A DNA stretch of 39,384 nucleotides from Melioribacteraceae bacterium (GTDB taxonomy: Bacteria; Bacteroidota; Ignavibacteria; Ignavibacteriales; Melioribacteraceae): positions 1 through 39,384 of the forward strand of contig WGCV01000014.1 in the NCBI GenBank assembly GCA_015493615.1. The letters are read 5' to 3'. The position numbers were made by a program, and so were the translations under genes. The notes beneath the pieces were generated by a model. That model searched no databases, was not told the origin of the DNA, and saw only the letters and a list, made by a program, of their open reading frames with translations. Below are positions 1-39,384 of this stretch, one piece after another; position 1 is the stretch's first letter, and every line of letters begins with the position of its first letter.

Positions 1-205
1 GAACTTAAAAACAATTGTTGACCAACATATGTCAATGTTGCAAAACAATAGCAAGAGAGTTAAAAAATATTTCAACCATCCGGAAATTAACTATGCCGCT
101 TAATAACGGTTTTTTATCGCCGGATTAATAAGGATATAAACCATAGAGAAGATAATACTGCACGCTCGAAATTAATGAAATAGAAAAGAGTGTTTCCGTT
201 GGTTC

Positions 206-368
206 AACTGCTTCGCAGTTGGCATTCATCCTTTCCTTCATTAACCCCGAATTTAATTCGGGGCTATTCTGATTTAACTGCTTCGCAGTTAGTTTCTTCA
301 AATATTGATTTTCATTTTTCGATATTATGCGAAATTTGGGGGCTATTGAATTAACTTGCTTCGCAGTT
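206..368. repeat. Three copies of the palindrome AACTGCTTCGCAGTT
   Basis: Perfect inverted repeats AACTGC-TTC-GCAGTT lie at 206-220 and 276-290. A one-base variant (AACTTGCTTCGCAGTT) lies at 353-368. Copies two and three are followed by AGTTT. The spacing of about 70-77 nt is regular. They look like dispersed hairpin repeats (REP-like) rather than part of a gene; the function is unknown. Confidence 0.7.
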
Positions 369-1133
369 AGTTTATTTAAATAAAAATTTTTCCGGCTTCG
401 GTTTTTGTAAACCGTGAGATTCAATAATTCAATATTTTACTTCCAAAGCGCGAAGCGCTTAAATTCATAATAACTATGGGGGAAACCCATTGAGGTGATA
501 TATCCCCAAACAACACGAACTGCGAATGCAGTTCAATTTAACCCAAAATTGTCATTAGAATTTTTTCTAATCTAAAATTTTTAAGAAAAATACTATTTTT
601 TGTAACGTAGATTGCTTGCAATCTGCGAAAAAACAGCATAATGCTAAATTGCAGCCACAGTCCGCCGTGGCGGAGACCGTTCGCAAGCTCACTAAACTCC
701 GCCTTGGACGGACTGCGCTACAAATAGAACGAGTAAGATTTTCTTACATGGTTTTTTGTCTAATGACAATTTTGGGTTTAATTTTTTTAACAAATATAAG
801 AAAGCTTTGCAAAACCTAACCCGGACAAGTCGGAAACAACATGAGAAAAAGTTGAACAAAAAAATAATCTCTGAAAACTCTACAAATAAAAGACTTTAGA
901 GTATTTGGGGAAATATTCAGCCCAAAACAACACGAATTTTACAGATAAGGTACTAAGGCGGAGGAATGGAGGAAAAAGAGAAAAGATAAGCGCTAATTTT
1001 TTTTTGCATTTCCCCTCTTTTGTTTTACCTCTTACTTTAAAACATCTATTGAGAATATTCCAATTTTAAAAAGTTGGTTAACAACTCCGTAGGAGTGTTA
1101 TCTTTGTAAAACGAAATCGTGCTATTATCTATT

Positions 1134-1251
1134 AGCTCCGTAGGTGCGACACTATTTGTATGTGTCAGCCGTTTTATTTTTTGTATCGCTCCGACGAAGC
1201 TTAAGATTGGTTGTTTTTTGTTTATTACAATGATTTTGCTCCTACGGAGCT
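1134..1251. repeat. Inverted pair AGCTCCGTAGG / CCTACGGAGCT
   Basis: AGCTCCGTAGG at 1134-1144 is the exact reverse complement of CCTACGGAGCT at 1241-1251, giving an 11-bp stem around a 96-nt interval. A related small palindrome, ACTCC-GTA-GGAGT, lies just upstream near 1084-1096. No gene is visible between the arms. This is probably a dispersed intergenic palindrome family. Confidence 0.6.
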
Positions 1252-1295
1252 AAACTTATATCGTATCGTCTATATAATCATCAATTAATGCAATA

Positions 1296-1471
1296 AAGAC
1301 CTTTGCATAACCTAAATTTGTCATATTGAGTCCGCCAATCCGCTAAGGCGGAGGAGGAGGAGTGTAAGCCGTCCGAAATATCTCTAAATTTGGTACTATT
1401 ACCGGTTTTGAGATTCTTCTCCCGCCAAGGCGGGATCAGAATGACAAACTTCGGGGTTCTGCAAAGTCTTC
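1296..1471. mobile_element. MITE-like element, older copy (176 bp)
   Basis: The left end AAGACCTTTGCATAACC pairs with the right end, whose reverse complement reads GAAGACTTTGCAGAACC, and TTTGTCAT follows a few bases inside on both arms. The same terminal inverted repeat bounds the copies at 20250, 34487 and 36428. No coding capacity is seen. Flanking bases (CAATA / TATAA) do not match, so the target duplication has decayed or never existed. The interior holds CCGCTAAGGCGG-type hairpins. Confidence 0.6.
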
Positions 1472-1487
1472 TATAATTTCATGTAAC

Positions 1488-2186
1488 TTACTCAAACCCT
1501 TCAAAATAACTTTCGAGATGTGAAAAATCCTTATCGCTTAAACTCATGGAAACAAAACCGGAGAACGTTTCGAGAATTACGACGGCGTTCAAATTGGCGT
1601 CCTTACTGCTAAGCTCCCTAATCTTGGTAACAACATGATGATTGACTTTTGAAATTTCATCGTAAATTTTCTGTAATTTAGCCATTTCCCAGTCGGGCGT
1701 TTCACCTTTTTTATATTTTAAGTATTGAGCAAAAAGATAAGTGGAAAAAACCCTGAACTCGGTTTCGTCTGATGTGGCAAAGGGAAGATGAAATTTAACC
1801 ATCGGTTTTAATTTGCCGACAACAGGACAGCCGCTTGTAGGCATCACAACGCCGAGCAGACTGCTCAAGCCCCGTTGCACCGCTTCTTTCTGGTGGTAAG
1901 TTCGCGCCTCGGTTTTTACGAATATATCTGTAATTTCCGTTGATTGCACATCTGAAAACTTCAGCAGAATTTCCCGCAAGCTTAGCGCAAGGGGACAGTA
2001 TTCATGCGCTTTTTCATCGAGCGGACAATTGGGGCACCGGAAACTTTTCAGTTTTGCCCAATCGTCCTTTTTGAAATTGTCGTTAACTATTAAAAGCGTT
2101 TCGGCGTCGATATCAACGTCAAAGAGAATTTCTTTCCCGTTTTCAAACCAAAACCGGTAGCTGATATTTAGCGCGCCGGAAGACAT
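1488..2186 (-). CDS. Conserved protein with a cysteine cluster (DUF6901-like)
   Basis: The 232-residue protein has no signal peptide or membrane segment. The first ~45 residues resemble a small beta domain. A Cys cluster follows at about residues 51-65 (CPNCPLDEKAHEYCPLA), with another conserved-looking stretch RGLSSLLGVVMPTSGCP near residue 105-121. The pattern matches a family of uncharacterised proteins that I recall as DUF6901; that label is from memory and should be confirmed. The four Cys could bind a metal, which is inference. Its ATG overlaps the stop codon of the upstream nitronate monooxygenase gene by one base (TAATG), so the two are very probably cotranscribed and translationally coupled. 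No reaction can be named. Confidence 0.75.
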   Translation of the reverse strand: MSSGALNISYRFWFENGKEILFDVDIDAETLLIVNDNFKKDDWAKLKSFRCPNCPLDEKAHEYCPLALSLREILLKFSDVQSTEITDIFVKTEARTYHQKEAVQRGLSSLLGVVMPTSGCPVVGKLKPMVKFHLPFATSDETEFRVFSTYLFAQYLKYKKGETPDWEMAKLQKIYDEISKVNHHVVTKIRELSSKDANLNAVVILETFSGFVSMSLSDKDFSHLESYFEGFE

Positions 2187-3139
2187 TAAGAACTGAATCC
2201 GTTTAGTTTTTTTAAGGCGGATTCATATTCTTCAATCAGTTTTTCAAAAACTTCCTTTACCGATGAGATTTTCTCAATCAGCGCCGCGCCTTCGCCCGCT
2301 TCTAACATTCCGTTTTTGAGGTCGCCATCAAACATCCCGAGTTTTTCCCTTTTTTGCCCGAGAATATTTTTTAAGGTTTCTTCTCCGACACCGGCAAACT
2401 CTTTTTTAATAACTTCATCGGAGAACTCGTTTTTAATTACGCGTGCAAAGGCAAGTTTTCTTAAAATTAAAACTGTGTCCCTTTCACCCGCGTTAACAAG
2501 CGCGTTCTTAAAATTTTCATGCGCCGAAGATTCCTCTGTCGCGGCAAAGAGCGTCCCGATTTGAACGCCTTCGGCTCCGAGCGCAAGAGCGGCAAGCATT
2601 CCGCGTCCCGAAGCTATTCCTCCCGCGGCGATTAAAGGGACTGAAATTTCCGGAGCCGCAATCTGAAGAAGGGCGAGCGTCGTCAGTTCGTCGGGACCGT
2701 TGTGTCCGCCCGCTTCAACTCCTTCGGCTACTACGGCGTCGCACCCGACGCTCTCGGCTTTTTTCGCCTGCTTTAAGTTGGATACGACATGCGCAACCGT
2801 TATTCCGTTGGATTTAAATTGTTCAATATATTTCCCGGGATGCCCCGCGGACGTAAAAACAATTTTAACTTTCTCGTCAATTATGGTTTTGACCAAGTCG
2901 TCGGAATCTTTCCGTAGCATCGGAAGATTTACGCCGAAAGGTTTTCCGGTTGCGGATTTGCATTTACGAATGTGCTCGGCAAGCAGCTCGGGCTTCATCG
3001 AGCCGGCGCCGATTAATCCGAGTCCGCCGCTGTTTGAAACCGCGGAAGCAAGTTTCCACCCGGAAACCCAAACCATTCCGCCCTGAACAACCGGGTACTC
3101 GATTCCGAAAAGTTCGTTAACTCGCGTTCTAATTTTCAT
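2186..3139 (-). CDS. Nitronate monooxygenase / FabK-like FMN enzyme
   Basis: The 317-residue protein belongs to the 2-nitropropane dioxygenase (NPD) TIM-barrel family, whose members oxidise alkyl nitronates with FMN or act as enoyl-ACP reductase FabK. Seen in the sequence: QGGMVWVSG near residue 19 (N-terminal FMN loop), FTSAGHPG near residue 95, the family motif EGVEAGGHNG near residue 139-148 with the usual catalytic-region His, and AAGGIASGRG near residue 171 (FMN phosphate loop). Length is typical. The motifs do not separate nitronate monooxygenase from FabK, and no other fatty-acid genes lie nearby. It is the first gene of a two-gene operon with the Cys-cluster protein. The start is the ATG at 3139, with only a weak upstream purine signal. 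Confidence 0.88.
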   Translation of the reverse strand: MKIRTRVNELFGIEYPVVQGGMVWVSGWKLASAVSNSGGLGLIGAGSMKPELLAEHIRKCKSATGKPFGVNLPMLRKDSDDLVKTIIDEKVKIVFTSAGHPGKYIEQFKSNGITVAHVVSNLKQAKKAESVGCDAVVAEGVEAGGHNGPDELTTLALLQIAAPEISVPLIAAGGIASGRGMLAALALGAEGVQIGTLFAATEESSAHENFKNALVNAGERDTVLILRKLAFARVIKNEFSDEVIKKEFAGVGEETLKNILGQKREKLGMFDGDLKNGMLEAGEGAALIEKISSVKEVFEKLIEEYESALKKLNGFSS

Positions 3140-3324
3140 AATTCAGATTATTAATTTTTGTGAAAGTATAATTTATGAATAATTTTTATTTTCATGAAAT
3201 AAATTAATCACACGGCGAAGGAAAATTTTTCGCCCTGCGGGAGAATTGTATCCGAACGATCAGGCAAAAGGCAGGGCTTAAGTTTTTCAGCGAGCCTTAA
3301 TTTACTTGTGAACAGAACCGAAAC

Positions 3325-3346
3325 AATCCCGAAATCTTTCGGGATT
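3325..3346. other. Perfect 10-bp stem hairpin in the intergenic space
   Basis: AATCCCGAAA-TC-TTTCGGGATT is a perfect palindrome downstream of the monooxygenase-fold gene. It lacks a clear T tract on either strand, so I do not call it an intrinsic terminator. It may be a dispersed palindrome or stabilise an mRNA 3' end. Confidence 0.4.
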
Positions 3347-3424
3347 TGGGCGGAACGAGAACGGGCGGATGGCGCACCGGCTATCGTTTGGTAGTCAGCA
3401 GCCAACGCGTTTGTGCAGTCGGCT

Positions 3425-3727
3425 TTATTCGGCAAACACTTCGTAATGTGTTACTTTTTCTTCAAATTCTAACAGGAATTTCTCGTCTTCCGGATAATAT
3501 TTCGCTTTTTCAAAATCCTCTCCGGCAAAATTTTTAATCACTTCAAGATTTTCCCAAAACGTAATCAATTTAAAATGTCCGATATCATCATTGGTGTTTC
3601 TTAAAAAAGTTAGCTTTACAAATCCCTTTGTTTTCTTATAATCCGGAATTGCTCTTGACTTCATAAATTCCGTGTATTCTTCAAAATCTTCAATTCTCGT
3701 TTTTCCGTTCCAAATTCTTGCAATCAT
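3425..3727 (-). CDS. Small antibiotic-biosynthesis-monooxygenase-fold protein
   Basis: The 100-residue protein starts MIARIWNGKT and has the look of an ABM (dimeric alpha/beta ferredoxin-like) domain. It opens with a short strand, then a helix containing YTEFMKSRAIPDYKKTKGF, strands with KLTFLRNT and HFKLITFWENLEVIKNF, and an acidic end EEKVTHYEVF. Such proteins act as small monooxygenases, haem-degradation-like enzymes or stress proteins; the substrate cannot be read from sequence. I chose the ATG at 3727. An upstream TTG at 3769 would add 14 residues, but it falls in a low-complexity run of TGCAAT repeats and is unlikely. It lies just downstream of the AlbA_2 protein on the same strand and may be cotranscribed. 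Confidence 0.7.
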   Translation of the reverse strand: MIARIWNGKTRIEDFEEYTEFMKSRAIPDYKKTKGFVKLTFLRNTNDDIGHFKLITFWENLEVIKNFAGEDFEKAKYYPEDEKFLLEFEEKVTHYEVFAE

Positions 3728-3769
3728 TTTTATTTTTTTAATTGTGCAATATGTGCAATTATTGTGCAA

Positions 3770-5092
3770 TCATTTTTTTAGTTCATAGAAGCTTCCTGCT
3801 CCATGTTTTCCACTGGATATTAAAATGTTTTTTTTCAATAATTCTGATAAATCATTACTGGCTGTATTTCGTGAACAATTATTCAATATTTGATATTCTT
3901 TATTTGATATTTTTCCTTTTTCTTTTACGTACAAAACTGCTTTTATCTGTCTTTCGTTAAGTTTAAGATTTTCCAAATCTCTTTTATTAAAAATATCCTT
4001 TTTGAAAGTTATCCAAAAATCACTGCCATCGTTCTTGAATTCAGGGATTGGTAGTCCATGTTTTTGACATTGTTCCACAATTTTTATAGTTCCACGTCCC
4101 CAAGCTTCAATATAACCAGCTCGAAAAAATGCATTTGCAATATCAGGATTACGCGGTTTTGATGAATGCTTTTGTAATAATTTTTCGACTGTCCAATTTT
4201 CAGGAAGCCTTCCTTCATTCCAAATCATTAATTTATCATTGTAAACACTTATTTGAACTGGGAATCCATACGCATAATCCTTATGAACAATGGCATTTAG
4301 CAATGCTTCCCGAATTGCTTCTTTCGGGTATTCGTAATTTTCAATTCGGTGAATACCGTCATAAGAAATTATTGCTTTAATGTATTTGGTAAAAAGAATT
4401 TCGGTTGTTTTTTCAACTTGCTCAAATAAATTTCCGTGAACTTCATCTTGAAAAATCAATTCTGTATCTGTTTGAAAATAACCGATTTTAATAAATGCTC
4501 CTGTTACAAAATTTTCGGGGTCGGGATGAAAAAGCAGTACCGCAGCTCTTTTGAATACAGATTTTTCTAATAATTTTAAATTTTCAAGAACATTTTCGTC
4601 GTTTTCATTTAAAACATTTTCATCAATTCTTTTGTTTTTAACCGCTAATTTTTTGAATAAATCGAGTGTTTCGTTTTTTAGTTCCGTTATTGTAATTATG
4701 GGAATTGGCACACTATCCCAAGTTCTACTTTTCTTTTCAAGTAAGAATTTATCTAACGCAACACCTTTTAATTCTTGCCGTGTGCTACCGCTCCTGTAAA
4801 AATATTGTCCTTTATAATTAACGGCAAAAGGTTGTGGTTCAATAACAATTTCAAGATAATCACCCTTTCTGGTTTTATGTAAATTTACGTCAACTAAAAT
4901 CCCAAGAACGTCTTTTACTTTGTTTGGAATATCTTCAAGAAGTTTTTTTGAGTTTTTAACTCCAACAACTTCTCCTTTGTCATTTTTCCCAATAATAATC
5001 TTTCCGCCCGATGCATTAGCAAAGCCGCAAATCCATTTCAGATATTCATCTTTCCAAGTTTCCTTCCATTCAACATTTTGACTTTCTTGCAT
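3770..5092 (-). CDS. AlbA_2-domain / ATPase-like putative transcriptional regulator
   Basis: The 440-residue protein has the layout of the 'divergent AAA / AlbA_2' regulator family, often annotated as RecG-like. An N-terminal AlbA_2 nucleic-acid-binding domain is seen at about residues 5-110, with VEWKETW, GFANASGGKIIIG and VGVKNSKKLLEDIPNK. A GHKL-type ATPase-like segment follows with REALLNAIVHKDY (about residue 260-275) and GRGTIKIVEQCQKHGLPIPEF (about 340-360). A C-terminal winged-helix-like region (about 380-440) contains LNERQIKAVLYVKEKGKISNKEY-type residues. Such genes are frequent in accessory regions and near defence or toxin loci. The cellular role is unknown. The start ATG at 5092 is preceded by an AAGAGAT purine stretch. 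Confidence 0.8.
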   Translation of the reverse strand: MQESQNVEWKETWKDEYLKWICGFANASGGKIIIGKNDKGEVVGVKNSKKLLEDIPNKVKDVLGILVDVNLHKTRKGDYLEIVIEPQPFAVNYKGQYFYRSGSTRQELKGVALDKFLLEKKSRTWDSVPIPIITITELKNETLDLFKKLAVKNKRIDENVLNENDENVLENLKLLEKSVFKRAAVLLFHPDPENFVTGAFIKIGYFQTDTELIFQDEVHGNLFEQVEKTTEILFTKYIKAIISYDGIHRIENYEYPKEAIREALLNAIVHKDYAYGFPVQISVYNDKLMIWNEGRLPENWTVEKLLQKHSSKPRNPDIANAFFRAGYIEAWGRGTIKIVEQCQKHGLPIPEFKNDGSDFWITFKKDIFNKRDLENLKLNERQIKAVLYVKEKGKISNKEYQILNNCSRNTASNDLSELLKKNILISSGKHGAGSFYELKK

Positions 5093-5265
5093 TTAATCTC
5101 TTTTCCTACAAAGATACATATATTGGATTAATTTCTTTATTGGTTCTCAAATTTTATTTTGTAAGTCTTTGCTACACCTTGCACAGAACGATCTTGCTAT
5201 GAGCAGTAGCGTTTTTCAGCTATTGCTTATAGCTTTTGTTAGTAACAGTTAGACCAATTCTTCTA

Positions 5266-6135
5266 TTAATTACTCACTTTTACCGGAGTGAGTTTCTCAC
5301 CGCTTCTGAATATTACAAATATTAAGATAGCTCCGTAGATTATCTGTCGCATATTGGCTGCAACATTGTTAGGCATGCCAAGAAAACGTAATGCTTCTGG
5401 AAGCAATACAAGAAACGCAGCGGCTCCGGCAATCTTCCACATATTTCTCATTCCGCCAATTATTACTATACTTAGAATAAATATAGACTCATTTATTGTG
5501 AAACTTGTCGGGTCTATGTAACTAATATAATGTGCGTATAAAACTCCCGGAATAGCCGCAAACATAGCGCTTATTGTAAACGAAATAATCTTTGCTTTGT
5601 AAACATTTTTCCCAAGACTTTGAGTGAATATCTCATCCTCGCTTAATGCAATTAAAACTCTTCCGAAAGGCGAACGGCTGATATTGTGCAACAGAAACCA
5701 AACAATAACAACAAAAAAAAGACTGAGAAATAAAAAGGAAACTTTATCATTAAACTGAAAACCGAAAATCTCTAATGCCGGAATTCCGGGTATGCCAAGC
5801 GGACCTCGTGTAAGTGATTGCCAATTATTCATAATAGAAAAAACTACAACTTGAATTCCGAGAGTAATAATTATAAAATAATCGTCAACCGTTCTAAGTG
5901 AAATTGTTGAAACAATAATTGCCGTAATACCGCATAAAAGCATTGCCAAGGGAAGTGTAATAAGAAACGGCAGTCCGTAATTTACCGATAACAAAGCGGT
6001 TGTGTAAGCTCCTATTCCGTAAAATCCGGCGTGGGCAAGTGAAATTAATCCTGAATAGCCCGCTGCTAAACTCAAACTTTGAGCAAGTAAAATGTAGATT
6101 AAAATAAATATGATTAAATGTAAAATATATTCCAA
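5266..6135 (-). CDS. livM: Branched-chain amino acid-type ABC permease LivM
   Basis: The 289-residue, highly hydrophobic protein has about eight to nine membrane segments. The family hallmark is visible near the N terminus, YSGLISLAHAGFYGIGAYTTALL (about residues 28-50), with the cytoplasmic EAA-like loop around SPFGRVLIALSEDEIFTQSLGKNVYKAK (about 165-190). In the Liv/HAAT family LivM pairs with LivH to form the inner-membrane pore, driven by LivG and LivF. It is on the short side for LivM and lacks the N-terminal extension seen in E. coli. It is the last gene of the long transporter operon, 30 nt after the DUF1016 nuclease gene. The true substrate is not established and may be a peptide or other amide. 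Confidence 0.9.
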   Translation of the reverse strand: MEYILHLIIFILIYILLAQSLSLAAGYSGLISLAHAGFYGIGAYTTALLSVNYGLPFLITLPLAMLLCGITAIIVSTISLRTVDDYFIIITLGIQVVVFSIMNNWQSLTRGPLGIPGIPALEIFGFQFNDKVSFLFLSLFFVVIVWFLLHNISRSPFGRVLIALSEDEIFTQSLGKNVYKAKIISFTISAMFAAIPGVLYAHYISYIDPTSFTINESIFILSIVIIGGMRNMWKIAGAAAFLVLLPEALRFLGMPNNVAANMRQIIYGAILIFVIFRSGEKLTPVKVSN

Positions 6136-6165
6136 GACACGAATTCCACTAATTTACACGAATGA

Positions 6166-7212
6166 TTAAAGATACTTTTTTAATAAATTTTTCAATTCTT
6201 CTTTGTTGGGTAAATACAATTGATACTCTTTTGCAAATATTTGATTGTTATCTTCGGGTAGCGTGTATTCAATAACAAAATCGTCTTTTTCTTTGCAGAG
6301 TAAAATACCGATAGTCGGATTTTCTTCTTCCAATTTTATTTCTCTATCGTAATAATTTATATACATTTGCATTTGTCCGATATCGCCGTGTGTAATTTTA
6401 CCTATTTTCAAATCGAACAAGACAAAACATTTTAATAAACGATTATAAAATACCAAATCAATGCGTAAATGTTCTGTTCCGGAAGTAAATCTCTGCTGCC
6501 GTGCAACAAATGAAAATCCTTTACCAAGTTCTAAAAGAAATTTTTCCAAATTGTTTATTATTGCGGTTTCCAAATCGCTTTCGGAATATTTAAAAGATTC
6601 TTCAAGTCCGAGAAACTCTAAAACATAAGGGTCTTTTAGGGCATCGTTTATATTTTCTATAATTTGCCCTTTTTCCGATAGTGATTTAACTCCCTTTTTA
6701 TCCTTGCTTAACAGCAACCGTTCAAACAGCGAACTATTTATTTGACGGTCGAGTTCACGAACAGACCAATTGTTTTCTGCTGTTTCTATTAGATAAAAAT
6801 TACGCTCATCTTCATTTTTTACACTTAGCAATCTTACAAAATGTGACCACGATAATTGTGCAACCACTGATTGCACTTTTGATAGTTTTGAGTTTGCAGA
6901 CACTGTCTGCAAAATTGGGAAAAGGCTATAAAATTGTTTCATATTGTATAAATTACGCCAGGAATAGCCCTTACCAAGAGATTTTGTCAAATCTACAGCC
7001 AACCTTTTTAATAATACAGTCCCGTATTCTGCCTTTTGTTCACCGCCTTGTTCGTACTCAACAATATATCGTCCAATATGCCAATAGGTAATTACAATGG
7101 TATGGTTTACTTCCCGAACAATTTTTGAACGAGAATCTTTTAATAAAGTTTCTATTGCAGAAACCAAGCCATTGTATTTTTTTTCCGAAATATCTTTCAT
7201 ATTATTTTTCAC
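6166..7212 (-). CDS. DUF1016 / YhcG-type PD-(D/E)xK nuclease
   Basis: The 348-residue protein matches the YhcG/DUF1016 family. An N-terminal DUF1016_N helical region is seen at about residues 10-165 with ITYWHIGRYIVEYEQGG and LSWSHFVRLLSVKNEDERNFY. A C-terminal nuclease fold follows with DPYVLEFLGL (about 195) and the catalytic-type core RIDLVFYNRLLKCFVLFDLKIGK (about residues 250-272), giving a D...DxK motif. Family members are nucleases of poorly known role, often in mobile or defence contexts. This one interrupts livH and livM with gaps of 46 and 30 nt, on the same strand. The first codon is GTG at 7212; an in-frame ATG at 7200 (MKDISEKK) is an equally plausible start. It looks like an insertion into the transporter operon. 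Confidence 0.88.
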   Translation of the reverse strand: MKNNMKDISEKKYNGLVSAIETLLKDSRSKIVREVNHTIVITYWHIGRYIVEYEQGGEQKAEYGTVLLKRLAVDLTKSLGKGYSWRNLYNMKQFYSLFPILQTVSANSKLSKVQSVVAQLSWSHFVRLLSVKNEDERNFYLIETAENNWSVRELDRQINSSLFERLLLSKDKKGVKSLSEKGQIIENINDALKDPYVLEFLGLEESFKYSESDLETAIINNLEKFLLELGKGFSFVARQQRFTSGTEHLRIDLVFYNRLLKCFVLFDLKIGKITHGDIGQMQMYINYYDREIKLEEENPTIGILLCKEKDDFVIEYTLPEDNNQIFAKEYQLYLPNKEELKNLLKKYL

Positions 7213-7258
7213 ACTGCTTAAATTAAAGCGCTAAATACTGATAACTCAAAACTAATAA

Positions 7259-8131
7259 CTAAATATCTATTTTTTTTAGTCTTTTACCGCTAAACCCAAG
7301 CGGTTTCCAGATTAGGAACAAAATTAAAATTATGTAAGCCGTTGCGTCCATCCATTTGCTGTCTATGTAGTAAGCCGAAAGATGCTGTGCGGTTGCAAGC
7401 AGCAGCGCTCCGCCGATTAACCCACTGTAGTTGCCGACTCCGCCTATTATCATTGCAACAACTGCATAAAGAAAAATATGAAATCCCATTGTCGGCGTCA
7501 TATCGGTATCCAAGGCAATTAAAATACCGGCAATTGCGGCAAGAGCAGAGCCGATAATAAAACTCCATAAAATAACTCTGTCCGAGCTGATACCGAAAAT
7601 ATTACTTAGCTCCGAGTTTGAAGAAACAGCTCTTATCTGTTTGCCGAGAGATGTATATTGTAAAAATAAAATTGTTGCAATAAATAAAACTATGCTAACA
7701 ACAATTGTAATAATCTGAACATTTGTAATGTAAGCACCCCAAATTTCGTTGCCGACTTTAACCGGCCAAGTGCGAATGCTTTTTGTGTCGTCTCCCCAAA
7801 TTAACGAGACTAAGTTTTGCAATATTACATACAGCCCCAAAGAAGCAATTAACATATTCCAAGAAGACGTTTCTATTTTACGTAATGGTTTATAGATGCT
7901 TAGTTCTGTAATTACACTAATTAAAACAGCCCCAATTATTGCCAAGGGAATTGCGAACCAAAAGCTAAACCCAAGTTGAATTGAAAAGAGAAGAGTTAAA
8001 TATGCACCGAGGGTTATTGTTATTGCGTGGGCAAAATGAAAAAATTTTACTGATTGGTAAATAATAGAAAAAGAAATTATTAAAAGAGAATAGATGGAAA
8101 AAGAAAGAAAAATGTTTATAATGAATTGCAT
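7259..8131 (-). CDS. livH: Branched-chain amino acid-type ABC permease LivH
   Basis: The 290-residue integral membrane protein has the LivH signature near its N terminus, SVKFFHFAHAITITLGAYLTLLF (about residues 27-49). The cytoplasmic EAA-like loop TSLGKQIRAVSSNSELSNIFGI is at about 165-187, and a closing region reads VVAMIIGGVGNYSGLIGGALLL (about 225-247). Eight or so hydrophobic spans are present. It should form the heterodimeric translocation pore with LivM. Its ATG lies 12 nt after the stop codon of the upstream single-TM protein gene, which ties the radical SAM block to the transporter. Length is normal for the family. Confidence 0.92.
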   Translation of the reverse strand: MQFIINIFLSFSIYSLLIISFSIIYQSVKFFHFAHAITITLGAYLTLLFSIQLGFSFWFAIPLAIIGAVLISVITELSIYKPLRKIETSSWNMLIASLGLYVILQNLVSLIWGDDTKSIRTWPVKVGNEIWGAYITNVQIITIVVSIVLFIATILFLQYTSLGKQIRAVSSNSELSNIFGISSDRVILWSFIIGSALAAIAGILIALDTDMTPTMGFHIFLYAVVAMIIGGVGNYSGLIGGALLLATAQHLSAYYIDSKWMDATAYIILILFLIWKPLGFSGKRLKKIDI

Positions 8132-8143
8132 TTTAACAACAAA

Positions 8144-8806
8144 TTACTTTTTATAAAACTTTGAATTTGATTTTAATACACCAGGAGCAAGGCTATCAAA
8201 ATTAGTTTTGTTATTATCAAAAGACTTTGAAATTCGATGTGATTTTTTGTTTACATCAACAAAGTCAAATTTCGATATATTTGAATCTAATACATCAAGG
8301 CTTTTTTTGATTTCATTATTTATCTCCAAATTTTTAATTAATAACACTTTAATATTTTCGAGATCGTTTTCTATTTTAATATTTGGGTTTTGACCCAAAA
8401 AAGACTGTATTGTAGGCAAGAACACGGAAATTAAAACACTTAACAAAATAGAGAAAATTAATAGCAAAAAATCACGATGAACAGAAGATTTGTCTATTTT
8501 TTGGTTTAACAAAAAAGAAGCCTTAGATAATTTGGGATTTAAATGGCTAATAAAAATATCACAGTTAGAAAACAATGTATTAGCAGATTCTAGGTCTTTT
8601 CCCTTTTTCTTACCTTTTAATTCATGAGCCTCACCTTGAATGAATACATAATCATTAATTAATTTAATAATTTTATCAATATATTCTCGCAACTCTTTCT
8701 GGGATAAATTTTCCAATGTAGTTTCAATAATGTCATAATACGGAGCTTTTAATGAGACAAACTTTTTATTTAATTCTACTTCTGTCATTTCAATTACCGC
8801 TTTCAT
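8144..8806 (-). CDS. Unrecognised single-TM protein with coiled-coil tail
   Basis: I do not recognise the family. The 220-residue protein has a charged helical N-terminal part (about 1-110) containing HELKGKKKGKD and CDIFISHLNPKLSKASF. One strong hydrophobic span follows, LLLIFSILLSVLISVFLP (about 114-132). The rest is a Lys/Asn-rich helical region with heptad-like spacing (IENDLENIKVLLIKNLEINNEIKK) and a basic end. Three starts are possible: TTG at 8812, ATG at 8806 (used here) and ATG at 8788, which follows the upstream stop as TGAAATG. In all cases the gene overlaps or abuts the 383-residue gene. Translation coupling with the radical SAM block and the 12-nt gap to livH suggest a job at the membrane in that system; this is inference. 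Confidence 0.75.
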   Translation of the reverse strand: MKAVIEMTEVELNKKFVSLKAPYYDIIETTLENLSQKELREYIDKIIKLINDYVFIQGEAHELKGKKKGKDLESANTLFSNCDIFISHLNPKLSKASFLLNQKIDKSSVHRDFLLLIFSILLSVLISVFLPTIQSFLGQNPNIKIENDLENIKVLLIKNLEINNEIKKSLDVLDSNISKFDFVDVNKKSHRISKSFDNNKTNFDSLAPGVLKSNSKFYKK

Positions 8807-9941
8807 AATCAACCGTTGATTTTTCTTCAGTTTGCAGCTTAGAGAATAAAGGTGTCTGATTTTTTGTCTCTTGCAATATATATGTTATGTCACTGTTTAA
8901 TAATTCATATTTATCATCTCCTTGAGTAATTACTTCCATTTTTACAATATTCTTTACTATATCCATATATGTATTTAAAATTATTGTTTTAACATCCGTA
9001 TTCTGGGTAATTTTAATTATTCCAAGATTCGGGCTGAATTCATCAGATAAGCTTAAATTTTTAACAAAATGTTTTTGATATTGATTGCCAAATAGTTTAA
9101 CGCTATTCTTATTATTCTTCCCAATAATAAATAATCTTGAACTTTCCTGACTATGTAACTTATTTAAGTAATACTTTAATACTGTTTGATCGGTATTTTT
9201 ATCCTCAATTTGACTAAAATTATAAAAATATTCATTTGAATTTACTAGTTTAGTTAAGATGTTGTTCAATTCTTCATTTTTTAGACCGTTTACGTTGGAA
9301 GAAATATCAGTATCAAAGAATAATTTTAATGTCTTTTTGTCAACTCCTGAAGAATATTCATTTATTCTGTTGAATGTAGACTTATTATACAAATCAGCCC
9401 AATGGATTTGTTGTTTATTATCTATGGAATATTTATCATCCTTTCTAAAATCATTTAATGAGAAAAGTCGAGTATTTCTAAAATACATTTCTTTGTCGGC
9501 AATAAAAGTAACTCGCGTTAATTTGATACCATTCCCTTGAATTAGGTTTTCAATCCTTTCTCTATATGTTTCAAGAAATTTTGGGCATCTTGAAAAATAA
9601 TAATTGTGCGACGACGAATTATTGTTTGTCCTTTTCTCACGTAAGTGCTTAATTATTGGGAAATTCCAAAAATGTCTTGGTAGGAGAGTTGAAAAAAAGA
9701 TGATTTCTAATTTAGTATTACTTAAGGAATCGATTAATTGTTCCATTAAATCCGGGTAAAATGATATAGTTGATAGAAACTTTTGGTCATCAATAGCACT
9801 ACTTTCAAGATTGTAATAACTATTTGCCAATGATTTCCAAAATTGTGGATGACTTTTTTCAATTTTGTCATTCCATTTTTCAATAACTTTTTGTAAGATT
9901 TGCAGTTCCGTGCTTGCTTTTGTACTCATATTCATTTTCAT
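8790..9941 (-). CDS. Unrecognised 383-aa protein linked to the radical SAM enzyme
   Basis: The family is not recognised. The protein is soluble-looking, 383 residues, with no signal peptide or membrane span. The N-terminal ~75 residues are helical (ELQILQKVIEKWNDK). A segment with LEIIFFSTLLPRHFWNFPIIKHLREKR near 79-103 and YYFSRCPKFLETYRERIENLIQGNGIKLTRVTFIADKEMYF near 113-155 might be an alpha/beta core. Its ATG overlaps the radical SAM stop codon by four bases (ATGA), which strongly implies coupled translation and a shared function. Codon usage is very AT-rich, like the genes on either side. It could be a partner subunit, a substrate-recognition protein or a tailoring enzyme; the sequence alone does not decide. 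Confidence 0.8.
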   Translation of the reverse strand: MKMNMSTKASTELQILQKVIEKWNDKIEKSHPQFWKSLANSYYNLESSAIDDQKFLSTISFYPDLMEQLIDSLSNTKLEIIFFSTLLPRHFWNFPIIKHLREKRTNNNSSSHNYYFSRCPKFLETYRERIENLIQGNGIKLTRVTFIADKEMYFRNTRLFSLNDFRKDDKYSIDNKQQIHWADLYNKSTFNRINEYSSGVDKKTLKLFFDTDISSNVNGLKNEELNNILTKLVNSNEYFYNFSQIEDKNTDQTVLKYYLNKLHSQESSRLFIIGKNNKNSVKLFGNQYQKHFVKNLSLSDEFSPNLGIIKITQNTDVKTIILNTYMDIVKNIVKMEVITQGDDKYELLNSDITYILQETKNQTPLFSKLQTEEKSTVDYESGN

Positions 9942-11533
9942 GCATTTATTACCAAATAAGTGTTTATATGAAATATCGGATTTTTATCTTCAATAAAATA
10001 TCTATTACTTTGTATTAAAGTATTTGTTTTAGGCAAAGAATTATCCAAATATATATTAAAATTATTTAAATCATTCTCCTTAAAAATTGGCTTTACATAA
10101 TCAGTTATCGATAATGAATTAATGTATTTTCTATTATTTTGAATAAATTCAAAAGTTTTCTTCTGTTCAAAAACATCTTCGTTTTCATAATTTAGCATAA
10201 AATAGCAATGAGTAAAAATATTGTTTCGTGATAAAAGACGAAGAATTTTATTATTATTCTTTATACTTAGTCCTTTATTCATTGCATCTAATGTTTTCTG
10301 GCTTCCCGATTCAATTCCAATCATTGCTAATTTCATTCCACCGTTATATAAAGTTTCTGCAAATTTATTATCAATATAAGGTTCAAGTCTCAACATAGCA
10401 GACCAATATATTTTAATATTTTCTTTTATAAGCAAATTTGAAAGTATTTTTAGTAATTTAGGCGAAGGAGCTGAACTGACGAAAGAAAAGTAATTAGTAT
10501 TGTACTTTGCAGAAAGAAATTTAATCTCCTTTAACAAACTATTTGAAGTTTTTTGAAAATATTGTTTGCCGGCAATTTCACAAAATTTACATTTACCCCA
10601 GTAACAACCTTTAGAAACTTCAATAGGAATTATAAATTTAGGAGTAAAGTACTTATCTAATTCCAGCCCGTCAAAATCCGGATAAACATTGTTAGAATAC
10701 TTTGATATTGATTCTTTATTGTTTATATGTGTTTTATTTGATTTGTCTTTCCAAATTAAATTTGGAACATTATCAAATATATTATTATTTTTATCAAAAA
10801 ATGTTTTAAATAGTATTTTAATTGATTCTTCAGTTTCACCGATAAGTATAAAATCATATAACTCATCAAAAAAATTATTTTTTACAAACTTTTCATAAAT
10901 TCTTGAGATGTAATCACCACCTAAAAGTATTTTTGTTGGAGGTGAGTATTGTTTTATTATTTTCGCAAATGATAATGCTGGGATAAGTTGTTCCGGTATC
11001 GTAATTGAAATTCCAAATATATCAGGAATGATTTCTAATAAATAATCAAGCTCATACTTCTCGAAATAATATTTGAATAGATTATTACTATCGTCAATGT
11101 ACTTTATAATGGTGTTTGGATTGAAGTGATTAAAATTGTATTCAATATATCCTAAACTTATATTGAGATCATTATAATTTAATTGGTATGTTTTTAATAT
11201 TAAGTCAATATCCTCAAATGTTTCTTTTAGAGCGATTTTATTTTTGTAAAAAGAAAGGTCCCTTAATTGGGATTTCATTAAAAAGACATTATTGATAAAG
11301 TAATCTTTTAAGGTATAAAGGGATTTCTCTTTTTCACTGAGAGAATTCTGTGTAATAGAGCTAAATTGGGTCACTAATTCTTTTTCACTCAATAAATTGT
11401 CAAAAAAAGATAGATTTATATCTCTTTGATAAACTCTATATCCTTCATTTCGTAATATCCCTGTCAGTAACGGAATACTTAAATAAGGTTGGTTCGGGTA
11501 CCATGGAGGAACGCTAGCTAAAATAGTTTTCAT
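9938..11533 (-). CDS. B12-binding-type radical SAM enzyme
   Basis: The 531-residue protein has the two-domain layout of cobalamin-binding-type radical SAM enzymes. The N-terminal ~1-290 region opens ASVPPWYPNQPYLSIPLLTGIL and later shows DIFGISITIPEQL and KILLGGDYIS, typical of the Rossmann-like B12-binding fold. I do not see the DxHxxG base-off motif, so cobalamin may be bound base-on or not at all. The radical SAM core carries Cys310, Cys315 and Cys318 in KGCYWGKCKFCEI, the Cx4Cx2C variant common in this subgroup. MIGIESGSQKTLDAMNKG lies at about 404-421. Such enzymes methylate or otherwise modify unactivated carbons, often in peptides. The gene starts 6 nt after a 54-codon ORF and overlaps the next gene by 4 nt. 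The substrate is unknown. Confidence 0.88.
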   Translation of the reverse strand: MKTILASVPPWYPNQPYLSIPLLTGILRNEGYRVYQRDINLSFFDNLLSEKELVTQFSSITQNSLSEKEKSLYTLKDYFINNVFLMKSQLRDLSFYKNKIALKETFEDIDLILKTYQLNYNDLNISLGYIEYNFNHFNPNTIIKYIDDSNNLFKYYFEKYELDYLLEIIPDIFGISITIPEQLIPALSFAKIIKQYSPPTKILLGGDYISRIYEKFVKNNFFDELYDFILIGETEESIKILFKTFFDKNNNIFDNVPNLIWKDKSNKTHINNKESISKYSNNVYPDFDGLELDKYFTPKFIIPIEVSKGCYWGKCKFCEIAGKQYFQKTSNSLLKEIKFLSAKYNTNYFSFVSSAPSPKLLKILSNLLIKENIKIYWSAMLRLEPYIDNKFAETLYNGGMKLAMIGIESGSQKTLDAMNKGLSIKNNNKILRLLSRNNIFTHCYFMLNYENEDVFEQKKTFEFIQNNRKYINSLSITDYVKPIFKENDLNNFNIYLDNSLPKTNTLIQSNRYFIEDKNPIFHINTYLVINA

Positions 11534-11539
11534 AATGAT

Positions 11540-11704
11540 TTATTTAACAATTTTTGACAGCAATAAACCTTTTCTGCAACTAATGAAGAAATTTCCAATA
11601 TTAGTTGTAGAACTAATACCCCAAATTTTTTTCGCTTCTTTTTTCAGGTGTTGTTTCTTTTTGCTATCGGAATTTCTTTTTGAATGAATTTTAGTTCTCT
11701 TCAT
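11540..11704 (-). CDS. 54-codon Lys-rich peptide ORF, possible enzyme substrate
   Basis: ATG at 11704 runs to TAA at 11540-11542. The product is 54 residues: a very basic first half (MKRTKIHSKRNSDSKKK, then LKKEAKKIW) and a second half with GISSTTNIGNFFISC and GLLLSKIVK. It has one Trp, one Cys and several Ser/Thr/Asn. The ATG lies inside the last codons of livK, overlapping it by 14 nt, with AGG nine bases upstream. Its stop is 6 nt before the radical SAM start, so it fills the only gap in this part of the operon. A small peptide next to a radical SAM gene suggests a modified-peptide (RiPP-like) precursor. It could also be a chance ORF or a translational-coupling leader. No known precursor motif is seen. 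Confidence 0.45.
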   Translation of the reverse strand: MKRTKIHSKRNSDSKKKQHLKKEAKKIWGISSTTNIGNFFISCRKGLLLSKIVK

Positions 11705-12815
11705 ACTGTATAGCCTTATTATTTTTTATAATCATTATTTCTAGTTTTTTTATAACATCTCCATTCTTATCGAATTTAATATTTCCAGATACACCATTAT
11801 CATCTAATGAATAAAGATATTCCTTTGCCTTATCAGTATTGTTTCCATTTTCTCTTAAAGCATTTACAATTATGTCATATGAATCATATCCAAGTGCAGT
11901 TAATAGTGATGGTTCTTTTCCCTTTAATTTTTTATACTCATCTATAAAGCGATTAATCTTAGAAGTTCTTTTTGACAAGTCATAAAATGGGCGTGAATAT
12001 ATTATTCCATTAGCAGCATTTCCAAGTGTTTTTAAAATATCCGTATTATCAAAAGTAACAGGTGCAAAAATATCTGTATCAATATTTAATTCCCTAATTT
12101 GTTTAATGATATTTATATATTGCATATCAATTGCAATAATCAATAATCCGCTTGAATTAGATTGTTTTATTTTCAACAATTTTGTTCTAAAATCAGTATC
12201 TGCTGGTAAGAAGGACTCTGAAGTATTTATCTTTCCACCTAAAGCGATATATTTATTTACAAAAACATTTTTAAGACCTTGCCCAAAATCGTTGTTTAAG
12301 TATAGAATTGAAAAAGTTTTAATTTTTTTCTTTGTAAAAGCAAAATTAGCAAGAATTTTGCCATCGTATAAATCGGAAGGATAAATTCTAAAAATATAGT
12401 CTCCAGCACTGGTAAGTAACGGAGTAGATGCTGTTGATGATAACATTATTATTTTATTTTTTTCACAAATTGGAGCTACCGCTAATGCAATAGGAGATGC
12501 CGCTACACCTATAATAGCCTTTACTTTATCAATATCTATTAACTTAGAAGCCGCAGATATCCCTTGCTTTGGTTCAATTTTACTATCTTCAACTACAATT
12601 TTATATTTAATAATATTTTGTTCATCATCAATTTTCTTCGCTATATTAATACCATCTAATATATTTTTCCCAATTTCTGATGCGGGCCCTGACAGTGGTA
12701 AAATAACCCCAATATTGATTTCATTACTCTTCTTGAGTGTTCCTTGAGAAAAAAACAAATACCCAATCAAAATAATTACTAATAAAACTATTCCAATTAA
12801 AAATCCTTTTTTCAC
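11691..12815 (-). CDS. livK: Liv-type periplasmic binding protein (membrane-anchored)
   Basis: The 374-residue protein belongs to the Leu/Ile/Val-binding family (Peripla_BP_6). Seen: INIGVILPLSGPASEIGKNILDG (about residues 33-55), AIIGVAASPIALAVAPICEKNKIIMLSS (about 100-127), STASTPLLTSAGDYIFRIYPSD (about 127-148), and ALGYDSYDIIVNALRENG (about 318-335). These are ligand-cleft regions in LivJ/LivK. The N terminus has a hydrophobic span (FLIGIVLLVIILIGYLFF) but no lipobox Cys and no clear signal-peptidase site, so it is probably held by an uncleaved anchor. It overlaps livF by 4 nt upstream and the small peptide ORF by 14 nt downstream. Its coding is as AT-rich as the radical SAM block. The ligand may not be a branched-chain amino acid. 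Confidence 0.9.
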   Translation of the reverse strand: MKKGFLIGIVLLVIILIGYLFFSQGTLKKSNEINIGVILPLSGPASEIGKNILDGINIAKKIDDEQNIIKYKIVVEDSKIEPKQGISAASKLIDIDKVKAIIGVAASPIALAVAPICEKNKIIMLSSTASTPLLTSAGDYIFRIYPSDLYDGKILANFAFTKKKIKTFSILYLNNDFGQGLKNVFVNKYIALGGKINTSESFLPADTDFRTKLLKIKQSNSSGLLIIAIDMQYINIIKQIRELNIDTDIFAPVTFDNTDILKTLGNAANGIIYSRPFYDLSKRTSKINRFIDEYKKLKGKEPSLLTALGYDSYDIIVNALRENGNNTDKAKEYLYSLDDNGVSGNIKFDKNGDVIKKLEIMIIKNNKAIQYEEN

Positions 12816-13510
12816 ACCATCACCTCATTAGTTTGTTCAATGGTTAATAAATCTTCTTTATAAATTTTCCCAAGTTTTAAGCCTACAACTTTATCGGCAA
12901 TATCAAAAACATTTTTTACTCTGTGTTCAACAAGTAAAATAGAAATGCCGGTTTCTTTTAATTTTTTAATCTGCAAAATAATATCGTTTAAGTTTCTCGG
13001 ACTAACTCCCGCAAGCGGTTCATCAAAAATAATCAACTTTGGTTTATTAATCAATGCCATTGCAAGGCTTACTTGTTTACGCTCGCCGCCGCTGAGTTTG
13101 CCGCATTCTTGTTTACTTAAGTTTTTAAGTATTGGTAATTGCTCTAAAGTTTCTTCAATTCTGCTTTTTAATTCTTTCTTTTCTACGGTCTGCATTCCGG
13201 CAATTTCTATGTTTTCAATTACGGTTAGTTCTTCAAACAATTCGTTTTGCTGCGGTATGTAAACCATTCCTTTTTTAATTAGCTGCACCGGTTTGTTGTT
13301 TGTGATGTTCTCGTTATTAAAAATTATTTTTGCTTCTTTGTTCCAAGGTTTAAGCAATCCGTAAATAACTTTAAGCAATGTACTTTTTCCGCTTCCGTTG
13401 GAGCCTATTAACAGTAGGGTTTCTCCTTTATTCATTTCAAAAGAAACATCAAAGAGAACTTGTTTTTTGCCGTAACCGGCAGAGACTTTATTTACTTTTA
13501 AAAAACTCAA
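12812..13510 (-). CDS. livF: Liv-type ABC transporter ATPase LivF
   Basis: The 232-residue ATP-binding subunit has a Walker A motif GSNGSGKSTLLK (about residues 37-48), Q-loop region VYIPQQNELFEELTV (about 82-96), ABC signature LSGGERKQVSLAMAL (about 138-152), Walker B KLIIFDEPLAGVSP (about 156-170) and switch His in LLVEHRV (about 193-199). Family length and the FDEPLAG form fit LivF. It should dimerise with LivG under the LivH/LivM pore. It overlaps livG upstream by 4 nt (ATGA) and livK downstream by 4 nt, so the three are tightly coupled. Confidence 0.94.
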   Translation of the reverse strand: MSFLKVNKVSAGYGKKQVLFDVSFEMNKGETLLLIGSNGSGKSTLLKVIYGLLKPWNKEAKIIFNNENITNNKPVQLIKKGMVYIPQQNELFEELTVIENIEIAGMQTVEKKELKSRIEETLEQLPILKNLSKQECGKLSGGERKQVSLAMALINKPKLIIFDEPLAGVSPRNLNDIILQIKKLKETGISILLVEHRVKNVFDIADKVVGLKLGKIYKEDLLTIEQTNEVMV

Positions 13511-14250
13511 AGGTAAGCTTCCTGCACAAATGAATCATTCTTTAACTCTTGATAGTTATCAAACTCTGTAATTTTTCCGTTGGATAAGAAAAATATTTTA
13601 TCGCTAATAGAATTAATAAAATCCGCATTGTGTTCTATAAGTAAAATTGTTTTGCCTTTTGCCTTAATATCTGTCAACAGTGATGCAATTTTTTTTCGGT
13701 AGTCCGGGTTAATTCCGGCAACCGGCTCGTCCAACAAAAAAAGTTTCGCATTGTTTGCTAAGCAGCAGCCTAAAGTTAAAAGCTTTTGCTGTCCGTAAGA
13801 TATTTCACTTGCCATATTTCCTGCAACATCACTAAGAAATATTTGTTTAATAATTTGATCGGCATTTATATTAAACGAATTATAATAATCTTTTAACATA
13901 ACTTGCGGAAGTAAAGCGCTAAAAATACTTTCGCCTTTATTCCCTTTAAAAGAAAGGAGAATATTTTCTTTTACGGTTAATCCTTCTATCAATCTTAAAT
14001 TTTGAAAAGTTCTTGTAATTCCAAGCCGGTTAATTTTAATAGGTGTGCAATCAGTAATGTTTCTTTCGTTAAATAAAACGGTTCCGTTATCTGCTCGCAA
14101 GAAACCGGTTAAAATATTAAACAAAGTTGTCTTACCGGCTCCGTTAGCTCCCATTAGGGAATAGATTTGCCCGGAATTCAATTCAAGGTTTAATCCGGAA
14201 AGAATTTTTCTATCGCCGAAAGATTTATGTATGTTATTTAGTTTAAGCAA
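13507..14250 (-). CDS. livG: Liv-type ABC transporter ATPase LivG
   Basis: The 247-residue ATP-binding subunit has Walker A GANGAGKTTLFNILTG (about residues 34-49), Q-loop region GITRTFQNLRLIEGLTV (about 76-92), signature EISYGQQKLLTLG (about 147-159), Walker B LFLLDEPVAGI (about 167-177) and LLIEHNADF (about 200-208). The TRTFQNLRL and EPVAGI forms are typical of LivG. It is second in the operon, 12 nt after the 97-residue protein gene, and overlaps livF by 4 nt. It powers import together with LivF. Confidence 0.94.
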   Translation of the reverse strand: MLKLNNIHKSFGDRKILSGLNLELNSGQIYSLMGANGAGKTTLFNILTGFLRADNGTVLFNERNITDCTPIKINRLGITRTFQNLRLIEGLTVKENILLSFKGNKGESIFSALLPQVMLKDYYNSFNINADQIIKQIFLSDVAGNMASEISYGQQKLLTLGCCLANNAKLFLLDEPVAGINPDYRKKIASLLTDIKAKGKTILLIEHNADFINSISDKIFFLSNGKITEFDNYQELKNDSFVQEAYL

Positions 14251-14262
14251 AATAAAAATATT

Positions 14263-14556
14263 TTAATTGTATTTAAATTTAGTTAAAAGTGTTTGAAAAT
14301 GTTTCTTTAAATCCGTAAAATTTGGGAGCAGTCCATCTTGTAAATCCTCATTCTCTTCAATTTCTTCAAGTGGTAAACCAATATCAATTTCTTCATCTTC
14401 AAATTTTAGTAAAGATTTTACCGTTTCTTCGATTTTATCATCGGTTATTTTGTCTCCAAGTGTAAGATCTATTAATTCCCGTAACCATTGATACCGTTCA
14501 TTTTTATTAAATGAACAATGTTCTTTTATATAATCAATAGCGTTTTGTGTTTGCAT
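14263..14556 (-). CDS. Unrecognised 97-aa acidic protein, first gene of the liv operon
   Basis: The family is not recognised. The 97-residue protein is soluble and acidic, with an N-terminal helical part (NAIDYIKEHCSFNKNERYQWLREL) and a strongly acidic middle (EDEEIDIGLPLEEIEENEDLQDG). The ATG is preceded by a good ribosome site, AGAAAGGAAA directly upstream. It ends 12 nt before livG on the same strand, so it is very likely the promoter-proximal gene of the transporter/radical SAM operon. A regulatory or structural role cannot be told apart. Confidence 0.7.
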   Translation of the reverse strand: MQTQNAIDYIKEHCSFNKNERYQWLRELIDLTLGDKITDDKIEETVKSLLKFEDEEIDIGLPLEEIEENEDLQDGLLPNFTDLKKHFQTLLTKFKYN

Positions 14557-14572
14557 TTTCCTTTCTATGTTT

Positions 14573-14797
14573 TTATCGGGAATATATGTTAAACATAAGT
14601 TCGTATATTAGTTTTTTAATCTTGATAAATCTACTTTTGGGGTTCTTAATTGTTGCGGAATAAATATTGTGTTTTTGTTGAAATAGATCTGCCGTAAGCG
14701 AGAAAGGATTAAGTGATTTACTTTGATTTTTCACACTCGTCAGTGAGTGTTCTGTTTTGAAAAATTTTAATTCGGCGACGCCCATTAAAAACCTCAT
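14573..14797 (-). repeat. Dispersed repeat, shortened relative of 39090-39371
   Basis: The open frame MGVAELKFFKTEHS... here and MGNTFLKYSDTQNS... at 39090-39371 share spaced identities (MG, LK, T, S, VK, S, L). Both have an LNPxxLTAxxx segment (LNPFSLTADLF here, LNPLKLTAEMV there). This copy lacks a middle part of some 45 residues. At the DNA level both carry a hairpin: CACTC-GTCAGT-GAGTG here and CTCATCGATGAG there, which differ in sequence but keep pairing. I treat it as a repeat element rather than a gene. Confidence 0.5.
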
Positions 14798-15202
14798 ATT
14801 TGTGAAATAAATTAGAGAATTTTCATCGTTAAATCAAGCGGTTTCTGAGGAAATTTACTTTTTCCGGTTTGCCGTTAATCTGTCAGGGAATTGCGCTTGA
14901 AAGCGAAATGTTTGAACAAATACTGTAGTAAAAGATAATCTAGCGTTTGTTTTTCGCAGATTGCAAGCAATCTACGCTACAACACTGTCTTGCTTTTATC
15001 TTATCTTTTGCAAAAAGGTGAAAAATTTTGAATAGCTTAAATTCTCGATAGGAGATTCTTCGCTCCGCATTCTGCGGAACTCAGAATGACAACACGGAAT
15101 TGGATTTTATGTCTTGCGTTTTACCGTCTCACATAATAAAAAAAGCTGTCGAGAAAACAATCCCCGACAGCTTTGTAAACGATAATTTATTTAATTCTTC
15201 CG
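14798..15202. other. Intergenic space with repeat remnants
   Basis: No gene is seen. It holds an inverted copy (14949-14980) of the hairpin repeat at 602-633 (GTAGATTGCTTGCAATCT core). A fragment of the MITE right half (about 15045-15092, AGATTCTTCGCTCC...CAGAATGAC) follows, then a piece of the TTGCGTTTTACCGTCTC-type repeat near 15113-15131 and the icd terminator. Confidence 0.6.
15136..15174 (-). terminator. Intrinsic terminator of icd
   Basis: On the minus strand, AAAGCTGTCG pairs with CGACAGCTTT around a 12-nt loop and is followed by a T-rich run (TTTTTTTATT). It lies about 30 nt after the icd stop codon. Stem, loop and T tract all fit a Rho-independent terminator. Confidence 0.85.
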
Positions 15203-17488
<2,286 letters not shown>

Positions 17489-17617
17489 TCATTGTAGTTT
17501 TAAAATTATAAACATTTAAGATAAATAGAAAGGTTTTTACGGGAATATAATAGAAAAAGAGAGAAGTAATCGGTCAGCGGTCATTGGTCATTGGTCATTA
17601 GTTTTACGTTCTCCTTT

Positions 17618-17700
17618 GTCGTATATCCGTGAAAATCTGATTTTTCCGTGTTATCCGTGTTCTATCGGCTATCCGCGAATTTTCTGCATATTTTTCATCT
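17618..17700. repeat. 83-bp direct repeat, copy 1 (flanks MNT/HEPN)
   Basis: This stretch matches 18601-18683 over the same 83-nt length with about six mismatches. Copy 2 includes the 3' end of the SDR gene, so copy 1 carries a displaced fragment of that gene end (CTGCATATTTTTCATCT shared). The two copies bracket the MNT/HEPN pair. The core TTTTTCCGTGTTATCCGTG also recurs elsewhere in inverted form (20160, 23153). Just upstream, 17571-17602 holds GGTCATTGGTCATT tandem repeats. Confidence 0.8.
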
Positions 17701-17780
17701 TATATTTTGCATGTATATTGAAACGGATTAGTTAGAATTTATTATTTTAGCGATAGAGAAAATAAATATGAGTGCCATAA

Positions 17781-18095
17781 ATGAACTTATCGCCAAACGA
17801 AAAAGAAAACATTAAAAAAAAGATTGTTGAGAAGTTAAGCCACCGTAAGGAAATCGATAAAATAATTATTTTCGGATCCTTTGTAAACTCGGAAAATCCT
17901 AAAGATATTGATTTGGCAATTTTTCAGAATAGCAATGAAACGTATTTAAGTTTATCCTTGAAGTACAGGAAAGCAATAAGAGAAATTTCCAAAAGCATTC
18001 CAGTAGATGTTTTCCCAATTATTTCACAAAGGTCAAATGATTTTGTGTTAAATGAAATTGAAAGCGGCGAGGTAATTTATGAAAGAGGAAACTAA
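17781..18095 (+). CDS. MNT-type minimal nucleotidyltransferase
   Basis: The 104-residue protein is a minimal nucleotidyltransferase. The hallmark GSFVNSENPKDIDLAIF (about residues 33-49) carries the GS...DxD signature of the polymerase-beta fold, and a later IPVDVFPI supplies the third acidic position. In MNT/HEPN pairs the MNT protein acts as an antitoxin, often by AMPylating or otherwise modifying the HEPN partner. The start ATG at 17781 gives a frame that opens directly into a charged helix. Its 3' end overlaps the HEPN gene by 17 nt. The pair lies between 83-bp direct repeats and is on the opposite strand from its neighbours, which suggests acquisition as a unit. Confidence 0.82.
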   Translation: MNLSPNEKENIKKKIVEKLSHRKEIDKIIIFGSFVNSENPKDIDLAIFQNSNETYLSLSLKYRKAIREISKSIPVDVFPIISQRSNDFVLNEIESGEVIYERGN

Positions 18096-18471
18096 GATAT
18101 GGCTAAAGTACGCTAAAGAAAATCTTGAAGCGGCAAAAGTTTTATCGGACAATGAACTGTTTAACCCTGCGTTGCAAAACATCCAACAATCTATTGAGAA
18201 ATCACTTAAATCTTTAATTATTGAATTTGCAATCGGATTGAAAAAATCGCATAGTATTTTAGAACTAAAAAATATTTTAGATACAAACCATATTAAAATA
18301 GAACTGACAGACGACGAAATTGATTTGCTCGATAGTATCTATTTGCCTTCCAAATACCCTATCGGAAGTGCATTGCCGAATTTTTATCCCGATAAAGAAA
18401 TTACGAACGCGTGCCTCGATATCGCCAGGAGAGTTTTAGAATCGGTAGAATTAATGTTATTGAAAAAATAA
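18079..18471 (+). CDS. HEPN-domain protein, probable toxin partner
   Basis: The 130-residue all-helical protein fits the HEPN domain. The helix WLKYAKENLEAAKVLSDNE is followed by ALQNIQQSIEKSLKSLI, then KKSHSILELKNIL, then the family segment YLPSKYPIGSALPNFYPDKEITNACLDIARRVLESV. HEPN toxins of this kind are typically RNases. I do not find the canonical Rx4-6H catalytic motif, so the protein may be inactive, or use another site, or be a substrate-binding form. It overlaps the MNT gene by 17 nt (ATG inside the last codons), a normal arrangement for this two-gene module. Confidence 0.82.
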   Translation: MKEETKIWLKYAKENLEAAKVLSDNELFNPALQNIQQSIEKSLKSLIIEFAIGLKKSHSILELKNILDTNHIKIELTDDEIDLLDSIYLPSKYPIGSALPNFYPDKEITNACLDIARRVLESVELMLLKK

Positions 18472-18477
18472 GTTACC

Positions 18478-18600
18478 GAAAACTTTGCAAAACATAGAAT
18501 TGTCATATTGGGTTCGCGACAGCGTAGGTGTAAGTTATCCGCAACATCTCGAAGTTCGGTTTAATTACCGGATTTAAGATTCTTCCGTCGCTCCGCCTTC
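18478..18600. mobile_element. Truncated MITE-like element (left part only)
   Basis: AACTTTGCAAAACATAGAATTGTCATATTG begins here in the same order as the left end and interior of the copy at 20250 (CTTTGCAAAACCTAAATTTGTCATATTG). The interior ATCTCGAAGTTCGGTTTAATTACCGG-like stretch and GATTCTTC follow. The right terminal repeat is missing: the element stops where the 83-bp repeat copy 2 begins. Confidence 0.5.
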
Positions 18601-18683
18601 GTCGTATATCAGTGAAAATCTGATTTTTCCGTGTTATCCGTGTTCTATCTGCTATTCACGAATCTTCTGCATATTTTTCATCT
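18601..18683. repeat. 83-bp direct repeat, copy 2 (overlaps SDR gene end)
   Basis: This is the partner of 17618-17700, equal in length with about six mismatches. It covers the last ten or so codons of the SDR gene (KNMQKIRE and stop) plus 51 nt downstream. Because this copy is part of an intact gene, it is likely the original and copy 1 the duplicate. Confidence 0.8.
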
Positions 18684-19434
18684 GTTTCATAACGATTTTT
18701 TTAGGTGAAAAGGGAATCAAAGCCAGCTGGATTCTCTGCGAAATCCCAACTCCGGCAATTACATTCAGCTTTCCTTTCAGCATTCCGTTGTAGCCTTTTA
18801 GCGCAACATCAAACGGACTGTAAGCTTTTTTAAACAAATCCGTTTTTTCCAATCCCGCCGTAGAGGAAAATTGCGTTGCGGTAGCGCCCGGAAGAAGAGC
18901 GGTTACGGTTACACCGGTTCCGGCAAGTTCTTCGGCAATTGCATAGCTGAAAGAAGTTACATAAGCTTTTGTCGCAAAATAGACGGCTTGCAGCGGACCG
19001 GGAAGCAATCCGGCGGTAGAGGAAACATTCAGAATTCTTCCGCTGTTTCTTTCCACGAAACGGGGAAGAAAAAACCGCGTCAGCGCGGTTAATGCGACAA
19101 TATTTACATTTATCATTGCAAAATCCTTTTCCCAATCCCTTTCGTAAAAAAGTCCGCGCCCGCCGAAACCGGCGTTGTTAATCAGAAAATCAACCTCAAT
19201 ATTATCATTGATTATTTCATCGTAAATTTCTTTAGCCGCATCCGGTTGAGATAAATCTTTCACAATAACTTTAACTTCGGTTCCGTATTTCTCTGACAGC
19301 TCTTTTTTCAACAAATTCAATTTGTCCTCGGAGCGGGCAACTATTACCAAATCGCCTCCTTTTTTCGCGTGAATTCTCGCAAATTCTCTCCCTATTCCGC
19401 TGCTTGCGCCGGTAATTAACGCTCTCTTTTTCAT
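18652..19434 (-). CDS. Short-chain dehydrogenase/reductase (DltE-like SDR)
   Basis: The 260-residue classical SDR has the cofactor motif ITGASSGIG (about residues 7-15), NNAGFGG (about 87-93), catalytic Ser in NVSSTAGLLPG (about 138-148) and the YxxxK pair in YFATKAY (about 153-159). It reduces or oxidises a carbonyl/alcohol with NAD(P); the substrate is not known. The C-terminal ~45 residues are basic and hydrophobic (KIVMKQMKNMQKIRE), as in DltE-like members. The start ATG overlaps the msrA stop by 4 nt (ATGA). Its 3' end lies inside an 83-bp repeat duplicated on the other side of the MNT/HEPN pair. Confidence 0.92.
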   Translation of the reverse strand: MKKRALITGASSGIGREFARIHAKKGGDLVIVARSEDKLNLLKKELSEKYGTEVKVIVKDLSQPDAAKEIYDEIINDNIEVDFLINNAGFGGRGLFYERDWEKDFAMINVNIVALTALTRFFLPRFVERNSGRILNVSSTAGLLPGPLQAVYFATKAYVTSFSYAIAEELAGTGVTVTALLPGATATQFSSTAGLEKTDLFKKAYSPFDVALKGYNGMLKGKLNVIAGVGISQRIQLALIPFSPKKIVMKQMKNMQKIRE

Positions 19435-20138
19435 TTTATCAGTTTCCCCGAAAATTTCTTTTCAAATTTTTTCACCTTGGGAGAAATAACAAACCGGCAG
19501 TAAGGTTTATCCTTATTGTTTTCATAATAATTTTTATGATAATTTTCAGCCGGATAAAAAGTTTCGAGCGGAACAATTTCTGTAACTATCGGCGCATCGT
19601 AAACTTTTTCCGTTTCAAGTCGCTTTACGGTTTCTTCGGCTATTTTCCTTTGCCGTTCGTCGGCGTAAAAAATAGCGGAACGGTATTGTTCGCCGATGTC
19701 GTTTCCCTGCCGGTTCAAAGTTGTCGGGTCGTGAATTTCAAAGAAAACATCAAGTATTTCCCTGTAACTTATTTTTGTCGAATCAAAAACGATTTTCGCA
19801 ACTTCGGCGTGTCCTGTTTTTCCGCTGCATACTTCATCGTATGTCGGATTTGCAACCGTCCCGCCGGTATATCCCGGTTCAACGGAAATCACGCCTTTCA
19901 GTTTCTGAAAAATTGCCTCTACACACCAGAAACATCCTGCGCCCAGAACGGCGGTTTCTCGATTTTTCATCTTCGTTTTCTCCCCATTGATGTCATTTTT
20001 ATCTGTTGATATTTTTACGGTAAATGATTTTCCTTCCGCGATTTGATTTCCGGTTAAAATATTTTCTAAACTTGAAGCTGATCCTACGGATGTAAATAAA
20101 ACCGCAACCGAAAAAATCGTTATATATAGTTTTAACAT
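19431..20138 (-). CDS. msrA: Peptide-methionine (S)-S-oxide reductase MsrA, probably exported
   Basis: The 235-residue protein repairs oxidised methionine. The active-site motif GCFWCVEAIFQ gives the catalytic Cys69, followed by VEPGYTGG, NPTYDEVCSGKTGHAEV, FFEIHDPTTLNRQGNDIGEQYRS and AENYHKNYY, all MsrA hallmarks. The first ~60 residues are extra: LYITIFSVAVLFTSVGSAS is a signal-peptide-like stretch, so the enzyme is probably periplasmic, as in some PilB/MsrAB-type or stand-alone exported forms. No MsrB domain is present. It is the first gene of a two-gene unit with the SDR. An internal Met at about residue 57 would give a cytoplasmic form of normal length and is an alternative start. Confidence 0.93.
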   Translation of the reverse strand: MLKLYITIFSVAVLFTSVGSASSLENILTGNQIAEGKSFTVKISTDKNDINGEKTKMKNRETAVLGAGCFWCVEAIFQKLKGVISVEPGYTGGTVANPTYDEVCSGKTGHAEVAKIVFDSTKISYREILDVFFEIHDPTTLNRQGNDIGEQYRSAIFYADERQRKIAEETVKRLETEKVYDAPIVTEIVPLETFYPAENYHKNYYENNKDKPYCRFVISPKVKKFEKKFSGKLIK

Positions 20139-20159
20139 ATTAGTCCTTGCTTAAGATTT

Positions 20160-20184
20160 ATAGAACACGGATAACACGGAAAAA
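20160..20184. repeat. Dispersed repeat ATAGAACACGGATAACACGG...
   Basis: A 25-nt unit starting ATAGAACACGGATAACACGG and ending in A-rich bases occurs here and at 23153-23177. It occurs in reverse orientation at 17641-17665 and 18624-18648, and diverged at 25173-25196. Most copies are followed by a GATTTTTACAGAT-type tail. It lies always between genes or at a gene end. Confidence 0.75.
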
Positions 20185-20249
20185 GGGGATTTTTACAGAT
20201 AAAAATTAAACCCGAAAATCCCCTTGTAACTAACATCAAATGACTATTG

Positions 20250-20399
20250 GAGACCTTTGCAAAACCTAAATTTGTCATATTGAGGACGGTGTAAGCCGTC
20301 CTAAATATCTCTAAATTCGGTATAATTACCGGTTTTGAGATTCTTCATTTCGCTTCGCTCCATTCAGAATGACATATCAAGGGGTTATACAAAGTATTA
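20250..20399. mobile_element. MITE-like element (150 bp)
   Basis: The left end GAGACCTTTGCAAAACC and right end (reverse complement TAATACTTTGTATAACC) are imperfect inverted repeats. The interior shares TTTGTCATATTG, GTAAGCCGTCC, AATATCTCTAAATT, ACCGGTTTTGAGATTCTTC and CAGAATGACA with the copy at 1296. Flanks TATTG / TAATA do not form a duplication, so this copy is older than those at 34487 and 36428. Confidence 0.65.
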
Positions 20400-20430
20400 T
20401 AATAACTAATGTCCAATGACCATTAACAAA

Positions 20431-21783
20431 TTACATACTAATCAAATCGCTGTAAATAATATACGCCATTGCAATCAGTAAAAGAACAAAGCCGATATTC
20501 TGTATCAGCATTTTGGCTTTAATCGGAAGCTCCCGTTTTATCGCTCCTTCAATCAGCACAATTACCAAATGTCCGCCATCCAATCCGGGGAAAGGAATAA
20601 TGTTGATTATTGCCAAACTTAAACTTAGCGCGGCAAGGAAATAGAGGAACGTAACCCAACCGCCTTCTGCGGATTTAACCGCGAACTTGGCGATTTTTAC
20701 AGGTCCTCCGAAAGCCGAACCGAACGCTATTTTCCCGGAAATCACTTTTGCAAACATTTCGTAGGTAAGTACGGTATAATTTTCAATATCCTTCAAACTT
20801 TTTACGAAAGATTCCCACGCGCCATATTTTTTATATGTGATTTTTCCCGTGTAAGCGTTAGCCAAAGCAACGCCTATCATTCCTTCCAAACTCGGAGTAA
20901 CTTTAAACGTCAGCGTATCTTTTTCGCGCAGCACCGTAATCGGAATGGTTTTATCCTTATGCGATGAAACGATTCTGATTACGTCGTCAACCGTCTTTAC
21001 CGGTTCGTTGTTAATCGAAAGGAAAATGTCGCCGTCTTTTAATCCCGCATCTTCGGCGGGGGAATTATCCATAACCGCATTAATCGCAGGAAGCGTGTTG
21101 CCTATCGGAAGGAACATTCCTTTCTGTGATAAATTTCTGATTACCTGCGTGGGAATTGAAAGCGTTACGGTTTTACCGTTTCTCAGAACTTCGACGGTAA
21201 CCTTTTCCGTATTTGCCATTACCAAATCCTGCATCACATCATCCCAGTTGGTAACAGCCGCTTTATTTACCTGCAAAATTTTATCGTGGCTTCTGAAACC
21301 GAGATTGTAAACCGAAGTGCTGTCGGGAATAACGCCTATTTCGGTTGTTTGAATTACCTGCTTGCCCTGGAAATAATTTATTCCCCAGAAAATAGCGATT
21401 GTAAGGAGAAGGTTCATCAGAACGCCGGCGATTAAAACAAAGACTTTCTTCGGCGTCGATTTTGCCCGGAACTCCCACGGCTGCGGTGGTTTATCGGCAA
21501 ATTCCGTGTCAAAACTTTCGTCCACCATTCCTGCTACTTTAACGTAACCGCCGAGCGGAAGAATCGCGAGTCTGTAATCCGTATGACCTTGCAAATCGAC
21601 GTCCTCGGGCAATTTTCCCCAGGTGAATCCCTGAACTTTATTCCAGCCGCAGATTCGTTTTCCGAAGCCGATTGAAAAAACATCGGTTCTCATTCCGCTT
21701 AAGCGAGCCGCCGCAAAATGACCGAACTCGTGAATCGTAACGAGAATACCAATCGTTAAAATAAAATATAAGATGTAATCCAT
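20431..21783 (-). CDS. rseP: Site-2 membrane metalloprotease RseP
   Basis: The 450-residue protein is an intramembrane zinc protease that cleaves membrane-bound anti-sigma factors and remnant signal peptides. The zinc site HEFGH is at residues 18-22 in the first membrane span, and the third ligand region NIIPFPGLDGGH is near residue 395. Two PDZ-like domains lie between (about 125-210 and 215-300), the second with SPAEDAGLKDGDIFLSINNEPV. Four membrane spans are seen. Its ATG overlaps the dxr stop by one base (TAATG), so the two are coupled, an arrangement widely conserved in Bacteroidota-type genomes. Length is normal. Confidence 0.95.
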   Translation of the reverse strand: MDYILYFILTIGILVTIHEFGHFAAARLSGMRTDVFSIGFGKRICGWNKVQGFTWGKLPEDVDLQGHTDYRLAILPLGGYVKVAGMVDESFDTEFADKPPQPWEFRAKSTPKKVFVLIAGVLMNLLLTIAIFWGINYFQGKQVIQTTEIGVIPDSTSVYNLGFRSHDKILQVNKAAVTNWDDVMQDLVMANTEKVTVEVLRNGKTVTLSIPTQVIRNLSQKGMFLPIGNTLPAINAVMDNSPAEDAGLKDGDIFLSINNEPVKTVDDVIRIVSSHKDKTIPITVLREKDTLTFKVTPSLEGMIGVALANAYTGKITYKKYGAWESFVKSLKDIENYTVLTYEMFAKVISGKIAFGSAFGGPVKIAKFAVKSAEGGWVTFLYFLAALSLSLAIINIIPFPGLDGGHLVIVLIEGAIKRELPIKAKMLIQNIGFVLLLIAMAYIIYSDLISM

Positions 21784-22940
21784 TAATTTTTATCCTTATT
21801 AATTAAACTTGTAATATAATTTCTGGTTTTTCGATTGCACTCGAATATTTCTTCCAAACCAATCGAATTTTCATATTCAATTTCATCCAAAGCTTTTTTT
21901 ACATAATCGGAAATTTCCGTAAAAGTAATTTTTCCTTTCAAAAAGTTTTCCACTGCGATTTCATTTGCAGCGTTCAAAATACAGGGCGAATTTCCCCCCG
22001 ACTTAAGCGCATTGAAAGCGAGCCGGAGATTCTCGAACTTTTCCAAATTGGGTTTAAAAAAAGTAAGTTTATGAATTTCCGGGAATTCAGTCGAAACAAA
22101 ATTACTCTTAAACCTCTCGGGATAAGTCAGCGCGTATTGAATCGGTACTTTCATATCGGGAGAGCTGAGCTGCGCTTTTATCGAGCCGTCAATAAATTCC
22201 ACCATGGAATGAACAATAGACTGCGGATGAATAACAACTTCGATTTTTTCGAGAGGAAGTTTAAAAAGCCATCTCGCTTCAATTACTTCCAAACCTTTGT
22301 TCATCATTGTGGCGGAATCGATTGTAACCTTGTTTCCCATTGACCAGTTGGGATGATTAAGCGCTTCGGCGACGGTAACTTTCTTTAAATATTCCACCGG
22401 CTTATCAAAAAACGGTCCGCCCGACGCCGTAAGTAAAATTTTACGAATATGCTCGGGAGATTCCCCGACAAGCGACTGAAAAATCGCGCTGTGTTCGGAG
22501 TCAACAGGAATAATTTCGGCATTGTATTGCTCGGAAAGTCGCTCGATTATTTCGCCGGCGACAACAAGAGTTTCTTTATTAGCCAGCGCAATCCGTTTCC
22601 CGCGTTTAATCGCCTCTATTGTAGGCGCAAGTCCGGAAAAGCCGACAAGCGATGAAATAATAACATCATAATCTGCGGATTTTGTCGCTTCTACAAATCC
22701 CCTTTCTCCGATGAAAAGTTCGCATTTTCCTTTTATTCTATATTTAAGTTTTTCGGCTTCCGCTTCGTCGTTTACCACAACAAGCTCCGGAGAAAATTCT
22801 TCAATCTGCTTTTCGAGCAAATCTATATTTCTGTTTCCCGACAACGCCGCAACGGAGAAGTTATCCGGAAATTCCCGAATTACCTCAAGCGTGTTAACGC
22901 CGATTGAGCCGGTTGAACCTAATATAAAAACTTTTTTCAT
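21783..22940 (-). CDS. dxr: 1-deoxy-D-xylulose-5-phosphate reductoisomerase
   Basis: The 385-residue protein converts DXP to MEP with NADPH, the committed step of the non-mevalonate isoprenoid pathway. Seen: NADPH motif LGSTGSIGVNTLEVI (about residues 6-20), KRIALANKETLVVAGE (about 113-128), metal/substrate motif PVDSEHSAIFQSL (about 145-157), TASGGPF (about 171-177), and NHPNWSMGNKVTIDSATMMNKGLEVIEA (about 193-220). Length is normal. It is the first gene of the dxr-rseP unit; the intergenic region upstream is full of repeats and shows no clear promoter to me. Confidence 0.96.
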   Translation of the reverse strand: MKKVFILGSTGSIGVNTLEVIREFPDNFSVAALSGNRNIDLLEKQIEEFSPELVVVNDEAEAEKLKYRIKGKCELFIGERGFVEATKSADYDVIISSLVGFSGLAPTIEAIKRGKRIALANKETLVVAGEIIERLSEQYNAEIIPVDSEHSAIFQSLVGESPEHIRKILLTASGGPFFDKPVEYLKKVTVAEALNHPNWSMGNKVTIDSATMMNKGLEVIEARWLFKLPLEKIEVVIHPQSIVHSMVEFIDGSIKAQLSSPDMKVPIQYALTYPERFKSNFVSTEFPEIHKLTFFKPNLEKFENLRLAFNALKSGGNSPCILNAANEIAVENFLKGKITFTEISDYVKKALDEIEYENSIGLEEIFECNRKTRNYITSLINKDKN

Positions 22941-23328
22941 TCGTTAATGTTGTTGTAAAATGCACTGTTAATTATCAATTAAAAAGCTGTTCCGGAAATA
23001 TCTTCCTTAGTTTTTTTAGCTAAACTTTATAAGATAATAAAAAAAGAGGGTTTTTTATAAAAAAATAAGACAAACAGACTTATCTAAAATCAACACTATG
23101 AGAAATTTACGGACCAATTTCCGGATTGCAGTCGGCAATAAATTTCATTTTGATAGAACACGGATAACACGGAAAAACGGGATTTTCACAGATTGCAATA
23201 AAAACCCAACATTCCTATCCGTCCGTTAACCAATAACCAATGACTATTGACCAATGACTATTGACCAATGACCAAGCTGCAGCAAATTTATAATTCAACA
23301 GTTAAATGTTGAATGTCGCTCAGCTCTT
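22941..23328. other. Intergenic space with dispersed repeats
   Basis: No gene is visible. It contains the ATAGAACACGG repeat at 23153-23177, followed by a CGGGATTTTCACAGATTGC tail, and the tandem repeat at 23229-23276. A CTAAACTTTATAAG stretch near 23021-23034 might hold the dxr promoter, but I cannot support it. Confidence 0.6.
23229..23276. repeat. Tandem repeat of CCAATGACTATTGA
   Basis: The 14-nt unit CCAATGACTATTGA occurs twice in direct tandem, with partial units on both sides (ACCAATAACCA before, CCAATGACC after). A reverse-oriented relative (GGTCATTGGTCATT) lies at 17571-17602, and TGTCCAATGACCATTA lies near 20409. It is a low-complexity intergenic repeat, not a CRISPR, since there are no spacers. 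Confidence 0.7.
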
Positions 23329-23544
23329 TTATTCTTCCTCGTTGTAAGTAAGCTCTACTTTTATCTTAAATTCCGCGCCGCTGAAAAGGGAATATTTAAC
23401 ATCGCTGATTGTGCAGAGGTAATCTTCTCCCACGCTTTCGGAAATTACTTTGCCTATTTTATCTTCCAACTCTCCGATGCTGATATTTTTCAGTTTATTT
23501 TTAAGCAGTTTTTCAACCGCCAACGATTTTTCCTTATCGTTCAT
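23329..23544 (-). CDS. Unrecognised 71-aa protein
   Basis: This small, charged protein has a helical first half (KSLAVEKLLKNKLKNISIGELEDKIGKVI) and a beta-like second half (DYLCTISDVKYSLFSGAEFKIKVELTYNEEE). No family is recognised. The ribosome site AGAGGAAAAA sits directly before the ATG, the same form as for the phosphomannomutase gene. It follows that gene by 47 nt on the same strand and may be cotranscribed. Codon pattern and ribosome site make a real gene likely. Confidence 0.7.
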   Translation of the reverse strand: MNDKEKSLAVEKLLKNKLKNISIGELEDKIGKVISESVGEDYLCTISDVKYSLFSGAEFKIKVELTYNEEE

Positions 23545-23591
23545 TTTTTCCTCTTTTTAATTTTTATGACGCTTTAAAGATAAAAGTGTTC

Positions 23592-24938
23592 CTAATTCCT
23601 GATCAAGTCCAAAAGCTCTTTGGTCTTTTCTTTCATCAGTTCAATATCTCCTTTAGATTCCACGTTAAGCCGTATAAGCGGTTCCGTGTTGCTTAAACGC
23701 ACGTTGAAGCGCCAAGTTTCATATTCAACGCTTACTCCGTCAAGGTAGCTTACTTCTCCATCTTTATATTTGGATTTTATCTCTTCGAGTTTCGCCTGCG
23801 GGTCGTCCAACCGTGTGTTGATTTCGCCCGAGCAGGGATACGCTTTAATCATTGCGCCGACAAGCTCCGAAAGGGGTTTATCCTCTTCGGACATCAATTG
23901 CAGAACGAGAAGAAAAGGAATCATTCCGCTGTCGGAATAGCTGTTGTCGCGGAAGTAGTGATGCGCCGACATTTCGCCGCCGTAAATCGCGTTAACTTCG
24001 CGCATTTTTTCTTTCATGTAAGCGTGCCCGCTTTTTGAAAGCACCGGAACTCCGCCCGACTTGGTTACGACGTCAATAGTATTCCAAACAAGGCGCGGGT
24101 CGTGAACTATTTTTTCGCCGGGATTGTTTTTTAAAATCGATTTAGCGAGTAATCCTACGATGTAGTAGCCCTCGATAAACTCTCCCTTTTCGTCAAAGAA
24201 AAAACATCTGTCGTAATCGCCGTCCCACGCTACACCGAGATGCGCTCCGCTTTTATTAATAGCGTCAATCGTAGCCTGGCGGTTTTCAGGAAGAAGAGGA
24301 TTGGGAACGCCGTTGGGGAAATCGGAATCGGGTTCGTGAAAAACCTTCACCATTTCAATCGGAAGATACTGTTCAATTGCATCCAAAGCGGGACCAACGC
24401 AACCGTTACCGGCGTTTACCACAACTTTGTAAGGCTTTATTTTTTCAGGGTCATAAACTTTGCTTAACGACTCGATAAAATCATCCATTATATCGTAATC
24501 GATTACTTTTCCTTTTTCCGCAGATTTTTCCCCGAGGTCGTCATTTAAAATCATTTCTTCTATTTTATCCAAACCCGAATCGTAGCCCATGGGACGCGAA
24601 CCGCTTTTCACAAATTTTAGTCCGTTGTATTCCGGCGGATTGTGGCTTGCCGTAATCATTATTCCGCCGTCGGCGTCAAGATGAGGCACGCCGAAATAAA
24701 TCATCTCGGTTCCGCATAATCCGAGGTTGATTACATCCGCTCCCGCGTCGGTTAAACCTTCCGAGAGATGTTTTGCCAAATCGGGGGAAGATTTTCTAAC
24801 GTCGTAGCCAATCAATACTTTCTTTGCTTTCAGCAGTGTCGCGAATGTTCGTCCCACTTTATATGCAAGTTCGTTGTTCAGTTCGGAAGGGACTTTCCCT
24901 CTGATGTCGTACGCTTTAAATCCGGGTATCTTTGCCAT
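23592..24938 (-). CDS. Phosphomannomutase/phosphoglucomutase
   Basis: The 448-residue alpha-D-phosphohexomutase interconverts hexose 1- and 6-phosphates for sugar-nucleotide and polysaccharide synthesis. Domain landmarks are FKAYDIRGKVP (residues 7-17), phosphoserine loop TASHNPPEYNG (Ser98), metal loop DGDYDR (Asp239, 241, 243), sugar-binding GGEMSAHHYF (about 325-334) and phosphate-binding RLSNTEPLIRLNVES near the C terminus. I start at the ATG at 24938 (MAKIPGF), which has GAGGAAAAA directly upstream. A longer frame to 25010 adds 24 residues that do not look like the family. The GGEMSAHHYF form fits PMM/PGM of the AlgC/ManB group. Confidence 0.94.
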   Translation of the reverse strand: MAKIPGFKAYDIRGKVPSELNNELAYKVGRTFATLLKAKKVLIGYDVRKSSPDLAKHLSEGLTDAGADVINLGLCGTEMIYFGVPHLDADGGIMITASHNPPEYNGLKFVKSGSRPMGYDSGLDKIEEMILNDDLGEKSAEKGKVIDYDIMDDFIESLSKVYDPEKIKPYKVVVNAGNGCVGPALDAIEQYLPIEMVKVFHEPDSDFPNGVPNPLLPENRQATIDAINKSGAHLGVAWDGDYDRCFFFDEKGEFIEGYYIVGLLAKSILKNNPGEKIVHDPRLVWNTIDVVTKSGGVPVLSKSGHAYMKEKMREVNAIYGGEMSAHHYFRDNSYSDSGMIPFLLVLQLMSEEDKPLSELVGAMIKAYPCSGEINTRLDDPQAKLEEIKSKYKDGEVSYLDGVSVEYETWRFNVRLSNTEPLIRLNVESKGDIELMKEKTKELLDLIRN

Positions 24939-25322
24939 TTTTTCCTCAAAATAAATTTTTAATTTTTCTAAGATAATCAATCTGGATTTAAGTAAAAAGA
25001 AGCAATTCAATAATGGAGAATGGAGAATGAAGAATTATTGTAACCTTGCAGTTATGTAACGGAAAATTGAAAAACAAACAGTAACGAACAATTCGCCAAG
25101 GCGGAAGAAGTTAGACGCGAGATGAAATGAAAAAGCGAGATAATCTTTGCCGCTAATTATCCACTCATAAAAATAGAACACGGATGACGCAGATTTATTA
25201 TGATTCACACGGATTGCGGTTTAGCGCTATTGGCATGAAAGGACGATCGGAAAAATTGACGATGTTATTTGCGTTTCACGTCTTGCGTCTTACGTTTCTC
25301 TAATCGCTCACGTTTTTTGAAC
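24939..25322. other. Intergenic space with degenerate repeats
   Basis: No gene is seen. It contains GAATGGAGAATGAAGAAT-type low-complexity sequence near 25015-25035, GAGATGAAATGAAAAAGCGAG near 25119-25139, a diverged ATAGAACACGG repeat at 25173-25196, and an inverted relative of the ACG-rich repeat (TTTCACGTCTTGCGTCTTACG) at about 25271-25315. Confidence 0.6.
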
Positions 25323-27887
25323 TTACCCTTTTTTCTCTCTTTTCTTAATCGGCAATGTAAAATATCTTGTTTTGTCATATTGGTAATATGCGCCGGCAAC
25401 TGCGGGAGCGGTCGGAACCAGACCTATTTCCCCGACGCCTTTTGCTCCGCGCGGACCGTTGGGATCGTTAACCTCAATTCCGATTACCTTAATCTTGGGC
25501 GTCTGTTTCGCTCTTAGAACTCCGAGTTTTCTGTATTTCGTACTTTTCGGTCTTCCGTTTTCCAAAACAAGTTCTTCCGAAATCGCGTACCCCAAACCCA
25601 TGTGAACGGAACCTTCAATCTGTCCTTCAAATAAATTCGGATTGACGATTTTTCCCGCATCGTGAGCCGCGTAAATAGTGTCGATTTCTCCCTTGTCGTC
25701 AAGCGTAACAACCTGAGTGGCGTAACTGTATGAGTAGTGCGTAACGGGTTTTTCCACGTCGGCTTCCGGATCCGTAGTCCAGTCGCATTTCCAAGTTCCT
25801 TCGTAAACTTTTCCCACAAGCTCGGAGAGGGGCTTAGCGCGCAAATCTTCCTTAAAATCTTTTGCCGTGTTGATTATGGTATTTCCCAAAATCGAAGTGG
25901 CTCTTGACGCCGTTGTCATTCCGGCTTCCGCGCCATCCTTCGTGTCAACCCGAACCTCGACAATTTTCGGATCTATTCCCGTTTCGCTGCATAAATATTG
26001 CACCGCAATTGTATTTACGCCCTGTCCCATTTCCGTCCAGCCGTGCTGAAGTATTACTTTATCTTCCGATTCAATTGTAATTTTCACTCTTCCTTCGTCG
26101 GGAATACCGTTTCCGATTCCGGTGTTTTTCATTCCGCATGCTATTCCAGCATATTTAGCATTTTGGAAGATATCTTTCACGGCAAGAAGAGTTTCCTTAA
26201 CTCCCGCCGCCGCTTCAATTTTTTGTCCGGTCGCTGTTGTGTCTCCGTTTTTAATCGCATTGTCGTAACGGAACTGCCATCTGTCAAATCCTCCCTGTTC
26301 GCACAAATCGTCGATGCAACCTTCGATTGCAAAAGTAACCTGGTTTACCCCGAAGCCCCGCATTGCGCCGCAAGGGAGATTGTTTGTATAAACCGCTTTG
26401 CTGTCAACATAAACATTCGGGATTGTATAGGCGCCGGTTGAATGTCCCGCCGCGCGCTCAAGGACTTTCATCCCAACCGAAGCGTATGCGCCGGTGTCCC
26501 CGAGAATGTCGGCTTTGATTCCGGTAAGTTTTCCTTCCTTCGTGCAGGCTACCGCGAACTTCATATAAAGAGGATGCCGCTTCGGGTGCATTATTATCGA
26601 TTCATCCCGCGTCAGAACTATCTTAACCGGCTTTCCGGTAAGAAAAGAATAAAGAGCGGCGTGGTGCTGAACCGTTAAATCTTCCTTGCCGCCGAAACCG
26701 CCGCCGTTGGGAACTTGAATTACCCTTACTTTTTCTTCGGGCAGATTCAAAACCGAAGCGATTTGCTTTCTGTCCTCGTAAACTCCTTGTCCCTGGGATA
26801 AAACTTCAATTCCGCCGTTATCTCCCGGGCGGGCAACGGACGCTTCCGGCTCGAGGAAAGCATGCTCAATCATTTGCGTTTTATATGTCCCTTCGGAAAT
26901 ATAATCGGCTTCTTCAAACGCTTTATTCCAATCGCCTTTTCTCAGTTTGGTTATCGAAAGCAAATTCCCATCTTCGTGAATTTGCGGAGCGTTTTCATCA
27001 AGAGCTTTAAACGGATCGGTTAACGGCTCAAGTTCTTCATACTCAACTTTAATCGCCTTGACGGCTTCTCTTGCAATTTCGATTGTCTCAGCCGCTACTC
27101 CGGCAATCACATCGCCGACATACCGCGTTTCTTCTCCGACGGCAATCATTATAGGCCAGTCTTTAACTATCAGTCCCGTGTATCTTTTGCCCGGAACATC
27201 ACCGGCTGTAAATATTTTTACAACGCCCGGAATTTTTTCAGCTTCGGAATAATCAATACTTAAAACTTTCGCGCGGGGATAATCGCTGAATTTCAGCGCG
27301 CCGTAGATCATTCCCTCCAATTTTACATCGGCAACAAACGGACTTTGTCCGAGAACGAGATTTTCCGCGTTATATTTTGCCAAACGCGTTCCCACTTTTC
27401 CGTTAGTTTGGGGAAGAGGAATTTCCTTAATCTCGCGAATTGCTTCGGCGGCGTATTCAATCGAATCAATAATCTTTTTGTATCCCGTACATCTGCAGAT
27501 ATTCGGCTGCAGCGCTCCGGCTATTTCATCTCTTGTCGGATTGGGATTTTTATTCAGAAGAACATTTGCCTGCATCACAATTCCCGGCGTGCAAAAACCG
27601 CACTGCACTCCGCTTTTTGAGACGAATGCATTTGTGAAAACTCTCTGTTTAAACTCGTCCAAACCTTCGGGAGTAATAATCCGCTTACCTTCTATCTTTT
27701 TCATCGGCGTAATGCAGGAGAGCGCGGATTTATCATCAATCTGCACCGTGCATGCTCCGCACGACGCTTGACCGGAACACCCGTCCTTAACCGAAGTTAT
27801 ATTTTCCACTTCTCTTAAATATGTTAGGAGAGAAAGATTTTCATCTCCCGAAAATTCTTTTTCATTTCCATTTAAATAAAATTTCAT
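25323..27887 (-). CDS. xdhD: Selenium-dependent-type xanthine dehydrogenase / molybdenum hydroxylase (XdhD-like)
   Basis: The 854-residue protein fuses the small iron-sulfur subunit to the molybdopterin subunit. Cys37, 43, 46 and 58 bind the plant-type [2Fe-2S] cluster; Cys96, 99, 131 and 133 (QCGFC, CRC) bind the second one. The Moco domain follows from about residue 165, with GGGFGGKEDLTVQHHAAL, AMRGFGVNQ and the catalytic Glu820 in GAKGVGEIG. There is no FAD domain. The fused form and adjacency to YgfK match the Se-dependent molybdenum hydroxylase group. In that group selenium is a labile ligand, not selenocysteine. The likely substrate is a purine or other N-heterocycle. It lies 16 nt after ygfK. 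Accessory genes (ssnA, ygfM, yqeB/C) are not in the window. Confidence 0.9.
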   Translation of the reverse strand: MKFYLNGNEKEFSGDENLSLLTYLREVENITSVKDGCSGQASCGACTVQIDDKSALSCITPMKKIEGKRIITPEGLDEFKQRVFTNAFVSKSGVQCGFCTPGIVMQANVLLNKNPNPTRDEIAGALQPNICRCTGYKKIIDSIEYAAEAIREIKEIPLPQTNGKVGTRLAKYNAENLVLGQSPFVADVKLEGMIYGALKFSDYPRAKVLSIDYSEAEKIPGVVKIFTAGDVPGKRYTGLIVKDWPIMIAVGEETRYVGDVIAGVAAETIEIAREAVKAIKVEYEELEPLTDPFKALDENAPQIHEDGNLLSITKLRKGDWNKAFEEADYISEGTYKTQMIEHAFLEPEASVARPGDNGGIEVLSQGQGVYEDRKQIASVLNLPEEKVRVIQVPNGGGFGGKEDLTVQHHAALYSFLTGKPVKIVLTRDESIIMHPKRHPLYMKFAVACTKEGKLTGIKADILGDTGAYASVGMKVLERAAGHSTGAYTIPNVYVDSKAVYTNNLPCGAMRGFGVNQVTFAIEGCIDDLCEQGGFDRWQFRYDNAIKNGDTTATGQKIEAAAGVKETLLAVKDIFQNAKYAGIACGMKNTGIGNGIPDEGRVKITIESEDKVILQHGWTEMGQGVNTIAVQYLCSETGIDPKIVEVRVDTKDGAEAGMTTASRATSILGNTIINTAKDFKEDLRAKPLSELVGKVYEGTWKCDWTTDPEADVEKPVTHYSYSYATQVVTLDDKGEIDTIYAAHDAGKIVNPNLFEGQIEGSVHMGLGYAISEELVLENGRPKSTKYRKLGVLRAKQTPKIKVIGIEVNDPNGPRGAKGVGEIGLVPTAPAVAGAYYQYDKTRYFTLPIKKREKKG

Positions 27888-27903
27888 TCTATTCTCAAAA
27901 GTT

Positions 27904-30900
27904 TTATGATTGATTAAACAGCGGCGTACTTCTTAAATTTTTGTGTAAATAATAAAGTTCGGCGATTTTCTTTAAATCGAAAATCATCTCTTTTTTTGAT
28001 TTTGCGGCTATTATTGAAAAATCTGCCGGAACGACTTTAAGATGTAAATCTTCCGATTCAAATTCAAGAATATTATCATTGACAGTCAATTTTTCTTCAA
28101 CGCCAGACTTATAATAGATCTTATTTTTATCGATAAAATAGCAGTTGTCCTCCCGCAGATAAGCGGACTTATCCAAATAAAATGTCGGTTTTGTTTTGTA
28201 GGGCGCGCCGGCTGTCGGACAAAACGTTTCGCAGTTTCCGCATTCGTTACAAAAATCGCCGATATTCACAATCTGAACATTCTGCTCGATGCGGAAAGTT
28301 TTTTCCTCAACAATTTCAATTTCCGTCCCGGCTATTTTAACCACGGGATATTTAACTTCAAACTTTTCGGCGTCGTAAGAAAGATTCGCGAGATTCGGGC
28401 AGTCGGAAACGCAGATATTGCAGACGTCGTTGCAAAGCATACAGCGGGAAGCTTCTTCCATTGCCGATTCATCGTCAAGCGTCGGATGAACAAGCTCGAA
28501 AGTCAATCTTTTATCTTCCTGAACGACGGGCATTTTAACTCCCGGAATTTTCCTTGAAATAAGTTTCTGATAATCTTTCTTTCCCAATCCTTTCTCAATA
28601 GCCGGAGGCTCAAACCCGGATTCCGCCCCGGCTCGTTTTATGATTTCTTCGGCTGTGTATTTTCCGTCGGCTATTGCGTTAATCAGCGTATCCGCTCCAC
28701 GGATTACATCGCCGCCGGCAAACACATTGTGAATTTGCGTTTCGCGCGTAACTTCATCCGCCTTTAATTCCGGCTCGGGGAAGAAGTCCAGCACAACGTC
28801 CTGCCCGATAGCGGTAATTATCGAATCAAACAAAAGCTCAAAAATCTCATTTTCAACCGGTTCGGGTCTTCTCCTACCCGAAGAATCGGGAGCGCCGAGT
28901 TTCATCTTCTGACATACGAGAACTTTTTTCCCGTTCCGGTCAAAAATTTTAAGCGGAGCCGCAAGTTCAATAAACTCAATGCCTTCCTCAAGAAGCGCAT
29001 TAATTTCTTCCTTGTCGGCGGGAGCTTGATCAATTGTTCTTCTGTAAACAACGGTAACTTTATTCTTCTTGCCGACGATTCGTTTGGCTGTTCGAGCGGC
29101 ATCCATGGCTGAATTTCCCGCGCCGATAACCGCAACGCTTTCGCCCAAATCAAAACCGGAGCCGTCTCTCGTCTTGTTCAAAAACTCAAGCTGATCGAAT
29201 ACCTTCTCGGTATCTTCTCCTTCGATGCCGAGCTTTTTCCCCGACTTTGCCCCGACGCCGATAAAAACATAATCATATTTTTTTCTGATCGTTTCAAATT
29301 CGGATTTATCGATTTGATAATTCAGTTTGAACCGGACTCCCAGTTTTTTCAGAAGATTAATATCTTCTTCAATTCTTTCATCTCTTATTCTAAAGCCGGG
29401 AATCGCGCCGGAAGGCATTCCTCCCAGTTTTTCTTTTTCCTCGAAAACGGTTACGGAAAAACCTTCTCTAGCCAAAAAGTATGCAGCCGAAAGTCCCGCG
29501 GGACCTCCGCCGATAATCGCCGCCGTAATTCCGTTTGCGGGTTTACTCTGCAGCGAAAAGCCATCCGAAAATTTTTCCGCAACAAACCGTTTTATTTCAC
29601 GAATCAGAAGAGGTTCGTCATAATTTATCCGCGTGCATTTTGTCTGGCACAAATGGTCGCAGACAAGTCCGGTTATATTCGGCAGCGGATTTCCGTCAAG
29701 GATTACTTCGTACGCTTTGTCAAAATCACCTTTCGCCGTGAAATACATATAATCGGGAACGTCCTGCGAAATAGCGCAAGTTTCGATACAGGGAGCCTGG
29801 ACGCAGTCGAATTCCGTTAACTCCTGTTTTGTTTTTATTCCGTCGTAACGGAAAAAATTCTTTGCGTATTTTTTCTCTTCGAGAACTTCTTCGGCATAGC
29901 GGTTTAAGTTTTCAAGCGCGGCAGAATTAATATCGTCTTGGATTCCGGAACCGGCAAGCACAAACTCTTCCAAGTTAGCGGCGTTAACCTTTTTCATTTC
30001 TGCGGAAATATTTTCAATATACTGCGGCGTGCGCGTGTATCCGCCCGGTTTCAGTAAATCGGAGCAGACGGTAACGGGTTTAATATTACATTTCAGAATT
30101 TTCGCTACGTTAAACGCGTCGGCTCCGGCGGAAAAGGAAATATCGAGATTCCCGTGAAATTCATTCTGCAGCTTAGCCGACAAGTTTACGCTTATCGGGT
30201 GAAGCGCTCTTCCGCTCATATAAACCATCTGCTGGTCTTTCGGCAAATGTTCCGTGTAATTTAATGATTCCAGCGTGTTGGTAAGTTTAAGTCCGAACTT
30301 TACATCATTTTCTTCAGCCGTTTCAGTTAAAGATTTTATCAGCTTAACCGCATCGTCGAACTTCAAGTCGTGCTCAAATGCAATATCGGGAACTACGGTT
30401 TTAAATCCGAGTTTGTCGTTTAAGATATAACGGAGTTTCTCAGGTCCGAGCAGCGTCGGATTGAGTTTTACGGCTGTGTTCAACTTTCTTTCGGCAATCA
30501 AATATTTTGCGATACTTTCTATTTCGTCCGGCGGGCAGCCGTGCATTGTTGAAAGCGTGATGTTGTCGGAGATTCTTCCTGAAATTTCAATATCCTTTAT
30601 TCTCGGGTAAATGTCCGATAGGAGTTCTTTTCTATCTTCAATTTCCGCCGTGGAATCGCTCATCTTATCAAAAAACCACTGAACATTCGGCTTCATAATA
30701 CCCTGTAAATCGTAGCCGACGCTCATGTTAAATATAAATCCCGCTTCATCCTGTTTCCAACCGAATATATCTTTCAGAACATGGATAATTATCCAGGCGT
30801 TTAAGTATTCTTCATAAGATTGTTTTATTTTCAGCTCCTGCGACCACTCGCAGTTGTAGCCCTCGTCTTTCATTTCAATACAGGGCTTTGCCACATCGAG

Positions 30901-31173
30901 TTCGTCAAGCGTCTGCACTGTTTTAAGTTCAATGTAGCGGGAACCTGTTAGCCAAGCGGCAATAATGTTCTGCGACATCTGAGTGTGCGGTCCGGCGGCG
31001 ACTCCCACGGGAGTTTCGAGAAGCTGACCGTATCTGTATGTTCTGAACGGGTCGGTTTTATCGGGAGCAAAGAAAAGCTCGTTGCTTATTCCGAAAATAT
31101 TACCTTCTTTTTCCGTTCTTAAAATCCACTTAAGGAGTTTGTCAATCGGGTAAGTGTAAAGTTTATCGCTCAT
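27904..31173 (-). CDS. ygfK: YgfK-type iron-sulfur flavoprotein (selenate reductase-like)
   Basis: The 1089-residue multidomain redox protein has an N-terminal dihydroorotate-dehydrogenase-like barrel (about 1-430, with ETPVGVAAGPHTQ and TLSTMHGCPPDEIE). A Cys-rich helical linker follows near residue 455 (CVQAPCIETC, then CDHLCQTKC). A GltD-like FAD domain begins at GGGPAGLSAAYFLA (about 553) and an NAD(P) motif AVIGAGNSAMDAARTA lies near 678. Two ferredoxin-like Cys clusters close it (CMLCNDVCNICVSDCPN near 909, CNECGNCETFCPT near 974). The YgfK family is named putative selenate reductase subunit; its chemistry is not settled. Since the neighbouring XdhD-like protein lacks FAD, YgfK is a likely electron partner, which is inference. 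ATG at 31173 has AGG nine bases upstream. Confidence 0.93.
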   Translation of the reverse strand: MSDKLYTYPIDKLLKWILRTEKEGNIFGISNELFFAPDKTDPFRTYRYGQLLETPVGVAAGPHTQMSQNIIAAWLTGSRYIELKTVQTLDELDVAKPCIEMKDEGYNCEWSQELKIKQSYEEYLNAWIIIHVLKDIFGWKQDEAGFIFNMSVGYDLQGIMKPNVQWFFDKMSDSTAEIEDRKELLSDIYPRIKDIEISGRISDNITLSTMHGCPPDEIESIAKYLIAERKLNTAVKLNPTLLGPEKLRYILNDKLGFKTVVPDIAFEHDLKFDDAVKLIKSLTETAEENDVKFGLKLTNTLESLNYTEHLPKDQQMVYMSGRALHPISVNLSAKLQNEFHGNLDISFSAGADAFNVAKILKCNIKPVTVCSDLLKPGGYTRTPQYIENISAEMKKVNAANLEEFVLAGSGIQDDINSAALENLNRYAEEVLEEKKYAKNFFRYDGIKTKQELTEFDCVQAPCIETCAISQDVPDYMYFTAKGDFDKAYEVILDGNPLPNITGLVCDHLCQTKCTRINYDEPLLIREIKRFVAEKFSDGFSLQSKPANGITAAIIGGGPAGLSAAYFLAREGFSVTVFEEKEKLGGMPSGAIPGFRIRDERIEEDINLLKKLGVRFKLNYQIDKSEFETIRKKYDYVFIGVGAKSGKKLGIEGEDTEKVFDQLEFLNKTRDGSGFDLGESVAVIGAGNSAMDAARTAKRIVGKKNKVTVVYRRTIDQAPADKEEINALLEEGIEFIELAAPLKIFDRNGKKVLVCQKMKLGAPDSSGRRRPEPVENEIFELLFDSIITAIGQDVVLDFFPEPELKADEVTRETQIHNVFAGGDVIRGADTLINAIADGKYTAEEIIKRAGAESGFEPPAIEKGLGKKDYQKLISRKIPGVKMPVVQEDKRLTFELVHPTLDDESAMEEASRCMLCNDVCNICVSDCPNLANLSYDAEKFEVKYPVVKIAGTEIEIVEEKTFRIEQNVQIVNIGDFCNECGNCETFCPTAGAPYKTKPTFYLDKSAYLREDNCYFIDKNKIYYKSGVEEKLTVNDNILEFESEDLHLKVVPADFSIIAAKSKKEMIFDLKKIAELYYLHKNLRSTPLFNQS

Positions 31174-31976
31174 AAAAGATTACCTGTGGAGAAACATTAT
31201 TAGATGAGATACTAAAGCGTAAATCAATAATTCTCCGGATTATTCAATAAATAACAGAAATTAAAATAAAAACATAACTTTTCATCATTAAAAGCGCAAT
31301 AGAGTATTGGAAATAAATCCTTATTTTTTATAGAGGTGCATCTAATGAAGTTAGACGAGAGACGAAAGACGTAAAACACGAGACGAAAAACGATAGACGT
31401 AAAACGTTAAACAAAAGTGATATCATTCAGCCAATCTTTTTTTTGCCATACCTCGACAAAAAGACTGTTGTAACAAGCTCCAAAGAAAATCGGACGGATT
31501 AAGTTTTGCGGATTGCCGCGGAATGAATCCTTCGGATTCAACTATTCAGAGTTAAATTTAATTCCATATAAGAGTTTACTAAAGAAAGGTCTAAAAACCG
31601 TTGAAACGGTTGCAATGTATAATAAGCGTTCTATTAGCCCACGACTTATCCGCCGTGGCGGACGGGGGGTTAGCAATAACATAGAGAAATCAGTAACCGC
31701 TTCAGCGGTTTATAAATTATTGAATTTGTAAATAATCACCTTTTTTAAGTAGGTTCATATAAATAAAAGAAAATATGCTTAATTTACACAAATAACCAAA
31801 ACACAGTTTGCCCTTCTGTAAAATGCGGGATAAGCAAACGGCGCTACAACGAACTGTTTATTATCCAAAATTTCCGATTGAAAAAATTTTTAATGACAAT
31901 TTTTTGATAAAATTAAAGTTTAAAGGGTTTTTGCCGATAATCATAAGCAGAATAGAACAAAAAGGAGAAAAAACAT
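31174..31976. other. Gene-free region with several repeat types
   Basis: No gene is seen. The frame at 31513-31731 is repeat-derived. Contents: the ACG-rich repeat at 31351-31412; a series of hairpins, GAATCC-TTC-GGATTC near 31525, AACCGTT-GA-AACGGTT near 31598, a GC-rich TCCGCCGTGGCGGA near 31650 and AACCGC-TTCA-GCGGTT near 31696. These resemble the palindromes at 206-368. The last 200 nt should hold the promoter for the PAS gene; its ribosome site AAGGAGAAAAAACAT precedes ATG at 31977. Confidence 0.65.
31351..31412. repeat. Degenerate ACG-rich tandem repeat
   Basis: A run of about ten-to-twelve-base units such as GAGACGAAAGACGTAAAACAC and GAGACGAAAAACGATAGACG, each built on (A)GACGNAAAA. 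Inverted or partial relatives lie near 15113, 25271-25315 and 17600. It has the look of a dispersed low-complexity intergenic repeat. Confidence 0.6.
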
Positions 31977-32475
31977 ATGAAACAGAAGATTACTCCTACA
32001 GATAAAGAAAGGGTAATGAGGGAGAATGATTTTATAGTTTCAAAAACCGATTTGAAGGGAATTATCACATATACGAACCGGATTTTTATGGAATTTGCCG
32101 CATACGAAGAAGAAGAACTTCTCGGCAAAAACCATAATGTTATTCGTCATCCCGATATGCCATCCGTGATTTTTAAAGTGCTTTGGGGAGAAATCCAAGC
32201 GGGACGCGAAATCAACGCTTACGTGAAAAATATGTCGTCGGACGGCGGGTATTACTGGGTATTCGCGAATATTACTCCCGTAACCAACGGAAAAAACGAG
32301 ATTGTCGGATACAGCGCGGTAAGAAGAGCGCCCGATAGAGAAAAACTTCAAAAAGTCATTATTCCGCTCTACGATAAATTAAAAGCGGAAGAAAGAAAAC
32401 ACAGCAAAAAAACAGATGGTATTGCAGCCTCTTATAAATTATTAACACAAATTTTGGAAGAACAGGGGAAGAGTT

Positions 32476-32501
<26 letters not shown>
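31977..32501 (+). CDS. PAS-domain sensor protein, Aer-like
   Basis: The 174-residue protein is almost entirely one PAS domain (about residues 20-125) with the Aer-type pattern: [21 protein letters not shown], then [23 protein letters not shown], then [20 protein letters not shown]. In E. coli Aer this domain binds FAD and senses redox state or oxygen; the NxxRHPDMP stretch is shared. The remaining 50 residues are a charged helix. There is no membrane segment. The gene overlaps the following MCP gene by 26 nt in a different frame. Together they make up the parts of Aer as two polypeptides. The ribosome site GGAG is 11 nt before the ATG. Confidence 0.88.
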
Positions 32502-34047
<1,546 letters not shown>

Positions 34048-34112
34048 CGCGGAAAATTTATTCGAAAAAGAGATAATGACTTTTTCGGTTAATGATTTAC
34101 TTACCCTCTCAG

Positions 34113-34147
34113 AGCCGTTTCGATTACTTTCGGAACGGCTTTTTTTA
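34113..34147 (+). terminator. Intrinsic terminator after the MCP gene
   Basis: AGCCGTT pairs with AACGGCT around a 14-nt loop that can itself form TCG/CGG pairs. It is followed by TTTTTTT. It lies about 65 nt after the MCP stop codon on the plus strand. Confidence 0.88.
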
Positions 34148-34152
34148 TGGTC

Positions 34153-34197
34153 TTAAATTATCACGCTATAGATTCTTCGTGATTGCCCTGATTCCAT
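34153..34197 (-). other. 14-codon ORF with a strong ribosome site, possible gene remnant
   Basis: On the minus strand CGGAGGAAAA is directly followed by ATG (34197) and only 14 codons (MESGQSRRIYSVII) before TAA. Upstream, TTTG and TATATTG are spaced 21 nt apart, much like the vapBC promoter. It sits past the last attC-like site, where the next cassette gene would start, so it may be the start of a gene whose body was lost. It could also be a leader peptide or chance. Confidence 0.3.
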
Positions 34198-34305
34198 TTT
34201 TCCTCCGGTTTTATGATTCCAATATACTGGCTTTTCTGCTTGTTTACCAAATTTGGGGCAGATCAATATTGAAAATTTACTTGAGTGTCAAAAACATTAA
34301 CGGTA

Positions 34306-34690
34306 ACATAACGGCGTGGCGGCTAAAGTGCCGCCCAAAACTACAATGCGGCACTTAAATTGCAAAAGCCAATAATTTAACAGCTTTTGCGTAAACTTGC
34401 GTCAGCTACGCAACGAGCTGTAACAATGATTATTTAACTTATTTACGCTCAACAAAATGCTGAACTTTTTTACAAATTTTATAATAGAAACTTTTGCATA
34501 ACCTCATTTTGTCATTGCGAACTCCGATGTTTTTTATCGGAGTGTGGCAATCTCCCATATTTTGGCAGATTATTTCGGGATAAAACTCCTCGTAATGACA
34601 TAACTTTAATTTTTTAGAGGTTATGCAAAGTCTTCTAATACTCAAAATGAACGCTTTGTTTTTGCGGTCGCTTCGAGTTGCGGGTTATGT
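34306..34690 (-). other. attC-like recombination site A (after vapC), interrupted by a MITE
   Basis: Read on the minus strand, ACATAAC (34690-34684) begins 7 nt after the vapC stop, and GTTATGT (34312-34306) closes the site. The closing end GCGGCACTTTAGCCGCCACGCC-GTTATGT and the opening end ACATAACCCGCAACTCGAAGCGACCGC are imperfectly complementary. A 149-bp MITE plus its 5-bp duplication lies inside (34487-34640); without it the site is about 231 bp. The first 35 bases inside the 34306 end match site C closely. It is longer than usual integron attC sites (about 55-150 bp), so the identification is tentative. Confidence 0.45.
34487..34635. mobile_element. 149-bp MITE with perfect 5-bp target duplication (TAATA)
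   Basis: The terminal inverted repeats are 17 bp: left GAAACTTTTGCATAACC, right (reverse complement) GAAGACTTTGCATAACC. TAATA occurs immediately outside both ends (34482-34486 and 34636-34640). The interior is nearly identical to the copy at 36428-36576, including a hairpin ACTCCGATG-TTTTTTA-TCGGAGT. It has no coding capacity. It has inserted into the attC-like site A. A matching full-length transposase is not in the window. Confidence 0.85.
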
Positions 34691-34697
34691 GCTGTTT

Positions 34698-35093
34698 TTA
34701 TTTACTATATACTTTTAGATTTAGAAATTTATTAAATGGATCAAAGTCTCTATCATTATGTAATAATGTAAATTGGTTTTGAATGCAAAAGGTTGCAATC
34801 ATAGTGTCAATTGTTTTTCTGACGGTAATCCCTTTTTTCCTTAAAAAGCGATAATTCTTAGCGCTTTGAATAGCTATTTCCTTTCCTCCAATATCAAAGC
34901 ATGGAAATGAAAGAAGAATTGTTTTTGCTTTCCGGAATTCGGTATCACTTCTAAATCCTTGTAAGACTTCAGTTAAAACATAATCCCCAATAACTACAAG
35001 TTCTTTCCCAAGTATTGAGTCTAAAACTTCAACTTGCCAATTATTCTTTCCATTAAAATAATCAATAAGTACAGTGGAGTCTAAAAAGATCAT
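34698..35093 (-). CDS. vapC: VapC-type PIN-domain toxin
   Basis: The 131-residue PIN-domain ribonuclease has acidic active-site residues in place: Asp5 (MIFLDSTVLIDYF), Glu42 (LTEVLQGF), Asp96 (TIDTMIA) and Asp114/116 (HNDRDFD). VapC toxins cut tRNA or rRNA at specific sites. The ATG overlaps the vapB stop by one base (TAATG), the normal coupled arrangement. Length is normal. The stop codon lies 7 nt before the core of attC-like site A, so the pair behaves as a cassette. Toxin-antitoxin cassettes with their own promoter are common in large integrons and help keep arrays stable. Confidence 0.93.
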   Translation of the reverse strand: MIFLDSTVLIDYFNGKNNWQVEVLDSILGKELVVIGDYVLTEVLQGFRSDTEFRKAKTILLSFPCFDIGGKEIAIQSAKNYRFLRKKGITVRKTIDTMIATFCIQNQFTLLHNDRDFDPFNKFLNLKVYSK

Positions 35094-35284
35094 TAATCTC
35101 TTCTCATTTTTTCAATGTCGCCGTCCCACTGCAATTTTCCGCGAAGCGCTTTTAATTTGGCTTGTTTTCTAATGCTTATTAATGTTTTTAATCCTTCTTC
35201 TACAACTTCTTTTTTAGTTTTTAAGCCGGTTAATTTAAGGGCAAGATCCATTAACTTATCATCAATTACAATATTTGTTCTCAT
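35093..35284 (-). CDS. vapB: VapB-type antitoxin
   Basis: The 63-residue protein starts MRTNIVIDDKLMDLALKLTGLKTKKEVVEEGL, the ribbon-helix-helix form of the VapB family (type II antitoxin, short strand then two helices). The C-terminal tail LRGKLQWDGDIEKMRRD is the toxin-neutralising part in this family, where a GxLxWdGDl-type stretch is recurrent. I choose ATG at 35284 with AGAGG five bases upstream. A frame from 35302 would add six residues and overlap the operator arm. It should bind the inverted repeat at 35299-35333 and repress its own operon. Confidence 0.9.
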   Translation of the reverse strand: MRTNIVIDDKLMDLALKLTGLKTKKEVVEEGLKTLISIRKQAKLKALRGKLQWDGDIEKMRRD

Positions 35285-35298
35285 TTTTACCTCTTTAT

Positions 35299-35333
35299 GC
35301 AATGTGTAATAATGGCAACAATATACACATTGC
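35299..35333 (-). promoter_or_regulatory. VapBC operator (10-bp inverted repeat)
   Basis: GCAATGTGTA (35299-35308) and TACACATTGC (35324-35333) are perfect inverted arms separated by 15 nt, placed 15 nt upstream of the vapB start. It overlaps the predicted -10 element. This is the position and symmetry expected for autoregulation by a ribbon-helix-helix antitoxin. Confidence 0.75.
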
Positions 35334-35349
35334 GCCGGTTGAATGCAAA
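35319..35349 (-). promoter_or_regulatory. Possible vapBC promoter
   Basis: On the minus strand TTTG (35349-35346) and TATATTG (35325-35319) are 20 nt apart, close to the Bacteroidota-type -33/-7 arrangement (TTTG, then TAnnTTTG). The -10-like element falls inside the right arm of the operator, which would let VapB block transcription. Confidence 0.45.
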
Positions 35350-35362
35350 TTATTTTTTGAGC

Positions 35363-35663
35363 ACATAACGGCGCGGTTTTTCGCCCGTCTTCCGAAAACT
35401 AAAAAGCCGAGTTAAAGAGCCAATGCCTAAAATTTTTTCTAAATTTTTATTTGCTCACTATTGTTAATTTATAACATTTTCAAAAAACAAACGCTAAATT
35501 TGCTTAGCATTACAATGTCACAAAACCGCCCCCGCTTTTTGATGTGGACGGTAGAGGGGATTGAGCTAAGGTGTGGTTTAGCACAACACCGGATTATCTC
35601 TCGGCAAGTTTACCCCGCAGCTATTTTGCAGGGCATCGAGATGAATCCTTTATAACGTTATGT
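35363..35663 (-). other. attC-like recombination site B (after the outer-membrane protein gene)
   Basis: On the minus strand ACATAAC (35663-35657) begins 6 nt after the stop codon of the 204-residue gene. The site ends in GGGCGAAAAACCGCGCC-GTTATGT (35369-35363). The eight end bases ACATAACG/CGTTATGT are perfect inverted repeats; inner arms pair less well than in site C. The 301-bp interior has several hairpins (for example GGTGT...ACACC near 35570-35590) and no gene. It may be a fusion of two sites or carry extra sequence. Confidence 0.4.
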
Positions 35664-35669
35664 TTTTAT

Positions 35670-36284
35670 TTAGAATATATAACCAATGTTCAGATGAATG
35701 GACTTGACTACAAAATTTTCAATAATATGTTTTTCAGTATATGGGGATTTAATTTCTAATAAATCTTTTTCAAAAGTTGTTGGAATAAATAAATACTCTA
35801 ATTCAAAAAAGAAATTCTTCAAAAACTTTGTCCCGAAAATAATATTATAACCTAATGATATTTCCAACTTCTCTCCTAATACTTCATGTGTTTCATCATA
35901 ATATTGCGGATGAGATGAACCGCCTGCGTTGTCATAAAAATAACCAACACCTAATCCACAATAAAAATTATGATTCAGTAATTCATAATTATAGTAAGAA
36001 CTCATAAAAATAGACGCCATCTGCCATTGTGTAAGTTGTCTGAATTTGGAAGATTTTAAAAAATATAAATCAAAAGAAAAATCTCCTCTAAAATCAAAAT
36101 TATTAATGAATTTGTGATTGTATAAAATTTTTACACCTGTAAAAGTACTTTTTAAGTAATTGCTCTGTAAATTTGTTTTAATACAAATACCCAAAGATGA
36201 ATCTTGTGCAAAAAGAGCATCCCAGTTCAACAAAAAGGTTATAAGTACGAAATATAGTAAAACTTCTTTTTTTCTATCGTGCAT
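35670..36284 (-). CDS. Small outer-membrane beta-barrel-like protein
   Basis: The 204-residue protein opens with a signal peptide (MHDRKKEVLLYFVLITFLLNWDALFA, cleavage likely before QDS). The mature part alternates polar and aromatic residues in strands (FDFRGDFSFDLYFL, HNFYCGLGVGYFYDNAGG, LEISLGYNIIFG, FFFELEYLFIP) and ends in an aromatic residue (IHLNIGYIF), the usual outer-membrane insertion signal. This fits an eight-strand barrel of the OMP_b-brl kind; its function is unknown. A strong AGGAG lies 9 bases before the ATG and overlaps the end of the upstream gene remnant. The stop is 6 nt from attC-like site B. Confidence 0.75.
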   Translation of the reverse strand: MHDRKKEVLLYFVLITFLLNWDALFAQDSSLGICIKTNLQSNYLKSTFTGVKILYNHKFINNFDFRGDFSFDLYFLKSSKFRQLTQWQMASIFMSSYYNYELLNHNFYCGLGVGYFYDNAGGSSHPQYYDETHEVLGEKLEISLGYNIIFGTKFLKNFFFELEYLFIPTTFEKDLLEIKSPYTEKHIIENFVVKSIHLNIGYIF

Positions 36285-36295
36285 TATAGAATCTC

Positions 36296-36427
36296 CTAAT
36301 TTATAATTGGAATATCTTCTCTGTACTGTCCTAAATGAATAATTCTATTTAAGTACCAAGTAGTAGTGTCATTATCGTTGCAATATCTTTGGCATAATTC
36401 ATTATCGTCAGCATAAATACATTTATA
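36296..36427 (-). pseudogene. 3' fragment of a gene cut off by a MITE
   Basis: About 43 codons (CIYADDNELCQRYCNDNDTTTWYLNRIIHLG...PIIN) run in frame to TAG at 36296. The fragment begins exactly at the MITE at 36428, with no start codon of its own outside the element. If the MITE and one TTATA copy are removed, the frame continues upstream for at least another ~20 codons into the end of the lipoprotein gene region. The original gene is not recognised. It was probably coupled to the outer-membrane protein gene, whose ribosome site begins right at its stop. Confidence 0.5.
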
Positions 36428-36576
36428 GGAGGCTTTGCATAACCCCATTTCGTCATTGCGAACTCCGATGTTTTTTATCGGAGTGTGGCAATCTCCCATA
36501 TTTTGGCAGATTATTTCGGGATAAAACTCCTCGTAATGACATAACTTTAATTTTCTATAGATTATGCAAAGGCTTC
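36428..36576. mobile_element. 149-bp MITE with perfect 5-bp target duplication (TTATA)
   Basis: The element has the same length as the copy at 34487 and differs from it by only a few bases. The terminal repeats are GGAGGCTTTGCATAACC and (reverse complement of the right end) GAAGCCTTTGCATAATC. TTATA flanks both sides (36423-36427 and 36577-36581). Two near-identical copies 1.8 kb apart with different duplications mean separate, fairly recent transpositions. Target choice seems to be AT-rich 5-mers. Confidence 0.87.
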
Positions 36577-36627
36577 TTATATTCAAACCTGACTTTTTCG
36601 CTGAATCTTCTCAAAATAACCTTGATA

Positions 36628-37578
36628 CTACGTTGATGAACAGAACCGCCATAAATGGTTATCGCTTTGATTGTCAAAATCAATATCGTCTAATTGATAT
36701 AGCCATACAACTTTTTGTCCAAGATTTCTAGCGTGTCCTAATAAAACAGTAAATTCGTTTAAATCTAATTTTTGATTTACCCAATTCATAGTAGATTTAT
36801 CTCCAAATCTATCTTTAAAATCAGACCATAATGGTCTTTGATCATCGCCCGATGGTGTATATATACAAAAAGCTAAATGGATCCAATCTTTATAGCTAGA
36901 AACCATAATATCATCCGCATATGACGCCCGCCAAGAAATGCAACTCTTTTTATAATCGCCAATTATTAACTTTGATGATGTGGCGCTGTGAATATGATTG
37001 CTAAGGTTTATGTATTCAATATTTGTATACATTGGCGACCCATCTGGATGAGAATATGGTTCATCTATATAAAAAGCATAGGCATCTGAAAATGTATCAA
37101 TTCTGGTTATTGGATCTGGATTGTATTTTTTATATAATCTCACCATAATTTCATTACTGGAAAATCCAGCGTCAAAATAATCATTCCACACAGACTCATC
37201 TGCAATAGCATTAAAATATATATACTTGAAGCGCCATCTATCTTTTAAGTCTCTAAGTTTTCTTTTGATATTAATGCGATGCCCATTCGGCCAAATTCCA
37301 AGATATCGCCCATCTTTTTGTTCAAAATGATGAAATACCCATCCGTCAATATATTTATAGCCGCAAGTTGGTTTGTCTGGTTCAAGTACTTTTGTTTGGG
37401 CGGTATTATCAAATATTATACTATCTGAAAAATTTTTCATTGGGACATAGCCTTTAAGAATAGTAGTTTTACTAAACCGATTAATTATTTTACTATCTGG
37501 TTCTGTATTAACAATTTTTTCAACATTACAAGAAAAAAGTATTAATAGTGATATGATAAATAATATTCGTTGTGCCAT
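36628..37578 (-). CDS. Lipoprotein with a glycosidase-like barrel, unrecognised family
   Basis: The protein is 316 residues from ATG at 37578, which has GGAGG nine bases upstream. A longer frame to 37701 would start inside attC-like site C. The N terminus MAQRILFIISLLILFSC is a lipoprotein signal with lipobox LFSC, so it is probably a membrane-anchored, exported protein. The mature part has barrel-like strands and motifs such as KYIYFNAIADESVWNDYF, DAYAFYIDEPYSHPDG and VVWLYQLDDIDFDN; the YIDEP stretch recalls glycoside-hydrolase catalytic loops, but I cannot name a family. The frame ends at TAG; reading through it gives YQGYFEKIQRKSQV and then TGA at 36583, which looks like a natural C-terminal helix, so the TAG may be a late nonsense mutation. 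Confidence 0.7.
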   Translation of the reverse strand: MAQRILFIISLLILFSCNVEKIVNTEPDSKIINRFSKTTILKGYVPMKNFSDSIIFDNTAQTKVLEPDKPTCGYKYIDGWVFHHFEQKDGRYLGIWPNGHRINIKRKLRDLKDRWRFKYIYFNAIADESVWNDYFDAGFSSNEIMVRLYKKYNPDPITRIDTFSDAYAFYIDEPYSHPDGSPMYTNIEYINLSNHIHSATSSKLIIGDYKKSCISWRASYADDIMVSSYKDWIHLAFCIYTPSGDDQRPLWSDFKDRFGDKSTMNWVNQKLDLNEFTVLLGHARNLGQKVVWLYQLDDIDFDNQSDNHLWRFCSST

Positions 37579-37604
37579 TATAAATCCTCCAATATTTGGA
37601 AAAA

Positions 37605-37824
37605 ACATAACGGCGTTGCCGCTAAGCCGCCGCCCAGAACAGCAATGCTTAACCAACAACGAATGTTTATAATTTGTAGCCACCAGTAAATTCCATCTCA
37701 CTAGTGGCGACCTAACTTACATTTACAATCTAATTAGAACAAAATACCAAACGAAAAACGCAAACTTAAAAACTGCACACCACCCAAACCGTTTCGGCGG
37801 TCGGTCTTGAGCGGCTGGTTATAT
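37605..37824 (-). other. attC-like recombination site C (after the SIR2-domain gene)
   Basis: On the minus strand ATATAAC (37824-37818) begins 6 nt after the stop codon, and the site closes with GTTATGT (37611-37605). The inner arms pair well: GCCGCTCAAGACCGACCGCC near the first core against GGCGGCGGCTTAGCGGC near the second, with a few unpaired bases, as in the L boxes of integron attC sites. A second inner hairpin (GTAGCCACCAGT / ACTAGTGGCGAC) lies in the middle. At 220 bp it is longer than normal attC. It is the clearest of the three sites. Confidence 0.5.
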
Positions 37825-37830
37825 GAACAT

Positions 37831-39018
37831 TCACAAAATAGTATTAGCTATCGTTTTCCAATCTATATTTTCAATATAATTTTGTATTGTTAGCAGTCTA
37901 TTTTCTTTCTTCCAAGTCTCCCAATTTCTAGAGATTGCACCACGTGCTGAAACTTTTAAGTTGTACAGGTCAGGGTGGATAACTAGTATTCTATTCTGCG
38001 GATTTCCAACCATCCATTCTATCAATCGTGTATTTATTCCTTTGTCTCCGAAACTATAACCACAAATTATTAATGAATCCAAACTGTTATTAAGCACTTC
38101 ATAAAATTGCCTATGCAGTGTATTCCAAATGCCGTAATTGTATTGTAACATTTTATTAAATGTGCCGGCAAGGAACATTGGTCTTCCATCAATAGGATAT
38201 TGTAAATCGCCCTTCGGATTTTTTGTGTGCCAAAAGTCCCACTCTAATGGGATGCCAATTTGAACGGTTTTGGGATTATCTTCAGCATTAAACCGAAACC
38301 AATTAACTGAACCGTGAAGCTTAATGAGAGATAATTTATCCTTAGACGAATTGAATAAATTATAATTCCAATATCGCACATTATTAACTGGTTCATTAAA
38401 CCCATCTTGAATAGGAATAGAATTGGAGGAAAAGAATTGTTCTAACAGTGTATCGTGATTTAAGGTGAATATATAAATATTCTCAAATGTTTCTTGTTTA
38501 TAACACTCGCTAAGAAAAGATAAATAAGTCATATCTTTTACATCTTTATTTAATGCGTGCCAAACAATATCAACAATATAATTCATTGCCTCGCTTGACA
38601 ATTCAAGTAAATTCCAAGTACTTTTAATTTCCGAACTGCGTTGATCAAATAATGATTTTATGTCAGGCATTATTTTGTCAATAAATGTTTGGACTATAGG
38701 ATTGTCATAATTAAAAGTTTCGCTGTCATATATTTGATTGCAGATGTAATACAAATCCTCATAATTTGTGGCTCTATCTGGAAACGGGAAATAGTATAAA
38801 TCACTCTCAACTTTAACGCGATTAAGAAATATTAATACTCTACTGAGATATTCCTCTGGAAAGCCAGTGTGCGCCATTGGACTTTTGCCAAAATAATAAT
38901 TCCCATCAGTATGACGAAAAATATTTTTACCCGTAATAACAGTTTCAGTGACACTGCTAGTTGATGGATAGCCAGCCTTCAAAGAAATCCCAGAACCAAA
39001 TAAAAATCCAATCTTCAT
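37831..39018 (-). CDS. SIR2-like domain protein, possible defence effector
   Basis: The 395-residue protein carries the bacterial SIR2-like fold (SIR2_2 type). It has the glycine-rich NAD loop FGSGISLKAGYPST (about residues 7-20), FTLNHDTLLEQ with Asn187 and Asp189, KLHGSVNW with His235 (position of the catalytic His), and LIICGYSFGDKGIN near 337-350. Proteins of this kind, often acting as NADases, are effectors of anti-phage systems (for example DSR and Thoeris families). This one has no second effector or sensor domain and no adjacent partner gene, so it may work alone or not in defence. It is the most upstream cassette seen, with GTTATAT 14 nt before the ATG and an attC-like site 6 nt after the stop. 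Confidence 0.82.
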   Translation of the reverse strand: MKIGFLFGSGISLKAGYPSTSSVTETVITGKNIFRHTDGNYYFGKSPMAHTGFPEEYLSRVLIFLNRVKVESDLYYFPFPDRATNYEDLYYICNQIYDSETFNYDNPIVQTFIDKIMPDIKSLFDQRSSEIKSTWNLLELSSEAMNYIVDIVWHALNKDVKDMTYLSFLSECYKQETFENIYIFTLNHDTLLEQFFSSNSIPIQDGFNEPVNNVRYWNYNLFNSSKDKLSLIKLHGSVNWFRFNAEDNPKTVQIGIPLEWDFWHTKNPKGDLQYPIDGRPMFLAGTFNKMLQYNYGIWNTLHRQFYEVLNNSLDSLIICGYSFGDKGINTRLIEWMVGNPQNRILVIHPDLYNLKVSARGAISRNWETWKKENRLLTIQNYIENIDWKTIANTIL

Positions 39019-39384
39019 AATTTCACTTGTGCATATAACTTTAAAGAATTTTATCTGGAAATGGACAAAAAATATATGGTGTTGACAATTTAAAATCCAT
39101 TTACAGACCTGTTCCGTTTGTTTCTCCGGGATAGATGCGAAACCATTTCCGCCGTAAGTTTAAGGGGATTTAATACGGTTTCTAATCCGTTATTTAATAC
39201 TATTTTCATCAAATTAAACAGTCTAATTTTCCAAAAATGTGTTTCAGTATTTCTAATTCCAAATTGACAAAAGTGAAATAAACCGGAAAGAGAAGTAAGG
39301 AGAAAGGAAACTTTTTTCACCCTCATCGATGAGTTTTGTGTATCGGAATATTTTAAAAAAGTGTTGCCCAATTAACCGCCTCTA
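39019..39384. other. Upstream edge of the cassette array and a dispersed repeat
   Basis: GTTATAT (39039-39033, minus strand) is a core-like sequence before the SIR2-domain gene, but without the GC-rich arm that precedes the cores at 37605, 35363 and 34306. It could be an attI-like site or chance. The rest is the dispersed repeat at 39090-39371. No integrase is visible before the window ends. Confidence 0.4.
39090..39371 (-). repeat. Dispersed ORF-like repeat, longer relative of 14573-14797
   Basis: The open frame MGNTFLKYSDTQNSSMRVKK... ends in LNPLKLTAEMVSHLSRR. It shares its first ~25 residues and the LNPxxLTAxxx part with the shorter copy at 14573-14797, and both carry a hairpin with compensating differences near the start. 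Codon use and composition do not look like a conserved protein, so I list it as a repeat. A real small gene cannot be ruled out. Confidence 0.45.

Follow-up and report, generated by a model that had tools for sequence, protein, structure and literature searches.

On the minus strand of contig WGCV01000014.1 of a Melioribacteraceae bacterium, eleven same-strand open reading frames run from position 14556 to 5266 of the 39,384-nucleotide stretch analysed here (the window), in the order orf97, livG, livF, livK, orf54, radical SAM, orf383, TM222, livH, DUF1016 and livM; all eleven had been noted in a preliminary description made from the sequence alone. According to Pfam and NCBIfam, all five Liv subunits are present: the ATPases LivG (13507–14250; ABC_tran, nearest NCBIfam UrtD/LivG) and LivF (12812–13510; ABC_tran), the binding protein LivK (11691–12815; Peripla_BP_6) and the permeases LivH (7259–8131) and LivM (5266–6135), both BPD_transp_2. 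Both databases also back the earlier radical SAM call, and Pfam the DUF1016/YhcG call. The B12-type label of the radical SAM enzyme holds as well, since its B12-binding region stays below the Pfam cut-off, yet NCBIfam models of B12-type radical SAM proteins match. Three four-base overlaps described as ATGA do exist, but only that between the radical SAM gene and orf383 has this sequence; livG/livF share TTGA (with a TTG start) and livF/livK share GTGA (with a GTG start). The operon is genuine, with a conserved core. As a rule, Liv operons such as this are annotated as importers of amino acids. The window shares with the LivFGHMK branched-chain amino acid/HAAT importer all five subunits, their domain families and the gene order inside each of the two pairs, ATPases and permeases; its proteins differ in that they do not reach the NCBIfam equivalog thresholds of LivM, LivH and urea transporters.

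Four further genes lie between livK and livH. The last 14 bases of livK are also the first of the small orf54 (11540–11704), which ends 6 bases ahead of the start of the radical SAM gene (9938–11533; Pfam Radical_SAM). The latter encodes a candidate maturase with OxsB as its nearest solved chain. Place and size of orf54 are as in orf58 of a Bacteroides locus (L033, described below), and the similarity between the two is reached by 0 of 2000 shuffles. With a B12 radical SAM gene directly preceded by a small ORF, and with a RiPP maturation model as the best NCBIfam match, the arrangement resembles TIGR03975-type radical SAM RiPP clusters; it differs in that the match to TIGR03975 reaches 98.6 bits, below the cut-off of 281.85, and in that a Liv importer is found instead of a recognised precursor family, protease or exporter. 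Neither orf54 nor orf58 matches an NCBIfam family at E ≤ 0.1, and several other radical SAM cassettes lack a small ORF in the interval from livK to the enzyme gene. We give slightly less than even weight to orf54 being a precursor peptide. The third gene, orf383 (8790–9941), encodes a protein of unassigned function that is without a match in Pfam, NCBIfam, PADLOC or PDB; it has a homologue in L033 (similarity reached by 0 of 1000 shuffles), and an AlphaFold2 model built from the two sequences has a mean pLDDT of 32. TM222 (8144–8812) is a candidate response protein with one hydrophobic segment, starting at about residue 109; like orf54, it has no family above cut-off in Pfam or NCBIfam.

The search for this gene set in other genomes that the preliminary description had proposed recovered it in full in Bacteroides faecichinchillae (L033), a member of another class of the same phylum, where livG, livF, livK, a small ORF, a B12 radical SAM gene, an orf383 homologue, a TM gene, livH and livM follow one another in an order identical to that of the window. 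A partial set occurs in a genome of the same family (G048), in which a radical SAM gene adjoins livK and the full Liv set is present; livK, radical SAM gene and small ORF are common to G048 and the window by position alone, and the radical SAM gene also by sequence. The small ORF of G048 has no demonstrable similarity to orf54 or orf58, and TM222 none to the TM proteins of L033 and G048. Homology between orf383 and orf291 of G048, which look alike by eye, was considered and dropped because hhalign and shuffling (145 of 1000) gave no support for a relation. A LivK tree, proposed to see whether the binding proteins of such operons form their own clade, gave a divided answer: those from the two complete sets do so (100/99), but the LivK of G048 falls outside the window clade. 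The window LivK is 59% identical to the Bacteroides LivK and at most 37% identical to other LivKs of the group.

Among the neighbourhoods listed for other relatives of the radical SAM enzyme, Liv genes occur only at L033. No relatives of orf383 or of the radical SAM enzyme were found on viral contigs. On plasmids orf383 has no match at E ≤ 1; the radical SAM enzyme is matched by 25 records, all below 60% identity, and none of the five plasmid contexts that were read lists Liv genes. Plasmid LivM matches reach at most about 42% identity among the 25 of 96 records listed.

The wider comparison comprised 32 related loci, of which 24 have readable cassettes and 18 entered the statistics. The remaining 14 were left out of the latter: LivK is missing, broken or cut within the stretch in nine (L142, L144, L146, L148, L149, L151, L154, L157 and L158), LivM was not picked by the ORF filter in L164, and no full LivM or LivK lies in the stretch in L128, L130, L131 and L132, of which L128, L130 and L132 were assigned to the group solely on their LivK. 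A Liv operon of different order and without cargo (G298, 193 bits) was also left out, and six regions taken from the phylum to which a Desulfobacterales genome belongs were read but enter none of the counts. The window LivM scores 461 bits against the A3 profile, of whose six rows it is itself one, and is 60–73% identical to the LivMs of its subgroup.

Across this group LivH, LivM, LivG and LivF form a conserved chassis, and LivK together with the neighbouring cargo genes forms an AT-rich cassette that is replaced as a whole. Pairwise LivK identity remains at about 30% at every level of LivM identity, even where LivM is 75–90% identical, as against 78% in eight ordinary Liv operons. In permutations over the 18 loci, which do not model relatedness, cargo similarity tracks LivK (13 of 5000 permutations reach the observed association) and does not track LivM (2250 of 5000); cargo is nevertheless shared despite LivK identities below 45% in 22 of 149 pairs. 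Cassette GC content is lower than that of the chassis in 11 of 11 loci, and in the window the values are 26.4 and 33.9. The uncoupling of LivK from the permease, the cargo genes within the operon and the exchange of cassettes set these loci apart from the LivFGHMK/HAAT importers. We are highly confident that the cassette is exchangeable. Together with the full set in B. faecichinchillae, the partial set in G048 and the LivK clade, the tracking of LivK rather than LivM by the cargo supports the earlier proposal that enzymes and transporter belong to one system.

The borders of the exchanged unit are best resolved in three pairs among L165, L166 and L167, which break at bases 533–632 of livF and bases 208–224 of livH. 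Two of the loci are copies within one genome; their chassis DNA is 86–89% identical, with no detectable match in the cassette and with the breaks inside livF and livH. The window and its relatives show a gradient by thirds instead of the sharp breaks of L165–L167, because these relatives are too distant: identity falls along livF from 54 to 38 to 30% (L033), from 62 to 42 to 35% (L147) and from 53 to 43 to 33% (L152), and rises along livH from 36 to 44 to 62% (L147). The GC content of the window livH is 29.6% in its 5′ third and 42.6% in its 3′ third. By analogy with L165–L167, the 3′ third of the window livF would belong to the cassette, as would, by the same comparison, the 5′ third of livH. 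The preliminary description had called the stretch from livK to the TM gene very AT-rich, which it is (25–28% GC against 33–36% for livG, livF, livH and livM), and had suggested that this block arrived together. The cassette pattern supports a joint arrival, but the borders have to be moved, since in the best-resolved relatives they fall inside livF and livH, making LivK and the LivH N-terminus part of the block.

These observations leave very little room for the view that unrelated genes were merely inserted into a Liv operon, which we consider highly improbable. It is true that other genes have clearly been inserted in these operons, and that the operon is accessory: a different gene occupies its site in a relative whose neighbouring protein is 99% identical. 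The identical succession of genes in a different class of the phylum, the association of cargo with LivK and the recurrence of the breakpoints all speak against mere coincidence, which was rejected, being disfavoured by synteny.

Two genes of the operon probably lie outside the exchanged unit. The DUF1016/YhcG nuclease-family gene (6166–7212; Pfam YhcG_C) lies 46 bases from livH and 30 bases from livM, and its product matches the PADLOC candidate PDC-S02. It is absent from L033, and in relatives other toxin-antitoxin-type genes occupy its position at the livH/livM junction; it is probably a separate insertion in the chassis, outside the cassette. The first gene, orf97, has no NCBIfam family, and no homologue was seen in the other Liv loci that were BLASTed against the window proteins or listed. 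Both were considered as parts of the system and rejected. At 27.6% GC, orf97 is likewise AT-rich.

The cargo itself is varied. Radical SAM genes are present in 13 of the 24 readable cassettes, and TIR, caspase or SLATT proteins in four; the other 20 have no match to these three above cut-off, and the window cassette has neither a TIR nor a caspase gene. Among the other cargo are several amino-acid-type enzymes (PALP, asparaginase-like, EgtD-like methyltransferase, tRNA synthetase core). These enzymes, the general role of Liv importers in uptake and the lack of a visible exporter in the cassette would suit an uptake-and-use module: LivK would bring in an unusual nutrient, an amino acid or something peptide-like, for the enzymes to convert, and LivK and enzymes would covary because they share a substrate. 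We consider this nutritional reading rather unlikely, given the TIR, caspase and SLATT proteins, the toxin-antitoxin-type insertions in 10 of the 32 loci, and the rapid exchange and AT-rich composition of the cassettes, which would be unusual for nutrition. Alternatively, LivK could bind a phage or competitor molecule, and the cassette enzymes and TM, TIR or caspase proteins could be effectors activated in response. Such an outward-looking defence would account for the diversification of the sensor and for the effector-type families in those four cassettes, including the caspase protein of L130, which matches the PADLOC candidate PDC-S65. The radical SAM enzyme, orf383 and TM222 of the window match no PADLOC family at E ≤ 0.01, and the biosynthetic-type enzyme of most cassettes would be needless for sensing a foreign molecule; defence appears a little less probable still than nutrition.

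Replacement of the cassette as one unit between bacteria suggests that each version has its own private chemical. We infer a ligand, a direction and a response as follows. The cassette enzymes would make a dedicated small molecule, which in the window would be a compound derived from the orf54 peptide and altered by the B12 radical SAM enzyme; orf383 would serve as a partner or sensor. This molecule would leave the cell, be captured by the matching LivK and be imported by LivHMGF, whereupon a cassette protein would answer, perhaps TM222 in the window and TIR, caspase or SLATT proteins in some sister cassettes. More likely than not, the molecule on which the cassette enzyme acts is also the one that LivK binds. 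Whether the enzyme makes this molecule rather than consuming it is evenly balanced, and the TM, TIR or caspase protein has an equal chance of being the response or not. Taken as a whole, a Liv-type importer family of chassis and exchangeable specificity cassette that works as a lock-and-key signal, self-recognition or conflict system comes close to an even chance. More tentatively, the loci may represent a scattered, undescribed class. Its cassettes would redirect a conserved Liv permease by supplying a private chemical signal (in many cases the work of a radical SAM enzyme), their own LivK with the LivH entrance, and a response by a membrane, TIR or caspase protein; in some loci, toxin-antitoxin-type genes within the chassis would act as a guard.

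Variable blocks that encode both maker and receiver, with conserved flanks and borders inside the flanking genes, are familiar from the agr specificity groups and the pyoverdine receptor/synthesis regions. The cassette follows the same logic; it differs in using an ABC importer and binding protein with radical SAM or other enzymes, and no receptor kinase or siderophore synthesis was seen. TIR and caspase components, present in some sister cassettes and lacking in that of the window, also occur in NTP-dependent conflict systems (Kaur and others 2020, PMC7159879), where a PBP domain is mentioned in the variable region of one system; its text nowhere uses LivK, ABC transporter, solute-binding, substrate-binding or branched-chain. 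Among the papers listed from a collection with few subscription papers and no bioRxiv preprints, none connects Liv operons to cassettes with TIR, caspase or radical SAM genes in its title or visible abstract. If a subset of Liv operons is a modular recognition system, their annotation as uptake systems misleads, and an extracellular input becomes conceivable for bacterial TIR and caspase proteins. The loci would also offer modified peptides or amino acids from a new source, as every cassette couples an unassigned enzyme to a protein that may bind the enzyme's product.

Two further observations, one on the cargo and one on the binding pocket, speak for the proposed lock-and-key system. The TIR protein of L165 and a TIR-less protein of L145 have a common region outside the TIR domain, in loci whose LivKs are 55% and whose LivMs are 49% identical. 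Pocket residues of LivK differ between cassette types. The nearest solved chain to the window LivK is 3td9, and the pocket acid of 3td9 and 4gnr, which we take to bear on branched-chain amino acid import, is replaced by Val in the window; this Asp-to-Val change is not special to the group, as eight ordinary LivKs have Ala at the same position.

All eleven ORFs of the preliminary description are present on the minus strand between 14556 and 5266. Pfam and NCBIfam searches recognise LivG, LivF, LivK, LivH, LivM, a radical SAM protein, whose B12-binding match lies below its cut-off, and a DUF1016/YhcG protein. Neither database has a family above cut-off for orf383, for the small ORF after livK (orf54) or for the one-TM protein (TM222), and orf97, searched against NCBIfam only, has no match above cut-off there. 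In this genome (3.15 Mb, the window being on contig 14) the Liv operon is accessory. The corresponding LivM is absent from the same-genus genomes G001 and G003. In G004, a 99% identical version of the adjoining protein (15203-17425, isocitrate dehydrogenase by eye) is present; the DNA match ends at base 15074, and in place of the operon there is a different gene, judged radA-like by eye.

The enzymes and the transporter had been taken for one system in the preliminary description, and the gene set does recur elsewhere. Comparison of the radical SAM protein with genome contigs gives 19 loci, one of which, L033 in Bacteroides faecichinchillae JCM 17102, has the set in the same order: livG, livF, livK, a 58-codon ORF, radical SAM (41%), an orf383 homologue, a TM protein, livH and livM, without DUF1016. 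In the family of this Bacteroides, two of 349 genomes pass E 1e-45, one being that of the query (877 bits) and the other scoring 156 bits; among 395 sampled genomes from the phylum of the window, only the window and G048, both rows of the profile, exceed 800 bits, and the next match scores 249. G048, sister to the window genome in the rpoB tree (100/100; in Bacteroidota, outside the branch of Bacteroides and Polaribacter), has a radical SAM protein (27-30%, two methods) with a 61-codon ORF upstream of its gene, plus livK, livH, livM, livG and livF. The gene set is sparsely and patchily distributed, which is what horizontal transfer would lead one to expect.

A LivK search in 164 genomes of the order, 13 of which match at E <= 1e-20, brought up Liv operons whose cargo differs considerably. 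A LivM profile that includes the window protein matches 23 of 391 genomes in the class (E <= 1e-60). Among 257 genomes sampled from the phylum it matches 11 (E <= 1e-55), of which six were already known and one, G298 (193 bits), was judged outside the group. Among the 32 loci examined, livK with neighbouring cargo is visible in 24 (window, L033, L090, L128-L132, L143, L145, L147, L149, L150, L152, L153, L155, L156, L159, L160, L164-L168; L133 and L135, used in some family searches, are alternative names of loci already in the set). Family counts rest on the cargo proteins run in family searches, which are part of the total. On this basis a radical SAM gene, recognised either through Pfam or as the homologue of a radical SAM gene, occurs in 13 of the 24 cassettes (window, L033, L090, L132, L143, L145, L150, L152, L155, L159, L164, L165, L168; the L132 score is just under cut-off, with a BATS domain above it). 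TIR domains score above cut-off in three (L129, L143, L165), and there are caspases in two (L129, L130) and a SLATT protein in one (L143), together four of the 24 loci. EgtD-like methyltransferases (L129, L153) and PALP proteins (L156, L160) occur twice each; a class II tRNA synthetase core (L149), a polyprenyl synthase (L131), a metallo-beta-lactamase fold (L128) and GGDEF (L167) occur once each. L133/L159, L134/L160, L155 and L156 have another layout: livH-M-G-F-K is followed by radical SAM or PALP genes, by a gene for a large protein (about 1150-1410 residues) and by more genes (a response regulator in L133, an asparaginase-like gene in L134); the two large proteins searched in Pfam have no match. 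In L149 (13070-15277, minus strand) livK is interrupted by an ORF of 348 codons that by eye is probably a mobile element.

The transporter core (LivH, LivM, LivG and LivF; the chassis) is conserved, and the cassette of livK with its cargo is exchangeable. Eighteen loci have full LivK and LivM. Their 153 pairs give a median LivK identity of 29.8% where LivM identity is 35-45% (47 pairs), 31.0% at 65-75% (22 pairs) and 27.9% at 75-90% (eight pairs), and the highest LivK identity of any single pair is 59%. Eight ordinary Liv operons from the same taxonomic order, all from one family and hence a narrower sample than the group, have medians of 78% for LivK and 74% for LivM (28 pairs), and all eight are contiguous livK-H-M-G-F with nothing in between. 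A natural swap is found in a single genome, G333, whose loci L165 and L166 combine the same chassis, at 86-89% DNA identity, with unrelated cassettes: their DNA matches at 89% until base 632 of the 702-base livF and at 86% from about livH base 210 to near the end of livM, and no match is found between these breakpoints. Breaks fall at livF base 607 and livH base 224 between L165 and L167, and at livF base 533 and about livH base 212 between L166 and L167. By thirds, identity in the three pairs drops along LivF (97/87/66, 94/83/53, 94/84/53) and climbs along LivH (49/90/96, 40/90/96, 41/91/94), so that the unit replaced in these loci starts within the 3′ part of livF and ends within the 5′ part of livH. 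The GC content of the livF-livH interval is under that of livG/F/M in 11/11 loci with this gene order, by a mean of 8.2 points; the AT-rich block noticed earlier in the window is borne out at 26.4 against 33.9.

Cargo follows LivK rather than LivM. Counted as cargo were genes inside the liv span and, on either side, at most five close genes on the same strand; ORFs of toxin-antitoxin type or their DUF5131/TcmP-like neighbours, sixteen in all, had been removed by hand. Best cargo similarity correlates with LivK identity (Spearman coefficient 0.281, a value that 13/5000 label permutations reach; the same values at constant LivM) and not with LivM identity (0.011; 2250/5000). Cargo is shared in 4/4 pairs with LivK >= 45% and in 0/9 pairs with LivM >= 75%; as it is also shared in 22 of 149 pairs with LivK <45%, the link is not exclusive. 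The trees agree in part. In that of LivK, many of whose branches are open as in that of LivM, the window and L033 form a clade of their own (100/99), a point that the preliminary description had named for checking; further clades are L145+L165 (100/97) and L150/L155/L159/L168 (98/94), and in the four-member clade three loci have the same SPASM radical SAM protein (52-63%). In the LivM tree, L165 falls in a clade (100/100) without L145, and the placement of the window and L033 is weakly resolved (82/91). The nearest LivM to the window, that of L147 (73%), comes with unrelated cargo and a LivK at 35%, whereas L033 stands at 60% for LivM and 59% for LivK.

In the LivK pocket, the position where 3td9 and 4gnr have Asp, which we take to hold an amino group, is Asp in 8/22 group LivKs (L090, L143, L150, L155, L156, L159, L164, L168), Val in the window, L033 and three others, another residue in the remainder, and Ala in 8/8 ordinary LivKs. 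This hints that the window ligand may be other than a plain alpha-amino acid. Downstream of livK, orf54 and the 58-codon ORF of L033 are alike in place and size, and their alignment scores 57 against 26.1 +/- 5.0 for shuffled sequences (0/2000); the 61-codon ORF of G048 is similar to neither (1816 and 388 of 2000 shuffles reach the scores). No leader family was recognised for the small ORF, whose location would suit a candidate precursor peptide for the radical SAM enzyme. Elsewhere, in a genome from the same phylum as a Desulfobacterales, L183 (1710-10880) resembles a RiPP-type cluster that has an importer of its own: downstream of the Liv operon lie genes for a B12 radical SAM protein, two methyltransferase-like proteins and a peptidase-like protein, and an upstream 64-codon ORF has a weak NHLP-clan match (E 5e-4, below cut-off). 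On the Desulfocapsa plasmid NC_020305.1 (4297-10559, L089), genes for glutathione synthase, C45 peptidase and oxidoreductase adjoin a radical SAM gene, in what resembles a small biosynthetic cluster.

Two cassettes appear to join a common part to different outputs. The TIR protein of L165 (TIR, residues 6-127) matches with its residues 217-430 a 273-residue protein of L145 that has no TIR domain (27%, E 9e-13), the two loci being 55% identical in LivK and 49% in LivM; the TM proteins of the window and L033 are not similar (459/1000 shuffles). Because they covary, LivK, the LivH entrance and the cassette enzyme would handle one molecule, and because TIR, caspase, SLATT or TM proteins lie in the same cassette, it would encode a response rather than nutrition. 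On these two grounds we favour a model in which the cassette serves a private signal; a nutrient model may also apply, since no exporter is visible. No description of the chassis/cassette arrangement was found in the open-access papers searched; the specificity regions of agr or pyoverdine are alike in logic. The components are known, and the functional reading, with its private signal, is a proposal.

The chassis itself has acquired insertions. Toxin-antitoxin or nuclease-type genes lie between or directly before chassis genes in 10 of the 32 loci, three of the 32 having no permease gene in the stretch examined: the window (DUF1016, 6166-7212), L090, L129, L131, L142, L143, L144, L148, L154 and L158. 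Ordinary Liv operons have such inserts in 0/8, and L145 and L168 carry inserts of other kinds. In the examples run, Pfam supports 23S_rRNA_IVP, NTP_transf_2, AbiEii, ParE, HicB/HicA and PDDEXK_3, with AbiEi just under cut-off and no match for the 136-codon partner in L090; other inserts were assigned by homology to these examples. Loci with similar chassis can share inserts, as for AbiE, 73-75% identical between L129 and L143 (LivM 80%, LivK 27%). DUF5131 is found upstream of several cassettes (L128 by Pfam; homologues or look-alikes in L131, L135 and L144; a fragment in L129), with a possible TcmP-type neighbour by eye in L128 and L135. Possible defence-type genes also lie near the window operon (3770-5092, 18079-18471, 34698-35093, 37831-39018), where one protein matches pAgo-linked PADLOC models and, by eye, HEPN-like, VapC-like and SIR2-like proteins are seen.
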